DNA of 64,000 bases from Rhodococcus sp. BP22 (GTDB lineage: Bacteria > Actinomycetota > Actinomycetes > Mycobacteriales > Mycobacteriaceae), in NCBI RefSeq assembly GCF_014281965.1, contig NZ_JACFTB010000010.1:1-64000 (forward strand). The letters are read 5' to 3'. The position numbers were made by a program, and so were the translations under genes. Positions within the stretch are counted from its first letter, which is position 1; each line of letters begins with the position of its first letter. The notes beneath the pieces were generated by a model. The model was not told the DNA's origin. It saw nothing but the letters and a program-made list of their open reading frames with translations, and searched no databases. Shown piece by piece: positions 1 through 64,000 of the stretch.

Positions 1-147
1 GCCGGCGACGTTGTAGTCGGACTTCATGAGTGCGTCGGCGGCGTAGATGCCTGCCGGTCCGGCGCCGACGATGGCGACGCGAAGTGGACGATGGGCATCT
101 TTCTCGGATGCCGTCGTTGTCGATGAAGTAGAGATATCAGTGTTCAT
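1..147 (-). CDS. fprA: NADPH-ferredoxin reductase (FprA-like), N-terminal part only
   Basis: Only the first 49 codons lie in the window; the gene runs off the left edge. After a low-complexity Ser/Thr-rich leader of about 20 residues comes a typical adrenodoxin-reductase-type FAD site (GAGPAG with the following IYAAD). Proteins of this type pass electrons from NADPH to ferredoxins that feed P450s, which fits the P450 gene 4 kb away. The start is the ATG at 145-147, followed by a hydrophilic leader as in actinobacterial FprA. A generic FAD monooxygenase cannot be excluded from 49 residues, but the RVAIVGAGPAGIYAAD pattern favours FprA. Confidence 0.7.
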   Translation of the reverse strand, partial: MNTDISTSSTTTASEKDAHRPLRVAIVGAGPAGIYAADALMKSDYNVAG

Positions 148-240
148 GAAGATGTTCTGTGCTTTCTATCGGTAGCTGAGGAGGCTCTTCGGGACGAATC
201 GCGGCCGGGATATCGATGGCCGTGATCGTGCACATTCAGC

Positions 241-1068
241 TCAGCTGTGACGAGCCCGCTCCTCATAGGCCTGCCGAGCAGTGATGTCGACGTCGTCGAG
301 AAATACCTTGTCCGTGTGGAGCGCACGGTTGAGGGCTTCGCCGATCCGACGCGGAAAGAACTTTTGACTTGCAGCGAGGGCACCGACGAGCTTGGTCACC
401 CGCACCTTCGGTTTGGGGTTTTCGATCAGTGAGACGATGGCGCGTGCAATGTCCTCCGGCTCGGCGTTCTTGAGTCCGGGAATCCCCTTGGTGCCGGCAG
501 TGAGCTCGGTGTTGACGAAAGACGGTAGCACTGCGGAAAACTCGATTCCGGTGCCGCGGTGCTCCACCCGAGCCGCGTCAGTGAAGCCGACGACGGCATA
601 TTTGCTGGCGCAGTAGGTGGCCAGCCCCGGTGTGTAAATCTCGCCCGCAAGTGAGGCGATGTTGATTATGTGCCCACGGCCGCGCGGCAACATTCGCCGA
701 ACCGCCAGTTTGGAACCGGTGATCACGCCGAGGACATTGATATCGAGGATTCGGCGAGTGACCGCATCGGGCTCGTCAACGATTCGGCCCGCAGGCATGA
801 TGCCGGCGTTGTTGACGAGCACATCGATAGGTCCGAGCTTTGCTTCCACGTCGTCGAGGAAGGCCTCGAACGATTCGGAGTCCGTTACGTCGAGCTTGCT
901 GTAGCTGAGCAGGTCGAGTTCGGTCGCGGACTCTTTCAGTTTGACGTCGTCGATGTCCCCGATCGCTACTTTTGCGCCGAGCCGGGTCAGGGCCGTGGCA
1001 GTCGCGAATCCGATTCCGCGGGCACCGCCGGTGATCGCGATGACGCGACCACGTAGAGAATTGGTCAT
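241..1068 (-). CDS. Short-chain dehydrogenase/reductase (SDR)
   Basis: This 275-residue protein is a classical SDR that should oxidise an alcohol or reduce a carbonyl with NAD(P)H. The nucleotide-binding motif TGGARGIG is at residues 13-20, NNAG at 86-89, and the catalytic Ser139, Tyr152 and Lys156 (YCASK) are all present. The C-terminal 40 residues extend a little past the usual SDR core with a basic stretch, as in many lipid- or terpene-acting actinobacterial SDRs. It lies 20 bp downstream of the aldehyde dehydrogenase on the same strand, so the two are probably co-transcribed and could oxidise a P450-made alcohol through aldehyde to acid. The substrate is not evident. Confidence 0.9.
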   Translation of the reverse strand: MTNSLRGRVIAITGGARGIGFATATALTRLGAKVAIGDIDDVKLKESATELDLLSYSKLDVTDSESFEAFLDDVEAKLGPIDVLVNNAGIMPAGRIVDEPDAVTRRILDINVLGVITGSKLAVRRMLPRGRGHIINIASLAGEIYTPGLATYCASKYAVVGFTDAARVEHRGTGIEFSAVLPSFVNTELTAGTKGIPGLKNAEPEDIARAIVSLIENPKPKVRVTKLVGALAASQKFFPRRIGEALNRALHTDKVFLDDVDITARQAYEERARHS

Positions 1069-1088
1069 GTTCCGTCCTTCTATGGTCG

Positions 1089-2642
1089 TTACTGGGACTT
1101 CGAGCGGTTTGTCACCGACAAGCGACGGCGTGGGTCACGCGCGACGAGGGCGCGCAGGACGCGGCCGACGAGTCGACCGCGGATCGGCGAGTACGGGTAC
1201 CACAGCAATTCGCGCTTCAACTTGGGTCCGCGTGGCACTGTGATCGCTTGCTGCCGAGTGTATTTCCGAATTCCGTACTCGCCACCGAATCGTGCGCCGA
1301 GACCGGATTGCTTCCAGCCCCCATGCGGTAGTCCCAGCGCGAACAGGTTGGAAAAGGCGTCGTTGATGTTCACCGCGCCGGCCTCGAGTCGGCGGGCTAT
1401 CTCCTCGCCGCGGGCTCGGTCCCCACACCACACGGTTGCGGACAGTCCGTACTCGGAATCGTTGGCCAAGCGCACGGCTTCATCGGCATCGGCGACCTTC
1501 ACGACCGGGATTGTCGGCCCGAAGGTCTCTTCTCGGATGCAGGCCATCGATTGATCGACGTCGACGAGGACTGTCGGCTCGAAGAACGTGCCGGTGCTGC
1601 CGGCCTTGCCGCCGGTCAGGGCAGTGGCGCCGCCTTTCACAGCGTCGGCTACGTGCCGCGCGACAAGGTCGCGCTGGGCCGGGGTCGCCAGGGCGCCGAT
1701 GTCGATTGCATACCCGTCGTCGTCGGCTCCTTGACGCAGCGAACCCACGAGCTTCGCGAGTCGTGCGACGAAGTCGTCGTAGACCGGTGCTTCGACGTAG
1801 ACGCGTTCGATCGACACGCACACCTGTCCGGCGTTGAACAATCCGCCCCAGGCGATTCCGGCGGCTGCACGGTCCAGATCCGCATCCGCCAGCACGATGG
1901 CAGGATCCTTGCCGCCGAGTTCGAGGCTGCAGGGCACCAGTCGCTCGGCAGCCCGTATCGCGATCGCTCGACCGGTTGCGGTGGACCCGGTGAACTGCAC
2001 GAAGTCCACTGAATCCACGACCGATGCGCCGGTGTCGCCACGGCCGGTGATTACCGAAAATACTGGGGGAGCGCCGATTTCCGACCATCCTCGCGCCAGT
2101 TCTACGGCTGCCAGCGGCGTTACCTCGGATGGCTTGAGCAGCACAGCTGCACCAGCAAGCAGAGCCGGAATGATGTCCATCGCCGGCATCGCGAGCGGGA
2201 AATTCCACGGCGTGATCACACCCACCACCTGATACGGGCGGAAGGTTTTGATCAGTCGTTTGCTCATCGACAGAGGGCCATGCGGCCGCACTCGCTCGTC
2301 GGCGAGAAACTTGCCGGCGTTGTCAGCGAAATAGTTGATCAGATCGCATGCAAGCGCAGGTTCGATGGCTGCTTCAGCGCGTGGCTTACCAGTCTCGGAC
2401 TGCAGCACGTCGATGAGGTGGCGCTCATTGTCGAGGAGCCAGTCCCGCAGCTTCCGTAGCCACGCGGCTCTTCCTCCCGGCCCCAGCGCCTCCCACTCGG
2501 ATTGGTGGGTGCGCAATCCTCGGACCGTCTCGGTTACCGCCGCGGCACCCCCGTCCGGGACAGATGCGACGAACCGGCCGTCTGCGGGGCAGTGCACGTC
2601 GATGCTCGGATGGTTCGTGTGCACTGTGGTCTCCGATGTCAT
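1089..2642 (-). CDS. Aldehyde dehydrogenase (succinate-semialdehyde dehydrogenase-like)
   Basis: A full-length NAD(P)-dependent aldehyde dehydrogenase of 517 residues. It carries the Asn of PWNF (about residue 146), the general base Glu in LELGGKDP (about 241) and the catalytic Cys in NAGQVC (about 275). The overall pattern resembles actinobacterial GabD2-type enzymes, but the substrate cannot be fixed from sequence. I chose the ATG at 2640-2642, preceded by GAAGG about 12 nt upstream; an ATG ten codons further out (to 2672) is possible and would be close to leaderless. It is divergent from the PucR-type regulator and followed after 20 bp by the SDR, suggesting a regulator-controlled alcohol/aldehyde oxidation pair. 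Confidence 0.88.
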   Translation of the reverse strand: MTSETTVHTNHPSIDVHCPADGRFVASVPDGGAAAVTETVRGLRTHQSEWEALGPGGRAAWLRKLRDWLLDNERHLIDVLQSETGKPRAEAAIEPALACDLINYFADNAGKFLADERVRPHGPLSMSKRLIKTFRPYQVVGVITPWNFPLAMPAMDIIPALLAGAAVLLKPSEVTPLAAVELARGWSEIGAPPVFSVITGRGDTGASVVDSVDFVQFTGSTATGRAIAIRAAERLVPCSLELGGKDPAIVLADADLDRAAAGIAWGGLFNAGQVCVSIERVYVEAPVYDDFVARLAKLVGSLRQGADDDGYAIDIGALATPAQRDLVARHVADAVKGGATALTGGKAGSTGTFFEPTVLVDVDQSMACIREETFGPTIPVVKVADADEAVRLANDSEYGLSATVWCGDRARGEEIARRLEAGAVNINDAFSNLFALGLPHGGWKQSGLGARFGGEYGIRKYTRQQAITVPRGPKLKRELLWYPYSPIRGRLVGRVLRALVARDPRRRLSVTNRSKSQ

Positions 2643-2774
2643 GCGAGCACCGCCTTCTGTGATGTAAGACATTAACTATTACGATTGCACAATTGTCACA
2701 CCGATTCTTGGCCAATTTGGCTAAATGGACCGTTGCAATTTGTGTTCGAAATCCAAAATGGAAGGGGCGTTTCC
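2643..2774. promoter_or_regulatory. Divergent promoter region between aldehyde dehydrogenase and PucR-type regulator
   Basis: This short AT-richer intergenic region must hold both divergent promoters. It contains the 8-bp palindrome ACAATTGT (2689-2696) and, 15 bp further, TTGGCCAA followed by a related TTGGC half. These are candidate operators for the adjacent regulator; none is proven. Confidence 0.4.
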
Positions 2775-4031
2775 GTGTCTGCTGACGACATTGTCTTTGC
2801 TTGGCTCCGGGACTTCGCGGCGGAGGCCCTGATGCCGGAAACGCTGGACAGCCTCGTCGTGCGCTTCGCCGCCGCGATCGAAGCCGAGGTCCCCGAGGTG
2901 TCCGCGGACCGAGAGCTTCGAAGAGATTTGGGTGTCAGTACTCGTGAGCAGGGACGCGCCTTGCTGGTGTGGCTCACCGGTGATTCCTTGGAGGTAGCGC
3001 CCCCGCCGGCGGCGCATGATCTTGCGCGCACAATCGCCCGCCGCGGTATGCATCTGAGGGTGCTGATGCAGATCTACCGCGTCGGGCAGAAGGCGCTGCT
3101 GAAATTCGCGGCGGAGACCGCGAGTGAGCGCATCACGGACCCGGTGCTGGAACCGAAGGTTCTGATTCGATTGCTGGAGAGGGCAAGTCATTGGCTCAAC
3201 GTCTCACTGGAGGTGCTCGCCGACACCTACGGGCAAGAGCGGGAACGGGGATTGAGTGGCGCGTTTGCCCGGCGGGCGGAAACCGTTCAGGCGATCATGC
3301 GGGGTGAGATCGCGGACGTCGGGACGGCGTCGAATCGGTTGGACTACCCTTTGCTCCGGCATAACACTGCCCTTGTGCTGTGGTTCGAAGACTCGCAGCC
3401 CGAGCCTGCTGAAGACGGTATCGGGATCTTGGATTCCGCTGCCCGTTCGCTCGCCGCAACAATCGGGGCTCGGCAACTGCTGACGGTGCCATCCGGATCG
3501 CGGGGTCTCTGGGCATGGATGTCTGCGGATCACGAACCAGATCTCACGGCGCTGGCTATCGGCGACGACGTTCCGACCGGTATTCGGGTAGCAATCGGTA
3601 ATCCCGGCGTTGGAATGCATGGATTTCGTCAGAGTCACACGGAAGCTATTGCCGCCCAGCATATCTCGGAGTTTCGACCGGACCGTTTCCTGCTGATGCG
3701 CTATGCCGACATCGAGATTCTTCACTTGCTCGAAGGTAATGCTGACGCGGCCAGGGCGCTGGTGTCCCGTGAACTCCGCGGCCTCGACGGTAGCGATGCA
3801 TCCTCGGCAATGCTCCGTCGTACGCTGCGCAGCTATTTGGCGGCGAATCGCAGTCCGGACGCGGCCGCGCGGGCGCTCGGCGTCCACAAGAACACCGTGC
3901 GCTACCGCATTCAGCGCGCCGAGGAGTTGCTCGGACGTCCAATCGGACCCAACCGGCTGAAGTTGGAACTCGCGCTCGAGTACGCCGACGCCTACGGTCC
4001 GGTCGATATGAACGGACTCGTCGGAGCATAG
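2775..4031 (+). CDS. PucR-family transcriptional regulator
   Basis: About 418 residues. The N-terminal half is helical with no recognised catalytic motif; a GGDEF-like CdaR domain follows, and the C-terminus is the PucR/CdaR-type helix-turn-helix with the signature GVHKNTVRYRIQRAEELLGR (about residues 370-390). Such proteins are usually activators of adjacent catabolic genes. I place the start at GTG 2775, which has GGAAGGGG 6-7 nt upstream; an in-frame ATG at 2685 adds 30 residues but has no ribosome site. It is divergent from the aldehyde dehydrogenase and lies directly upstream of the P450, so it is the likely local regulator of both. Confidence 0.85.
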   Translation: MSADDIVFAWLRDFAAEALMPETLDSLVVRFAAAIEAEVPEVSADRELRRDLGVSTREQGRALLVWLTGDSLEVAPPPAAHDLARTIARRGMHLRVLMQIYRVGQKALLKFAAETASERITDPVLEPKVLIRLLERASHWLNVSLEVLADTYGQERERGLSGAFARRAETVQAIMRGEIADVGTASNRLDYPLLRHNTALVLWFEDSQPEPAEDGIGILDSAARSLAATIGARQLLTVPSGSRGLWAWMSADHEPDLTALAIGDDVPTGIRVAIGNPGVGMHGFRQSHTEAIAAQHISEFRPDRFLLMRYADIEILHLLEGNADAARALVSRELRGLDGSDASSAMLRRTLRSYLAANRSPDAAARALGVHKNTVRYRIQRAEELLGRPIGPNRLKLELALEYADAYGPVDMNGLVGA

Positions 4032-4042
4032 GGTAGCAGATC

Positions 4043-4102
4043 TTGACAGATGTGACCTTGGTAACGCAGAGTGAGCCTATCTGACAGGACGCGCTGTCAG
4101 AT
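4043..4102. promoter_or_regulatory. Inverted repeat and -35-like box in front of the P450 gene
   Basis: A perfect dyad with 9-bp arms, ATCTGACAG (4079-4087) and CTGTCAGAT (4094-4102), spaced by six bases, lies 21 bp before the P450 start. A further copy of the half-site TGACAGAT begins at 4044 inside a TTGACA hexamer. This arrangement fits a regulated promoter with two or three half-sites; a terminator for the upstream gene is less likely because no T-run follows. Confidence 0.5.
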
Positions 4103-4125
4103 GGGAACGAAGTCGAGGTTTCGTG

Positions 4126-5493
4126 ATGTCCAAGGTCCTGGCCGCTCCACCCGCTGGCTCGAACATGCACCCGATCTTGGGGCGATCCGGGATCCCCGGC
4201 GTCGGGCACTCGTTCGAATACATCCGCGACCCACTGGCATTGATGCAAAAACAATGGGACCGATACGGCGAGGTCTCGTGGTTCTCGATGGTCGGGAGGC
4301 GTTGGGTTGCGGTGCTGGGGCCGGACGCGTGCCAGGAAGTGCTGCAGAACAAGGATCGGGCATTCGCAAATGGCGACGGTTGGTCGGTGCTGATCGGCCC
4401 CTTCTTTCACGGCGGCCTGATGCTGCTCGATTCCAAGGAACATCTGCGGCACCGTCGCATCATGCAGCAGGCGTTCACCCGATCGCGGCTCGAAAAAACT
4501 GTCGACGTGCTCAATCCGGCGCTGGACTCGGCGCTCGACGCGTGGGCTCCGATAACCGGATTCCGCGCCTACACTGCCCTCAAAACCCTCACCCTCGATC
4601 TCGCCACCGAAATCTTCATGGGCGGTGCGGAAGACTCCACCGCCAGCGAAATCGCCTTGGTGAAAGAAGCTTTCGTCGATTGTGTGCAAGCGGCTACCTC
4701 GGTGGTCCGCTACCCGGTCCCGGGTACGAGGTGGAAGCGCGGGCTCGATGGCCGTCAGGTGCTCGAGGACTTCTTCCGGCACTACCTACCGGCACGTCGA
4801 GCCCGCGAAACGGACGATCTGTTCTCCGTGCTCTGTCACATCGAATCGGAGGACGGTCAACGCTTCAGCGACGACGAGGTCATCGATCACATGATCTTCC
4901 TCCTGATGGCCGCCCACGATACCTCCACGATCACCATTTCCACGATGATGCAGTACCTGGGTCAGCACCCACAGTGGCAGGACAGATGCCGGGCGGAGTC
5001 GCTCGCGTTGGGAAAATCGGCGCCCAGCTATGGCGATCTCGACGAACTGAGCAGCCTCGATCTGGTCATGAAGGAATGCCTCCGACTTGTCTCACCGGTG
5101 CCGGTGATGGCGCGCCGAGCAGTGCACGACACCGAAATACAGGGGCACTTCGTCCCCGCGGGAAGCTACGCAGCGGTGGTCCCACACTTCACCCATCACA
5201 TGTCGCAATACTGGCCCGAACCCGAACGGTTCGATCCCGAGCGCTTCGCGGACGACAGACGTGAAGACAAGGTGCACCGATACGCCTGGGAGCCGTTCGG
5301 CGGCGGTGTACACAAGTGCCTCGGCATGTCTTTCGCCGGTGCCGAGATCAAAACCATCATGCATCACCTGCTGCTTCGATTCGACTGGCACGTCGACGCG
5401 GATTACGTTGCACCACTGGACTTCACCTCGTTACCGTTCCCCTCGGACGGCCAACCGATCGATCTGCGTCGTCTACTGACGACTGATCGGTGA
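4126..5493 (+). CDS. Cytochrome P450
   Basis: A 455-residue soluble bacterial P450. It shows the I-helix AAHDT oxygen-activation motif, the K-helix ExxR (KECLR) and the heme-thiolate loop FGGGVHKCLG with the ligand Cys at about residue 398. It would hydroxylate a hydrophobic substrate using electrons delivered by a ferredoxin and ferredoxin reductase; a reductase gene begins at the left edge of the window, but I see no ferredoxin gene nearby. A GTG directly in front (4123) could also serve as start. It ends two bases before the convergent acyl-CoA dehydrogenase stop, with no room for a separate terminator. The CYP family number cannot be assigned by eye. Confidence 0.92.
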   Translation: MSKVLAAPPAGSNMHPILGRSGIPGVGHSFEYIRDPLALMQKQWDRYGEVSWFSMVGRRWVAVLGPDACQEVLQNKDRAFANGDGWSVLIGPFFHGGLMLLDSKEHLRHRRIMQQAFTRSRLEKTVDVLNPALDSALDAWAPITGFRAYTALKTLTLDLATEIFMGGAEDSTASEIALVKEAFVDCVQAATSVVRYPVPGTRWKRGLDGRQVLEDFFRHYLPARRARETDDLFSVLCHIESEDGQRFSDDEVIDHMIFLLMAAHDTSTITISTMMQYLGQHPQWQDRCRAESLALGKSAPSYGDLDELSSLDLVMKECLRLVSPVPVMARRAVHDTEIQGHFVPAGSYAAVVPHFTHHMSQYWPEPERFDPERFADDRREDKVHRYAWEPFGGGVHKCLGMSFAGAEIKTIMHHLLLRFDWHVDADYVAPLDFTSLPFPSDGQPIDLRRLLTTDR

Positions 5494-5494
5494 C

Positions 5495-6649
5495 TCAGAG
5501 TCCGATCATCTTGCAGATGATCTCGTTCATGATTTCGGTAGTTCCACCACCGATGCCCAGGACTCGGGCATCGCGGTAGTGCCGTTCGACCTCTGACTCG
5601 CGCATACAACCGAGTCCGCCGAACAGTTGGACTGCTTCGTATACGGCATGGTCGCAGACTTTGACCGCGTTGTTCTTGGCCATCGCTGTTTCGGCCAGCA
5701 TGCCTCCGTTGTCGACCCACCGCACTGCTACCGACCGGCAGAACTCCTCGGCTGCAGTGATTTCGGTCGCCAGCTCGGCGATACGATGGCGTACGACCTG
5801 GCGGGTGGACAATGGTCGTCCGAAGGTCTCGCGTGAGCGCACCCATTCCGTGGTCAAATTCAGGCATCGACGGGCGGTTGCGACGGCCTGAAATGCCAAC
5901 GACAGTCGCTCACCTTGGAACTGCTGGGCGATCTGTCCGAAACCCGATCCCTCTTCGCCGATGAGGTTCTGGGCCGGGACGCGCACGTTGTCGTAGAACA
6001 GTTCGGCGGTGTCCGAACACAGCCACCCCATCTTCTCCAGCCGTCGAGACACGGTGAATCCAGTTGTGGTGGTGGGGACTACGATGAGGGAGATGCCGGC
6101 GTGTCCACGATCTCCGGTCCGCACAGCGGTGGTGACGAAGTCTGCACGAGTACCGGAGGTGATGTAGAGCTTGGAGCCGTTGATGACGTAGGAGTCGCCA
6201 TCGCGGGTGGCAGTGGTGGAGATGTTCGCGACGTCGGATCCGCCGCCCGGTTCGGTGATTGCCAGCGCCCCGATCATCCGTCCTTCCAGAGCGGGCCTTG
6301 CGAACCGGTCGATGAGATCGTCGTTGCCCGAGGACACGATATGCGGGGTTGCGATCCCGTGACTGAACAGCGCCGATATCAGGCCCGAGGAACCCCCGGA
6401 CAGGATGATCTCCTCGAGGATTGCCAGCATGTCGAGTGCATTCCCGCCCGATCCGCCGACACTTTCGGGAGTCGATGCCCCGAGGAGACCCAAGGTGGCC
6501 GCAGTGTGATGCAGCTCGCGGGGAACCTCGCCATTGCGCTCCCAAGTGGCGAGGTCGGGAAGGACGTGCTTGGTAGTGAACTGTCGGGTGAGATCGCGCA
6601 ATGCCCTACGGTCGTCGGTGTCCCACGAATTCAATAGTGCAGCAGTCAT
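5495..6649 (-). CDS. Acyl-CoA dehydrogenase
   Basis: A 384-residue FAD-dependent acyl-CoA dehydrogenase. The substrate/FAD signature ITEPGGGSD (about 131-139) and the C-terminal RDARVLGIGGGTTEIMNEI are present. The glutamate used as catalytic base by medium/short-chain enzymes (YEGT motif) is replaced by Gly in IGGGT, but Glu247 in FQGERLSLA sits where isovaleryl- and long-chain-type enzymes carry theirs, so the enzyme is probably active and of that subclass. It is the last gene of an operon with ATGA overlaps, after enoyl-CoA hydratase and a thiolase-like protein, consistent with degradation of a branched or cyclic acyl-CoA. Confidence 0.9.
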   Translation of the reverse strand: MTAALLNSWDTDDRRALRDLTRQFTTKHVLPDLATWERNGEVPRELHHTAATLGLLGASTPESVGGSGGNALDMLAILEEIILSGGSSGLISALFSHGIATPHIVSSGNDDLIDRFARPALEGRMIGALAITEPGGGSDVANISTTATRDGDSYVINGSKLYITSGTRADFVTTAVRTGDRGHAGISLIVVPTTTTGFTVSRRLEKMGWLCSDTAELFYDNVRVPAQNLIGEEGSGFGQIAQQFQGERLSLAFQAVATARRCLNLTTEWVRSRETFGRPLSTRQVVRHRIAELATEITAAEEFCRSVAVRWVDNGGMLAETAMAKNNAVKVCDHAVYEAVQLFGGLGCMRESEVERHYRDARVLGIGGGTTEIMNEIICKMIGL

Positions 6650-7437
6650 TTTCCACTCCAGATCGGGTCACGCTTCTCCAGGAAAGCCATGATGCCTTCC
6701 ATCGTGTCGGCCGAAGCACTCAACTGTGCCAAGGCCTGCTCGGTGAGGGCCCAGCCCTCTGCCTCACTGGGGACTGCCCCGTCGACGATTCCGCGGGCAA
6801 CGGTCTTGCTGGCTTGCACCGCCAACGGCGCACCGCCGGCGATGGTCTCGGCAAGTGCAAGAGCGGTGGCCAGTACCTCGGCCTGCGGGACCACACGATT
6901 GACCAAGCCCCAACGCAGCGCATCCTCGGCGCTCAGTGCGTTACCGGTGAGCAGCAGTTCCAGCGCGACCGCGCGTGGGATGGCGGTGACGAGTCGAAAC
7001 ACTCCGCCGGCGCCTGCGATCAAACCGCGTTTCACTTCCGGTAGCCCGAAGGTCGACGTATCTGCTGCCACAACGAGATCGCTTGCCAGCGCGAGTTCTG
7101 TCCCGCCGCCGAGTGCATTGCCGTTGACTGCAGCGATGATCGGTTTCGTGATGTGGTGTTTGACAACTCCGGCAAAACCCCAATGTGCGGTTTCGGGCGG
7201 CGTCACCCCGTCTGGTCCGGAGGTGCCGAGGGCCTTGAGATCTGCGCCGGCGCAGAACGTTGCCTCTCCAGCCCCGGTCAGCACCACCACTCGGATCTCA
7301 TCGGTGTCTTGTGCCAGTTCCCACGCTTCACCGAGACCGCGGTGCACATCGGCGTTGATACTGTTGGCGGCGGCCGGTCGATTGATGGTCACTATCATTG
7401 TGTGCCCACATGTTTCGGTGAGTACGACTTCGGTCAT
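6646..7437 (-). CDS. Enoyl-CoA hydratase/isomerase family protein
   Basis: A 263-residue crotonase-fold protein. Both glutamates used by hydratases are present: one in GGGTELALASD and one in FGLPEVKRGL, followed by the conserved GAGG loop. It should add water to a 2-enoyl-CoA. Its start overlaps the stop of the thiolase-like gene and its stop overlaps the start of the acyl-CoA dehydrogenase (4-base overlaps on both sides), so translation is coupled. Together the three genes would give one round of beta-oxidation-like chemistry; no 3-hydroxyacyl-CoA dehydrogenase is in the operon. Confidence 0.9.
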   Translation of the reverse strand: MTEVVLTETCGHTMIVTINRPAAANSINADVHRGLGEAWELAQDTDEIRVVVLTGAGEATFCAGADLKALGTSGPDGVTPPETAHWGFAGVVKHHITKPIIAAVNGNALGGGTELALASDLVVAADTSTFGLPEVKRGLIAGAGGVFRLVTAIPRAVALELLLTGNALSAEDALRWGLVNRVVPQAEVLATALALAETIAGGAPLAVQASKTVARGIVDGAVPSEAEGWALTEQALAQLSASADTMEGIMAFLEKRDPIWSGK

Positions 7438-8957
7438 GGCTGTACCTCTTCTTTCAACGAGACCGCGATACGGCCGTCGTGGTCGGTGATGGATATCCGC
7501 ACGCCGACGAGCGACCGACTTCCGCCTTGCGTGTAGCGCAGCAGTGCTGCGGCGTCGTTCGAGTCGGTGTGGCCTGCGACCCGTGATCCATCGTCGGTCA
7601 CTGCGATGATCAATGCAGATCTGGTGCTTTCGTCCCGCTCGAAATCGATTGTTGCGGTGACGATATCGGCATCACCAACGTAGCCGTGCAGCATGGACGG
7701 ACCGGTTGCAGGTATCTCGTGAGGATTCGGATCGCCGATGTACCCGTTGCGATGAGGATTGCGTGACAACAGCACGGTGTGCTGATGGGTGAGATAGCCA
7801 CCGTTCGCATGGACCAGCGCCGGTGCGTCGACGTCGGTGCTGCGCAACAGCCGGGTGACCTCGGCGATCGCGTGGAGGGTGTAGCTGTTGAGCGGTCCAC
7901 CGAAGAAGGAGTGACCGCCCAGGACGCTGGGCACGGTCGAGTGCGGAAGACCCAGAGCCTGGATCAGCAGCTTCGGCACCACGGGGAAGCAACTGTAGGC
8001 GTCGATGATTCCTAGGTCGCCACCTGTCACCTCGGCTTGCTTCAGGGTGCGGTCGACGGCGGATGTCAGTGCTGCCGAATGACCGAAGTCTCTGCGCGCG
8101 AGGACGTCTGCAGATTCGGTTGCACCGCCGCCGCCCCACAGGTAGACGATGCGGTCCTTCGCGACACCGAATTCGATGGCAGCGGCGAGTGAACATACGA
8201 CGATTGCGGCAGCTTGATCGACGAACGGCATCGCATTCATCGTCAGTGGGTACGCGTCGCTGACCAACCGGTTCTTGGGTCCGCTGGTGGCGATGTCTTC
8301 CGATGTCCGCGCGGTGGGCATCCACGCGCACGGGTGTGCGGCAGCAAGTTCGGAGAACTGTGCATACATCCGAGCCGAGTACTCACGAGACTGCTGGGGG
8401 CTGTCGCCGATGTCGTAGCTGAACCGGTTCTCGAACAGTGGGTACACGCGGGTCGGCGCGAGTACGCCGGCGCGCTGCATCTCGGGGCTGCCGAGGTCGT
8501 CCGAGGTGAAGGTGGGTGGCCCCCCGGGTGCAGCAAGCCAGCCCCGAGTGGTCGGATCGACGCCGAGCTTCATCAATGCGTTCAGTGATGCTTGGGCTTC
8601 ACCGCCCACCAGAAGCGTCACCGACGAGGATCGGTCGGCGATCTCGGAGCCGATGCGGTCGAGTAGAGCTGTCGGCCAGTGGCCGCCGATCGAACTGGTC
8701 CAGGTTCGCGGGGTGTCGGCGCCGATGCGTTTCGCGAGCAGACCAGGTAGGTCATCGTAGGACCAACTCGCGGTTTTCACCGCGTAGATCGTGTCCACGC
8801 GGGAGCCGATGGTCTCGATTCCGGTGTCGGCAAGGGCTGCGATCGTTGCCTCGGAGATGAGATCGAGGGGCTCTCGCGGCGAAGGGGGTGCTTCGGCCCG
8901 TCCTGAGCGAATATCGGCAACGCCGATGATCACCGGCACTGTCGTGGGGTCTGTCAT
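7434..8957 (-). CDS. Thiolase-like protein (acetyl-CoA acetyltransferase family)
   Basis: About 507 residues with a thiolase fold: an N-terminal half with VGGEAQAS, and a C-terminal catalytic half with DAYSCFP and GGHSFFGGPLN, followed by a roughly 100-residue OB-fold-like tail. This longer architecture is typical of the actinobacterial acetyl-CoA acetyltransferase-like group near sterol or fatty acyl catabolic genes rather than of classical FadA. I chose ATG 8957 (MTDPTTVP); a 12-codon N-terminal extension to 8993 would run into the operator-like dyad. It is the first gene of the three-gene operon controlled by the promoter at 8958-9023. Whether it is a true thiolase or an aldolase-type partner is not clear. 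Confidence 0.8.
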   Translation of the reverse strand: MTDPTTVPVIIGVADIRSGRAEAPPSPREPLDLISEATIAALADTGIETIGSRVDTIYAVKTASWSYDDLPGLLAKRIGADTPRTWTSSIGGHWPTALLDRIGSEIADRSSSVTLLVGGEAQASLNALMKLGVDPTTRGWLAAPGGPPTFTSDDLGSPEMQRAGVLAPTRVYPLFENRFSYDIGDSPQQSREYSARMYAQFSELAAAHPCAWMPTARTSEDIATSGPKNRLVSDAYPLTMNAMPFVDQAAAIVVCSLAAAIEFGVAKDRIVYLWGGGGATESADVLARRDFGHSAALTSAVDRTLKQAEVTGGDLGIIDAYSCFPVVPKLLIQALGLPHSTVPSVLGGHSFFGGPLNSYTLHAIAEVTRLLRSTDVDAPALVHANGGYLTHQHTVLLSRNPHRNGYIGDPNPHEIPATGPSMLHGYVGDADIVTATIDFERDESTRSALIIAVTDDGSRVAGHTDSNDAAALLRYTQGGSRSLVGVRISITDHDGRIAVSLKEEVQP

Positions 8958-8973
8958 ATCCGCCACGCTAATA

Positions 8974-8990
8974 CAGACAATATTTGTCCG
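8974..8990. promoter_or_regulatory. Probable TetR operator (perfect 13-bp dyad)
   Basis: GACAATATTTGTC at 8976-8988 is a perfect inverted repeat (GACAA, 3-base spacer, TTGTC), and the flanking C8974/G8990 also pair. It lies 19 bp upstream of the operon start and 35 bp below the end of the TetR gene, the expected position for a repressor site over the operon promoter. Confidence 0.55.
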
Positions 8991-9023
8991 CAATGCTGGG
9001 TAGGTCGAGCGGGGGGACCGCGG

Positions 9024-9623
9024 TTAGGTCAGCGAACGCAGTACGGTATCGACGATCAGTGTCGAATGTTGTAGTGAGTCCGGTATTCCCGCATCCGCAC
9101 GTGCCTGCGCGAACAACGCGCGTGTAAGCACTGCACCGGTCACGAGTTCGAGCAGTAGCGTCGTCGAAGTCTCGCTCGGCAACTCGCCTCGCATCACTGC
9201 GCGCTGAACGATCTGCCTCGTGGTGACGAAGCGGCTCTGGTTGAGCGTGTCGGTGAGATGCGACAGGAGGTCAGGGTTGACCATCGCATCGAGAGTCACC
9301 CGTAGCGATACCAGTCCGGACAGTTCGGCGTAGCCGTGTGTGAGTTGCTCGGAAAGTTCGATGAGGTCATCGCGAACCGTGCCGGTATCGATCGGCGTCG
9401 ACAACGGGGATCGGGCCTCGAGTGCCTGTACCAAGAGGTCTTCCTTGCTGTCCCAACGCCGATACAGTGCCGCCCTACCAACCTTCGCCTTGCGGGCAAC
9501 CGCGTCGAAAGTGAACCCGCGCCAACTTGTTTCCCAATACACCTCGAGTACGGCGTCGTAGACGCGAACCTCCATGTCCGCATCCCGAGGTCTACCGGGC
9601 CCGCGCTGACGCTCCTGAGACAT
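9024..9623 (-). CDS. TetR-family transcriptional repressor
   Basis: A 199-residue one-domain regulator. An N-terminal RGPGRPRDADME lead is followed by the TetR helix-turn-helix (TFDAVARKAKVGRAALYRRW, about 37-56) and a variable all-helical ligand-binding domain of normal length. It lies directly upstream of, and on the same strand as, the thiolase/hydratase/dehydrogenase operon, and the 13-bp dyad in the gap is a good candidate binding site. The inducer is likely an acyl-CoA or the xenobiotic substrate, by analogy with other acyl-CoA operon repressors; this is inference. Confidence 0.88.
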   Translation of the reverse strand: MSQERQRGPGRPRDADMEVRVYDAVLEVYWETSWRGFTFDAVARKAKVGRAALYRRWDSKEDLLVQALEARSPLSTPIDTGTVRDDLIELSEQLTHGYAELSGLVSLRVTLDAMVNPDLLSHLTDTLNQSRFVTTRQIVQRAVMRGELPSETSTTLLLELVTGAVLTRALFAQARADAGIPDSLQHSTLIVDTVLRSLT

Positions 9624-9671
9624 TCGCCAATTGTCGCACCTGCGGACGATCGTTTCGCTCGCATCGAACGT

Positions 9672-10259
9672 TCAGTACTTGCCTGCCGGCAGTTGCAGGT
9701 AGACCTCGCTCCAGATCAATTCGTGCTCGGCTGCGGTGATGTGCTGTGTTGCAAACCGGTTGTCGGCGTCTACGAGGAGTTTCACGTGGCGGCCGATGTC
9801 GTCGCGGCGAGACAGGGAGTCGAGGTCGGGTAGATCGGTCATCGTGATCGCTACCTGTATCCGAACATGCGTTCGCGGGGTGCCCGCCATCACGAACGCG
9901 AAGTACCCGCTGAGCAGGTAGACGGTCGTCGACGCGGCGACTGCCGGAATCGGAGCGAGCTGATTGCTCAGCACCACCTCGCTGACGATCCACAACATCG
10001 CACCCCACAAGGGCCACCCTCGCCATAGGCGCAGACGTCTACGCTCGGCAAGGTTGGTGCCCGGAGGAAAAACGACGAGTCGGTGGCGGGTCATGCCGTG
10101 GCGGGAGTGCCAGGTGTCCACTGAGCCCCAAATTCTTTCGCCGTCGAGAAGGTGACTCCAGAAGCGACGGGCAGCACTGGGTGTTGCCGACGGCGTCGCA
10201 TCGGGGTCGCGGTGGGGGTGTCCCGCTGCGGACCCTCGCGTGATGGGTTCTTCTTCCAT
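9672..10259 (-). CDS. Conserved hypothetical membrane-associated protein (DUF6611-like)
   Basis: A 195-residue protein with a hydrophilic N-terminus, a central pair of hydrophobic stretches (around GWPLWGAMLWIVSEVVL and VAASTTVYLLSGYFAFVMAG) and a soluble C-terminal part ending LIWSEVYLQLPAGKY. I recognise the general layout of an actinobacterial family of unknown function. The start at ATG 10257-10259 (MEEEPITRG) is preferred; an upstream extension to 10322 is composition-wise poor. It stands alone between the TetR gene and the divergent SDR. No function can be assigned. Confidence 0.65.
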   Translation of the reverse strand: MEEEPITRGSAAGHPHRDPDATPSATPSAARRFWSHLLDGERIWGSVDTWHSRHGMTRHRLVVFPPGTNLAERRRLRLWRGWPLWGAMLWIVSEVVLSNQLAPIPAVAASTTVYLLSGYFAFVMAGTPRTHVRIQVAITMTDLPDLDSLSRRDDIGRHVKLLVDADNRFATQHITAAEHELIWSEVYLQLPAGKY

Positions 10260-10497
10260 TTGGTCAGGTCTACGACACCGGCGGGACCGTTGGGCGGAAA
10301 GATACGACACCTGTATGCCCATGCTGAAAATCTTGATGATCCTTTGACACGCAGTGCAGATGCCAAGTCTGCATGCGGTCGGGATAAAGCAAAAGATGAC
10401 TGCTCCAGCAGCCTCGGGAGGTAGCCGGACGGTCGTATGCTGCAGAGACAGTTGACGACAGTTGAACTCCAGAAACTAGTCGAAAGCAGGCAGCATT

Positions 10498-11292
10498 ATG
10501 GGAAGACTTCAGGGCAAGGCAGCCATAATTACCGGCGGGGCAAGCGGCATCGGTATGGCGGCCGCGCAAATGTTCGCAGCCGAGGGCGCGGCCGTCGCAA
10601 TCGCGGATCTGGACCAGCAGCAGGCCAGCGATGCTGCTGCCCGGATACAGGAAGCCGGCGGGCGCGCGATCGGTATCGCCGTCGACGTGATGGACGAGGA
10701 GTCCCTCGCTGACCTGGTAAATGCTTCGGTACAGGAGTTCGGTCGTTTGGACGTCATGTGCAATCACGTGGGCGGCAGCAATCCGCGCAAGGATCTGGAC
10801 GTGCTCCGGTTGGACTTGGAAGAGTTCGACCGCACCATGCAGTTGAACGTGCGTAGTGCGCTCCTCGGCTGCCGACTGGCTCTGCCGCACCTGATCGATG
10901 TCGGCGGCGGCTCGATCATCAACACAGCCTCTGTCGGGGGCTTGGCCGGGGACTACATGCAAGTGGCTTACGGCACTGCCAAGGCTGCGGTCATTCGCAT
11001 GACCCAGTACGTCGCCACCCAGTACGGAGCACAAAAAGTGCGTTGTAATGCGGTCGCCCCCGGCGCGGTGATGACCCCAGCGTTGCAGAACAATCTTTCC
11101 GCTGAGGCCATCGACAAGATCCGGTCACACAACGCGCTGCCGTTCATCGGCGAACCCGAGGACATTGCCGCCGCCATGTTGTTCCTGGCCTCGGACGAGT
11201 CCCGTTACATCACCGGACAGACACTTGTCGTCGACGGTGGCATGACCAGCCACCACGCAATCGCCGAGGACCGCCGCATCCAACCTGACTGA
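10498..11292 (+). CDS. Short-chain dehydrogenase/reductase (FabG-like SDR)
   Basis: A 264-residue classical SDR. TGGASGIG (about 13-20) binds the cofactor; Asp after the second strand (IADLD) suggests NAD+ preference. The usual NNAG is changed to CNHVG, the catalytic Ser lies in NTASVGG and the YxxxK pair in YGTAK. The C-terminal YITGQTLVVDGG matches the family. It resembles alcohol dehydrogenases/oxidoreductases of terpene and steroid pathways, but the substrate is unknown. Transcribed alone, divergent from the DUF6611-like gene across a 240-bp gap that includes a tandem near-repeat (GACAGTTGA, then GACAGTTGAA) at 10447-10467. Confidence 0.9.
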   Translation: MGRLQGKAAIITGGASGIGMAAAQMFAAEGAAVAIADLDQQQASDAAARIQEAGGRAIGIAVDVMDEESLADLVNASVQEFGRLDVMCNHVGGSNPRKDLDVLRLDLEEFDRTMQLNVRSALLGCRLALPHLIDVGGGSIINTASVGGLAGDYMQVAYGTAKAAVIRMTQYVATQYGAQKVRCNAVAPGAVMTPALQNNLSAEAIDKIRSHNALPFIGEPEDIAAAMLFLASDESRYITGQTLVVDGGMTSHHAIAEDRRIQPD

Positions 11293-11411
11293 TCTCTCGG
11301 ACTGCGGATGCTGTTCAGTCACAGGGGGACTCGTGCAGTTTCAGATTGCGCAGATGTCAGAGTCCCGATCGGCATAAGCGGGCGCTTGGGCTCCCGTCCG
11401 TCTGAGCGGTT

Positions 11412-11437
11412 CTCTGATCGCTGTCATGCGATCAGAG
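11412..11437. terminator. Stem-loop at the end of the DUF4342 gene
   Basis: CTCTGATCGC (11412-11421) pairs perfectly with GCGATCAGAG (11428-11437) around a 6-base loop. It overlaps the DUF4342 stop codon and lies between the converging SDR and DUF4342 genes, so it probably ends transcription from one or both sides, although no long T-run follows. Confidence 0.5.
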
Positions 11438-11723
11438 CAGCTTCGTCGACGCGGTGAACCTCGATTGTGCAGTCCTTCACCACGGCAGCGATGGCAGCAA
11501 CTGCTACGAGAACCGGTGCGACGATGGCGACAGCGACGCCGGCCGTGACTGGAATCTCGATGATGCTCTGGTCCTGACTATTTTTCACCACAATTCTTCG
11601 GACGTTGCCATCGTGAAGCAGTTTCTTCACTGCCGCAGTGATTTCAGCCCCCTGAACCTGCAAGGTGTCTACCGGAGAGGGAGATTCGGCAACAGTCGCG
11701 TCGGCCTGATTCTTTTCGGTCAT
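11424..11723 (-). CDS. DUF4342 domain protein
   Basis: A small protein of 99 residues. An acidic, variable N-terminus is followed by the DUF4342 core: the GNVRRIVVKN motif (about residues 40-49), IIEIPVTAGV, a hydrophobic segment of about 20 residues (AVAIVAPVLVAVAAIAAVV) and a short CTIEVHRV end. The hydrophobic helix suggests membrane association; the family has no known function. The start used is ATG 11721-11723 (MTEKNQAD); a GTG 17 codons upstream is possible. A DosR-box-like sequence (GGGTCTTTGTGCCT, 11811-11824) lies about 90 bp upstream, linking it to the stress regulon proposed for this window. Confidence 0.75.
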   Translation of the reverse strand: MTEKNQADATVAESPSPVDTLQVQGAEITAAVKKLLHDGNVRRIVVKNSQDQSIIEIPVTAGVAVAIVAPVLVAVAAIAAVVKDCTIEVHRVDEAALIA

Positions 11724-11810
11724 GATTGGTGTATTTCCGTTCTGGGTTGGCGAGATGTGGCCTTGTGTGGTCACCGGTATCAGTCTGCTGTTCGAGTCAT
11801 CTGAAGTTCA

Positions 11811-11824
11811 GGGTCTTTGTGCCT
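11811..11824. promoter_or_regulatory. DosR-box-like sequence upstream of DUF4342
   Basis: GGGTCTTTGTGCCT differs by two bases from the copy GGGACTTTGTGCCC at 28310. It lies about 88 bp upstream of the DUF4342 start and 122 bp from the DUF488 gene on the other strand. Confidence 0.4.
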
Positions 11825-11945
11825 CTGTCTTCTGCTGAAAGTGTGACCGTTGGAGTGGTCGTCGAGATCAACCAGAATGGGGCCGGCGACATTGACCAGA
11901 TGCATGAGATGAGTGGCCTGAAGTCGATCGAGTAATCTGGATTCG

Positions 11946-12506
11946 ATGACGAAGGGCCAGGAAAGCAAACGCGCCGTGCCTCGGGTATTCACTATCGGAC
12001 ACTCCACTCGCACTGCTGATGAAGTGCTCGAGATGCTCCGTGCGAACGAGGTGACCGAGCTGGTCGATGTGCGTTCGTTTCCAGGGTCGCGAAAGTATCC
12101 GCAGTGGAACCAGGACGCGATCAAGGATGCGCTGCCGGCCGATATCGGGTACCGATGGATCCGGGATATCGGCGGTCGTAGATATACACCGGTTGATGTG
12201 TCGAGCCCGAACGGAGGGTGGCGGGTCAAGGCATTCCGCGACTACGCGGACTACATGGAGACCGCGGAATTCCGTTCCGGGCTCGCTGAGCTGCTACGGG
12301 TCGCACACGAGTCGGTCCCGGCGATCATGTGCAGCGAGGCTGTGCCATGGCGTTGTCATCGACGGCTGATAACGGACGCGCTCATCGTCGCAGGGGCCGA
12401 GGTTTTCGACATTATGTCGATTTCATCGACCCGCCTCGCGACAATTACAGAGTTCGCGCACGTACAAGGCGAAACGATCACTTATCCAGAGTCAGCAGAG
12501 GCATGA
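11946..12506 (+). CDS. DUF488 domain protein
   Basis: A 186-residue DUF488 protein. Family hallmarks are the start TIGHSTR (about 17-23), LVDVRSFPGSRKYPQWN, the IRDIGGRR loop, and the C-terminal MCSEAVPWRCHRRLI with a cysteine pair. The family is widespread and uncharacterised; the fold and conserved Cys/His hint at nucleic acid or redox chemistry but this is unproven. Its TGA overlaps the ATG of the alkyltransferase-like gene (ATGA), so the two are translated together, suggesting a shared role in DNA or base damage handling. Confidence 0.88.
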   Translation: MTKGQESKRAVPRVFTIGHSTRTADEVLEMLRANEVTELVDVRSFPGSRKYPQWNQDAIKDALPADIGYRWIRDIGGRRYTPVDVSSPNGGWRVKAFRDYADYMETAEFRSGLAELLRVAHESVPAIMCSEAVPWRCHRRLITDALIVAGAEVFDIMSISSTRLATITEFAHVQGETITYPESAEA

Positions 12507-12784
12507 CCATCGACGTGGTGTCGGAAGTTCGAGCCATGGTGGTGAGGATTCCGGCGGGTCACGTCGCCGCCTACGGTGAGATCGGTCGCGCACTGGGCAT
12601 AGGTCCCCGGCAGGTGGGCCGGGCCGTCGGACTGCTCGACGACGGTGTGCCGTGGTGGCGGGTGGTTCACGCCGACGGTGCGCCTGCGACGTGCCATGGC
12701 GGAGCAGCGCGCGCATTGCTCGAAGCGGAAGGTGTTCCCTTCCGTGGCAACCGCGTCGACATGGCCAAGGTCGGAACGAAGTAA
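12503..12784 (+). CDS. Alkyltransferase-like protein (MGMT C-terminal family, catalytic Cys replaced by Trp)
   Basis: A 93-residue stand-alone MGMT-fold DNA-binding domain. It has the recognition-helix region VAAYGEIGRALG and the position of the alkyl-acceptor loop, but the usual PCHRV is PWWRVV, i.e. the acceptor Cys is Trp. This is the hallmark of alkyltransferase-like (ATL) proteins, which bind O6-alkylguanine without repairing it and hand the lesion to nucleotide excision repair. ATG 12503 overlaps the stop of the DUF488 gene by four bases. An in-frame extension back to 12329 would lie inside the DUF488 gene and is rejected. Confidence 0.85.
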   Translation: MTIDVVSEVRAMVVRIPAGHVAAYGEIGRALGIGPRQVGRAVGLLDDGVPWWRVVHADGAPATCHGGAARALLEAEGVPFRGNRVDMAKVGTK

Positions 12785-12889
12785 GCGGATCTTCTACCCC
12801 TTTTCGGGGGTGGGTACTTATGACGCGCGTCACATAACCTTCTCCTTCAGATTCACATCACACTTCCTGACGATGCCTCTGGAGAATGA

Positions 12890-14236
12890 ATGCCCTCAAT
12901 TACACCGGATGATGCGGTCGACCGCAGGCCCACGACCCGCTCCGCCGCACCCACCACAAGTGTTCGGAAGGTGGCGATCGCCAGCGGCATAGGAACCACA
13001 ATCGAGTTCTATGACTTCTTCATTTATGGAACTGCTGCCGCACTCGTATTTCCGACAGTGTTCTTCCCAGCATTGGGTGCCACTGCGGGGACCGTCGCAT
13101 CCTTCGCCACCTTTGCGGTCGCCTTCATCGCGAGGCCTGTCGGAGCTGTGGTCTTCGGGCACTTCGGCGACCGTATCGGCCGAAAAAAGACGCTGATCTC
13201 GACGCTGCTTCTGATGGGCATATCAACTTTTGTAATCGGGTTGCTACCCAGCGCTGACACCATCGGAATAGCGGCTCCGATAATTCTCGTTCTGTTGCGA
13301 TTCGGGCAGGGATTCGCTGTGGGTGGAGAATGGGCAGGCGCAACTCTTCTCACTGCCGAATATGCACCACCGAAAAAACGCGGCTTCTACGCCATGTTCC
13401 CGCAGCTGGGCCCGTCAGCGGCATTCATTCTTTCGAGCGCGACCTTCCTCGTAACGGGTGCTGTATTCGGTGACACCAACGCAGTCTTCCTCGACTTCGG
13501 TTGGCGTATACCGTTTCTTCTCAGTGCAGTTCTCGTGCTGATCGGGTTGTACATGCGACTGGCAATCGAAGAAACACCGGTTTTCCGTGCGAACAAAGAG
13601 GCAGAAGTTCGAATTCCTGACCGTGCTACCACCCTTCCGATCCTCGAAGCTTGGCACGTACAGAAGAAGGAGATTCTGCTTGCCGCCGGAGCGCTGGCTT
13701 CACTGTTCTCGCTCTTCTACATGGGCACTGCATATCTGACCAGTTACGGCACAAAGACCCTCGGCTTCGATCGCCCCTTCGTGTTGTGGACAGGTCTTGT
13801 AGGCGCCGTGGTCTTCGGTATCGCGATCGCACTATCTGCAACGTATTCCGACCGAGTCGGACGCCGCAGAGTGATCATGACATCTTGTGCAGCGGCAATT
13901 CCTTGGTCGCTCGTTCTATTTCCTTTGCTCGACACGGGAAGCCCGGTTGCGTATGTCGTGGCCATGTGTGTGACGCTGACGATCTTCGGTATCGCCTATG
14001 GACCAACCGGTGCCCTTCTCCCAGAACTGTTCCAGACTCGATTCCGCTACACAGGTGCCGGACTGGGATACAACCTCGCCGGTGTTCTCGGCGGCGCAAT
14101 CCCGCCATTGCTCGCCGCCCCTCTCGCGGCACAATTCGGAAGTATTGCTATCGGAGTCATGCTGGCGCTCTTGTCGGTACTCAGCCTCGCCTGCACGAAA
14201 GCGCTCTCCGAGACGAAGGAAATGAGCATGACCTGA
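12890..14236 (+). CDS. MFS transporter, metabolite:H+ symporter (MHS) family
   Basis: A 448-residue, 12-helix major facilitator. The start of the first helix, IGTTIEFYDFFIYGTAAALV, and the loop GHFGDRIGRKK (about 86-96) are typical of the MHS family (citrate, proline/betaine, shikimate, alpha-ketoglutarate carriers), as are RFGQGFAVGGEWAGA and PKKRGFYAMFPQLGP. It should import a carboxylated or zwitterionic solute with protons. GGAGA five bases before the ATG supports the start. It is monocistronic, followed by a strong terminator at 14321. The substrate cannot be read from sequence. Confidence 0.9.
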   Translation: MPSITPDDAVDRRPTTRSAAPTTSVRKVAIASGIGTTIEFYDFFIYGTAAALVFPTVFFPALGATAGTVASFATFAVAFIARPVGAVVFGHFGDRIGRKKTLISTLLLMGISTFVIGLLPSADTIGIAAPIILVLLRFGQGFAVGGEWAGATLLTAEYAPPKKRGFYAMFPQLGPSAAFILSSATFLVTGAVFGDTNAVFLDFGWRIPFLLSAVLVLIGLYMRLAIEETPVFRANKEAEVRIPDRATTLPILEAWHVQKKEILLAAGALASLFSLFYMGTAYLTSYGTKTLGFDRPFVLWTGLVGAVVFGIAIALSATYSDRVGRRRVIMTSCAAAIPWSLVLFPLLDTGSPVAYVVAMCVTLTIFGIAYGPTGALLPELFQTRFRYTGAGLGYNLAGVLGGAIPPLLAAPLAAQFGSIAIGVMLALLSVLSLACTKALSETKEMSMT

Positions 14237-14320
14237 CCTGCGATAGGGCCACGCAACGCCGACCGTTGACGCACCGGGCCAGGGCCGTCCAGTCTTCGGT
14301 ATGAAACAAACTCGAGCACC

Positions 14321-14362
14321 CCCCCTGAACTGCGAAATGCGCAGTTCAGGGGGCTTTCTTTC
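14321..14362 (+). terminator. Rho-independent terminator after the MHS transporter
   Basis: A perfect 14-bp GC-rich stem (CCCCCTGAACTGCG at 14321-14334 with CGCAGTTCAGGGGG at 14340-14353), a 5-base loop and a following CTTTCTTT tail. This is the clearest intrinsic terminator in the window. Confidence 0.9.
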
Positions 14363-14408
14363 GTGGATCGGCATATTCTGTTGCGCTGATAATTGTCCCT
14401 GGACGGTG

Positions 14409-14422
14409 GTGACTTCTGGCCC
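14409..14422. promoter_or_regulatory. DosR-box-like sequence upstream of alcohol dehydrogenase
   Basis: GTGACTTCTGGCCC lies 95 bp before the alcohol dehydrogenase start. It is nearly the same as GTGACCTCTGGCCG at 47822-47835, which is in the same position relative to a universal stress protein gene. Confidence 0.45.
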
Positions 14423-14516
14423 TGCACGCATGGTTGTCGAGGCAGCGAGGATCGATAACGTGCATCGCTCGACCGTCGAGAACGGCATTGCTCAGTGATT
14501 TACGGAGGAACCCGGG

Positions 14517-15527
14517 ATGAAAGCTGCTGTCGTTACCGAGTTCGGTGCGCCCCTCGTCGTCCAGGACATTCCTGTTCCCATCCCGGGACCCCAGCAGGTG
14601 CTCGTGAAAATTCAAACCTGCGGGGTGTGCCACACCGATATTCACGCTGCGAATGGTGACTGGCCCGCCAAGCCGACCGTGCCCTTCGTCCCAGGGCACG
14701 AGGGTATCGGCCTCATCGAGGCCGTGGGATCACAAGTGTCCGAGGATCGAATCGGCGAGCGCGTCGCCATCGCGTGGCTGGGTTCGGCGTGCGGTGAGTG
14801 CGATTACTGCGTATCCGGGTGGGAGACCCTGTGTGAGAAACAGCAGAACAGCGGCTACTCGATCGATGGGGCGTACGCCGAATACGCAGTGGCAGATGCT
14901 CGTTACGTCACCCACGTGCCAAATGGAATCTCTTCCTTCGACGCCGCTCCATTGACCTGCGCAGGGGTAACCACCTACAAAGCGGTCAAAGTCGGCGGGG
15001 TGTTGCCGGCTCAGCGTGTTGCGATCTTCGGTGTCGGCGGCCTTGGCCACATGGCTGTGCAATATGCCAAGATTGCCGGAGGATTCGTCACCGCCGTCGA
15101 CATCGAAGACGAGAAGTTGGAACTCGCGACCGAACTCGGGGCCGACCACACCGTCAACTCGTCGACGACGGACCCGGTCGAAGCGATCCGCGCACTCGGC
15201 GGTGCCGATGTCGCGATCGTATTGGCAGTGATTCCCGAGGTATTCGACCAAGCTTTCCGATCACTCCGTCGCGGTGGGCGGCTGGTGTGTGTGTCCATGC
15301 CTGCTCATGGAGTGTTCCCCGTGCCGATCTTCGAGACCGTGGTCGGTGGCATCTCGGTGCTCGGCTCGATCGTCGGCACTCGGAAGGATCTACGTGAAGT
15401 ATTCGCCTTGCACGAGGCCGGTCGGACGAAGGTCTCCGCAGTGTCTCGCAAGCTCGACGAAGTCAACGAGTGTTTCGACGACCTGCTCGCCGGCCGATTG
15501 ACTGCGCGAGCGGTCTTCGAGTTCTGA
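14517..15527 (+). CDS. Zinc-dependent alcohol dehydrogenase (AdhP/AdhA type)
   Basis: A 336-residue medium-chain alcohol dehydrogenase. Catalytic zinc ligands are in CGVCHTDIH and GHEGIG; the structural zinc site is CGECDYC plus the Cys of WETLC; the Rossmann motif is FGVGGLGHMAVQ (about 170-181). It interconverts aldehydes and primary alcohols with NAD(H), and with little oxygen could re-oxidise NADH. GGAGG eight bases before the ATG gives a strong start. The gene is set apart by a terminator upstream and carries a DosR-box-like sequence about 100 bp in front. A paralogue with the same motifs is at 28374-29375. Confidence 0.92.
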   Translation: MKAAVVTEFGAPLVVQDIPVPIPGPQQVLVKIQTCGVCHTDIHAANGDWPAKPTVPFVPGHEGIGLIEAVGSQVSEDRIGERVAIAWLGSACGECDYCVSGWETLCEKQQNSGYSIDGAYAEYAVADARYVTHVPNGISSFDAAPLTCAGVTTYKAVKVGGVLPAQRVAIFGVGGLGHMAVQYAKIAGGFVTAVDIEDEKLELATELGADHTVNSSTTDPVEAIRALGGADVAIVLAVIPEVFDQAFRSLRRGGRLVCVSMPAHGVFPVPIFETVVGGISVLGSIVGTRKDLREVFALHEAGRTKVSAVSRKLDEVNECFDDLLAGRLTARAVFEF

Positions 15528-15688
15528 TGGTGGCGGACGCCATCTCGATGAGTACGCGGACAATGCCGAAGCGCTTCTCGCCCCGCAGGACATCGGCCGA
15601 GGTCATGACGGGAGTGCAGACGCCGTAGGGTTCGGGAGGGCAAGCACGTGCAGAAACCGCGTGTGGCCACAACGAATCGAGCAGCGTG

Positions 15689-16477
15689 ATGAACGCAGAG
15701 GACATCGGTGGTCCGGAGCGGTTAGCTGTACGTGCAGGGACCACATACCCTGACGAGCTCGACGACGATTTCAGAGCGAGTCTGGCAGACCTGGGTAAGC
15801 TCGCGATGAGCACGTTGACCCTGTCGGAGACGCTGTCCCACGTGGCAGAGTTCGCGGTGCGGGCCATCCCCGGCGCCGATGGGGCAGGGCTGACGCTTCT
15901 CCATTCGGACAAGCCTCCGACGATTGTCGCCAGCGCGGACTTCGTCCGAGTGGTCGACGGCATTCAGTACGGGCTGGGGGAAGGCCCGTGCATCACGGCA
16001 GCCGCGAAGGGCATCACAGTCCGGTCGGGCTCGCTCGACGCAGATCCTCAATGGCCAGAGTTCGGGCCCCAGGTCGGTCATCTGGGAGTTCATAGTGTGC
16101 TGTCGCTGCCGCTGGTCACCCGAGCCGGTGTGCTCGGAGCGATGAATGTCTACGCCCATCAGCCGGACGCGTTCGACGACCGCTCCGTAGAACTCGGCGA
16201 ACTCTTTGCAGTCCCTGCCGCGGTCTCGGTTCAGAACGCACGTGCGTTGGCCAGCGCCGTGCAACTCACCGAGCAGCTCGAAAAGGCTCTCAGCAGCCGA
16301 GCGGTGATCGATCAGGCAATCGGTATTCTGATCAGCAGAAGCGGATGCAGCGGCACTGAAGGGTACGAAAAACTTCGAACGCTCAGCCAGAACGAACACA
16401 AGAAGCTCGTCGTGGTGGCGGATACGATAGTTGCCGAGGCGATGAAGACTGCCCGTTCGCGTCTTCGACGGAAATAA
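15689..16477 (+). CDS. GAF and ANTAR domain regulator
   Basis: A 262-residue protein with an N-terminal GAF domain (about 35-175, including EGPCITAA and HSVLSLPL) and a C-terminal ANTAR RNA-binding domain (about 195-255, beginning LSSRAVIDQAIGILISRSGCS). ANTAR proteins bind paired hairpins in nascent transcripts and prevent termination. The GAF may sense a small ligand or redox state. A GTG directly in front of the ATG is an alternative start. It shares strong similarity with the GAF-ANTAR protein at 22539-23342, so they are paralogues inside the same island. Confidence 0.88.
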   Translation: MNAEDIGGPERLAVRAGTTYPDELDDDFRASLADLGKLAMSTLTLSETLSHVAEFAVRAIPGADGAGLTLLHSDKPPTIVASADFVRVVDGIQYGLGEGPCITAAAKGITVRSGSLDADPQWPEFGPQVGHLGVHSVLSLPLVTRAGVLGAMNVYAHQPDAFDDRSVELGELFAVPAAVSVQNARALASAVQLTEQLEKALSSRAVIDQAIGILISRSGCSGTEGYEKLRTLSQNEHKKLVVVADTIVAEAMKTARSRLRRK

Positions 16478-16518
16478 GTCCGTCGCAGGGTGCTGCGAGC
16501 ATCGCTCACCGAAAGAGG

Positions 16519-16570
16519 GTAGCGTCGACGGCGCAGGTGAACCCGAGACTCGGAGTCCGACTTTGGTCTC
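16519..16570 (+). promoter_or_regulatory. Promoter-like GTAGCGTC element and weak DosR-like box
   Basis: GGGTAGCGTC ends at 16526; the same GTAGCGTC octamer recurs upstream of the SPFH gene (18308) and the P-type ATPase (23374), and GTAGCGTT at 47859. Further downstream CCGACTTTGGTCTC (16557-16570) is a weak match to the DosR-like box at 45256. Position relative to the gene at 16654 fits a promoter region. Confidence 0.3.
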
Positions 16571-16653
16571 TCACGTGCATCTCCCTAACGGAAATTTGAC
16601 TCCGCAGGGTCCTGGAAGTATCGAACAGGCGATCGGGCCGCACTGGATTCTCG

Positions 16654-17253
16654 ATGGAACTACAACGTCGGTTGATGGCCGACCTCTTCCTACTTACCGA
16701 AGCGCTCGACAGTGACACAGTCGATCTCGCACATCTGGCGCTTCGGCTGGTGTCCGACATAGACGATGCCGTGTCGTCCGTCGTCTCCGTTTCTCTCACC
16801 ATCACGATTGATGGTGGACAGTTCGAGGTTGCGGCGTCGACGGAGGATGGAAACGCGTGCGGTGCTGTGTCGTCTCTACGGATCACTCTGCCGGGTCTAC
16901 CGAACACGTGTGCCGTTGCGCAACTGGTGATTCTCTCCGGGACAGTCGGTGCTTTCGTGGATCTCGCTGCGGACGTGACCTATTCACTCGGGCTGGCCGG
17001 CGCCGCGATCGTCCTCGACGACCGTATTCGACACACCGACAAAAATGAGATGACTGCAACAGATGTTCAGCGGACGCTCTCTACGGTCAGCGTAATCAAT
17101 CAAGCAGTGGGAGTGCTCATCGAGAGCGGCCGAACACCCTGCGAGGGACGCGCGGAATTGCATCGTCTTGCGCTGCAATCGGGCTCACCGGCTATCGAGA
17201 TTGCCCGACGGGTCCTACGTGATGCCCTCGGCTGGCATCCGCCCCGATGCTAG
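16654..17253 (+). CDS. ANTAR-type regulator with divergent N-terminal domain
   Basis: About 199 residues. The C-terminal 60 residues (from RTLSTVSVINQAVGVLIESG) match an ANTAR domain, with a poorly conserved second half. The N-terminal 120 residues form alternating strands (SLTITIDGGQFEVAAS and following) that look like a reduced GAF or sensor domain; I do not recognise it clearly. It probably arose from the same family as its neighbour at 15689 but has diverged, and could form mixed dimers with it. No strong ribosome site precedes the ATG. Confidence 0.7.
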   Translation: MELQRRLMADLFLLTEALDSDTVDLAHLALRLVSDIDDAVSSVVSVSLTITIDGGQFEVAASTEDGNACGAVSSLRITLPGLPNTCAVAQLVILSGTVGAFVDLAADVTYSLGLAGAAIVLDDRIRHTDKNEMTATDVQRTLSTVSVINQAVGVLIESGRTPCEGRAELHRLALQSGSPAIEIARRVLRDALGWHPPRC

Positions 17254-17314
17254 CGGATCGACCCTGATACTTGAAAATCAATGCAGCACTAAAGGATCGA
17301 AAAGATAGCCGCTG

Positions 17315-17734
17315 TCACTTGAACCGATCGGCGATGATGTGGCGCGGAAGTTGGAGCGGACTCGGATAGGCAACGAGAATTCGGTTCCCATCCGGGTCCC
17401 GTCCGTCGAGGAATTTCACTCCGCCGGCGCTGTGAATGTACGTGGACGGATAGTGTTGTCGCAATCGTTCACCGACCTGTTCGAGCTCTTCCTCGGTCGC
17501 GGTGGACCACATGACCTCTTTCACTCCGAGGGCGTCGATGGGCCGTTGCGCCAATGATCGGTTCGCGTACAGATAGATCTGAAATCCGTCCGGTGCCAAC
17601 AACAGTGCCGCATCCGACTCCCGTAACGCGACAATGCATTCGAAGACCTCGCAGTAGAACTTGGTCGAGATTTCGAGCTCGAGTACTCCCATCAGCATCG
17701 ACGAGACAGCCACCGAAGGAACGTTGGGTGGCAC
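17315..17734 (-). CDS. Glyoxalase/bleomycin-resistance (VOC) family protein
   Basis: A 139-residue VOC-fold protein: strand MGVLELEIS, helix TKFYCEVFEC, strand LLLAPDGFQIYLY, and the late VKFLDGRDPDGNRILVAYP motif with the C-terminal metal-ligand position. Members are metal-dependent lyases, isomerases or dioxygenases, or binding proteins; no substrate is indicated. The start is uncertain: I use GTG 17734, which clears the upstream universal stress gene (stop at 17754); ATG 17692 would be too short for the first strand. It lies 19 bp behind that stress gene and is probably co-transcribed. Confidence 0.65.
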   Translation of the reverse strand: MPPNVPSVAVSSMLMGVLELEISTKFYCEVFECIVALRESDAALLLAPDGFQIYLYANRSLAQRPIDALGVKEVMWSTATEEELEQVGERLRQHYPSTYIHSAGGVKFLDGRDPDGNRILVAYPSPLQLPRHIIADRFK

Positions 17735-17753
17735 GGACCCGGCGTTGCCCGCG

Positions 17754-18224
17754 CTAGTGATGATCCCTCGAATGAACGACGAGCACCGGGCATCGAGCAT
17801 GCTCGGCGCACTGTGCACTGACCGATCCCAACAGCAGACCGACGAACCCGCCACGACCGCGGCTTCCTACGACGAGCATGTCTGCCACTCGACTGGCGTC
17901 GAGCAGTACCTGGGCTGGAACACCTTGTACCGCAAACTGTCCGATGTCGGTCGGTGCGTCGTCACCGAATGCGGCAACGATCGCATCGGCCATAATCTGC
18001 TTGGCGTCCTCATCGGGGTGAACGTCGTTCGCGAAGCCCTCACCCATGTATGTCGGATACTGCCACGCAGCCATGACATCTATGCCGATTCCTAATGCCT
18101 CCGATATCCGTCGCGCTTGCTGCAGTGCCAGGATCGAGGAGGGTGAACCGTCGACGCCCACGACTATGCGGCCTGTGGGTTCAGAAGGATCCGTCTGGGT
18201 CTCACTGGTCGGTGTTGTACTCAT
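17754..18224 (-). CDS. Universal stress protein, single domain
   Basis: A 156-residue UspA-fold protein. After a 17-residue Thr/Ser-rich leader come the first strand IVVGVDGSPSS and the ATP-binding motif VVGSRGRGGFVGLLLGS (about 125-141), so ATP binding is likely. ATG 18222-18224 is used; the frame stays open much further upstream but that part overlaps the regulatory region and has no domain similarity. A DosR-box-like sequence lies 36-49 bp upstream. It is one of six universal stress genes in 31 kb; mycobacterial relatives are induced by hypoxia and nitric oxide. Confidence 0.9.
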   Translation of the reverse strand: MSTTPTSETQTDPSEPTGRIVVGVDGSPSSILALQQARRISEALGIGIDVMAAWQYPTYMGEGFANDVHPDEDAKQIMADAIVAAFGDDAPTDIGQFAVQGVPAQVLLDASRVADMLVVGSRGRGGFVGLLLGSVSAQCAEHARCPVLVVHSRDHH

Positions 18225-18259
18225 CTGTTGATACTGCACGCTGGTTGCGCGTCTCGTCA

Positions 18260-18315
18260 GAGTCTTTTGTCCCGATATGTCAGGGACCACGTGGGACCCG
18301 AAAAGGGGTAGCGTC
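18260..18315. promoter_or_regulatory. Divergent control region: DosR-like boxes and GTAGCGTC element
   Basis: GAGTCTTTTGTCCC (18260-18273) reads on the other strand as GGGACAAAAGACTC, close to a DosR box. GGGACCACGTGGGACCC (18283-18299) is a second dyad-like sequence around a CCACGTGG core. GGGGTAGCGTC follows at 18305-18315 and could be the promoter for the plus-strand SPFH gene. The region lies between the divergent universal stress and SPFH genes. Confidence 0.45.
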
Positions 18316-18522
18316 GACGTTGCTGAGAACTTCAGCTGGTTCGGGAAGAATTTCGCCGTCCGCCGCGGAATTGCTGGGGTATTCGGCTCCGCGGCCCGTA
18401 TGAATCGATGATCGTTTGTAAGTCTGGATCGCCATGACAGTTTCATATAGCTCTTCTGTTGAGCGGTCACCCGTGCTCTGCGGTAAATGCGCTGTGCTCG
18501 TTCATGCCTCAGGTCTCCAGTG

Positions 18523-19377
18523 ATGAATGCACTGGTCGTGGTGGTTGTCATTCTCATCGCGCTGATCCTGCTGCTGGCGTTGTCGGTGCGGGTCGTCAAG
18601 CAGTACGAGGACGGTGTGCTCTTTCGGCTGGGTCGGGTAATCGGAGAACGTGCACCGGGCCTGAGATTCATCGTTCCGTTCGTCGATGTGCTGCATAAGA
18701 TTTCGTTGCGAATCGTGACGATGCCGATCCAGTCACAAGGCATCATCACCCGTGACAACGTAAGCGTCGACGTCTCGGCGGTGGCTTACTTCAAGGTGGT
18801 CGACGCGGTGAAGTCGGTCGTCGCGATCGAGAACGTCTACTCGGCGATCGACCAGATCGCACAAACCACGCTGCGCAAGGTCGTCGGCCAACACACCTTG
18901 GACGAGACTTTGTCGGAGACCGACAAAATCAATCTCGACATCCGGGCCATCCTGGACGTCACCACTATCGAATGGGGCGTGCAGGTCACCCTGGTCGAAC
19001 TCAAAGACATCCAATTGCCCGACACCATGAAGCGAGCGATGGCCCGACAAGCGGAAGCCGAGCGAGAGAAGCGCGCGAAGATCATTGCCGCCGAGGGTGA
19101 ATCGTTGGCTGCGGCAGCGTTGGGTGACGCCTCCGACACCATGATGGCGCATCCATTGGCGTTGCAGTTACGCAACTTGCAGACATTGGTCGAGCTCGGC
19201 GTCGACAAGAACACCACCGTCGTTTTCCCGGCACCGTTGATGTCGACGATCGCCGAGCTTGGGAGTTTCCTGGCACGGGAGAGCTCGGCAGCAGTCGAAC
19301 CCGCGACGCAGGTTCCTTTTTCTGCGCCGACCGCAATGGTGCCGAACGGCAAATCCGCGGGGGAGGGTTTGCGGTGA
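18523..19377 (+). CDS. SPFH/stomatin-like membrane protein (slipin)
   Basis: A 284-residue SPFH protein. One N-terminal transmembrane helix (residues 2-20, [18 protein letters not shown]) is followed by the Band-7 domain (about 25-195, with [12 protein letters not shown] and the signature around [16 protein letters not shown]) and a helical [17 protein letters not shown] segment that drives oligomerisation. Slipins organise membrane microdomains and associate with proteases and transporters. ATG 18523 is chosen since it starts right at the membrane helix. No NfeD partner is adjacent; instead phosphoketolase follows 92 bp downstream on the same strand, an unusual pairing. Confidence 0.9.
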
Positions 19378-19469
19378 TTGCCACGGCTCACAAATTCGGC
19401 GCCGCCACACCCACCGGTGCCCAACTCGACCGACAGTGAAGTTCCCCATGCTGAGAACAAGGACACCCC

Positions 19470-21857
19470 ATGACCGACACTGTAGTGATGCCACGCGCCA
19501 ACACACTGGAACCTCAACTACGGCGGAGGATGCACGCGTACTGGCGCGCGGCGAATTACCTCTCGGTCGGCCAGATCTACCTCTATGACAATCCGCTGTT
19601 GGCCAGGCCGCTGGTGCTCTCGGATGTCAAACCGCTCGTTGTCGGTCACTGGGGAACGACGCCGGGGCAGAACTTCATCTATGTGCATCTGAACCGTGCA
19701 ATCAACAAGTACGGCCTGGACATGTTCTATGTTGCGGGGCCCGGTCATGGTGGTCCTGCCCTCGTCGCGAACACCTATCTGGAAGGTTCTTACTCCGAGA
19801 TATATCCCGACGTGAGCCAGGATGAGGCGGGGATGAAGAAGTTGTTCACCCAATTTTCGTTCCCTGGAGGTATTTCCAGTCACGTGGCGCCGACGACTCC
19901 GGGATCGATTCACGAAGGTGGAGAACTCGGCTATTCGCTGAGCCACGCTTTCGGCGCCGTATTCGACAATCCGGATCTGATCGTGGCGTGCATCATCGGC
20001 GACGGTGAGGCCGAGACCGGTCCGCTGGCCACAGCGTGGCATTCCACCAAATTTCTCAACTCCATCAGCGATGGAGCGGTCCTGCCGATCCTGCATCTCA
20101 ACGGATTCAAGATCAGCAATCCTACCCTGCTCTCGCGGATAGAACCCGAGGAACTCGATCAATTCCTTCGTGGCTGCGGGTGGGATCCACGCTACGTCGA
20201 AGGTGACGATCCGGACGTGATGCACGAGCTCATGGCTACCGTGCTGGACGAAACGATCGAGACCATTCACACCATCCAACACCACGCCCGGACGACGGGT
20301 AACAGCGCAAGACCGAGGTGGCCGATGATCGTGCTGCGGTCGCCGAAGGGATGGACCGGTCCGAAGTTCGTGGACGGCGTGAAGATCGAAGGGACTTTCC
20401 GGGCACACCAGGTACCACTGCTGGTCGACGAGGCGCATCCGCAGCACGTCGAGCAACTCGACGCCTGGATGCGCAGTTACGAACCTGAGGAGCTCTTCGA
20501 TCCGTCCGGTCGCCTCCTACCCGAACTCGCCGAACTTGCTCCCTATGGAGAGAGGCGGATGGGGGTCAACCCACACACCAACCCAGGCGTGCGCCGTGAC
20601 CTCGCGATGCCCGACTACCGCACCTACGCCGTGGCCGTGACCGCGCACGGTGCAGTGAGCGCCGAAGACACCCGAGTGCTCGGGACCTTCCTGCGCGACG
20701 TGATCACCGCGAATGACGAGGCACGCAATTTCCGCATCTTCGGGCCCGACGAAACGCTGTCCAACAATCTCGGTGCTGTCTTCGAAGTCACCGACCGGCA
20801 GTGGGAAGCTCGCACCGTAGACAACGACGAAGATCTTGCGACCCAGGGGCGGGTCCTGGATTCGATGCTCAGCGAGCATCAAAGCGAGGGTTGGCTCGAG
20901 GGTTACCTGCTCACCGGACGGCACGGGCTGTTCAACTGCTACGAAGCATTCATCCACATCGTCGACTCGATGTTCAACCAGCACGCCAAATGGCTCAAAA
21001 TAACTTCGGAACTACCATGGCGGCGAAATATCGCCTCCCTGAACTATCTACTCGCTTCCCACGTCTGGCAGCAGGACCATAACGGATTCACACATCAAGA
21101 CCCCGGCTTCCTCGACCACGTCGTCAACAAGAAAGCAGACATCGTCCGGATCTATCTGCCGCCGGACGCCAACTGTCTACTCTCGGTGGCGGACCACTGC
21201 CTCCGTAGCCGCCATTACGTCAACGTGATCGTCGCCGGCAAACACCCGATGCCGCAATGGCTCACAATCGAGCAGGCCGAAGTGCACTGCACCGAAGGAA
21301 TCGGCATCTGGGAATGGGCCGGCAACGACGCCGGTAACGAACCAGACATCGTATTGGCGTGCTGTGGCGACACCCCGACCCTCGAAGTGTTGGGAGCGGT
21401 GTCGATCCTGCGGGAACACTTGCCTGAGCTGAAGGTTCGGGTCGTCAACGTCGTGGACCTGATGAAGCTGCAATCCCCGAGCGAGCACCCGCATGGATTG
21501 TCCGACGGCGATTACGACTCGATGTTCACCGTCGGTAAGCACATCATCTTCGCTTTCCACGGGTACCCGTCTCTGATCCACCGACTCACCTATCGTCGTA
21601 CAAATCGAAATCTTCATGTCCGTGGATACAACGAAGAAGGCAGTATCACAACCGAATTCGATATGAGGGTGCAGAACAGGCTCGACCGATTCCACCTCGT
21701 CATGGACGTCATCGACCGGCTCCCGCAACTTGGTGGCACTGCCGACTACCTCAAGCAGACGATGGCCGACAAGCTCGTCGAGCACAACCGCTACATCGAT
21801 ATTCATGGCCAGGACCTTCCCGAGATTCGCAACTGGATCTGGAACCCGAAGTTGTGA
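19470..21857 (+). CDS. xfp: Phosphoketolase (xylulose 5-phosphate/fructose 6-phosphate)
   Basis: A full-length 795-residue thiamine-diphosphate enzyme that cleaves xylulose 5-phosphate (and often fructose 6-phosphate) with phosphate to acetyl phosphate plus an aldose phosphate. Diagnostic stretches are [48 protein letters not shown] and the ThDP-binding [15 protein letters not shown] (about 174-188). AAGGA precedes the ATG by 7 bases. It lies behind the SPFH gene and before a decayed HAD/GH65 gene. Acetate kinase or phosphotransacetylase, which would use the acetyl phosphate, are not in the window. Its place in a DosR-associated island suggests a low-oxygen carbon shunt. Confidence 0.95.
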
Positions 21858-22001
21858 CAAGCACATCGGCTATTCCGAACCTGCCACCCACTCGCCGGTC
21901 ATGGCGGCGAAAAGGTAACCTAAAACGCTGTATCAAGCGGCGAAATGTGGACGTCGCGCTGCTCGGCATACGAGTGAAAGTACGTCCAGGACCTGTTTTG
22001 C

Positions 22002-22340
22002 TCACATGCGACGAAGTCGCCTATGCACCGGCGTGCGTCCCGCCGGTCGAGTGGGCGTCGGCCGCGGCGTCGGATGAGGGATCGGTAGCTGCAATGGTTG
22101 TCCGGCGATGACCTGGGCGGGGTGTCCGTGGTGGACGACGTCCATCGGAGCCCCGTCGGTGAGGGAGTAGCGAGCAGATCCCTGGGTGACTTCGACATAC
22201 AGTCGTTGACCGCGCAGAAACAAGGTTTGCCTCAGCACACCGTCGAGATCGAACAGACAGCCGCGTACCTGATCCGGGAGACCCAACACGTCGTCGACGC
22301 AAAGCTGCCGGCCGCCGCGGCCGCCGAGGCACAGAACCAT
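22002..22340 (-). pseudogene. Relic: HAD phosphatase start fused to GH65 C-terminus
   Basis: This 112-codon frame begins like a beta-phosphoglucomutase of the actinobacterial type: LGLPDQVRGCLFDLDGVL includes the HAD motif I DxDG. Right after this, at LRQTLF, it turns into the last part of a glycoside hydrolase 65 (maltose/trehalose phosphorylase) protein: LRGQRLYVEVTQGSARYSL, then a Pro-rich end. In actinobacteria these two genes are neighbours in this order, so one deletion inside the pair, removing well over 2 kb and kept in frame, explains the product. It lacks all other catalytic parts of both enzymes. It may be expressed but should be inactive. Confidence 0.65.
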
Positions 22341-22538
22341 CAGCACTTTTAATTCTCTTGGTAATTGATTGTATTTCGATAAGGACCGGCAAGGTTCACC
22401 TGAATTTGTATCCGCGACGGCGCTACTGTTGGTGTGAGAATCCACCTCGCGGCCGTCGGCTGTATGGGTATGTCGTCGGGGATCTGTCTCGGTACGGCGG
22501 GCCTGGAGCGGACTGATCGAGCACCAAGGGAAATGCGG

Positions 22539-23342
22539 ATGACGGAGTTCACCGAAGTAGTTCACAGTATTCGAGCTGGATCATTGACTGCGGAGCAGGC
22601 CAGCGCAGATTACGCCGACTTACGAAGCGCCATAGGTGAATTGGCAGGCCTGGTGGCGGATTGCGGCGGACTCGTCGAGTTGTTGACCGACGTCGCGGCT
22701 TTTGCAGTTCGTGCGATTCCCGGTGCGGATGGTGCTGGGGTAACGCTGTTGCGCGTCGACCGGACCGACAACTTGGTCGAAGCATTGGCAGCGAGCGCTT
22801 CGTTCGTCGCCGAAATCGACAAGATTCAGTACGAGACGCTGCACGAGGGGCCCTGCATCACCGCAGCTTTGGAGCGCCGCACAGTGCGATCGGGGTCGTT
22901 GGGCGGGGAGCAGATGTGGCCGCGATTCGGTCCACGTGTGGGCAGACTGGGCGTGCACAGTGCACTGTCGCTACCGCTGTTGCTGCCTGACCGGGTGGTC
23001 GGGGCCATCAACGTCTACGCCCGAGATAAGAATGTCTTCGGTGAGCACGCCGTCGAGCTCGGGGAACTGTTCGCCAAACCGGCGGCAGTCGCCGTCCGCA
23101 ACGCCCAGATCCTCGCCCAGGCGAGGACACTGGCTGCTCAGCTACAGACCGCTCTGTCGACACGACCGGTGATCGATCAAGCGATCGGCCTGCTTCGCGG
23201 ACGCAGCGGGAGCAGTGCCGAGGACGCTTTCACCCAATTGAGGGCGATCAGCCAGGCCGAGCATCGCAAATTGGGGGAGGTGGCCCAACGCATCGTCGAC
23301 GAAGCCGTTCGCCGTGCGATTGCCCGTCACAACCCGGTCTGA
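22539..23342 (+). CDS. GAF and ANTAR domain regulator
   Basis: A 267-residue paralogue of the protein at 15689. The GAF domain spans about residues 30-185 (EGPCITAA and VHSALSLPLLLPD are shared motifs), and the ANTAR domain starts near residue 200 with LSTRPVIDQAIGLLRGRSG and ends in VDEAVRRAIARH. It should act as an antiterminator on RNA hairpins. AAGGG eight bases before ATG 22539 supports this start; ATG 22533 is the alternative. It is upstream of the P-type ATPase with a 215-bp gap and so probably a separate unit. Confidence 0.88.
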   Translation: MTEFTEVVHSIRAGSLTAEQASADYADLRSAIGELAGLVADCGGLVELLTDVAAFAVRAIPGADGAGVTLLRVDRTDNLVEALAASASFVAEIDKIQYETLHEGPCITAALERRTVRSGSLGGEQMWPRFGPRVGRLGVHSALSLPLLLPDRVVGAINVYARDKNVFGEHAVELGELFAKPAAVAVRNAQILAQARTLAAQLQTALSTRPVIDQAIGLLRGRSGSSAEDAFTQLRAISQAEHRKLGEVAQRIVDEAVRRAIARHNPV

Positions 23343-23347
23343 ATCGC

Positions 23348-23381
23348 GACCGCTCCGTCCCGGTCGATGGGGTGTAGCGTC
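23348..23381 (+). promoter_or_regulatory. Promoter-like region of the P-type ATPase gene
   Basis: A dyad GACCG...CGGTC (23348-23365) enclosing GTCCC is followed by GGGTGTAGCGTC ending at 23381. The GTAGCGTC octamer is shared with sites at 16519 and 18308. The ATPase start lies 177 bp downstream. Confidence 0.3.
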
Positions 23382-23557
23382 AACTGTGTTGAGACACTCA
23401 GCCAGTCCGAAATGAAGGTGGCTGTCAGCCGCACCCCTCAGAGCAATCGCTCACAGCCGGACACTTCGGTGACACCGCAATTTTCGGGGATCGCCATGAA
23501 TTCTTTACCGGACCTTCTCGCGCCCAATGTCTTTGGCGCCGGAAGCAGGTCAGCGCT

Positions 23558-26074
23558 ATGACTGCGGCTGACCCGCAGACCGCGCCGCGACGGTCCGCGG
23601 GCCCGTCAGCACCGGATACCGATTTCAAGTCGGTGCCGCTGGCCACAGTAAAGACGCAGCTCGGCTACTCACCGGACGGACTGAGCATTGCCGATGCTGC
23701 GAAGCGGTTGGTCCAGTACGGGCCGAACGAGATTGCTGAACACAGGACCAATCCACTGCTGAAATTCCTGAGCTACTTCTGGGGCCCGATCCCGTGGATG
23801 ATCGAGATCGCCGTCATTCTGTCCGGCGCAGTCGGGCACTGGCCGGATTTCTTCATCATTCTGGTGCTGCTAGTGGCGAACGGTGTTGTCGGATACACCG
23901 AGGAACGCCAGGCAGGCAACGCGATCGACGCGCTCAAAGCCAAGTTGGCCATCACTGCGCGCGTCACCCGCGATGGTAAGTCGGTCACCGCACCGGCACG
24001 AGAGCTGGTGCCGGGTGACGTCATCCGCTTACGTCTCGGTGACATCGTTCCTGCTGATGCACGACTGCTCGATGGTGACGACATCGAGGTCGATCAGTCG
24101 GCACTGACCGGGGAGTCTCTGCCTGCCGCCGCCGCAACCGGCGACGCAGTGTTCTCGGGGTCGGTCATCCGACAAGGGGAAGCCAGTGCGTTGGTATACG
24201 CCACCGGTAGCGGCACCTATTTCGGGAAGACCGCGGAATTGGTGCAAGACGCGCACACAGGGAGCCATTTTCAAAAGGCTGTGGTTCAGATCGGCAACTA
24301 CCTGATCATTCTGGCGGTTGTGCTTGTCTCGCTCATCGTCTTGGTAGCCGCGCTGCGCGGAGACGAGATCCTCACGACTCTGCAGTTCGCTCTGGTCCTG
24401 ACCGTTGCGTCGATCCCGGTGGCAATGCCGACCGTGTTGTCGGTGACGATGGCCGTAGGCGCACGGCTGCTCGCCAAGAAGCAGGCCATTGTGAGCCGAT
24501 TGGTTGCCATCGAGGAACTTGCCGGTGTGGACGTGCTGTGCGCCGACAAAACAGGCACACTCACCCAGAACTCACTCACGTTGGGTGTCCCGTTCGCTGT
24601 CGATGGCGTGACCCCGGCAGCTGTTGTTCTCGACGGTGCGCTGGCCTCTCGCGCGGACAACGACGACCCCATCGACCGCGCCGTCTTGGGCGGACTCGAC
24701 GATGAGACAATTTTGAACACCTACACCGTCACTCACTTCGCACCTTTCGACCCGGTGCACAAACGCACCGAGGCTACCGTCACCGCATCCGACGGGGCCA
24801 CGTTCCGAGTCACGAAGGGCGCGCCACAGGTCATCTTGGCGCTGGCCGCACCGTCTGAACAGATCACCCGAGCCGCCGACGGTGCCGTCGATGATTTCGC
24901 CGCGCACGGATTCCGGTCGCTGGGCGTGGCCCGCGCCGACAAAGACCGTGACTGGCGCTTCGTCGGAGTTCTGCCCTTGTTCGATCCTCCGCGCGAGGAC
25001 GCTGCGGAAACCATCTCCACCGCTGCCGCGATGGGCGTCACCGTCAAGATGGTCACCGGTGATGCGCTGGCCATCGCCAAAGAAACTGCGTCCAAAATTG
25101 GTTTGGGCACACACATTCTAGATGCAGCGGCATTGGGTGACGTGAAGAAGAAGGAATCGGCAGCAGTGGCCGAATCCATCGAGACCGCAGACGGTTTCGC
25201 TCAAGTCTTTCCAGAGCACAAGTACCACATCGTCGACGTTCTACAGAAGCGTGGCCACATCGCCGGCATGACCGGGGACGGGGTTAACGACGCCCCCGCA
25301 TTGAAGAAGGCAGACTGCGGCATTGCCGTCTCCGGTGCGACCGACGCCGCCCGCGCGGCCGCCGATATCGTGCTGATGACTCCTGGTCTCTCGGTCATCA
25401 TCGAGGCGATCAAGGAGAGCCGCAAGATCTTTCAGCGGATGAACAGCTACGCCATCTACCGCATCGCGGAGACGTTGAGGGTGCTGCTGTTCATGACCGT
25501 TGCCATCCTGGTCTTCAACTTCTATCCGGTCACCGCCATCATGATCGTGATGCTCGCGCTGCTCAACGACGGCGCCATATTGTCCATTGCCTACGACAAA
25601 GTGCACTACCGCAATGAACCCGAGGCATGGAACATGCGCATGGTGCTCGGTATTGCCACAGTTCTGGGCGTGGTTGGGCCGATCGCCGCTTTCGGATTGT
25701 TCTACCTGGGCGACCGTGTCTTCGAACTCGGCCACGCGCGCGTACAGACGTTGATGTATCTCATGCTTTCCGTCGCCGGGCACCTGACGATCTTCCTGAC
25801 CCGCACCCGCGGGCCGTTCTGGTCCATTCGCCCCGCCCGCATCCTGCTGATCGCTGTCTGCGGCACCCAGGCCGTTGCGACCCTCATAGCCGTCTACGGG
25901 CTCTTCATGTCCCCTCTCGGCTGGGGATGGGCCGCCGCAGTCTGGGGTTACGCACTCTTGTGGTTCCTTGTCAGCGACCGCATCAAACTCCTTGCCTACC
26001 GAATCCTCGATCCGCCGCGTCGGGCGGAGAGACCGTCCGACACCACCGAAGTGCTCACATCCGCATCGTCGTGA
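23558..26074 (+). CDS. P-type ATPase, plasma-membrane H+-ATPase type (P3A)
   Basis: An 838-residue P-type ATPase. It contains the actuator loop TGES, the phosphorylation motif DKTGTLTQN with Asp330, a nucleotide domain with KGAPQVI, the hinge GDGVNDAPALKKADCGIAV and ten membrane helices. The motif set and the short N-terminus without metal-binding Cys match P3A proton pumps more than the CtpF Ca2+-type pump of the mycobacterial DosR regulon. It would expel protons at the cost of ATP and so hold membrane potential when respiration is slow. It is flanked by a GAF-ANTAR gene and by a convergent SulP transporter. Confidence 0.9.
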   Translation: MTAADPQTAPRRSAGPSAPDTDFKSVPLATVKTQLGYSPDGLSIADAAKRLVQYGPNEIAEHRTNPLLKFLSYFWGPIPWMIEIAVILSGAVGHWPDFFIILVLLVANGVVGYTEERQAGNAIDALKAKLAITARVTRDGKSVTAPARELVPGDVIRLRLGDIVPADARLLDGDDIEVDQSALTGESLPAAAATGDAVFSGSVIRQGEASALVYATGSGTYFGKTAELVQDAHTGSHFQKAVVQIGNYLIILAVVLVSLIVLVAALRGDEILTTLQFALVLTVASIPVAMPTVLSVTMAVGARLLAKKQAIVSRLVAIEELAGVDVLCADKTGTLTQNSLTLGVPFAVDGVTPAAVVLDGALASRADNDDPIDRAVLGGLDDETILNTYTVTHFAPFDPVHKRTEATVTASDGATFRVTKGAPQVILALAAPSEQITRAADGAVDDFAAHGFRSLGVARADKDRDWRFVGVLPLFDPPREDAAETISTAAAMGVTVKMVTGDALAIAKETASKIGLGTHILDAAALGDVKKKESAAVAESIETADGFAQVFPEHKYHIVDVLQKRGHIAGMTGDGVNDAPALKKADCGIAVSGATDAARAAADIVLMTPGLSVIIEAIKESRKIFQRMNSYAIYRIAETLRVLLFMTVAILVFNFYPVTAIMIVMLALLNDGAILSIAYDKVHYRNEPEAWNMRMVLGIATVLGVVGPIAAFGLFYLGDRVFELGHARVQTLMYLMLSVAGHLTIFLTRTRGPFWSIRPARILLIAVCGTQAVATLIAVYGLFMSPLGWGWAAAVWGYALLWFLVSDRIKLLAYRILDPPRRAERPSDTTEVLTSASS

Positions 26075-26194
26075 GACCAAAATCAACTCTGGCCGAATAG
26101 TTTAGTGGCACAAGAACGATGGGATCGCCTACGTGAGTGCCCCGGCCGGCACCGCAGGCATCGTGGAAACGTTGGTCCCGACAAAACGTCCAAC

Positions 26195-27964
26195 TCATAT
26201 TTCTCCCCGGGCTATCTCAGCGGCGTTGGGTGAATTCAACTGCGACGTAACTGGTGTGCTCTCGGCTTCCAATCGGGGACTGAGGGCGCTTACGGCCTCT
26301 CCGACAGATTCGAACAGGTGCTCCTCTCCGATCAGCGCAAGCAGCCCACTCCGCGCCAAGCCTCTGCGCGCCGTCTTGCTGGTTCTTGCCATTGCGAAGG
26401 TGATTCCCCTCGATCGGAGTTGATCGATCAACTGCCGCAACGAGTGCGCTCCCGTGTAGTCGATATCGGTCATCCCCATCGTGTCGAGCACGACGAGGTG
26501 CAGGGGATGATCCGCGGCGTCGATCGTGGCCGTTATCTCGGTGCGAAATTCGGTTGCGTTGGCGTACCACAGAGGCGTCGCGAACTGTACGACGAGGACA
26601 CCGGGAACCGTTCTCGCTTGTTCGGCGTAGCTCAGGGGCACCCAACTGGTAGTCGATGGGATGTGTCCCAGTACGTGCAGGTGGGGACGGGCGCTGAGGC
26701 GGGTGCGGTCCAGAATTGCCAACGCTACCGCCACGCCGATGCCGTACTCGACCCCAACGAGGGCAACTGTCAGGAGAGTGACCACGGCGAGAGCGAACTC
26801 GAAACGGTCGTAGCGGGCAATGTCGATCAGCTCGCGTACGTGCACGATTCGGGTGGCGATGAAGATCAGAATCGCAGCCAGGGTTGCCACTGGCAGGTTC
26901 TCGAGGAGCGCCAGAGCGGGGATCAGCAACACGAGTGCGCCGGCAGCAGCGATGCCGGCTACCTGGGTCCGTCCCGACGCCGAAACCACTGCTGCAGTTC
27001 GTGGCGGGCTCGCGTTCACCGGAAACGCACCCACTAGACCTGCGGCGACATTGCCGGCTCCGATGCCGAGGAAGTCGCGATTGACATCCACGTCATAACC
27101 GCCCTTGTCGGCGAAAGCGCGCGTGGTCGCCGCACTCTGGCTGACGATCACCAGTGCGACGACACCGGCGATGGGCGCAAGTGTGCTCAGCGCCGACCAC
27201 GACACCCCGTGCAGTCCGAGATGGGGAGCGCCGTGTGCGAGCGAACCCAGCACTGCTACCCCGTGGGAAGTCAGATTCAACGCGCCGACGAGGATCGTCG
27301 ATCCCACCAGTGTGATCAAGGCCCCCGGAATTCGTCGATCCACCTGATCGGCGAGAAACACGACAGCGAAAACCCCGGCCCCGATACCCAACGTCCAGCC
27401 GTTGACCATGGCCGAGTCGCTGACGATCAGTCGGATTCGGTTCAACGTCCCACCGCTGACGGTTGGCAGGCCGAGCAGGTCGGGCAGCTGATGCACAACG
27501 ATGATGATCGCGACTCCACCGAGGAACCCAGCGATGATCGGCGTCGACAGGAACTCTGCAATCCATCCGAGTCGCAGTAGGCCCACCAGGGCCACGATCA
27601 CACCCACCATCACCGCGAGGATTCCCACCGACGCCACATAATCACCGGGGGCGGTCGATACCGCAGTGGCGATTCCGACGGCGAAGAGTGGGGCGATCGT
27701 CGAATCAGCCCCGATCGACATCTGCCGGTTCGATCCGAGCAACGCGAACAGGAGTGTGCCTGCAACGAACGCGTAGAAGCCCGTGATCGGCGGCATACCT
27801 GCCAGCCGTGCAGTGGCCAATTGCTCGGGCACCGCGATCGACAAAAGCGTAAGTCCCGCGAGCAGATCACCGAGTAGCCAGGACCACCGATAGCCCTGCA
27901 ACGATGAAAACAGTACCGGCCCTACACAACGCACCCGACGTGTCAACGCCGACTTCGGATGCAT
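26195..27964 (-). CDS. SulP-family anion transporter with STAS domain
   Basis: A 589-residue carrier. Ten to twelve membrane segments include the SulP signature region near the N-terminus (AVPEQLATARLAGMPPITGF) and a C-terminal STAS domain (about 440-560, with TMGMTDIDYTGAHSLRQL). Members move sulfate, bicarbonate, chloride or dicarboxylates. AAGGAGG five bases before ATG 27964 is a near-perfect ribosome site. It converges on the P-type ATPase gene, leaving a 120-bp gap with no clear hairpin. Bicarbonate or a dicarboxylate is a reasonable substrate guess in this setting, but the sequence does not decide. Confidence 0.9.
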   Translation of the reverse strand: MHPKSALTRRVRCVGPVLFSSLQGYRWSWLLGDLLAGLTLLSIAVPEQLATARLAGMPPITGFYAFVAGTLLFALLGSNRQMSIGADSTIAPLFAVGIATAVSTAPGDYVASVGILAVMVGVIVALVGLLRLGWIAEFLSTPIIAGFLGGVAIIIVVHQLPDLLGLPTVSGGTLNRIRLIVSDSAMVNGWTLGIGAGVFAVVFLADQVDRRIPGALITLVGSTILVGALNLTSHGVAVLGSLAHGAPHLGLHGVSWSALSTLAPIAGVVALVIVSQSAATTRAFADKGGYDVDVNRDFLGIGAGNVAAGLVGAFPVNASPPRTAAVVSASGRTQVAGIAAAGALVLLIPALALLENLPVATLAAILIFIATRIVHVRELIDIARYDRFEFALAVVTLLTVALVGVEYGIGVAVALAILDRTRLSARPHLHVLGHIPSTTSWVPLSYAEQARTVPGVLVVQFATPLWYANATEFRTEITATIDAADHPLHLVVLDTMGMTDIDYTGAHSLRQLIDQLRSRGITFAMARTSKTARRGLARSGLLALIGEEHLFESVGEAVSALSPRLEAESTPVTSQLNSPNAAEIARGEI

Positions 27965-28022
27965 CGATGCCTCCTTGCATCGCCGTCAACTGTGAACATG
28001 AACAGCCCGAGCCGGATTGGAG

Positions 28023-28235
28023 TCAGCCGCGGAGTTGCATTGCTACGTGGTCGAGGAGAGTTCGATACTCGAGGAGATCGATATCGCCGCGCGCATAGCG
28101 TGCAGCGAACAGCTCCTCCAACGTGCCGGGCCCGTCGAGGTGCGTCGCGGTTCGGATGGCAGGGGAGCGGAAGCCGAATCGCACAGTCCCGAGAGCAGCT
28201 GCCACGACAAGGGTGACTACGAGGGCGAGCGTCAT
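28023..28235 (-). CDS. Small membrane protein with SHOCT motif
   Basis: A 70-residue protein: an N-terminal hydrophobic helix (residues 2-17, TLALVVTLVVAAALGT) and a C-terminal SHOCT-type segment LEELFAARYARGDIDLLEYR (about 40-59). SHOCT segments mediate oligomerisation and are often tethered to the membrane like this. It lies 58 bp upstream of the SulP gene on the same strand, so the two may be co-transcribed from a promoter that carries the DosR-box-like sequence at 28310. Confidence 0.75.
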   Translation of the reverse strand: MTLALVVTLVVAAALGTVRFGFRSPAIRTATHLDGPGTLEELFAARYARGDIDLLEYRTLLDHVAMQLRG

Positions 28236-28309
28236 GATTTTTGTCCTTCTCGGTGACCGGGTGTCGACTTCTGAACATCATTTTGACTCAGCCTCACGGA
28301 CCAGGAGAA

Positions 28310-28323
28310 GGGACTTTGTGCCC
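28310..28323. promoter_or_regulatory. DosR-box-like sequence upstream of the SHOCT/SulP genes
   Basis: GGGACTTTGTGCCC is one of the best matches in the window to the mycobacterial DosR consensus half-sites GGGACT and GTCCC. It lies 75 bp before the SHOCT peptide start on the minus strand. Confidence 0.55.
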
Positions 28324-28373
28324 AAGTGTGCGGCCGAAGGTGTTCAGGCCGTGGTGCACTACAAACGACGGCG

Positions 28374-29375
28374 TCAGAATGTGATGACTGCAGCGCCGGC
28401 AAAACGGCCGTGGCGGAGATCCCGCAAGGCGGACAGCGCGCGGTCGAAAGGGTAGACCGTAGTTTCGATCCTCAGGCGCGTTCTCTGGCAGCGTTCGAGG
28501 AATTGTCGAGCATCGGCCCGCGTATTCGCTTCGACGCTCAGCAGTCGCTTTTCGTGGAACAGATGCCGGTTGTAGTTCAGTCGCGGAATGTCTGTCATGT
28601 GAATGCCTGCCAGTACGACTGTACCCCCGGAGTCGACGGCTTCCAATGCCGTCGGAACAGCCTCACCGATAGGCGCGAAAACAATGGCGGCGTCGAGCTT
28701 CTCCGGTGGTGAATCGAAGGTGTCCTGTGCCGACGCGAGCCCCATCTTCAGTGCGAGCTGTCGGGCACCGAGGTCCCGAGTCATGACGTGCACGGTAGCG
28801 CCGTCGGCCTGCGCCAGCTGCGCGACTATGTGTGCGCTCGCGCCGAAACCGTACAGACCGAGCTTCCCCGACGGCGGGAGTTCGGCTCTACGCAGGGCGC
28901 TGTATCCGATGATCCCTGCGCACAGCAATGGTGCCAGTTCTACGGTGCTGTACCCGGTCGGTAGTGCCAAGGCGTAGTCGGCTGGCACCACTGCGTGCTC
29001 TGCGAACCCGCCGTTGTGATCCCATCCGGTGTACAGCGATGCCTTGCAAAGATTTTCGCGACCACTCACACAAAATCGACATTTGCCACAGGTATGACGG
29101 AGCCATGGAATTCCGACGATGTCACCCACGCTGAAGTCGGTCTCGGTGTTGCCCCCGACCTCGGTTACCGTGCCTACGATTTCGTGGCCGGGCACTACAT
29201 GCGGCCGATGAATTGGAAGGTCGCCTTCGACGACGTGGAGGTCGGTTCGGCATACGCCGCACGCTTGGACAGATATCAGTAACTCGCCGGACGTCGGTCG
29301 AGGCATGTGCTCATCGACCAACTGCAGGGGACTACCGTCTACGCTGCCCTGTTCGGTGACCCTCCAGGCCTTCAC
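28374..29375 (-). CDS. Zinc-dependent alcohol dehydrogenase
   Basis: A 333-residue medium-chain dehydrogenase. Zinc ligands are in CGVCRTDLH, GHEIVG and CGKCRFC with the Cys of RENLC; the cofactor loop is YGFGASAH. Three of the last residues of the cofactor loop differ from the paralogue at 14517 (Gly-Leu-Gly is Gly-Ala-Ser), suggesting a different cofactor or substrate. The start is GTG 29373-29375, immediately after the TGA of the upstream universal stress gene with no base between, so translation is coupled. Likely aldehyde reduction for NADH re-oxidation under low oxygen. Confidence 0.9.
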   Translation of the reverse strand: MKAWRVTEQGSVDGSPLQLVDEHMPRPTSGELLISVQACGVCRTDLHVVEGDLPIHRPHVVPGHEIVGTVTEVGGNTETDFSVGDIVGIPWLRHTCGKCRFCVSGRENLCKASLYTGWDHNGGFAEHAVVPADYALALPTGYSTVELAPLLCAGIIGYSALRRAELPPSGKLGLYGFGASAHIVAQLAQADGATVHVMTRDLGARQLALKMGLASAQDTFDSPPEKLDAAIVFAPIGEAVPTALEAVDSGGTVVLAGIHMTDIPRLNYNRHLFHEKRLLSVEANTRADARQFLERCQRTRLRIETTVYPFDRALSALRDLRHGRFAGAAVITF

Positions 29376-30314
29376 TCAGCGCACCACCAGAATCGGACAG
29401 TGCGAACTGTGTACGAGCGATTGCCCGACCGAGCCGCGGATCGAACCCGCCACTGGACCGAGCCCCCGGCTCCCGACGACGACGAGGCGCGCTGTTTCGG
29501 ACGCCCTGCGTAACTCGTGGTCTGCCGATGCCTCGAGACAATGCAGGTGAAACTCGACCGAGGGATGACGCTCGGAGGTCGCCCTCACACGAGACCCCAG
29601 CCAAGCAAGAGATCCCGCTTTCGGTTCCTGTGCGTCTGCATCTACCGTCGTCGCCGGTCTATGGCTCCCTGATGAAACCATGTGGAGGGCCATGAGCGGA
29701 GCCTGCAAGGTGTCGGCGAACCAGAATGCGCCGAGGATTGCGCCGTGCGAAGAGTCGGAGTTGTCGACACCGACGACGACTGGCTGGGAGGTCACAGCGG
29801 GGGCGACGGCATGCGGCCGCCACACGACGACTGGGCATTGAGCGTCGGCGACTATGCGAGTTGCATGGTGGCCGAAGACCACATCTCGAACAGGACTCGA
29901 AGGAGTGCCTCCGATCACGATCAAATCTGCGGTGTGCGAAAGCGCGCCCAGGAACGATGCGATGGGATCGTCGGTCAGGACTGTGTCGACTGCGATGTCG
30001 GGATCGATACGATCGACTTCGTTGCGGGATGACCGGAGAAGGCGTTTGCCGAGGAGTCGCGGTTTGGATGCGCGCAGTTCTCGCGTCACCCTGTTTGCCG
30101 ATTCTCGCTGTGGCAGTGCGTGAACGATCCGAATTCTTGCCTTGACGTCGTGTGCCAACCCGGCCGCCCACACGAGTGCGCCTCGGGAGGATTCCGACCC
30201 ATCGACGCCGACGACGATTTCGGTCAACACCGTGTTCGTCCAGACCGTCGTCGAGGGGGGCTTGTGCGTTGCGTTCACAGAGTTCTCACGATCGCTCCGT
30301 CGACCATCGGGCAT
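29376..30314 (-). CDS. Universal stress protein, tandem domains
   Basis: A 312-residue protein of two UspA domains. Domain 1 starts at EIVVGVDGSESS and ends near VIGGTPSSPVRD, where the nucleotide loop is degenerate. Domain 2 starts at VVVGVDNSDSSHGA and ends with VVGSRGLGPVAGSIRGSVGQ, a complete ATP motif. So ATP would bind only the second domain. ATG 30312-30314 is listed; GTG 30278 (VNATHKPP), with GAGAA six bases upstream, is at least as good. It is translationally coupled to the alcohol dehydrogenase downstream, an arrangement also found in mycobacterial stress regulons. Confidence 0.88.
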   Translation of the reverse strand: MPDGRRSDRENSVNATHKPPSTTVWTNTVLTEIVVGVDGSESSRGALVWAAGLAHDVKARIRIVHALPQRESANRVTRELRASKPRLLGKRLLRSSRNEVDRIDPDIAVDTVLTDDPIASFLGALSHTADLIVIGGTPSSPVRDVVFGHHATRIVADAQCPVVVWRPHAVAPAVTSQPVVVGVDNSDSSHGAILGAFWFADTLQAPLMALHMVSSGSHRPATTVDADAQEPKAGSLAWLGSRVRATSERHPSVEFHLHCLEASADHELRRASETARLVVVGSRGLGPVAGSIRGSVGQSLVHSSHCPILVVR

Positions 30315-30430
30315 AGTGCATCGAGCATAGCCTCGCTTCTACGGTTGCGACTTCACTTCTACGCAGGTTCATCCGACAACCGGCACGAATCCCAGCAGAC
30401 ATCGGGCGGACCGTCGAAGAACGGGAGGTG

Positions 30431-30952
30431 TCACGGGAGTGTCGGAACCGTCGGCTCGGACTCGGCCAGTGTCGCGCCGATCGAGCGCGCCCACCCCTCG
30501 ATCTCGTCGCGTGATCGGTCGTCTCCCTCATCGGCTCGAATGAGCCGCACTACGAGTCTCTCGAACCAGGAAAGCGTCGACAGGTCGAACTTTCCCCCGA
30601 AGACGCGGTGCTCGACCGCCCACGATGCCTTGTCCATGGCTGATGGTGCCGAGGGCTTACCGGCGGCGCCGATGGGTCCGCTGGAGAACAACCACACCGG
30701 GCGTGTTTCGAGTTCGGGTTGTTGGCGCGCGACGAGAGATCGAGCACCGCGCAACCAACGGCCCATGTATACGGCGCTGCCGATGATCGCCGCATCGTAT
30801 TCGGCGATGCTGTCCACGTCAGCTGCGTCGCTGACCTCCACTGTCGCCGAAACACCCGAATTCTGTAGGGCATCGGTCAGCGAGGACGAAAGCCACTGTC
30901 CGATCTCACGTGTCGAACCGTGCCGGCTCGAAGTTGCAATCAGGACGCGCAT
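30431..30952 (-). CDS. Flavodoxin-domain protein
   Basis: A 173-residue flavodoxin of the protoporphyrinogen-oxidase-like (HemG-type) group. The FMN phosphate loop is ATSSRHGSTREI (about 6-17), and the second loop has IIGSAVYMGRWL, typical for this family. It would shuttle electrons via FMN. Transcribed to the left behind the regulatory region 30953-31214, whose DosR-box-like sequence at 31053 lies about 100 bp upstream; the divergent universal stress gene shares this region. Confidence 0.85.
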   Translation of the reverse strand: MRVLIATSSRHGSTREIGQWLSSSLTDALQNSGVSATVEVSDAADVDSIAEYDAAIIGSAVYMGRWLRGARSLVARQQPELETRPVWLFSSGPIGAAGKPSAPSAMDKASWAVEHRVFGGKFDLSTLSWFERLVVRLIRADEGDDRSRDEIEGWARSIGATLAESEPTVPTLP

Positions 30953-31052
30953 TACGGTGTTCCTTCTCCTCGAGACCTGGACTTCGACGCTGTTGCGTCC
31001 AGAGGCCGTTGTACGTAGACATCACTGTGAACGTCTGCCGCCGGCGCGTATA

Positions 31053-31150
31053 GGGACTTCGGTCCTCGAACGATGAGTGGTTCATCGACTTCGGTAGACC
31101 ACACGCAACGGTGGGTGACGAGGTACCCGGCGCAGTAAGGACCTTGTCCT
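31053..31150. promoter_or_regulatory. Two DosR-box-like sequences between flavodoxin and universal stress genes
   Basis: GGGACTTCGGTCCT (31053-31066) and the perfect dyad AGGAC-CTT-GTCCT (31138-31150). The first is about 100 bp upstream of the flavodoxin gene, the second 65 bp upstream of the universal stress gene. Having one box per divergent gene fits a shared control region. Confidence 0.6.
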
Positions 31151-31214
31151 CTGTTCTTGTGAGAAGAAGTGGTCCAGACTCGTCGATAGCACTGGATTCG
31201 ACAAACGGAGAGCC

Positions 31215-32111
31215 TTGAAGACCGAAGAAGTACCGTCTGCCTACGAGGGCAGCATCGTTGTATGCGTAGATGGGTCGGACGACGACCGTAGCGCCGTCGA
31301 ATGGGCAGTGAGACTTGCCCAGCATGTGCACTCTTCGATCCGACTCGTTCATGCACTTCCTGATGTCGGCAAGTGGTTCGACCCTGCAGTGCTCATTGCC
31401 GGCGCTCAGCTCGAATCGGAACTGCGTCGGGTAGGAAAGAAATTTCTCGACGATGCGGCTCTGATCATCCGCGACCTCGATCCCGAGATCGAGGTCGAGT
31501 GTTCTATCACCGGTGGCGCGGCGACCGACCTGATCGAGTCCATTTCGACGGACTCCAGATTGCTGATCCTCGGCGGCAGTCGAACAGGTCCGCTCCGTGA
31601 TCTGATTTTCGGACATTCCATCATCGAGCTGGTCAACGCGGCAGTGTGTCCAGTGTTGGTGTGGCGCAAAAGTCGCGACGAGAGCGCGGACCCGACTCGA
31701 CCGATAGTGGTGGGTGTCGACGGGTCGCAGCCGTCCCGGCGCGCTTTGGCAGCAGCTTTCGATCTGGCACGCACCTTGGGCGCCGACCTCGTCACAGTGC
31801 ACGTGGGGGCCGTCGAGGATGCAGACGAGCTCGATTACGGGACCTCGGTGGATCGGCAGCACCAGCGAGACGCTGAACGGAAGTGGCTGCAGGACATCGT
31901 CGATCCGTACAAGAGTGAGTATCCGACTGTGGTGGTTGAGGTTCGATCGGTAGGCGCTTCGGTGGCACGTGAACTCGGCACGATGTCCGCTTCGGCTCAG
32001 GTCATCGCGGTCGGTAGTCGTGGAAGAGGACGCCTGTCGTCGGCAATTCTCGGTTCCGTGAGCCAGAGTCTGATCCACCGAGCGCAATGTCCAGTACTCG
32101 TAGTTCCGTAG
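31215..32111 (+). CDS. Universal stress protein, tandem domains
   Basis: A 298-residue protein of two Usp domains: domain 1 from SIVVCVDGSDDDRSAVEWAV with the loop ILGGSRTGPLRDLIFGHS, domain 2 from IVVGVDGSQPSRRALAAAF with the loop VGSRGRGRLSSAILGS, the latter a full ATP motif. The start is TTG 31215, with GGAG four bases upstream; no in-frame ATG is available near the first strand. It is followed after 25 bp by another tandem universal stress gene, so the two probably form an operon controlled by the box at 31138. Confidence 0.88.
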   Translation: MKTEEVPSAYEGSIVVCVDGSDDDRSAVEWAVRLAQHVHSSIRLVHALPDVGKWFDPAVLIAGAQLESELRRVGKKFLDDAALIIRDLDPEIEVECSITGGAATDLIESISTDSRLLILGGSRTGPLRDLIFGHSIIELVNAAVCPVLVWRKSRDESADPTRPIVVGVDGSQPSRRALAAAFDLARTLGADLVTVHVGAVEDADELDYGTSVDRQHQRDAERKWLQDIVDPYKSEYPTVVVEVRSVGASVARELGTMSASAQVIAVGSRGRGRLSSAILGSVSQSLIHRAQCPVLVVP

Positions 32112-32136
32112 TTCGACCGTTGTCAGAGGAGTAAAT

Positions 32137-33036
32137 ATGGATAAGAACGGCCCCATTGTCGTAGGTGTCGACGGCTCGAATGCTTCGTTCGATGCCGTCC
32201 GCTGGGCAACGCGTGCGGCGGAACTGCGTGGCGCATCGTTGACCCTGGTTTCTACTTACCAGATCACCGATGTTTATACGACTTTCGCCGCCATGCCACC
32301 TCAGCTCGGTCCACCGATGAGACTGGAAGTGAACAAGGGTCTGGAGTCGGCGTCGACCATCGCCAAGGCCGCAGCCAAGGATGCGAACGCTTTGTCGATA
32401 ACCACCGAAGTGATTGTAGGCGCAGCGATTCCGACTCTGCTCGAGCGATCTGCCTCTGCACGAATGATAGTGGTGGGTACGCGGGGAAACGGTGAGTATT
32501 TCGCAGAATTGCTCGGCTCGGTCAGTGCTGCTGTGTCCGAGCGAGCGGAATGCCCCGTCGCGATCATCAGCGGAATCCCGCAGACCGGAGAGCGCGAAGG
32601 ACCCGTTGTCCTCGGTGTCGACGGATCGAGTGCCAGTAGTAGGGCAGTAGGTGTTGCCTTCGAAGAGGCATCACTTCGTGGCACCGGCTTGGTCGCCGTA
32701 CACACCTGGGCCGAGGACATTGGATTGTGGAAGATCCACTCCGACAGCGACAAAGATGCAATGTCCTCCGCACAGGAAGCAGCGGGATGGGTCGTCATGT
32801 CGGAAAGTCTCGCAGGATGGCAGGAGCAGTACCCGGACGTGCACGTAGATCGAGTCGTGGAGCATGGCAGTGCCGTGAGCAAAATTCTCGAACTCTCCAA
32901 AAGTGCGCAGACCGTCGTCGTCGGCTCCAGAGGAAGAGGCGGTTTCAGTGGCCTGTTGTTGGGATCGACCAGTCGGTCGCTGTCGCATCGCGTCGAATGC
33001 CCGTTGATCATCGCGCGGGAACCGAAGCACGAATGA
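32137..33036 (+). CDS. Universal stress protein, tandem domains
   Basis: A 299-residue two-domain Usp. Both domains have the complete first strand (IVVGVDGSNASFDAV and [12 protein letters not shown]) and full nucleotide loops (VGTRGNGEYFAELLGS and VGSRGRGGFSGLLLGS), so two ATP sites are expected. AGGAG seven bases before the ATG is a strong ribosome site. It lies directly behind the gene at 31215 and resembles the mycobacterial hypoxia-induced Rv2623/Rv2005c group in layout. Confidence 0.92.
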   Translation: MDKNGPIVVGVDGSNASFDAVRWATRAAELRGASLTLVSTYQITDVYTTFAAMPPQLGPPMRLEVNKGLESASTIAKAAAKDANALSITTEVIVGAAIPTLLERSASARMIVVGTRGNGEYFAELLGSVSAAVSERAECPVAIISGIPQTGEREGPVVLGVDGSSASSRAVGVAFEEASLRGTGLVAVHTWAEDIGLWKIHSDSDKDAMSSAQEAAGWVVMSESLAGWQEQYPDVHVDRVVEHGSAVSKILELSKSAQTVVVGSRGRGGFSGLLLGSTSRSLSHRVECPLIIAREPKHE

Positions 33037-33067
33037 GGCGACCGGCCACTGCCATCGACGACCGAAA

Positions 33068-33655
33068 CTAAGCGCGTACCAGCATGATTGCGTGGGGTGC
33101 CGGCCCATCCCAGCGTTCGCTGATCACCTCGAACCCGGCCCGGTTCAGGGCACGGGCCATGTCCGGCAACGGCCATCGATATGCGGTGGTCACCGGGTGA
33201 TCGAACGGTTCGAGGCGCGAGCCCGAGAAGAACGACATGAGCATGGTGCCGTCGTCTTCGAGCACCGAGCGGAGGGTTGCGAGCGCCTCCGGAAGGTCGT
33301 CGGGCCCCAGATGGATGAGCGAGTACCAGGCAAGAATGCCCGCCCACCGGTCATCCGAGCCGGCGAGGTCGTCGATTGCACCGAGCCGGAACGTTACTGC
33401 GGGGTGGGCTGTGCGAGCGAGATCTACAAGTCGCTCGACGGGCTCCAGCCCGTCGATATCGTGGCCGAGACCCGCCAGGTGGCCAGCCCAGCGACCGGTG
33501 CCGGAACCCACGTCGAGAATTCGGCCCTCGACCGTGTCGGCCCACGGCTCGATGACGGCCCGGTCCGGGTCTGCAGTGGACACCTCCGAACCAAGCATTT
33601 CCAACACGTCTTCTGCGTTCGCGTCATACGCGTCCCTGACTTCATCCATCGACAT
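33068..33655 (-). CDS. SAM-dependent methyltransferase
   Basis: A 195-residue class I methyltransferase. Motif I is [15 protein letters not shown] (about 47-61), the acidic residue after strand 2 is in GLEP, and motif IV is [10 protein letters not shown]. The target is unknown; it is of the small type that acts on soluble metabolites. It lies six bases downstream of the RIC-type repair gene on the same strand, so both are probably co-transcribed. A methyltransferase is also part of the mycobacterial DosR regulon, but I see no strong homology argument. Confidence 0.88.
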
Positions 33656-33661
33656 GACGAA

Positions 33662-34363
33662 TCAATTTCCGGTGACGGTTCGCTCGAATTCGAGCGCATT
33701 CGGGAAGAGGATGTAGTTCTCCTTGTGAATGTGCTCGTGCAGATCGAGCTCCATCTCCTGGAGCCCGTCAAGCATCGCCCGGTACGAGCCACAGCCGTCT
33801 TCCGGCATTGCGTAGGCCCCGGTCACGGCGTTGATCTCCTTGAACAGGTCGCCGACCACCGTGTGCTCCTGCACCAGTGTCTCGATGTCGGCCGCGAGTG
33901 CCCCGGAGACGCCGGGGATCCCTGTCTTTTCCATTCGGGCTATCGCGGGAAAGACAGAGCGCTCTTCCCTGGTCATGTGTGGATCGAGCTCGGTAACCGC
34001 TTGGGTGTAGAGCTCGTTCACCCGGGCCAACTCGGGATGCCGGTCGCCGTGGACCCGATGCACCTTTTCTACGAGCGCCTGCAGCCGCGGCATCTCCTCC
34101 CACATGTACGCGTGGTGGGTGTCGACGATGTCGTGGGCGAGATCAGCCGACTTCCGCGACATCGGCGTCTTCTGAGCGCTGGCCTCAGGAAGGTCGAGTG
34201 CCTCCCGCACTTCTTCCAAGTCGAGTCCGGCCTCGACTGTTGCATCGGAGAGGGATCGGTGGCCATCGCAGCAGTAGTCGAGGCCGAATCCCTCCAAAAC
34301 CCTCGCGCGGCGACTGTCCTCGACAACCAGGTCAGCCAATGTATTCGACGCCTCAATAGCCAT
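33662..34363 (-). CDS. Iron-sulfur cluster repair di-iron protein (RIC/ScdA/YtfE type)
   Basis: A 233-residue RIC-family protein. The N-terminal ScdA-N domain has LDYCCDGHRSL (about 28-38), and the hemerythrin-like domain carries the iron-binding His/Glu residues in DTHHAYMWEE, DPHMTREERSVFP, QEHTVVGDLF and HEHIHKENYILFP. Such proteins repair iron-sulfur clusters damaged by nitric oxide or oxidative stress. It sits just behind the acnA-sdhCAB operon (57 bp gap), whose products carry four kinds of cluster-dependent sites, which suggests it protects these enzymes. Confidence 0.93.
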   Translation of the reverse strand: MAIEASNTLADLVVEDSRRARVLEGFGLDYCCDGHRSLSDATVEAGLDLEEVREALDLPEASAQKTPMSRKSADLAHDIVDTHHAYMWEEMPRLQALVEKVHRVHGDRHPELARVNELYTQAVTELDPHMTREERSVFPAIARMEKTGIPGVSGALAADIETLVQEHTVVGDLFKEINAVTGAYAMPEDGCGSYRAMLDGLQEMELDLHEHIHKENYILFPNALEFERTVTGN

Positions 34364-34420
34364 GCGACTTACCCTAACCCGTCCCGGACAACGTGGGCTG
34401 CGAAAGTGAGTGGTGCGCTC

Positions 34421-35173
34421 TTACCGGTGCTTGTTGTGGGAGATCCCGGCTAGGACATCGTGATTGAGTTGGGAAATCATGTCCAACGGGATGCCTGCCG
34501 GGCACACTGCAGTGCACTCGCCGATCTGAGTACAGCCACCGAAGCCCTCAGCGTCGTGTTGGCGCACCATGGCCAGCGCACGACGCTCCCGTTCGGGCTG
34601 TCCCTGGGGCAACGATCCGAGGTGGGTCAGCTTGGCACCGAGAAACAGTGAGGCCGAACCGTTGGGACACGCGGCCACGCACGCCCCGCAACCTATGCAG
34701 GCTGCGGCGTCGAAGGCGCGCTCGGCGTCCTTCCTCGATACCGACGTTGCGTTCGCATCGGGTGCAGACCCCGTCGGGGCACTGATATAACCGCCCGCTT
34801 CGATGATGCGGTCCAGCGCACTACGGTCTACGACGAGGTCCCGGAGGATGGGGAAAGACGTTGAGCGCCATGGCTCGATGTCGATCACCTGGCCGTCGTC
34901 GAAGTGGCGCATGTAGAGCTGACAGGTGGTGGTCAGCGCCTCGGGGCCGTGGGCCAGGCCGTTGATCACCAGCGAGCACATGCCGCAGATGCCCTCGCGG
35001 CAGTCGTGATCGAAAGCAACAGGTTCTCCGCCGCGGTGCGTGAGGTCTTCGTTCAGGACGTCGAGCATCTCCAAGAACGACATGTCGGCGGAGATGTCGG
35101 CCACCTCGTACAACACCATTTTGCCGACACTGTCGCGGTCCTTTTGGCGCCACACGCGCAGCGTGATGTTCAT
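34421..35173 (-). CDS. sdhB: Succinate dehydrogenase/fumarate reductase iron-sulfur subunit
   Basis: A 250-residue electron-transfer subunit. The [2Fe-2S] ligands are in CREGICGMC plus a later Cys in TTTCQL, the [4Fe-4S] set is [12 protein letters not shown], and the third cluster set is [12 protein letters not shown]. It carries electrons from the flavoprotein to the quinone site in the membrane. ATG 35171-35173 overlaps the stop of sdhA (ATGA). Size and order match the mycobacterial Sdh1 (Rv0247c-Rv0249c) type. The frame stays open upstream to 35557 but that part lies inside sdhA. Confidence 0.95.
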
Positions 35174-37113
35174 GTGTAGCTCCTCTGCTGGACCTTGATG
35201 TTCTCGAATTCGAGGTGCTCGCGGTGCAGCACCGGCGGGGAACCGTCCCCGCCGAATTCCCACCCGGCGACGTAGGAGAACTCGCCATCCCGTCGGAGCG
35301 CTTCGCCGTCGTCCGTTTGGCTTTCGGTGCGGAAGTGAGCCCCGCACGATTCCTCGCGGTGCAGTGCATCGATGCACATCAGTTCGGCCAGTTCGAAGAA
35401 ATCCGCGACCCGGCCCGCGCGCTCCAGGGCCTGGTTGAGCTCCTCGTTGGTCCCGGTGACCAACACGTCGGACCAGAAGGAATCGCGCAGTGAACGAATT
35501 TCCGCGATCGCGCGGGTGAGTCCTTCGGCATTGCGTTCCATGCCGCAGTGTTCCCACACGATGCCGCCGAGTTCCCGGTGAAAAGAGTCGACGGATCGGG
35601 TTCCGTTGACGGACAGCAACTTCGCCGTTCGATCGCGCACTGCTTGGACTGCCTCGACGACGGAGGGGTGCGAGGCATCCACATTGTCGGGTAGCGGATT
35701 GCGGGCGAGGTAATCGTTGATGGTGCCGGGTAGGACGAAGTAACCGTCGGCCAGGCCCTGCATCAGGGCGCTGGCACCGAGTCGGTTGGCGCCGTGGTCG
35801 GAAAAGTTCGCCTCACCGATGACGAAGAGTCCGGGGATGGTGCTCTGCAGGTCGTAGTCCACCCACAGGCCGCCCATCGTGTAATGGATTGCCGGATAGA
35901 TGCGCATCGGCACGTTGTACGGGTCCTCGTCGGTGATCTTGAAGTACATGTCGAAGAGGTTCCCGTACTTTTCCTCGATGGCAGGTTTGCCCAGGCGCTC
36001 GATGGCGTCCGCGAAGTCGAGGTAGACCCCGAGTCCATTGGGACCCACGCCGCGCCCTTGGTCGCATTGGTTCTTGGCGGCTCGCGATGCCACGTCGCGA
36101 GGTACGAGGTTGCCGAACGCCGGGTAGGCCCGCTCCAGGTAATAGTCCCGTTCCGACTCTGGAATGTCCGCCGGCGCCCGGTCGTCCCCGGCCGCGTCCG
36201 GCACCCAGATCCGCCCGTCGTTACGCAGGGATTCGCTCATCAGGGTGAGCTTGGACTGATGTTCGCCGCTGACCGGGATGCAAGTGGGATGAATTTGCGT
36301 GTAACAGGGATTCGCGAAATAGGCTCCCCTGCGGTGAGCGCGCCAGCTGGCGGTGACGTTGCAGCCCATGGCATTGGTTGATAGGTAGTAGACGTTGCCG
36401 TAGCCGCCGCTGGCCAGCACGACGGCGTCCGCCAGATGCGTCTCGAACTCCCCGGTGACCATGTCGCGCACCACGACGCCGCGGGCCTTGCCGTCGATGA
36501 CGATGAGGTCCAGCATCTCGTGCCGGGTGTTCAGTTCCACTGTTCCTGCGCCGATTTGGCGTTCCAGTGCTTGATAGGCGCCCAGCAGCAATTGTTGGCC
36601 GGTTTGTCCGCGCGCATAGAACGTCCGGGATACCTGCACGCCGCCGAAGGAACGGGTGTCCAACAATCCTCCATACTCCCGGGCGAATGGAACTCCCTGT
36701 GCTACAGCCTGATCGATGATCGCCGCGCTCACCTGTGCGAGCCGATAGACGTTGGATTCACGCGAGCGATAGTCACCGCCTTTGACGGTGTCGTAGAACA
36801 GTCGCTGGATGCTGTCGCCGTCGTTGCGGTAGTCCTTTGCAGCGTTGATTCCACCCTGGGCGGCGATGCTGTGGGCCCGGCGGGCACTGTCCTGATAGCA
36901 GAAAACCTTGACGTTGTAGCCGGCTTCGCCGAGGGTGGCCGCCGCCGATCCTCCGGCCAACCCTGTTCCGATGATCAGTACGGAAAGTTTGCGCCGGTTG
37001 GTGGGGCTGACCAGCTTGGCCTCGAAGCGACGTTTGTCCCAGCGTTCGGTGAGCGGACCTCCGGGATCCTTGGAGTCGTGCAGTGTGTCGCCTTCGGCAA
37101 AGTACTCGTTCAC
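35170..37113 (-). CDS. sdhA: Succinate dehydrogenase/fumarate reductase flavoprotein subunit
   Basis: A 647-residue FAD protein that interconverts succinate and fumarate. The dinucleotide site is [20 protein letters not shown] (about 40-59); [13 protein letters not shown] holds the His that binds FAD covalently in the family; HPTCIP and RLGASAL lie at the active site. The length matches mycobacterial SdhA1. The start is GTG 37111-37113, which overlaps the stop of sdhC (GTGA); an ATG four codons upstream (37125) is possible. Second of three overlapping sdh genes and downstream of acnA. Confidence 0.94.
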
Positions 37114-37832
37114 GGCCCCACCCATCCGAACAGAATGCACAGCGGCGGCACCAAGAACCCGCCGATGACCACGACGGTGATCAGATACGCCAGTTGATTG
37201 AGGTGGCGACGCCTCGCGACGCCGGTATTGGCGCCCAGTGAGGCAAAAGCACTCCAAATGCCATGCCGCAGATGGAAACCCAGCGCAATGAGGGCAATGG
37301 CATAGGAAAGCACCACCCACCAGATCGAAAAGCCATTGACCATGCGCTCATAGGGGCTTTCCGATGCGCCGCCGGGATGGATGTAGTTCGCGGTCAGGTG
37401 CAACAGGTGATAGATGATGAAAAGCCCGATCGTCACCCCGCCCCACCTCATGGTGAACGAGGCGTACGTGCGCTGCACGCCCCGCCTGTTCTGCGTGCTC
37501 TCGTACCTCCACCCACCACCCCCGGCAGTGGCTTTGCGGGATCGGTGCCACAGTACGAATGCAGCGTAGATATGTGTGCCGACGCTGATCAGCAGGATCA
37601 CTCGAAGGATCCACAGAGCTCCCGAGTACGGCAGCAGGGGTTCGAGGATCGTGCGCAGATACGCCGAATACCCGTCGAAGGCCTCTTTACCGGCGAAGAC
37701 CTTCAGGTTGCCGTACATATGGGCAATCAGAAAGAGCACCATGATCAGCCCGCCGACGGCCATGGCCGCATGCAAGACGACGGAGGAGCGCAGCGTCCGG
37801 GCGCGTCCCTGTTCCAGGCCGTGCGCGATCAT
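37110..37832 (-). CDS. sdhC: Succinate dehydrogenase membrane anchor (cytochrome b type)
   Basis: A 240-residue protein with five membrane helices and His residues in helices ([50 protein letters not shown]) that fit a di-heme cytochrome b anchor. It belongs to the single-anchor type in which no SdhD is needed. ATG 37832 overlaps the acnA stop by four bases, so acnA, sdhC, sdhA and sdhB are translated as one coupled chain. Confidence 0.92.
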
Positions 37833-40627
37833 GACGAAAGCAGCTGACGCAGAACGTAAGGCAGGATGCCGCCGTGGATGTAGTAAGCCTCCTCTGCGGG
37901 AGTATCGATGCGTACCAGCGCGGAGATCGAACGGCTGCGCTCGCCGTCGTCGACGCTTACGGTGACCTCCCGCGGGAGCGGATCGGCCCCCTCGATACCG
38001 ACGATGGAATAGCTTTCCTCGCCGGTCAGCCCATGAGATTCTGCGCTTTCCCCGTCGCGGAACTGGAGTGGTAGCACGCCCATGCCAATGAGATTCGATC
38101 GGTGAATTCGCTCGTAGGAGACGGCCAGGACTGCCTTGACGCCTAGTAGTGTGGTGCCTTTCGCGGCCCAGTCGCGTGAGGAACCCGAGCCGTAGTCGGA
38201 TCCTGCCAGCACGATCAGTGGTACTCCTTCGGCGGCATAGGCGGTGGCCGCGTCGAAGATGCTCTGGCGTTCACCGTCGGGCAGGTGCCGGGTGACTCCG
38301 CCTTCGACCCCAGGGACGAGTTGGTTGCGTAGCCGGACATTGGCGAAGGTCCCGCGGATCATGACGTGGTGGTTGCCGCGGCGCGAACCGTAGGAATTGA
38401 AGTCGGCGGGGGCGACGCCTAACCCTTGAAGATATTGGCCCGCAGGGGAATCCGCCCTGATGGCTCCGGCCGGGGAGATGTGGTCGGTCGTCACCGAATC
38501 CCCGAGGTAGGCGAGTACACGGGCTCCCGAAATGTCCTTCAGCGGTGCCGGATCGACCGGCATGTCGTCGAAATAGGGTGGACGTTGAATGTAGGTGGAG
38601 TCTGATTGCCATGCGAACTGATCCCCGTCGGGGATGGACATGCCGCGCCAGTTTTCGTCGCCGTGGTAGACATCGGCGTACCCCTGGGTGAACATCGACG
38701 CTTCGAGGTTCGCGTCGACCACTGTCTTGATTTCGGCCGTTGTCGGCCAAATGTCCCGCAGGAATACCGGCTGACCTTGGGTATCGTATCCCAGCGGGTC
38801 GTTGAGCATGTCGGTATGCATGGTTCCGGCGAGCGCATAGGCAATGACCAAGGGCGGCGAGGCCAGGAAGTTCATCTGGACCTCGGAATGGATGCGGCCC
38901 TCGAAGTTCCGGTTGCCCGACAGGACCGAAGCCACCGTGAGGTTCTTCTTCTCGACGGCGGCGCTGACCTCTGGGATGAGTGGCCCCGAGTTGCCGATGC
39001 AAGTGGTGCAGCCATAGCCGACCAGGTCGAAACCGAGCTTTTCCAAATACGGTGTCAGTCCGGAACGTTCGTAGTAGTCGGTGACGACGCGGGAGCCGGG
39101 AGCCAAGGTGGTCTTCACCCAGGGCTTGCTGGAGAGGCCGCGCTCGACGGCCTTCTTTGCCAGCAGTGCCGCTCCGATCATCACCGATGGATTGGAGGTG
39201 TTGGTGCAGGAAGTAATGGCTGCGATGACCACGGCACCGTTGTCGATGCTGGTCTGTTGTCCGCCGAGCACCAACTCGGCCGGGTTGGACGGCCACTCGT
39301 CGAGATCGGGATCGTCGTCGTGGTCGTGGATTCGCGGCGGATCGTCGCGGGGGATCCGTGTGCTGATGGCCACCGGGTCACTGGCGGGAAAGGATTCTTC
39401 CCCCGCAGAGTCGAGGCCACCGGCGACGGCGTCGTCTTGCGACTGGCCGGCCAGGAGGCGGTGAATGACCTGGGACGCTACGGCCAGGGGGATACGGTCC
39501 TGTGGCCTTTTCGGGCCGGCGATCGACGGGGTGACGGTCGACAGGTCCAGTTCCACTATCTGGCTGTATTCGGGGACATGGTCGGGGTCGTGCCACAGGC
39601 CTTGCTCGCGGGCATACGCCTCGACCAAGCGGATCTGGTGGTCCTCGCGGCCGGTCAGTCGCAGGTAGTTCAGTGTTTCGTCGTCGATCGGAAAGATGGA
39701 GGCCGTCGAGCCGTACTCCGGGCTCATATTGCCCAGGGTGGCCCGAGTAGCCAAGGGGACGTTGCCGACACCGGGGCCGAAGAAGTCGACGAACTTCCCC
39801 ACCACGCGGATTTTCCGTAATAGTTCGGCAACGGTGAGCACCAGGTCGGTGGCGGTGGTGCCCTCGGGTAGGTCGCCCGTGAGTTTGAGCCCGACCACCT
39901 GTGGGATCAGCATGCTCATGGGCTGCCCCAGCATGGCCGCCTCGGCTTCGATCCCGCCGACGCCCCAGCCGAGGACGCCGAGACCGTTGACCATGGGGGT
40001 ATGGGAGTCCGTGCCGACCAGCGTGTCGGGATAGGCCTGGGGTCCGCGGGGTCCCTCACGGGTGAAGACCACCCGAGCCAGGTATTCGAGGTTCACCTGG
40101 TGGCAGATGCCGGTGTCTGGAGGAACGACGAGGAAGTCGTCGAAGGACTGCTGTCCCCAGCGCAGTAGTTGGTAGCGCTCCTGGTTGCGTTCGAATTCCA
40201 GTTCGGCGTTGACTCCGAAGGCGTCCCGGCGCGCAAACACGTCGGCAATCACCGAATGGTCGATCACGAGTTCCGCGGGAATCAGTGGATTGATCTTTCG
40301 TGGATCGCCGCCGAGTTCGGTCATAGCGTCGCGCATGGCTACCAGGTCCACCACGCAGGGGACACCGGTGAAGTCCTGCATGAGCACCCGCGCCGGGGTG
40401 TACTGGATCTCCGAATTGGCCTCGGAGCCCGCGTCCCATCCGGCAAGGGCCTCGATGTGTTGGGCAGTGACCAGACGTCCATCCTCGTTCCGCAGGAGAT
40501 TCTCCAGGAGGATCTTGAGGCTGTAGGGCAGGCGCCCGGCCCCTGCGATCTGGTCGATTCGGTGAATCTCGTAGGTTTTCTCATCCACGCTCAGCTGGCC
40601 GCGGGCACCGAAACTGTTGGTCGTCAT
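37829..40627 (-). CDS. acnA: Aconitate hydratase
   Basis: A 932-residue aconitase, converting citrate to isocitrate. The iron-sulfur Cys residues are in [12 protein letters not shown] and [11 protein letters not shown]; other hallmarks are [22 protein letters not shown] and the swivel-domain [19 protein letters not shown] 40627 ([10 protein letters not shown]) follows GAGAGG by five bases; a short upstream extension is rejected. An insertion rich in Asp and Pro around residues 400-460 ([15 protein letters not shown] and following) is common in actinobacterial AcnA. It is the first gene of the operon with sdhC, sdhA and sdhB. The shared 4-base overlaps are unusual for an acn-sdh link. Confidence 0.95.
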
Positions 40628-40934
40628 GTCTGCCTCTCGTCGATGCGTACCGGGCACGGTGGTACCCACGCCGGGACCTCATTCGGAATGGGTCTGTTCC
40701 CGGTTGCCGTATCGCTCCCTCGAGCCTGGATCACTTCCGCTTCGGATCGTCCGACTTTCCGGCGGGTTGCGGACTGCGTGAAAGGCGTCAGCCGTCAGAC
40801 GGCTTGAACCCAGACTGCTATGGCGGCTGGTGCGGCATACATTCCGAACCTACCCACAGAACTCTCGTCCGTATTGGGAAATGACACAACCGCACGCGCC
40901 GAGGGTTGTTGTCCAGGGCAGGATATAGCCGTGG
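40628..40934. other. Intergenic region between acnA and the GH1 gene
   Basis: A 307-bp stretch with the acnA promoter presumably at its left end. Apart from one small stem (AGCCGT, CAG, ACGGCT near 40785) without a T-run, I see no open frame, operator or terminator with support. Confidence 0.4.
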
Positions 40935-42254
40935 CTACGGCGGGTCGATGCAGCTCTGTGGCACGGTCACCAGGGAACAGAAGGCGGGTGGCCGCGCCGG
41001 GGTGTAGCTCGCGGGTACACCGTTGTCGGCGATGATCCGACGGTAGGTGTCCACCGCTTCGGTGGGCCGCCGCGTCAGTGAAGGGTCGGTCTTCACGTCC
41101 ACCGTGTAAAGACCGAAACGTGGACGGTAGGTGCCCCATTCGTAATTGTCGGTAATGGACCAGTAGTTGTAACCGATCACCTCGGCGCCTTCGCTACGGG
41201 CACGCTCGAGCCAATAGATGTGGTCACCGAGGTGATCGGAACGGGTGTATCCGTCCGGCCGGGCCTGACCGTTGTCGGTAGGCATACCGTTCTCGACGAT
41301 GTAGATCGGAAGCCCGGGGAACTTGTTCTTGTAATAGATCAGTGCGTGGTACAGGCCGTCCGGTTGCGGAACGACGTTGTAGAACTCGTCGAAGATGGCG
41401 TAGGCGGCGGTGAGATTGTCGACTGAAAGCCCGTAGTAGTAGTCGAGTCCGAGATAGTCCATTTTGTCGCGAACGCGATCGACGAACGTGGCGTCGAACA
41501 GTCCGGCGACCGTCGGGATGAAAGACAGGTTGCTACTGACCGGCGCTTCCGGGTCCTTGGCATGGATCATGTCGAACGCCGCTCGGTGAACCTGGACGAG
41601 CCGGTCCATCATCTGTGGAGCTTGCGCGGCAGTGATGCCGCCGAAGGTCAGCTCTTTGATGATGTACGCGGTCGGTTCGTTGATCGTGATCCACAGTGCA
41701 TCGTGTGCGGAATACCGGTCGATCACCCGTGCTGCGTTGTTCAACCAATCCTCGACGGTCTTCTGGTTGGACCAACCGCCCTGGTCGGCGACCCAGCCTG
41801 GGTACACCCAGTGATCGAGGGTGATCATCGGGCGCATTCCACGCGCGCGGATCTGTGCGACGACGTCGTCGTAGTATTGAAACTCTTTCTCGTCCCAGAT
41901 GCCGGGAGCCGGCTGTACGCGGGCCCATTCGATACTGAATCGGAAGACCGAGACCCCGAGTTTCGCTGCGTTGTCGATGTCTTCGGCATAGCGGTGTCGG
42001 AAATCGACGGCGCTGCCGACCTTGTCTTCGGCTTGGTCCGAAGCGGAGTATCGAGACCAATTGCTGTCCGGCGACGACCCCTCGGCCTGGAAACCTGCGG
42101 TGGATACACCCCACAGAAATTCGTCGCCGAGCGAGAACGACGACGGTGCGGCAACGGCTGATGGTGTCAGTGTGAACGGCAGCAAGATTGCGGGTGCGAG
42201 TATCCATGTCAGCATCAATGCTGTTGCGATGCGAAGTCGTCTCGGAATGCGCAT
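40935..42254 (-). CDS. Secreted family 1 glycoside hydrolase (beta-glucosidase-like)
   Basis: A 439-residue protein with a signal peptide (positively charged MRIPRRLR, then a hydrophobic segment ending TPSAVAA, about residue 36) and a complete GH1 barrel: GVSTAGFQAEG, FSIEWARVQPA, acid/base Glu in ITINEPTAY, nucleophile Glu in YIVENGMP, and the late YWSITDNYEWGTYRPRFGLY. It should hydrolyse a beta-glucoside outside the membrane. ATG 42252-42254 is used because it begins the signal peptide; a long open frame upstream is not coding. The two Cys near the C-terminus (FCSLV, QSCIDPP) probably form a disulfide. Confidence 0.92.
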   Translation of the reverse strand: MRIPRRLRIATALMLTWILAPAILLPFTLTPSAVAAPSSFSLGDEFLWGVSTAGFQAEGSSPDSNWSRYSASDQAEDKVGSAVDFRHRYAEDIDNAAKLGVSVFRFSIEWARVQPAPGIWDEKEFQYYDDVVAQIRARGMRPMITLDHWVYPGWVADQGGWSNQKTVEDWLNNAARVIDRYSAHDALWITINEPTAYIIKELTFGGITAAQAPQMMDRLVQVHRAAFDMIHAKDPEAPVSSNLSFIPTVAGLFDATFVDRVRDKMDYLGLDYYYGLSVDNLTAAYAIFDEFYNVVPQPDGLYHALIYYKNKFPGLPIYIVENGMPTDNGQARPDGYTRSDHLGDHIYWLERARSEGAEVIGYNYWSITDNYEWGTYRPRFGLYTVDVKTDPSLTRRPTEAVDTYRRIIADNGVPASYTPARPPAFCSLVTVPQSCIDPP

Positions 42255-42391
42255 GGGCGCAGAGTAGTACGCGATCAGTTGGTTGGTGCCGCTTTGATCG
42301 GCATTCGAATCAGGCCGGAGCGGAAGCCACAACAGGTCGATCCCCACGGGATCATTGCGAATGTGAGTTGCGGCCCCGGTGCCTGGACTAT

Positions 42392-43231
42392 CTACGCATC
42401 CCGGCGCCGGAGCATATATGCGGCGAGACCGATCAGCAGTACCGTCCAGATCGCCGCGACCCCGAAGCCCTGCCACGGGGAGAGCAGGTCACCGGGGGCC
42501 TGCTGCGGTGAGGCGATCAAGCTGCCGGCCTGCGAGGGAAGATAGGCAGCAACATGCCGACCGATTGTGCCGGGTAACAGTTGCGCCAGTGGTGCCAACA
42601 CGAGAACGAAACCGATCACACCGGTGATGGCTCCGGCGGTATGACGAACGAGTGCGCCGATTGCTATCGCCATGACACCCAGCAACGAGAGGTACAGTCC
42701 CGCACCGATCACTGCTCGCAAGACGCCCGGATCTCCAAGAGATACTGATGCACGCGAACTCATCAGAGCCGATCCGATGAAGAACGCTGGGAAGGCCGCG
42801 ATCTCACCGACAATGAAGATCACGACCATGAACACACCGGATTTGGCTGCCAGAAGGGGAATTCGCTTGGGGATCGCCAAGAGGCTTGCCCTGATCGTTC
42901 CGCTTGCGTACTCGCTGGTCACGATCAGAACGCCGAGGACGCAAACGGCCAGCTGTCCGAGCTGGAACCCGGCACCCAGGATCTGGCGGGCCGGGTCGGC
43001 CTCTATCTGGAGCTGCGCCAGCGGATCGACATTGTCCCAGTAGGCAACGGTGAACCACGTGAAAAAGGCAGTGAAGCCCACGGTGACGATCACCAGCAGC
43101 GTCAGGGACCAGATTGTCGAACGCAGTGAAACGAACTTCGTCCACTCGGATTTCACCAATCCGACAGTGTTCGAGCTACGTTGTGGTGCAACGACGGTCG
43201 TCGTTGGAGTCAGGGGTGCTGAGACGCTCAT
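42392..43231 (-). CDS. ABC-2 type transporter permease
   Basis: A 279-residue protein with six membrane segments. A Pro/Thr-rich cytoplasmic start is followed by SEWTKFVSLRSTIWSL, typical of ABC-2 permeases that work with a separate ATPase. Its ATG overlaps the stop of the ATPase gene, so the two are translated together. It would export a lipid-like or peptide compound; no substrate-specific feature is visible. The stop lies 137 bp from the GH1 start. Confidence 0.9.
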   Translation of the reverse strand: MSVSAPLTPTTTVVAPQRSSNTVGLVKSEWTKFVSLRSTIWSLTLLVIVTVGFTAFFTWFTVAYWDNVDPLAQLQIEADPARQILGAGFQLGQLAVCVLGVLIVTSEYASGTIRASLLAIPKRIPLLAAKSGVFMVVIFIVGEIAAFPAFFIGSALMSSRASVSLGDPGVLRAVIGAGLYLSLLGVMAIAIGALVRHTAGAITGVIGFVLVLAPLAQLLPGTIGRHVAAYLPSQAGSLIASPQQAPGDLLSPWQGFGVAAIWTVLLIGLAAYMLRRRDA

Positions 43232-44175
43232 GCCGGGCTGCCCTCTGTGATGGTCGATAAAAGTGATCGGTCATGCGTCGACGCTGTGGGGTGAGTGAGA
43301 GACATGAACGCTTCCTCCAGTGACGCTTCTTGCGGCGTGAGTTCGTAGATCGCTATGTGGTGTTCGTCGGCCAGTTGACCGATGCGGTGTGCAGAGAGTC
43401 CACGCACATGCAGCGCGTTGTCATCGCTGGTACCGGTCTGACCGCCCGCAGTCTCGATCCACTCGGTGAGCCCGCTCGAATCGGAGCATCGCACCAGTAC
43501 CGATGCTTCACTTTGTCGCGCTATCAGCTCTTTCACAGTGCACTGGGCAATCAATTTTCCGTGGTCGATGACGATGAGATTATGTGCGGTCTGGGCCATT
43601 TCGCTCATCAAATGGCTGGAGACGAACACGGTTCTGCCCTCGCTTGCGAGCTTCTTCATCAGTTCGCGGACCCAGCGTGTGCCGTCTGGATCCAACCCGT
43701 TGACCGGTTCGTCCAAGATCAAGATGGAAGGATCACCCAACAGTGCCGCTGCGATACCCAGCCTCTTGCGCATGCCGAGCGAGAACGATCCTGCTCGGCC
43801 GTTCTTGACCTCACGCAGACCGACGATATCGAGCACCTCGTTTACACGAGTTGGCGAAATCAATTGTGTCTGAGCAAGATAGAGAAGATGGTTGTAGGCA
43901 GATCTGCCTGGATGAACAGCCTCGGAGTCCAAGAGGGTGCCTACTTCGCGTAGCGGCATGGCAAGGTCGGCGTATTCCACACCGTTCAAATATGCACTGC
44001 CGTGACTGGGATGATCGAGCCCGACGATCAGTCGCATGGTAGTGGACTTACCCGAGCCGTTAGGGCCGAGAAACCCTGTCACTGCGCCGGACTCGACGAC
44101 GAAGGAGAGCTTGTCGATCACGAGCTTCCCACCGTAGCTTTTGCTGACTTCTCTGACTTCGATCGCGTGGGTCAT
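43228..44175 (-). CDS. ABC transporter ATP-binding protein
   Basis: A 315-residue exporter-type ATPase. Walker A is GPNGSGKST (about 37-45), the signature is FSLGMRKRLGIA, and Walker B is ILILDEPVNGLD, followed by the switch His in VSSHLMSEM. A C-terminal extension of about 80 residues is typical for drug/antibiotic exporter ATPases. It lies 57 bp behind a universal stress gene on the same strand and may share the DosR-dependent promoter at 45256; the permease gene follows with a 4-base overlap. Confidence 0.92.
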   Translation of the reverse strand: MTHAIEVREVSKSYGGKLVIDKLSFVVESGAVTGFLGPNGSGKSTTMRLIVGLDHPSHGSAYLNGVEYADLAMPLREVGTLLDSEAVHPGRSAYNHLLYLAQTQLISPTRVNEVLDIVGLREVKNGRAGSFSLGMRKRLGIAAALLGDPSILILDEPVNGLDPDGTRWVRELMKKLASEGRTVFVSSHLMSEMAQTAHNLIVIDHGKLIAQCTVKELIARQSEASVLVRCSDSSGLTEWIETAGGQTGTSDDNALHVRGLSAHRIGQLADEHHIAIYELTPQEASLEEAFMSLTHPTASTHDRSLLSTITEGSPA

Positions 44176-44232
44176 CGTGAAATCTTTTTCCGTTCCGGGT
44201 ATACGAGCAGGATCGAGTGGGGCATGTCGGTC

Positions 44233-45171
44233 TCACGGACAACTCGCGGTCGTCGTCTCTCGGGTCTCCGCTCTCGCCACGGAACGGCCCGTCGACGGCA
44301 CGATGGCGACCGGGCAGAATGCGCGTCCCAACACCGATCTGCTGGTGGAGCCGAGCATCATTCCGCTGAATCCGCCGCGACCATGGCTGCCTACCACCAA
44401 TAGTTGCGCCCCCTGCGCATGATCGAGAAGGGCATGCACTGGTCGGTCTCTGACCACCACACGTCGGACGGACACCGACGGGTATTGGCGCGAGTATTTG
44501 TCCAGAATCCGCGTCAAAGCATCCTCGGTAGGGGGCTTGTTCATCGGCCACTCGAGCCCGCGAACCGGAATTCCTATCGATAGATCCGCATCGGACCACG
44601 CGTGGACCGCGGTGAGTGGAGCTCTTCGCACAGCGGCCTCCTCGAACGCCAGTGCCACTGCAGCATCGCTCGCCATCGTTCCGTCGACTCCGACGACTAC
44701 GGCGTCCGCAGCCTGCACCCGATCATCGTCGGGCCAGGCGCGCACGATGGTGACAGGACAGTGGGCGTGGGTGCTGAGCGCGAAACTGATCGACCCGAGC
44801 GTTCGGCGATCGGTTCCTCCGAGACCGCTGGTGCCGATGACGATCATCCTGGACGTTGCAGACAACTCCAGTAGCGTGCTCACCGCAGGTCGATCCGATA
44901 GGCATGCGTCGATGCCGATCGTTCGCGCACCCGTCGTGGCTCGCTCGGCCGCCGTGAGCGCCTCGTCCAGAATCCGTCTCGTCTCGCCCCTCAATTGCGC
45001 AGTCGCGGGTTCGGGCAGGATACGGATGCCGGTCAATCCACCCGGCAAGGGGACCGAAGACACCACTGTGAGATCGGAATTGTGTAGTTCGGCGTCGAGC
45101 ACTGCCCATCGAACTGCGTCCAGTGACGCGGATGATCCGTCGACTCCGACGACTGTCGGGAGTAAACCCAT
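44233..45171 (-). CDS. Universal stress protein, tandem domains
   Basis: A 312-residue two-domain Usp. Domain 1 runs from [18 protein letters not shown] to [18 protein letters not shown]; domain 2 from [18 protein letters not shown] to [18 protein letters not shown]. Both nucleotide loops are intact. It is divergent from the DosR-type response regulator and shares its 190-bp control region with two DosR-like boxes. In mycobacteria a universal stress gene (Rv3134c) is likewise placed next to dosR, there on the same strand. Confidence 0.92.
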
Positions 45172-45255
45172 CGCGAGTCTCCTTCATCCTGGTGCTGGAC
45201 CTCCATCAGACCTGAACTCAGCAAGTGGCACGGCAGGACAACTACACCGATGTGA

Positions 45256-45292
45256 GGGACTTTGGTCGCCGATTTCGGTGACCGATGGTCGG
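45256..45292. promoter_or_regulatory. Tandem DosR-box-like sequences between the universal stress and dosR genes
   Basis: GGGACTTTGGTCGC (45256-45269) and GGTGACCGATGGTCGG (45277-45292) are spaced by 21 bp centre to centre, two helical turns. They lie 73-109 bp upstream of the response regulator and 85 bp upstream of the divergent universal stress gene, so both genes may be controlled from here. Confidence 0.55.
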
Positions 45293-45364
45293 TTTGGATG
45301 CGGCGTAGGTAGGTATGGTTGGACTCGAGGCGCCCATTGGGGACGCAGGCAAGGGAGCGTTGGC

Positions 45365-47735
<2,371 letters not shown>

Positions 47736-47821
47736 CTGGTCCCCATGTGCACGGAAATACACCCATTTCGAAGTATTTCCGGCACGTGCGACGAAGTCGC
47801 CTACTTACGTCCCGAACGCTG

Positions 47822-47866
47822 GTGACCTCTGGCCGCTGCGTCGACCGGGAAAAAACTCGTAGCGTT
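47822..47866 (+). promoter_or_regulatory. DosR-box-like sequence and GTAGCGTT element before universal stress gene
   Basis: GTGACCTCTGGCCG (47822-47835) is nearly the same as the box at 14409. GTAGCGTT follows at 47859-47866, related to the GTAGCGTC elements at 16519, 18308 and 23374. The universal stress gene starts 77 bp further. Confidence 0.45.
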
Positions 47867-47942
47867 CTCGGGTGGAGGCGCTGCTTGTCCGCTGCACTTC
47901 GGGGGTGGCGCGGCGCCGATGGTGAACATCGAGAGGAAACTG

Positions 47943-48785
47943 ATGAACAGTTCGTATTCGGGTGGACCTATCGTCGTCGGAGTCGATGGATCGAGGGCGG
48001 CGCTCGACGCCGTGCGACTGGCAGTCGCGGAGGCACAAGAACTGCACTCCGCAGTGCGGTTGGTCCATGTGATCAGCCCGCATCCCCAGCCTGAGACCGT
48101 GTACGGCGCTCCTGATGTGGATGGCGACTACGGTCGCACGGTGCTCCGCGAGGCAGTGCACGCTGCGGCGGAGATCGACAGCAGTGTGCTGGTAGAAACT
48201 GTAGTGCTGCATGGTCAACCGGAATCAGCGATTCTTGCGGAGGCGAAATCTGCGCGTCTACTCGTGCTCGGCATAAGCCAAGGGCATGCCTTGACTGCGC
48301 GAGTCCTGCGGTCGACGGTTTTCACACTCGTGGAATCATCGGTGTGTCCGGTATTGATCGTGCGAGAGTGCAGTACTGGTTCCGATGGTGCGGTGGTGGT
48401 CGCGCTGGGAGATGCAGAGGTTCTCGAGTCCGACGTCGTTGTTGCAGAAGCTTTTCGCGAAGCTTCGAGTAGGAAAACCGATGTCCTGGCCATCCATACT
48501 CGCTCGATCTCGGAGGTTGTCGCTCATGTGATCGGGGGAGCAAACACCAATGTGGCTCCCGAAACACCTATGGACGCCCGGCTGGAGTCGTTCCGCGCCG
48601 ACTACCCCACGGTGCGTTCCTCGACCGTCTACGCCGAGGCCGGCTCGGGATCGGAACTGGTCGCAGTGTCCGGCACCGCTAGGTTGCTTGTTGTCGGCCA
48701 TGAACGAGGACGCACATGCGGCAGTACGCTTACCACTGTCCTTCGCCGAGCGGAATGCCCGGTGCTCGTGGTGCCGCACGCATGA
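47943..48785 (+). CDS. Universal stress protein, tandem domains, degenerate nucleotide loops
   Basis: A 280-residue two-domain Usp behind dosS. Domain 1 has an intact first strand (IVVGVDGSRAALDAV), but its loop is LGISQGHALTARVLRST without the final Gly-Ser. Domain 2 begins VVVALGDAEVLESDV, without the DGS acid, and its loop GHERGRTCGS is shortened. ATP binding is therefore doubtful, unlike in its five relatives in this window. ATG 47943 follows AGAGGA by six bases; ATG 47919 would add eight residues. It may be a regulatory partner of the dosRS system. Confidence 0.85.
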   Translation: MNSSYSGGPIVVGVDGSRAALDAVRLAVAEAQELHSAVRLVHVISPHPQPETVYGAPDVDGDYGRTVLREAVHAAAEIDSSVLVETVVLHGQPESAILAEAKSARLLVLGISQGHALTARVLRSTVFTLVESSVCPVLIVRECSTGSDGAVVVALGDAEVLESDVVVAEAFREASSRKTDVLAIHTRSISEVVAHVIGGANTNVAPETPMDARLESFRADYPTVRSSTVYAEAGSGSELVAVSGTARLLVVGHERGRTCGSTLTTVLRRAECPVLVVPHA

Positions 48786-49009
48786 TTACCAGCAGCGGGC
48801 CACGTGAGCTGTTGATCTCTCCGTTGGCGGGTCAGCTCGATGCGGTGTATCGCGCAATGGCGTTGATGATGGCGGTACAAGGTGTATCCCGAGCTGCAGA
48901 TCTCGTTGCTTCGCAGGCCCGTTTCCGCTGGGACCTCGCTTCGAATCCGAGCCGAGGAATGGTCATGTCGGAATGGTGTTCACCGACTGGGTTTCGTCTT
49001 TGGTGGTAG
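48782..49009 (+). CDS. Possible small protein after universal stress gene
   Basis: A 75-codon frame whose ATG overlaps the stop of the upstream universal stress gene (ATGA), the usual sign of coupling here. It begins MITSSGPRELLISPL and has a hydrophobic middle (AVYRAMALMMAVQGV). Its last 47 bases overlap the convergent SulP gene. I recognise no domain, and the end has poor composition, so this may be chance or a decayed gene. Confidence 0.3.
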   Translation: MITSSGPRELLISPLAGQLDAVYRAMALMMAVQGVSRAADLVASQARFRWDLASNPSRGMVMSEWCSPTGFRLWW

Positions 49010-50714
49010 AGCGACCCAGAGACCGTTCTTCGAGCAGGGTGCGGGCGTGTTCGATTGCGTGAGGAGTGTCTTCGAAGAAGTGCCTACGTTCGCTGTCCGA
49101 GGTGGTGAAGACCCCCAGTGCTTGGAGCGGTCGTGAGTGTTCCGGCTTCAGACCCGAGATCAATACGGTGATGTGACGGCGTTCGAGCTTGTCGATGGCG
49201 TCTTTGAGCACGATGGCACCGGTGGCATCGATGGCGGTGACACGGGACATACGCAAGATGACCACGTGGACGTCGGAGACTTCGGCGAGCTCGAGCAGGA
49301 ACCGGTGTGCCGCAGCGAAAAACAATGCACCGTCGATGCGGTAGGCGACGATGTGCTCACGCAGCAGTTTGTATTCTTCGCTCTGGTGTCCTTCGTCGTC
49401 GAGGGGGACTTGTTCGATCTTGGCCGACTTGGCGATTGCGCGCAGCGCGAGGATTGCGGCGAATGCGACGCCGACTGCGACTGCGGTAACCAGGTCGAGT
49501 GCAACCGTCACCAGAAATGTTGCTCCCATGACTGCGGTGTCTGCGCGGGTAGCGCGGGCGATGGCAATGATCGAGGCCGTCTCGACCATGCGTACCGTCG
49601 TGGCGAGGAGGACTCCGGCAAGTGCAGCCAGGGGTATTTCGGCGACCAGCGTCGACGCGAGGTAGACGATTGCGGCGAGAATGACCGCGTGGGTCAGCGC
49701 GGCAAGTCGGCTGCGAGCACCGGACCGAACGTTGACTGCGGTCCGGGCGATGGCACCGGTGGCCGGCACCCCTCCGAACAGCGGTGCGACGATGTTTGCC
49801 AGGCCCTGTCCGAACAACTCCCGGTCGGGATTGTGCCGGGTGCCTACTCCCATCGAGTCTGCCGCGGTTGCCGATAGTAGCGACTCGAGCGCGGCCAACG
49901 CAGCGACGGCCAGTGCAGGTGCCAACAAGGAGGTGAGGTCCTCGAGGTGCAAGAAATTCAACGTCGGTGCTGCGATTCCAGATGGGATCTCACCGATGCG
50001 TGCAATATCGAGATGGAACAGTTTCGCGGCAAGCGTCACGATGGCGACCGCGACGAGTGAGATGGGAACCTTGGGCAAGGAACGTCCGCCGACGAGTATC
50101 ACGAAGGCCACTGCAAGTGCTGTTACCGGCGTGAGAATCGACGGATGATCCACGAACTTGACCACTGCGTCGGCAGCACTGCGCCACACCTTGTCGCCCT
50201 GCGCGTCGGCGATGCCGAGAGCTGCGGGGACCTGTTGGAGCGCGATCACCACAGCGATTCCGGCGGTGAATCCTTCGATGACGGGAGCGGGCATGAATCG
50301 CACAGCCCGCCCGACTCCGGCGAATGCGAGGATCAACAGCACGATTCCGGCGATCAGACCGACTGCGAGTACTCCGGATCCGCCGAACTCGTGGACGATC
50401 GGGACCAGAACGACGGTCATGGCGCCGGTAGGGCCGGACACCTGAAAGCGTGAACCGCCGAACACCGCGGCAACCGCACCTGCGATGACTGCGGTGGTCA
50501 GGCCCGCAGCGGCCCCGAGCCCGGTCGAAATTCCGAATCCTAATGCCAAGGGAAGTGCCACCAAGGCCACGATCAGGCCGGCCAGCAGGTCCGCGCCGGG
50601 TGCCCGCAGCGAGGTGCTCCATTCGCTCCAGCGTGGCAATAGTTCACGGATCGACTGTCCGGCACGATGGAGCGTGGCTGCGGAAGCGTGCTTCTGTGTG
50701 GGCGACTCGGTCAT
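48963..50714 (-). CDS. SulP-family anion transporter with STAS domain
   Basis: A 583-residue SulP carrier. The N-terminal cytoplasmic part is followed by PGADLLAGLIVALVALPLAL, the QVSGPTGAMTVVL segment, and a C-terminal STAS domain (about 450-560, RMSRVTAIDATGAIVLKDAI). ATG 50712-50714 (MTESPTQK) with GAGGA three to seven bases upstream is used. The ArsR gene lies upstream on the same strand, and a 34-bp palindrome sits 36 bp before the start, so this carrier is probably metal-, sulfur- or redox-controlled. The anion is not evident; it differs clearly from the SulP protein at 26195. Confidence 0.9.
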   Translation of the reverse strand: MTESPTQKHASAATLHRAGQSIRELLPRWSEWSTSLRAPGADLLAGLIVALVALPLALGFGISTGLGAAAGLTTAVIAGAVAAVFGGSRFQVSGPTGAMTVVLVPIVHEFGGSGVLAVGLIAGIVLLILAFAGVGRAVRFMPAPVIEGFTAGIAVVIALQQVPAALGIADAQGDKVWRSAADAVVKFVDHPSILTPVTALAVAFVILVGGRSLPKVPISLVAVAIVTLAAKLFHLDIARIGEIPSGIAAPTLNFLHLEDLTSLLAPALAVAALAALESLLSATAADSMGVGTRHNPDRELFGQGLANIVAPLFGGVPATGAIARTAVNVRSGARSRLAALTHAVILAAIVYLASTLVAEIPLAALAGVLLATTVRMVETASIIAIARATRADTAVMGATFLVTVALDLVTAVAVGVAFAAILALRAIAKSAKIEQVPLDDEGHQSEEYKLLREHIVAYRIDGALFFAAAHRFLLELAEVSDVHVVILRMSRVTAIDATGAIVLKDAIDKLERRHITVLISGLKPEHSRPLQALGVFTTSDSERRHFFEDTPHAIEHARTLLEERSLGRSTTKDETQSVNTIPT

Positions 50715-50749
50715 AGGGTCCTCGGTACCGCGAGAGGGATGAATTCTTA

Positions 50750-50783
50750 CTTCATTACTTGCTAAGATTAGCAAGTAATGAAG
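50750..50783. promoter_or_regulatory. Perfect 34-bp inverted repeat: probable ArsR operator of the SulP gene
   Basis: Two 16-bp arms (left arm CTTCATTACTTGCTAA) around a 2-base centre form a perfect palindrome 36 bp upstream of the SulP gene. The inner TTGCTAA/TTAGCAA halves match the AT-rich operator style of ArsR/SmtB regulators, and an ArsR gene lies 49 bp away. A similar broken copy is at 51254-51275. Confidence 0.7.
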
Positions 50784-50831
50784 GTGGTGGACCCGTGAGA
50801 TTCGACACTGCCCTCCGACGTCGCGCGAGTG

Positions 50832-51206
50832 CTACTGCTCGGCGACCTTGGCCGTCGCGGCGATCGATTCTGCGGCGGCTGCGTCGTCGACCAGCATCTC
50901 GGCCTGCCCGGCAACCATGCCCGTCAAGATGGTCCGCGCGGTGGTCAGTAAGTCGGCGATGCGCGGTGACGTCAGGGCGTAGGAGACGGACAGTCCTTCT
51001 CGACGCGCGGCAACCAAGCCTGCTCTCCGCAGGATGGAGAGTTGCTGAGATAGATTCGCCGGCTCGATACCGACCTCGGGGAGCATTTCCGAGACGGCAT
51101 GCTCGCGCTCGCTCAGAAGCTCCAAAATGCGAATGCGTGCAGGGTGACCGAGGGTTTTGAAGAAGTCGGCCTTCATTCGATACAAGGGCTCGCGTGAATG
51201 TGCCAC
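50832..51206 (-). CDS. ArsR-family transcriptional repressor
   Basis: A 124-residue winged-helix regulator. The DNA-binding core runs from FFKTLGHPARIRILELL (about 15-31) through the recognition helix EPANLSQQLSILRRAGL (about 48-64) to the wing ARREGLSVSYAL. It has no Cys at all, so it is not a classical arsenic or Cys-redox sensor; it may sense another ligand. It is upstream of the SulP gene; similar operator sequences lie before both genes, so it probably represses itself and the transporter. Confidence 0.9.
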   Translation of the reverse strand: MAHSREPLYRMKADFFKTLGHPARIRILELLSEREHAVSEMLPEVGIEPANLSQQLSILRRAGLVAARREGLSVSYALTSPRIADLLTTARTILTGMVAGQAEMLVDDAAAAESIAATAKVAEQ

Positions 51207-51253
51207 TACGCCTCCAGTTTTTCGAGCAGGACTGTCGGGAGCCCACGGTCGTG

Positions 51254-51275
51254 GTACTTGCGAATCTTAGCAACT
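51254..51275. promoter_or_regulatory. Second ArsR-type operator, imperfect, before the arsR gene
   Basis: TACTTGCGAATCTTAGCAAC repeats the halves TACTTGC and TTAGCAA of the palindrome at 50750. It lies about 50 bp upstream of the ArsR start and fits autoregulation. Confidence 0.5.
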
Positions 51276-51360
51276 AACGTGGGTGGCGACGGGATTGCAT
51301 CCGTCGACCAGTCTGTTCCTGACCTCTCGATGGACCGCTGATGATCGGTACGGCTGAATT

Positions 51361-52233
51361 TCAACCGAGTTCACCGATGAACGAGCGTGCCGCAGAATTG
51401 GTGGGTTCCTCGGTGCGGCATGCCAATGTCAATTCTCTTGTGGGAGGAGGATGTACGTCGATGGCAACCGTGGACAGGCCGGCTTGGCGCCGCGCAAGAG
51501 GCTCTGGAATTATCGCGACACCGAGGCTGTGGCGCACCAATCCCAACAATCGTTCCATGTCGCTGATGCGGAATGTGATGTCACGGTCGACGCCTGCATT
51601 GTCGAACAGTGCGTCGACGACGGTCTGTAAGCCGCGGCCGGCCTCGAAGTCGATGAACGGATAGTCGGCGAGTTCGGCGAGAGAAACTGACTTCCGTTGT
51701 GCCAGAGGATGTCCGTCGGCTACGACGAGAGTCAACAACTCGCTGTAGGTCGCCAGCGCGAAAATCCCGACCTCCAGGGGCTGTGCATCCAGTGCGACGA
51801 AGGCCAGATCCAGTTTCCCTCCGACGAGTGCATCCAGTAACTCGGCGGTGGTTCCTTCGCGCAGGGTCACTGCTACCCCCGGGTTGGCGGAGTGAAATCG
51901 GCCCAGAGTGGCGGGCAAGTCGACTGCAGTGAATGTTTGGACGGTTCCGATTGCGACAGTGCCGGTTTCACCGTCGGAGATCTGACGCAGGGCATCGCGT
52001 GCATCGGCGACGTCACCGGTGATTCTGCGCGCATATCGAAGCAGTACCGACCCGGAGGCGGTGAGAAGCACTCTGCGCGTGGTGCGTTCGAAGAGCGCGG
52101 TGCCGATCTCCTTCTCCAGTGCCCGGATCGACGAACTGAGCGCGGATTGCGAAATATGTAGCTGGGACGCCGCCCGGGTGAAGTGGCCTTCGGCTGCTAC
52201 GGCGGTGAAGTGTTCGAGCTGTCGCAACTCCAT
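51361..52233 (-). CDS. LysR-family transcriptional regulator
   Basis: A 290-residue LysR protein. The N-terminal helix-turn-helix is LEHFTAVAAEGHFTRAASQL with HISQSALSSSIRALEKEIG (about 6-45); the rest is a two-lobe substrate-binding fold. It is divergent from the MFS transporter, with only 35-74 bp between them, so it very likely controls the transporter in response to the exported or imported compound. Confidence 0.9.
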   Translation of the reverse strand: MELRQLEHFTAVAAEGHFTRAASQLHISQSALSSSIRALEKEIGTALFERTTRRVLLTASGSVLLRYARRITGDVADARDALRQISDGETGTVAIGTVQTFTAVDLPATLGRFHSANPGVAVTLREGTTAELLDALVGGKLDLAFVALDAQPLEVGIFALATYSELLTLVVADGHPLAQRKSVSLAELADYPFIDFEAGRGLQTVVDALFDNAGVDRDITFRISDMERLLGLVRHSLGVAIIPEPLARRQAGLSTVAIDVHPPPTRELTLACRTEEPTNSAARSFIGELG

Positions 52234-52307
52234 TGAACGATTCTATCAATGAATGAGTACGAAATAACATGTTGGACAGAACAGTGAGAGTTGTCGACCA
52301 TGGGCAC

Positions 52308-53504
52308 ATGCACTCTGAATTGCCCACGACGACTCGGATGAACGGGCGGCTCGTCGGGATCATGGCAGTGATCTCCGGATTGGTGGTTGCCAATAGCTAC
52401 TATGCCCAGCCGCTGGTGGGCGCCATCGCCGACAGCCTCGATGCTTCGATGACCCGAGTGGGCCTGGTGGTGACCGCCAGCCAAGTGGGGTATGCCATCG
52501 GGCTGGCATTTCTCGTACCGCTCGGCGACATGATCCAGCGCAGGAAGCTGATGACCTGGATGCTCGCGGTAACCTGCGCGTCCCTCGTTGTGATGGCAGT
52601 AGCGCCGTCGTGGCAGGTGTTGGCATGTGCTGCGATGGTCGCGGGGGTCGGATCTGTAGTCGGTCAGGTTCTGGTGCCGTTCGCTGCCTCGCTGGCGGCC
52701 GAAGAAGAACGAGGCCGAGTCATCGGCAACGTGATGACAGGTCTGCTGCTGGGCATTCTGCTCTCACGCGTGGTCGCCGGGTTGATAGCGCAGGTCGCGG
52801 GCTGGAGAGCGGTCTTCGTAGTCGCAGCGATCTTGATGGTCGTCGCCGCACTGCTGGTTCGCACGCTGCCCGTCGCGCCGCCGAGTGCGACTTCTTCGTA
52901 TCGAGCGCTGCTGGCTTCGGTCTTCGAGCTCATCCGGGAAGAACCGGTGCTCCGGTGGCGTATCGGATACGGAACGCTCACCTACGCATCGTTCGGGGTG
53001 TTCTGGACATCGATCGGATTTCTACTGTCGGGGCCGGGATACGGATGGTCCGATGCTCGAATCGGACTTTTCACCCTTGTCGGAGTTGCCGGTGCACTAG
53101 CCGCACGGCTCGCAGGAACACTGGCAGACCGCGGCTATGCGCAGCGCCAGACGGGTTGGTTCGTGGCTCTCACGGCGCTCAGCTTCGTGCTTCTGGCACT
53201 CGGAGAACACAACGTGTTTCTGCTGGCGGCGGGCGTAGCGTTGCTCGATCTCGGCATTCAAGGCACACACATCAGCAACCAGAGCCTGTTCTATCCGCTG
53301 CGGCCCGACGCCCGCAGCAGACTCAATACCGCCTATATGACGACCTATTTCATGGCGGGTTCCATCGGGAGCGCGCTGTCGGTCCTGGCCTACACCCAGG
53401 CCGGCTGGACGGGAGTCTGCGTGCTCGGTGCCGGCTTCCCCACGATCGGCTTCGGACTATGGCTCGCCGAGCAGCGCAAGCATCGAACCGGAAGCCCTCG
53501 GTGA
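52308..53504 (+). CDS. MFS transporter (drug/sugar efflux type)
   Basis: A 398-residue 12-helix MFS protein. NSYYAQPLVGAIADSL in helix 1 and the loop PLGDMIQRRKLM after helix 2 are typical of the DHA1-like YnfM/arabinose-efflux group; RSRLNTAYMTTYFMAGSIGSA is near the end. It probably exports a small compound sensed by the divergent LysR regulator. The start is uncertain: ATG 52308 (MHSELPTT) is used, while ATG 52269 adds 13 residues. It ends ahead of a strong hairpin at 53516. Confidence 0.88.
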   Translation: MHSELPTTTRMNGRLVGIMAVISGLVVANSYYAQPLVGAIADSLDASMTRVGLVVTASQVGYAIGLAFLVPLGDMIQRRKLMTWMLAVTCASLVVMAVAPSWQVLACAAMVAGVGSVVGQVLVPFAASLAAEEERGRVIGNVMTGLLLGILLSRVVAGLIAQVAGWRAVFVVAAILMVVAALLVRTLPVAPPSATSSYRALLASVFELIREEPVLRWRIGYGTLTYASFGVFWTSIGFLLSGPGYGWSDARIGLFTLVGVAGALAARLAGTLADRGYAQRQTGWFVALTALSFVLLALGEHNVFLLAAGVALLDLGIQGTHISNQSLFYPLRPDARSRLNTAYMTTYFMAGSIGSALSVLAYTQAGWTGVCVLGAGFPTIGFGLWLAEQRKHRTGSPR

Positions 53505-53515
53505 CCCACATATGC

Positions 53516-53549
53516 GTCGTGCCCGGATCAGACTCGATCCGGGCACGAC
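53516..53549. terminator. Bidirectional terminator between MFS and BCCT genes
   Basis: A perfect 14-bp stem, GTCGTGCCCGGATC (53516-53529) and GATCCGGGCACGAC (53536-53549), with a 6-base loop. It lies between two converging genes and so probably stops transcription from both, though T-runs are short. Confidence 0.8.
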
Positions 53550-53573
53550 CGCCGACATGACGGCAGGTTGCTT

Positions 53574-55478
53574 CTACTCTGGCAGGTCTGACGACTTGGC
53601 TTTCTGCACTTGCCCCTCCGCCTTCTGTGCGTGGCCCTCAGCGGAGTCGACGAACTCCTGAGAGTCGAACACTTCACCACCGAGCGGATCGCGTCGCGCC
53701 TCGCCAGGGGAGTATTCGACGGCACCGGTGTTCGGGTCGATTCCGATCTGGTCGGACGTGAGCTGATGGACAGCGACGACCACGTGCTCCGAGCTGGGTG
53801 TTGCCACGTTCTGCCGGGACGGCGTGAGACCGGCGAAGGTCGAGGAGATTCCCGCGCCACGCTTGCGACGTCCTGGACCGTCGGACTGGCTGCCCGCTGT
53901 TACCAACGCACCATTGGAGGCCTCGCCCGTCGCGGTGATTCGGACGTAGTTGGGGGTGGTGGCGACGTCGTAGTGGAAGGCCTTGAGCATCGAGATGCAC
54001 GCAAGAACCAGGACTATCGAGAACGGAACTGCCGTCGCGATCGACGCTGTTTGCAACGCCGTCAGCGATCCGGAGCCACCGACCAGGAGCAGGACTGCCG
54101 CCGCGACGCCCTCGAGAACTGCCCAGTACACGCGGGTGATCTTCGGGGTGTCGAGATCGCCACCGGTCGAGAGGATGTCGATCACCAAGGACCCCGAGTC
54201 CGAGGAGGTGACGAAGAAGAACACCACCACCAAGATTGCGAGAACACTCGTGACCGTAGCGAGGGGGAATCCGTCGAGCAGGTGAAACAGGGTGGTGTTG
54301 GTATCGACCTCACCGGCGGCAGTCAGCATGTCCTTGTCGTTGCGCTGACGCAGGATGCCGGCATCACCGAAGATGGTGAACCACAGCGAGCCGATGATGG
54401 TCGGGGCCAGCAGCACACCGAACACGAACTGGCGGATCGTGCGGCCGCGCGAAATGCGCGCGATGAACATGCCAACGAACGGCGCCCAGCTCATCCACCA
54501 GCCCCAGTAGAAGATTGTCCACGCGCCCGCCCAGCCGTCGTCGGCGAACGGGGAGGTGCGCAGCATCAACTCCGGTAGGGCTTGGACATAGCCGCCGAGG
54601 TTTTGTACCCAGGACTGCATCAGGAACAAGGTCGGCCCGAGGATCAGTACGAATACCGCCAGGCTCGCAGCGAGCACCATGTTGATGTTGGAGAGCCATT
54701 TGAGGCCCTTGGTCACACCGGAGACGACGGAAAATGTCGCCAGCCCGGTGACTCCCACGATCAGAATGATCGTGAGCCAGTTGCTGGACTCGATCCAGCC
54801 GAGATACTCGAGGCCGGCCGAGATCTGCTGGACTCCGAAGCCGAGTGAGGTCGCGACGCCGAACAGGGTGCCGACGATGGCGATGACATCGATGATGTGA
54901 CCAATGGAGCCTTCGATGCGCTTTCGACCGAGCAACGGCTCGAGCAGCCACCGAACCGAGAGTGGGCGCCCCTTGCGGTAGGTCATGTAGGCCAGTCCGA
55001 GACCGACGACCACATAGATCGCCCAGGCATGCAGGCCCCAGTGGTAGAGCGTCAGTTCCATCGCCTGGTTCGCCGCACCGTCGGTCGAACCCTCTATTCG
55101 CCCGGCCTCTGGCGGGTTCACGTAATGCGAGAGTGGTTCAGCGACGCCGTAGAACACCAGGCCGATGCCCATCCCCGCGCTGAAGAGCATCGCGAACCAC
55201 GAGAAGACGCCGAACTCTGGCTTTTCGTCGTCGCGGCCGAGGCGGATGTTGCCGATTCGACTGATGCCGCAGTACAGCGCGAACAGCACGAATCCGGTGG
55301 CGCTGAGGATGTACCACCAGCCGACACCGTCGGTGATTGCAGTGTTCAGTGATTCGAATGCATCGGAGGCGGTGCTTGCGAAGACCACCGAAAAGGTGAT
55401 CATCGCCAAAATTATCAATGACGCCGGAATGAACACCGGTTTGCGTAGGCCACGCCACGCTGTGATCACAGAATTCAT
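53574..55478 (-). CDS. BCCT-family transporter (betaine/choline/carnitine type)
   Basis: About 634 residues with 12 membrane helices. GVFSWFAMLFSAGMGIGLVF, the helix GWWMSWAPFVGMFIARISRG and the Trp-rich substrate region are hallmarks of sodium- or proton-coupled BCCT carriers. After the last helix a hydrophilic tail of about 130 residues, ending in an acidic/Gln-Lys stretch, is present; such tails act as osmosensors in related carriers. ATG 55478 (MNSVITAW) is chosen; the frame continues upstream without domain content. It is divergent from nhaA, so osmotic and Na+/pH functions lie together. Confidence 0.9.
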   Translation of the reverse strand: MNSVITAWRGLRKPVFIPASLIILAMITFSVVFASTASDAFESLNTAITDGVGWWYILSATGFVLFALYCGISRIGNIRLGRDDEKPEFGVFSWFAMLFSAGMGIGLVFYGVAEPLSHYVNPPEAGRIEGSTDGAANQAMELTLYHWGLHAWAIYVVVGLGLAYMTYRKGRPLSVRWLLEPLLGRKRIEGSIGHIIDVIAIVGTLFGVATSLGFGVQQISAGLEYLGWIESSNWLTIILIVGVTGLATFSVVSGVTKGLKWLSNINMVLAASLAVFVLILGPTLFLMQSWVQNLGGYVQALPELMLRTSPFADDGWAGAWTIFYWGWWMSWAPFVGMFIARISRGRTIRQFVFGVLLAPTIIGSLWFTIFGDAGILRQRNDKDMLTAAGEVDTNTTLFHLLDGFPLATVTSVLAILVVVFFFVTSSDSGSLVIDILSTGGDLDTPKITRVYWAVLEGVAAAVLLLVGGSGSLTALQTASIATAVPFSIVLVLACISMLKAFHYDVATTPNYVRITATGEASNGALVTAGSQSDGPGRRKRGAGISSTFAGLTPSRQNVATPSSEHVVVAVHQLTSDQIGIDPNTGAVEYSPGEARRDPLGGEVFDSQEFVDSAEGHAQKAEGQVQKAKSSDLPE

Positions 55479-55847
55479 ATCGTGGAGGATTCCTTGCATT
55501 GCTTGGTGGATATGTAGAGAAAGTGATATCGAATTGAACTCACGGTAATGCGACCGACGAATCCCCACCAAATCGACGGGTGTCGTGTGCAGTAGGGCCA
55601 CGGATCTGCGGCAGTGGCGATCAACCGACGGGGCGGTGTCCGACGCCGCGCCGACCGGCAGTGAGTGGCGATTGCATCTGTTCGATTGTCGTTCGGTCGA
55701 TGTAACCGATAAACTCACCCTCGGTGCGCCGGGAAGTCTGGTCGGCATGGTCCAACCATGCTCAAATGTTTTCCGATTCAGCCGGACGTCCCGTCAGTAG
55801 AGCGTCGTTACGGTGGCTGCGGATGCTCAACGAAAGGCTCGCCACAT
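55479..55847. promoter_or_regulatory. Divergent control region between BCCT and NhaA genes
   Basis: A 369-bp region that must hold two divergent promoters. Short open frames in it have no domain content. I see no clear operator or riboswitch. Confidence 0.4.
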
Positions 55848-57167
55848 ATGTCCAACTCGCAACGGCTCCCGCTGTTCTCCCGCGGATCCTGGTCCGAAGC
55901 GGACCGAGTCGCCGCTATTCTGCGCAAGGAAACCGTCGGTGGCTTCCTACTGCTCGTTGCTGCTGTCGCGGCGTTGACGTGGGCGAATTCGCCGTGGGCC
56001 GACGGTTACGAGTCGTTGATGAACATCAAGGTCGGGCCGTCCGCACTGCATTTGGATCTCACGTTGTCGACATGGGCGGCCGACGGGTTGCTGGCGATCT
56101 TCTTCTTCGTTGTCGGCCTGGAACTCAAACGCGAATTCGTTGCCGGTGACCTGCGCGATCCTCGGCGTGCGGCACTGCCCATCGCAGCCGCGTTGGGCGG
56201 CATGGTGGTTCCGATCATCATTTTCGTCGCCTTCAACCGCAACACCGGTGGCGGTGCACTGCAGGGTTGGGCCATTCCCACTGCCACCGATATCGCGTTT
56301 GCGGTCGCGATCCTGGCGGTGATCGGTACCCATCTGCCGACTGCGCTACGGACATTTCTTCTCACCCTCGCTGTGGTGGACGATCTTCTCGCGATCACTG
56401 TGATTGCGGTCTTCTATACCGATGATGTGAATTTCATTGCTCTCGGTTTGGCGTTGATTCCGCTCGCTTTGTTCACCTTCGCGGTTCAAAAGCGTGTCCG
56501 GTCGTGGTGGATTCTGATACCACTCGCATTTGTCACATGGACGCTGGTGCATGAATCGGGCATCCATGCGACCGTCGCGGGCGTCCTGCTCGGGTTTGCA
56601 GTCCCGGTGGTGCGCAGTCGCGCGGGCGGTGGACCGGATGCCGGCCCCGGACTGGCCGAATATTTCGAGCATCGAATCCGTCCGCTGTCCGCTGGAGTGG
56701 CCATCCCCGTCTTCGCATTCTGTGCCGCGGGGGTCACCATTGGAGGCTTCAGTGGTTTGACCAGCGCGCTCAGCGATCCGATTGCACTGGGCATCATCTT
56801 CGGGTTGGTGGTGGGTAAAACCATCGGCATTTTCGGAACGACGTTCCTGCTGTCGAAATTTACTCGCGCATCACTCGACAAGTCGCTCCAGTGGATCGAT
56901 ATCCTCGGGATCTCGATACTTGCAGGCATCGGGTTCACGGTCTCGTTGTTGATCGGTGACCTCGCCTTCGGGCCGGGCACCGAGCGCGACGATCATGTCA
57001 AGATCGGTGTCTTGGCGGGATCGATCCTGGCAGCACTGCTGGCTTCGGCACTACTGCGTATTCGCAACAAGGTGTACAAGCGGATTCACGAAGAAGAGAC
57101 GTGCGACGACGACAACGACGGAATCCCCGACGTCTACCGATCGGACCCGATCAGTCGCGACAACTAG
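55848..57167 (+). CDS. nhaA: Na+/H+ antiporter NhaA
   Basis: A 439-residue NhaA with the usual 12 helices. The ion-binding aspartates are in [14 protein letters not shown], and [15 protein letters not shown] and [11 protein letters not shown] match family segments. It exchanges Na+ (or Li+) for H+. The C-terminal tail after the last helix ends [19 protein letters not shown], an acidic loop like a thrombospondin type 3 calcium-binding repeat, which is not part of the standard NhaA. ATG 55848 (MSNSQRLP) with AAAGG upstream is used; the frame's earlier part is not coding. Confidence 0.93.
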
Positions 57168-57222
57168 TCGGGACTGATGGTCGCCGCTCCTACCGTTCCA
57201 GGTAAATCTCCTGTGGCTACGG

Positions 57223-57252
57223 TAGACATCGTTGCAGCGTGAACGGTATTAT
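57223..57252 (+). promoter_or_regulatory. Putative sigma-70-type promoter of the MerR gene
   Basis: TAGACA (57223-57228), an 18-base spacer and TATTAT (57247-57252) resemble a housekeeping promoter, about 140 bp before the MerR-type gene at 57393. Confidence 0.4.
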
Positions 57253-57392
57253 TCGAGTGAATCGACCCTTGGGGCGTCTGGCGCTTGTGTCGTGTCAGGT
57301 GAATGGACCAGGCTTGGCGCCATGAATGGTGTTGCTCGTGCGTGGCGGTCTCCATGTTCCGGCCCCAGCAACGAGCTCATCCGGAAGGTGTT

Positions 57393-57758
57393 GTGAACCA
57401 CAGCAATAGCGATGTGAACGAAACGTCGGCAGGCGACAAGTTCGACGATCAGCATTACCCGGCATACAACATCGGCACTGCCGCAACGATGTTGAACGCA
57501 ACCCCTGGATTTCTACGCAGCCTCGACGAGGCGAACCTGTTGATTCCTCATAGATCCGAGGGCGGGCACCGGCGATACTCTCGCTTCCAACTCCGTATTG
57601 CGTCGCGGGTCCGTGATTTGCTCGATCAGGGCACTGCGCTCGACGCCGCGTGCCGCATCGTCGTCCTCGAGGATCAGCTTGCGGCAGCTCACCGAACCAA
57701 TGCCCATCTTCAGGAAGTCATCGACGGTTCGGAAGAATCATCCGACACCGAGATGTGA
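57393..57758 (+). CDS. MerR-family helix-turn-helix regulator
   Basis: A 121-residue protein: an unstructured N-terminal 25 residues, the MerR-type DNA-binding domain YNIGTAATMLNATPGFLRSL then HRSEGGHRRYS with the second helix pair, and a short coiled-coil RIVVLEDQLAAAHRTNAHLQ. There is no effector domain. GTG 57393 follows GGAAGG by six bases. It resembles small actinobacterial MerR/HspR-like proteins that regulate stress genes. It stands alone between nhaA and a hairpin at 57825. Confidence 0.85.
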   Translation: MNHSNSDVNETSAGDKFDDQHYPAYNIGTAATMLNATPGFLRSLDEANLLIPHRSEGGHRRYSRFQLRIASRVRDLLDQGTALDAACRIVVLEDQLAAAHRTNAHLQEVIDGSEESSDTEM

Positions 57759-58223
57759 GTCACTTCCACCGCTGAGCACGCAAATCCGGAGTGTGCGCGA
57801 GCCTTCTTGGTGCTTGAAGACGAAGGGCCCCGGTGCACGATCGCACCGGGGCCCTGGTGGGGAATTACTACCATCTATTTCCACTTGCCTGATGACATTT
57901 GCGGTGTTCGCCCGAAGAACAAGACAGCGTGGGCGAACTGACGATGCAACTCCTCCCTTCTTCCAATTACCAACTAGCCCTGCTTGTACTGCACCTGCAT
58001 CGGCGGTGTCGCAAAAAACTCGAACCGCCGGTCTTCTCGCGGGTAGTTCGTCCTCTCCCGCGCCTTTCGATCTCTTCTTTCGTGTACGAGAACTACTGTA
58101 AATCACCGAAGCCACAATGTCTACCCCAGCCACAATAGATTTTCTCGAGTGTCCGGTCTGCCCCCAGACTCCGGTCTATCTTCGATAACTGGACCGCCGA
58201 AAACTTCTCGAGGAGAACCAGCC
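57759..58223. other. Gene-poor region between MerR and NDH-2 genes
   Basis: A 465-bp stretch. It holds the strong hairpin at 57825-57854; the remainder is AT-richer than the neighbours with short open frames that lack ribosome sites and domains. The NDH-2 promoter is expected near its right end. Confidence 0.45.
57825..57854. terminator. GC-rich stem-loop after the MerR gene
   Basis: GGGCCCCGGTGC (57825-57836) and GCACCGGGGCCC (57843-57854) form a perfect 12-bp stem with the loop ACGATC. Its place 67 bp behind the gene fits a terminator without a T-run, common in high-GC actinobacteria. Confidence 0.75.
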
Positions 58224-58280
58224 ATGTCTATGACGCCGTCTGCGCCCAAACCGGTTCGCCTCGGCGGTCACGCTTCATGA
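58224..58280 (+). CDS. Possible 18-codon leader peptide before NDH-2
   Basis: AGGAG lies ten bases before ATG 58224; the frame reads MSMTPSAPKPVRLGGHAS and its TGA overlaps the NDH-2 ATG (ATGA). Since no other ribosome site precedes the NDH-2 start, this short frame may drive its translation by coupling. A sequencing or real -1 frame change joining the two is the alternative. Confidence 0.45.
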   Translation: MSMTPSAPKPVRLGGHAS

Positions 58281-59593
58281 CCGCGCAGGGTCGGCCTCGA
58301 GTTTTGATAGTCGGCGGCGGCTTCGGTGGTCTTTACGCCGCACGAGCACTACGTCGCAGTGACGTCGACGTCACCGTGCTGGAGCGCGGTACGTCTCATG
58401 TCTTTCAACCCCTGCTCTATCAGTGTGCGACCGGATTGGTGTCCGAAGGATCCATTTCGAGTCCACTCCGGCACCTGCTGCGAAGGCAGAAGAATGCTCA
58501 CGTCGCACTCGGCGAGGCAACCACAGTCGATCCCGGGGCGCGAGTGGTGACCGCGAGCAGATTCGACGGTTCGACTTACGAGTTCGCTTACGACTATCTC
58601 GTGGTGGCTGCAGGTATGCAGCAGTCGTATCACGGGCACGACGAGTACATCCAGCACGCACCGGGCATGAAGACGCTCGACGACGCTTTGACCGTCCGCC
58701 GCAAGTTGATTGCAGCATTCGAGATGGCGGAAGCACTGCCCACGGCAGAGGAACGGCGGCCTTGGCTGACGTTCGCAGTCGCGGGCGGAGGGCCGACGGG
58801 CGTGGAATTGGCTGGACAGATCCGCGAACTGGCAACCAGGTCGTTGGCTCACGAGTTCAGGTCCATCGACCCGGGTGAGGCGCGGGTGCTGCTACTCCAT
58901 GGTGGTGATCGAGTCCTGCCCTCGTTCGACAAGAAGTTGTCCGCTGCGGCGCAGAAGACCCTCGATACCGTCGGCGTCGAAACGCACTTGGGTGTGCACG
59001 TCACCGATGTCACCGGCACCGACGTCGAAACCACGTCGAAGGCGGAGCCGAAGACGGTCACTCGTTACGACACTCGAACCGTGCTGTGGACGGCGGGCGT
59101 CGAGGCAGTTCCGTTTGCTCGGCAACTTGCGGAGGCTCTCGGTGTGGAACAGGACCGATCAGGGCGAATTGCCGTCGAGTCGGATCTGTCGGTACCGGGA
59201 CATCGCAACATCTGGGTCGTCGGCGACTTGATGTCCTATCGAGATCTGGCGGGTGTCGCCGAGGTCGCCATGCAGGGTGGGCGCCACGTCGGTTTGCTCA
59301 TCGCCACTGATCGGAGCGACCCGACTGCCTCACGACAGGCGTTCCGATACCGAGACTTCGGCACCGCGGCCTACATCTCCCGTGGGCACGCGCTCGTCCA
59401 GGCCGGACCGCTGCGGATGTCCGGGTTCCTCGGATGGGTGTCCTGGGGAGTCATCCATATCGCGTTTCTCTCGGGCGCCCGCAATCGCGTCGGCACGCTG
59501 ATCAACTGGGCCGCAACTCTGGCGACCGGTTCTCGCCGCGAGCGGGCAATCACCTTCGGAGACCCGGAAACGGCACGCAGGCCCTACCGCTAG
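58277..59593 (+). CDS. ndh: Type II NADH dehydrogenase (NDH-2)
   Basis: A 438-residue two-dinucleotide-fold flavoprotein that passes electrons from NADH to menaquinone without pumping protons. The FAD site is VLIVGGGFGGLYAARAL (about 9-25), the NADH site VAGGGPTGVELAGQI (about 170-184), the FAD-closing segment is NIWVVGDL, and a C-terminal amphipathic membrane-binding part has a hydrophobic WVSWGVIHIAFLSG. HVFQPLLYQCATGLVSEG matches mycobacterial Ndh closely. The start overlaps the short leader frame. A monocistronic unit. Confidence 0.92.
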   Translation: MTAQGRPRVLIVGGGFGGLYAARALRRSDVDVTVLERGTSHVFQPLLYQCATGLVSEGSISSPLRHLLRRQKNAHVALGEATTVDPGARVVTASRFDGSTYEFAYDYLVVAAGMQQSYHGHDEYIQHAPGMKTLDDALTVRRKLIAAFEMAEALPTAEERRPWLTFAVAGGGPTGVELAGQIRELATRSLAHEFRSIDPGEARVLLLHGGDRVLPSFDKKLSAAAQKTLDTVGVETHLGVHVTDVTGTDVETTSKAEPKTVTRYDTRTVLWTAGVEAVPFARQLAEALGVEQDRSGRIAVESDLSVPGHRNIWVVGDLMSYRDLAGVAEVAMQGGRHVGLLIATDRSDPTASRQAFRYRDFGTAAYISRGHALVQAGPLRMSGFLGWVSWGVIHIAFLSGARNRVGTLINWAATLATGSRRERAITFGDPETARRPYR

Positions 59594-59768
59594 CGGGGCG
59601 AGAGCGAGGAGTAGTACTCCGCCTGGGCAGGGTAGTAGTCGTCGAAACTCGGCAGTGGCTCCTCGTTTCGAGAGTTGAACAGCCAGTCGGGACGACGCCT
59701 CGCAGGCATCGATGCGCATCTCGGACCAGGGTGCGCCTTTCCCGGAACTCATCCGAGTGACTTCGTCG

Positions 59769-59791
59769 CTTGACCCTGACACTGTGACAAG
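59769..59791 (+). promoter_or_regulatory. MerR-type operator/promoter before the HEAT and MerR-HEAT genes
   Basis: CTTGACCCTGACACTGTGACAAG is an imperfect dyad with 4-bp outer arms (CTTG/CAAG) and alternating matches inside, and it contains the -35-like TTGACC. MerR regulators bind just such dyads between -35 and -10. It lies 34 bp before the HEAT-repeat gene that forms an operon with the MerR-HEAT regulator. Confidence 0.45.
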
Positions 59792-59824
59792 GAGTGGAGT
59801 AGTCGAGTGAAGGAGGTGGTTGTC

Positions 59825-60481
59825 GTGAACACAACCAACCCGGGCGAGCCGCATACTCGCCTGCTCGACGCTCTTGCCACTACCGATTCCTCGACGCGAC
59901 TTCGCGCGGCCCTCTCGGCCGGAACGCTCGGTGATCCTGCCCTGGCTCAGGCTTTGCTGGCGCGGTGTGCCGTCGAACCAGACTTCTTCGTTCGGGACAT
60001 GCTGACGTGGGCATTGTGCCGACTTCCGCCGGAGATCACAGTACCGAGGTTGCTAGAGGAGCTGTCCTCGGCCACGGCGCAGGCTCGTAGCCAAGCACTG
60101 CACACCCTTTCCAAGATCGGTGATCGGACAGCATGGCCGTCAGTATCGGCACTACTGCACGACGCGCACGACGAGGTTGCGCTCAGCGCATGGCGAGCCG
60201 CAGTGGTCCTCGTCCCGTCGGGCGCCGAGAGTGAGCTCGCGGCCAACTTGGCCAAGGCGCTCGGACGGGGTGACCATGACATGCAGCGAAGCCTGAGCCG
60301 CGCGTTGGCAGCGCTGGGGTCGGACGCGTCGCCGACTCTGGATGCCGCTGGAGCGAGCCGTGATCTACGCGTCCGGGCTCATGCTGCGGCGACGGAGAGA
60401 CTGGTGGATGACCCCGAAAGTGGTTTCACCCTCTCAGTCGAGGTGGCAAAGCGCGTCGTGGTGACCGGTACCGGGATGTAG
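59825..60481 (+). CDS. HEAT-repeat protein
   Basis: A 218-residue all-helical protein built of HEAT-like repeats (units visible near VRDMLTWALCRLP, ARSQALHTLSKIGD, ALSAWRAAVVLVP). It has no catalytic motif; such scaffolds bind protein partners. GTG 59825 has AAGGAGG nine bases upstream, a near-perfect ribosome site, and is preferred over GTG 59807. The MerR-HEAT regulator follows 15 bp downstream. The two share helical repeat content and may interact, for instance as a regulator and its antagonist. Confidence 0.8.
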   Translation: MNTTNPGEPHTRLLDALATTDSSTRLRAALSAGTLGDPALAQALLARCAVEPDFFVRDMLTWALCRLPPEITVPRLLEELSSATAQARSQALHTLSKIGDRTAWPSVSALLHDAHDEVALSAWRAAVVLVPSGAESELAANLAKALGRGDHDMQRSLSRALAALGSDASPTLDAAGASRDLRVRAHAAATERLVDDPESGFTLSVEVAKRVVVTGTGM

Positions 60482-60496
60482 GAGAGAGGCGGAAAA

Positions 60497-61480
60497 TTGT
60501 TGATCGGTGAGGTCTCGCGGCGTTCGGGAGTCAGCACTCGCATGCTGCGCCACTACGACGCCGTGGGGCTGGTGCAGCCGACGGGCCGCACGTCCGGTGG
60601 CTATCGCGAGTACTCGACCGACGATATTCGTCGCCTGTTCCAGGTCGAATCTCTCAGGACTCTAGGGATGTCGTTGAACGAAGCCAAGCGAGCGCTCGAC
60701 GAACCGAACTTCGCGCCGGCAGAACTGGTGGGGGAGTTGATCGGTCATACGAAGGCGCGGATTGCCGCAGAGGAGGAGCTGCTCGCGAACCTCGAGCGCG
60801 TTGGAGCGGCCTCGCAGTGGGAGGACGTGATGGCCATCGTTTCGTTGCTCCGCGCTCTCGAATCGGAATCGGGTGCCCGCCGTCAGCAAGCGGTGCTGGC
60901 CCAGAACCAGGGAACACCACTGTCTGTCGAAGCGCTCGTCGAGGCGGCGCTGTCGGAGGGTGACCTCAATGTTGCTGGAGCGCTTCGATGGTCGCTGGCG
61001 AGAGGAGGCGGTGAGGGGTTGGCGGCGCTGGCCGTCGGACTGGCATCGGAGTCGGTCGAGGTTCGGCGCCGTGCGGCCGCCGCAATCGCGGAGATACCCA
61101 CCACCGAAGCAACGATGCTGCTGAAGACTGCACTCACCGATTGTGATGTCGTCGTGCGAGACCGGGCTGCGTTGACCATCGGCATGCTGCGCGTCGCCGA
61201 GGCTGTTCCTGCCCTTCTCCGGATAGTGATCGAGGGACGGTCCGACGTCGAGGCTGCCGAGGTGCTGGGACTGTTGGCCGACGACCCGACCGTTTCCGAA
61301 GACATCATCCGAGCGATGCAGGACAAGCTCGACGCTACGGTCGATGCTTCGATCCGTTTGCGAATTACTCAGGCGCTCGCCGAGATTCCGGGCGCTGAGG
61401 CCCGTAACCTACTCGCCGAGTTGGCCCGCGACGGCGACCGGACTGTTGCCGGGACCGCGGCGGCGATCCTGAGTCTGTGA
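60497..61480 (+). CDS. MerR-type regulator fused to HEAT repeats
   Basis: A 327-residue fusion. Residues 1-70 are a MerR DNA-binding domain (IGEVSRRSGVSTRMLRHYDA, then GYREYSTDDIRRL), residues 75-115 a coiled-coil, and residues 140-327 HEAT-like repeats (units near VRRRAAAAIAEIPT, VRDRAALTIGMLR, RLRITQALAEIP). This replaces the usual small-molecule effector domain with a protein-binding scaffold. The start is TTG 60497, behind GGCGG. It forms an operon with the HEAT protein upstream, with an operator-like dyad at 59769. Confidence 0.85.
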   Translation: MLIGEVSRRSGVSTRMLRHYDAVGLVQPTGRTSGGYREYSTDDIRRLFQVESLRTLGMSLNEAKRALDEPNFAPAELVGELIGHTKARIAAEEELLANLERVGAASQWEDVMAIVSLLRALESESGARRQQAVLAQNQGTPLSVEALVEAALSEGDLNVAGALRWSLARGGGEGLAALAVGLASESVEVRRRAAAAIAEIPTTEATMLLKTALTDCDVVVRDRAALTIGMLRVAEAVPALLRIVIEGRSDVEAAEVLGLLADDPTVSEDIIRAMQDKLDATVDASIRLRITQALAEIPGAEARNLLAELARDGDRTVAGTAAAILSL

Positions 61481-61521
61481 GACTTGTACAGAGGGTCAAA
61501 TTCACATCACGTCTCAGTTGG

Positions 61522-62601
61522 TCATCGGCGATCGACGTAGATGACTCCGATGGCGTTGTTTCCGTAACCCAACCGGTTCCACCGCGGAACGTCGGGTTGT
61601 ACGTTCCCGGCGGCGTCGGTCGCTCTGGCTCTCAGAGTGTGTCTACCGATTTTGTTCGAGTCCCAGGTAAAGCTCCAGTCCTGCCAGTGGTATCCACTCG
61701 AGGCTGGTTCCACCTGGGCCGGGAGCCAATCACCTTCTCCGGTCAGGCTGACATCGACGCGCGCGATGGGTCCTGTGCCCGACCATGCCTTTCCCCGGAC
61801 GGTGTAGGGCCCGTGGCCGATGACCGAGCCCGGCGCCGGGTCTGTGATCCGGGCGCGTGGATGCATCAGGGTTACCGCTTCGTGAGGTCGGTCAGGCCAC
61901 TCGTACATGTAGTGGCCGGTCTGAAATTCGCCGGTGTAGGGCTCGGTGATCACGTCGATCCGCTTCAGCCATTTCACCGACGCAACCGCGTACCAGTGGG
62001 GCACGATCAACCGAAAAGGTGCGCCGTGGTCGGAACCGAGCGGCTCACCGTTCATTTCATAGGCGATGAGGATTCCCGACGCCGGGTCGGTTGCAATCGA
62101 GAGTGGGAGGGACCGCATGAAGGTGAGGTCGTCCTGATCGGTGTCGGGCAGGATCGCATCGAGATGGTAAGGCCCGTGGTCGGCACCCTGGGCAAGAATT
62201 TCGACGCCCCGCGCCGATGGCTCGACCTTCGCCAATATCTCGTGAAGGAGCGCGCCAGTCCATCGTGCGGTGGAGACGGCGTAGTCACCCCATGGTTCAC
62301 CGGTCGGTAGCGGCCTCATGTCCAGGCGGCCATTGCCTGCACATTCCAGAGTGACTGTGTGTTCGTGTGCCGGCATCGCGCGTAGATCGTCAAGGGTCAG
62401 GACGGTCGGATGGCCCACCGCGCCACCGATTTCCACAGTGCCGTCGTGAACGGGCAACGCGAAATTGCTTCGTACGTAGTGGAACTCGGCGGGAGTGATC
62501 TTGTCATTGAGCGCCGCTGGCGGCGCCTCGGCACTGTAGGGCGCGGGGTTGATCATCACCAACGCGGCGCGCGCCGCCTCGAGATCATGGGCTTCGGTCA
62601 T
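61522..62601 (-). CDS. Sulfite-oxidase-family molybdopterin enzyme
   Basis: A 359-residue molybdenum enzyme of the sulfite oxidase fold. The Mo-pterin domain has the ligand Cys in VTLECAGNGR (about 85-94), plus GHPTVLTLDDLRAMP and APFRLIVPHWYAVASVKWL; the C-terminal dimerisation domain (about 245-359, Mo-co oxidoreductase dimerisation type) follows. No heme domain and no Tat signal are seen, so it is cytoplasmic and uses another electron acceptor. AAGGAG eight bases before the ATG supports the start. It is convergent with the MerR-HEAT gene. Confidence 0.9.
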   Translation of the reverse strand: MTEAHDLEAARAALVMINPAPYSAEAPPAALNDKITPAEFHYVRSNFALPVHDGTVEIGGAVGHPTVLTLDDLRAMPAHEHTVTLECAGNGRLDMRPLPTGEPWGDYAVSTARWTGALLHEILAKVEPSARGVEILAQGADHGPYHLDAILPDTDQDDLTFMRSLPLSIATDPASGILIAYEMNGEPLGSDHGAPFRLIVPHWYAVASVKWLKRIDVITEPYTGEFQTGHYMYEWPDRPHEAVTLMHPRARITDPAPGSVIGHGPYTVRGKAWSGTGPIARVDVSLTGEGDWLPAQVEPASSGYHWQDWSFTWDSNKIGRHTLRARATDAAGNVQPDVPRWNRLGYGNNAIGVIYVDRR

Positions 62602-63123
62602 GGCTCGGTCTCCTTGTGCGGTTCGAACGCGCGATCGTCTGCTCTATCGGCTGACCCTGGCCCAAGTGAACCGCGCGCTACACGGCCCGGACGGCAGTCG
62701 GAGAGTTGCGTGCGCTCTTGTCGGCGCCGCGCACGCCGCAACCGCCGAGGGGCACCGTCGTGTAGGACGGGCATCACAACCTCCCAGGGCACGCACTCGG
62801 TCCGACTGGATGGCGCGCGGATCGCGTCACCCGAAGGGACTACAGGGACTCTCCCACAATGTCCCATGTCAGAAACCTACGATCGGCCTTTTCAGCAGGT
62901 CAGGTGATCGTGTGGGCGTGGTACCGCTAGCGAGCTACGACACAGAACCGCGTGAGCTCGTCACTTTCGCGTCATGACTGTCGGTGGAGGCATAAAGGAA
63001 CCGTAAGGATCTTCGGCGGGGTGGTTTTGTCGGCGTAGACATATCCATGAACGTCGGGCGATGTGCCCGTCGACCAGCGCGTATAAGCGTTGACCCCACT
63101 ATGTCGAAGAGGCATGAACATCC
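62602..63123. other. Region between molybdoenzyme and kdp genes
   Basis: A 522-bp stretch. Its left part has only overlapping shadow frames, including an Arg-rich 89-codon frame on the minus strand (62598-62867) whose stop overlaps the molybdoenzyme ATG but which has no recognisable domain. The right part should hold the kdp promoter; I cannot identify a known riboswitch or a response-regulator site with confidence. Confidence 0.4.
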
Positions 63124-63231
63124 ATGGCTGATCTGGGCTATCTCGCCGTCACCGCCGTGGGATTCGGTGTATGTGCACTGATCCTGCGGTTGTTGGCGAA
63201 CACTGCAACCTCGAAGGTGAAGACGAAGTGA
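63124..63231 (+). CDS. Small single-helix membrane protein at the head of the kdp operon
   Basis: A 35-residue protein starting MADLGYLAVTAVGFGVCALI with one membrane helix and a basic C-terminus (SKVKTK). AAGAGG precedes the ATG and its TGA overlaps the GTG start of kdpF, so it is the first gene of a coupled kdp operon. It may be an extra KdpF-like subunit; too short for homology by eye. Confidence 0.6.
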   Translation: MADLGYLAVTAVGFGVCALILRLLANTATSKVKTK

Positions 63232-63326
63232 CCACCGACGGAATCATCAGCATCGTCCTGGTGGTCATCGCTGCTCTGACGGCGATCTACCTATTCGTCG
63301 CACTACTCGATCCAGAGAGGTTCTGA
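63228..63326 (+). CDS. kdpF: K+-transporting ATPase subunit KdpF
   Basis: A 32-residue hydrophobic peptide, VTTDGIISIVLVVIAAL and onward, ending LDPERF, the typical KdpF C-terminus. It stabilises the Kdp complex in the membrane. GTG 63228 overlaps the stop of the small protein before it, and kdpA starts five bases after its stop. Confidence 0.85.
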   Translation: MTTDGIISIVLVVIAALTAIYLFVALLDPERF

Positions 63327-63330
63327 TCAT

Positions 63331-64000
63331 ATGAATGCCGCTCTGGCTGCCGGACTTCAGATTGCCTTCGTCGTGGCTGTTCTGGCTATTGCCTATGTTC
63401 CACTCGGCGACTACATGGCGAAGATTTTCGCCACCGAACACGATACCGACGAGGAAGGTGCCGGCTCCGGCCACGCCGCAGGAGGTCGCACCGCGACTCT
63501 CCAGCGGACCCGCGGCGGCACGACCACGGCCTGGGCCGACCTCCGGGTCGAATCGTGGATCTACCGGATCTGCCGAATCGATCCCCGCTCACAGCAGACC
63601 TGGGTGGGCTACTCGCTGTCGCTGCTCGGTTTCTCTGCTGCGAGCGTCGTCTTTCTCTATACGCTGCAACGTATTCAGGGAGTGCTGCCGCTGAACGGCG
63701 GTTTGTCTGGAGTGAGCCCGTCGGTCGCATTCAACACCGCTGTCTCGTTCACCACGAACACCAACTGGCAGTCGTATACCCCCGAAACGACGCTGTCGAA
63801 CCTGACCCAGCCGATGGGCCTGGCTGTACAGAACTTCGTTTCTGCCGCGGTCGGCATTTCCGTCGCCATCGCCGTCATTCGCGGATTCGTACGAGTTCGC
63901 ACCGGTGGGGAGATCGGCAACTTCTGGGTCGATCTCGTTCGCGCTTCGCTTCGTATCCTGCTTCCACTGTCGTTCATCATTGCCCTGATCCTGTTGACGC
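63331..64000 (+). CDS. kdpA: K+-transporting ATPase subunit KdpA, N-terminal part
   Basis: The first 223 codons of the potassium-selective pore subunit, cut by the window end. The first helix IAFVVAVLAIAYVPLGDYMA, the segment SWIYRICRIDPRSQQTW, and the first selectivity-filter loop NTAVSFTTNTNWQSY are clear. Between helix 1 and SWIYRIC lies a hydrophilic stretch of about 45 residues (ATEHDTDEEGAGSGHAAGG and onward), longer than in enteric KdpA. With KdpB and KdpC, expected further right, it takes up K+ at very low concentration. Confidence 0.93.
   Translation, partial: MNAALAAGLQIAFVVAVLAIAYVPLGDYMAKIFATEHDTDEEGAGSGHAAGGRTATLQRTRGGTTTAWADLRVESWIYRICRIDPRSQQTWVGYSLSLLGFSAASVVFLYTLQRIQGVLPLNGGLSGVSPSVAFNTAVSFTTNTNWQSYTPETTLSNLTQPMGLAVQNFVSAAVGISVAIAVIRGFVRVRTGGEIGNFWVDLVRASLRILLPLSFIIALILLT

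Follow-up and report, generated by a model that had tools for sequence, protein, structure and literature searches.

A 112-codon reading frame in a Rhodococcus carbon and stress island is very probably the scar of a pgmB-GH65 deletion

The window, the stretch of DNA analysed here, comprises 64,000 nucleotides of Rhodococcus sp. BP22 (contig NZ_JACFTB010000010.1) and contains at 22002-22340, on the minus strand, an open reading frame of 112 codons running from ATG to TGA (MVLCLGG...GLPDQVRGCLFDLDGVLRQTLFLRGQRLYVEVTQGSARYSLTDGAPMDVVHHGHPAQV...RRLRRM*), whose frame extends upstream as far as a GTG at 22565 (187 aa). It is flanked on one side by an intact phosphoketolase gene (xfp; dN/dS 0.10) and on the other by the intact gene of a GAF-ANTAR protein (dN/dS 0.23), as a preliminary description of the locus had stated. 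That description had also seen in this frame HAD motif I directly followed by a GH65-type C-terminal end, and the juxtaposition is real: on translation the motif I context GLPDQVRGCLFDLDGVL passes directly into TLFLRGQRLYVEVTQGSARYSLTDGAPMDV, residues 40-77 match PF03633 (GH65C; E=2.1e-7, passing the curated cutoff), and both halves match their parent genes. The Pfam match corresponds to the second half of the domain (model positions 25-62 of 62) and is the sole family found. The 112 residues matched no HAD model in Pfam, because the HAD-like part consists of the first ~36 residues only, and an NCBIfam search with them returned nothing useful.

To define the state from which this frame arose we compared the locus across 37 genomes of the genus. 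The fusion is present in one of these, the window's own; the short gene is thus not common to all relatives, the circumstance that the preliminary description had named as contradicting a relic. Instead, in Rhodococcus sp. 1163 (G021; NZ_MKKX01000006.1, locus L008), which served as the intact reference, and in a second genome (G029), complete genes for pgmB (269 aa) and GH65 (784 aa) lie between the phosphoketolase and GAF-ANTAR genes within flanks 96% identical to those of the window; such a pair in related strains had been proposed as the proof of a deletion. The gene order in L008 is slipin/SPFH, xfp, class I fba and gpm (all on the plus strand), GH65 and pgmB (minus), GAF-ANTAR and a proton P-type ATPase (plus), and SulP (minus), and in G021 pgmB and GH65 overlap by ATGA like a translationally coupled pair. 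All three Pfam domains of GH65 enzymes are present in the GH65 protein of G021, which finds maltose phosphorylase (1h54) as its top match among solved structures, and the intact HAD protein (P0003) scores above the cutoff of TIGR02009, the NCBIfam beta-phosphoglucomutase-family model. The tail of the 112-residue product matches inside the intact GH65 of both relatives (95% identity over 76 aa) and its head matches the adjacent pgmB (E=5e-12, 51% over 68 aa spanning the junction); as alignments go, these matches are well past chance. An intact GH65 of the same subfamily is found in 149 of 301 family genomes, and pgmB adjoins it in several genomes whose neighbourhood was read; hence, two whole genes are the ancestral condition. 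The earlier suggestion that a phosphorylase branch once belonged to this island and was then lost is likewise borne out, as the relatives keep GH65 and pgmB at the same place.

Collinearity of the window with G021, at ~96%, extends over 15445-21870 and 22225-31024, and between these blocks only 22009-22226 aligns (97.2%, to L008 8393-8610). The window sequence across the junction is AAACAAGGTTTGCCTCAGC, with AAACAAGGTGAATG as the GH65 side and GCTGTTTGCGTCAGC as the pgmB side. Relative to G021-type sequence 2,807 bp are missing and a GT is common to both edges as a 2-bp microhomology, which supports the explanation of the fusion by one 2,807-bp deletion at GT/GT, the single event that had been anticipated from the fused frame. 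The frame was kept because 2,807 is 2 modulo 3, which matches the two-base offset between pgmB and GH65; its retention is a matter of luck, with a one-in-three chance. The direction of the change is certain, since a 112-aa chimaera of two fragments cannot precede the whole enzymes present in 149 of 301 family genomes. At the other end of the frame two alignments overlap (21926-22017 with L008 8043-8138, and 22009-22026 with L008 8393-8410), and the new terminal ATG and TGA appear to come from the 3' flank of gpm through one more deletion. A further difference between the sequences lies within the second collinear block, at the gap 26016-26215: these ~200 bp, which in the window lie between the genes of the proton ATPase and SulP, are missing from G021 and G029 (L008 15196-15200), where the C-terminus of the ATPase is altered and reads into the SulP gene, the mark of a separate deletion in those relatives.

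Set against the classes to which it might be assigned, the frame shows the following: 1) Of a GH65 enzyme it has half of PF03633, and the central catalytic domain PF03632 with the catalytic glutamate is missing. 2) Of a beta-phosphoglucomutase or other HAD enzyme, with its full fold comprising motifs I-IV and a cap, it keeps the motif I region only. 3) Like a deletion-fusion pseudogene, it derives from two genes that relatives carry whole at the corresponding locus, within collinear flanks. 4) It has a single junction with a microhomologous breakpoint. We therefore put at about 0.95 the probability that this frame is a pseudogene scar of a pgmB-GH65 deletion. The features of the locus are collected in Table 1.

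Table 1. Features at and around the fused reading frame, in window coordinates; L008 is the intact locus of Rhodococcus sp. 1163 (G021)
Feature	Position	Strand	Evidence
In-frame fusion relic, pgmB start and GH65 tail	22002..22340	-	Translation, Pfam GH65C, alignment to G021 pgmB and GH65
pgmB head, about 36 codons including HAD motif I FDLDGV	22227..22340	-	Matches L008 11418-11522, intact pgmB
Deletion junction, GT microhomology	22225..22226	.	L008 8609-8610 and 11416-11417 both GT
GH65 end, last ~73 codons: GH65C second half and Pro/Arg-rich end	22008..22224	-	97.2% nt, L008 8393-8610
New last codon ATG and stop TGA, replacing native GH65 end	22002..22007	-	Overlapping alignments to L008
Phosphoketolase (xfp), intact, island copy	19470..21857	+	98% aa to G021 and G029
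GAF-ANTAR regulator, intact, divergent from relic	22539..23342	+	Pfam ANTAR and GAF
First 17 bases of fba, GTG start overlapping xfp stop	21854..21870	+	Aligns to L008 6413-6429
Internal class I fba relic	21876..21923	+	CHPLAGHGGEKVT vs THPLAGHPGEKVT; tblastx E=1.7e-5
gpm (histidine-phosphatase/phosphoglycerate-mutase-like) 3' end and 3' flank relic	21926..22000	+	RCIKRRNVDVALL vs RCVGRWNVDAALL

By alignment, the loss exceeds that recognized in the preliminary description, as fba and gpm are gone too. In the relatives a class I fba and a phosphoglycerate-mutase-like gpm sit between xfp and GH65, and the distance from the end of xfp to the end of GH65 is 1,963 bp against 138 bp in the window. 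A translated comparison revealed in 21854-22008 of the window eroded scraps of both genes in the order and on the strand seen in the relatives; the internal fba scrap is identical to G021 at 29 of 40 bases and the best block of the gpm scrap at 30 of 39 nt. These scraps are short and partly gapped, and their breakpoints are less certain than the pgmB-GH65 junction. The absence of fba is a loss, because fba comes straight after xfp on two plasmids, those of Rhodococcus AQ5-07 and Frondihabitans PAMC 28766, and on the G046 chromosome. Therefore, at least four deletions took fba and gpm together with the greater part of both GH65 and pgmB, and left xfp. The placement of the relic right behind phosphoketolase had been correctly observed, but this adjacency is itself a result of decay, since fba and gpm once lay between the two. 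The spacer (21857-22010) has no match in the plasmids and no meaningful match in the 37 genus genomes; its interpretation as a foreign insert was rejected when the translated comparison identified the fba and gpm scraps, and a search around it for mobile-element terminal or direct repeats recovered only short, imperfect ones.

The divergence of the scraps bears on how the spacer came about. They are roughly 75% (about 72-77%) identical to G021 at the nucleotide level, as against 96% in the flanks, and the fba scrap is about equally near its counterparts in Frondihabitans and AQ5-07. The mismatches to G021 cluster abruptly from 21848, with a single one in the preceding ~310 bp (21537-21847). 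With an island dS of 0.09-0.16 relative to G021, neutral drift since the split from that lineage is too brief to account for a 25% difference, and hence the spacer is either older or from another allele. These observations would fit a variant history, in which part of the sequence was acquired by recombination with a diverged and already decayed fba-gpm allele, in place of stepwise deletions on one allele. We regard this variant as possible, though less likely than not: the scraps are short and gapped, and the GH65 tail (97%) and the pgmB head are at ordinary divergence, which implies that the large deletion lies in DNA of ordinary descent. Moreover, the replaced allele could instead be that of G021 and G029, which was itself probably exchanged recently. 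The islands of these two species (L008 1-20000 and L009) are 99.5% identical over 20 kb, whereas their neighbouring DNA is 92-98% identical, another region 96% and one further locus 88.6%; thus, they count as one intact allele and not two, and the island was probably exchanged recently between the two lineages.

Apart from the origin of the spacer, we considered whether the fused frame encodes a genuine small protein under selection, built from the HAD N-terminus and a fragment of the GH65C beta-sandwich. The frame is open, its start and probable promoter region are retained, and the GH65 half differs from G021 by 2 nonsynonymous and 5 synonymous changes over 73 codons; the open frame and this ratio would alone fit constraint. 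However, the fusion is unique to one of the 37 genus genomes, GH65C is half present and the HAD fold mostly gone. Further, 70% of simulated neutral copies were still open at 4% divergence (57% at 6%), and an open frame is hence no evidence of function. The pgmB head shows about 5 nonsynonymous and 2 synonymous differences along with a 9-bp length difference, and the two halves together, entered as ~7 nonsynonymous to 6 synonymous, lean nominally towards a nonsynonymous excess over the island genes (Fisher p=0.055) and do not differ from neutrality (p=0.12). These tests used 2:4 for the tail where the listed changes give 2:5, or 7:7 combined; with either count the few changes speak neither for nor against purifying selection. 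Most of these substitutions may be older than the deletion. A selected protein is accordingly very improbable, and we give equally little credence to its more specific form, in which the fusion is expressed as protein from the ancestral pgmB promoter, with its HAD motif I leader and GH65C half-sandwich kept for a binding or regulatory role. An assembly artefact, with the deletion absent from the living strain, is more improbable still: although the genome is a draft of 34 contigs, the site lies in the middle of a 139-kb contig, no assembler working from G021-type sequence would yield the diverged remnants of fba and gpm, or the several distinct deletions, in this interval, and a genome search recovered no second pgmB or GH65 of the same type elsewhere in the assembly, such as displaced intact DNA might show. 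Ordinary gene decay, and not a new protein, is the best explanation, and a functional small protein is unlikely.

The scar can be compared with two known arrangements of these enzymes. The Rv3400/Rv3401-type operons of Mycobacteriales have the same two genes in the same order and orientation, with pgmB immediately upstream of GH65, and the GH65 proteins of the intact relatives are 54-75% identical to many family members; in the window, by contrast, both genes are truncated and fused, and no catalytic domain is left. The premise that HAD and GH65 are normally separate adjacent genes holds at the G021/G029 locus but is not general, as the genome of the window also encodes a natural HAD-GH65 fusion of 1,051 aa (C29:16282-19437). 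Such natural fusions resemble the scar in having HAD N-terminal and GH65 C-terminal in one frame, but they keep both full catalytic domains and their GH65 part is about 30% identical, whereas the window's fusion is a scar of 112 aa. In titles and abstracts on actinobacterial HAD-GH65 fusions and on Rv3400/Rv3401 we found nothing that alters the interpretation as a scar. The genome of the window also contains a second phosphoketolase (C3:46130). Since the intact relatives have both this gene and the 1,051-aa fusion, these paralogs make the loss tolerable at most, and they may be why the lost branch was dispensable.

Islands on the plasmids of AQ5-07 (L094, NZ_CP046101.1) and Frondihabitans PAMC 28766 (L095, NZ_CP014514.1) likewise cluster slipin, xfp, fba, gpm, a P-type ATPase, GH65, pgmB and USPs; they differ in gene order, and the window copy is without fba, gpm, GH65 and pgmB. 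A plasmid set comprising phosphoketolase, class I aldolase, histidine phosphatase, proton ATPase, slipin, USPs and GH65/pgmB recurs in bacteria of different phyla that are polar or associated with lichens (L094, L095, H42-H51), and among the titles and abstracts covered we found no paper describing such an island or plasmid gene set. The proton P-type ATPase of Frondihabitans (L095 16154-18570) is unannotated, is recovered as two overlapping tblastn pieces and looks frameshifted. Rhodococcus sp. 1163 was isolated in the sub-Antarctic and has Antarctic soil strains as its nearest neighbours (PMC8227252). Of the plasmids with the same gene set, that of AQ5-07 is from a polar source and that of Frondihabitans from the Antarctic lichen Himantormia, and lichens are a frequent source of the other plasmids that combine xfp with class I fba. 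These origins offer a lead towards a common island linked to cold or desiccation.

In the history that we propose for the scar, the ancestor had two converging operons, xfp-fba-gpm on the plus strand and pgmB-GH65 on the minus strand. Judging from the functions of their families, GH65 would phosphorolyse an alpha-glucoside to beta-glucose 1-phosphate, PgmB would convert this to glucose 6-phosphate, and phosphoketolase, further downstream, would yield acetyl phosphate. In the lineage of the window, as the alignments show, the 2,807-bp deletion at GT/GT joined pgmB at codon ~36 to a GH65 remnant of ~75 terminal codons, and other, separate deletions took nearly all of fba and gpm. The fused peptide should be without enzyme activity because, beyond HAD motif I, it has neither the remainder of the HAD fold nor the GH65 catalytic domain. 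The former pgmB promoter may still drive transcription of the scar, as the region up to the GAF-ANTAR gene is retained. Annotation pipelines may label such a scar as a GH65 protein. The locus offers a clean case of gene decay, early enough for the main breakpoint to be resolved to the base, and indicates that in cold-habitat rhodococci a carbon and stress island can drop its alpha-glucoside and aldolase branches and yet retain phosphoketolase.
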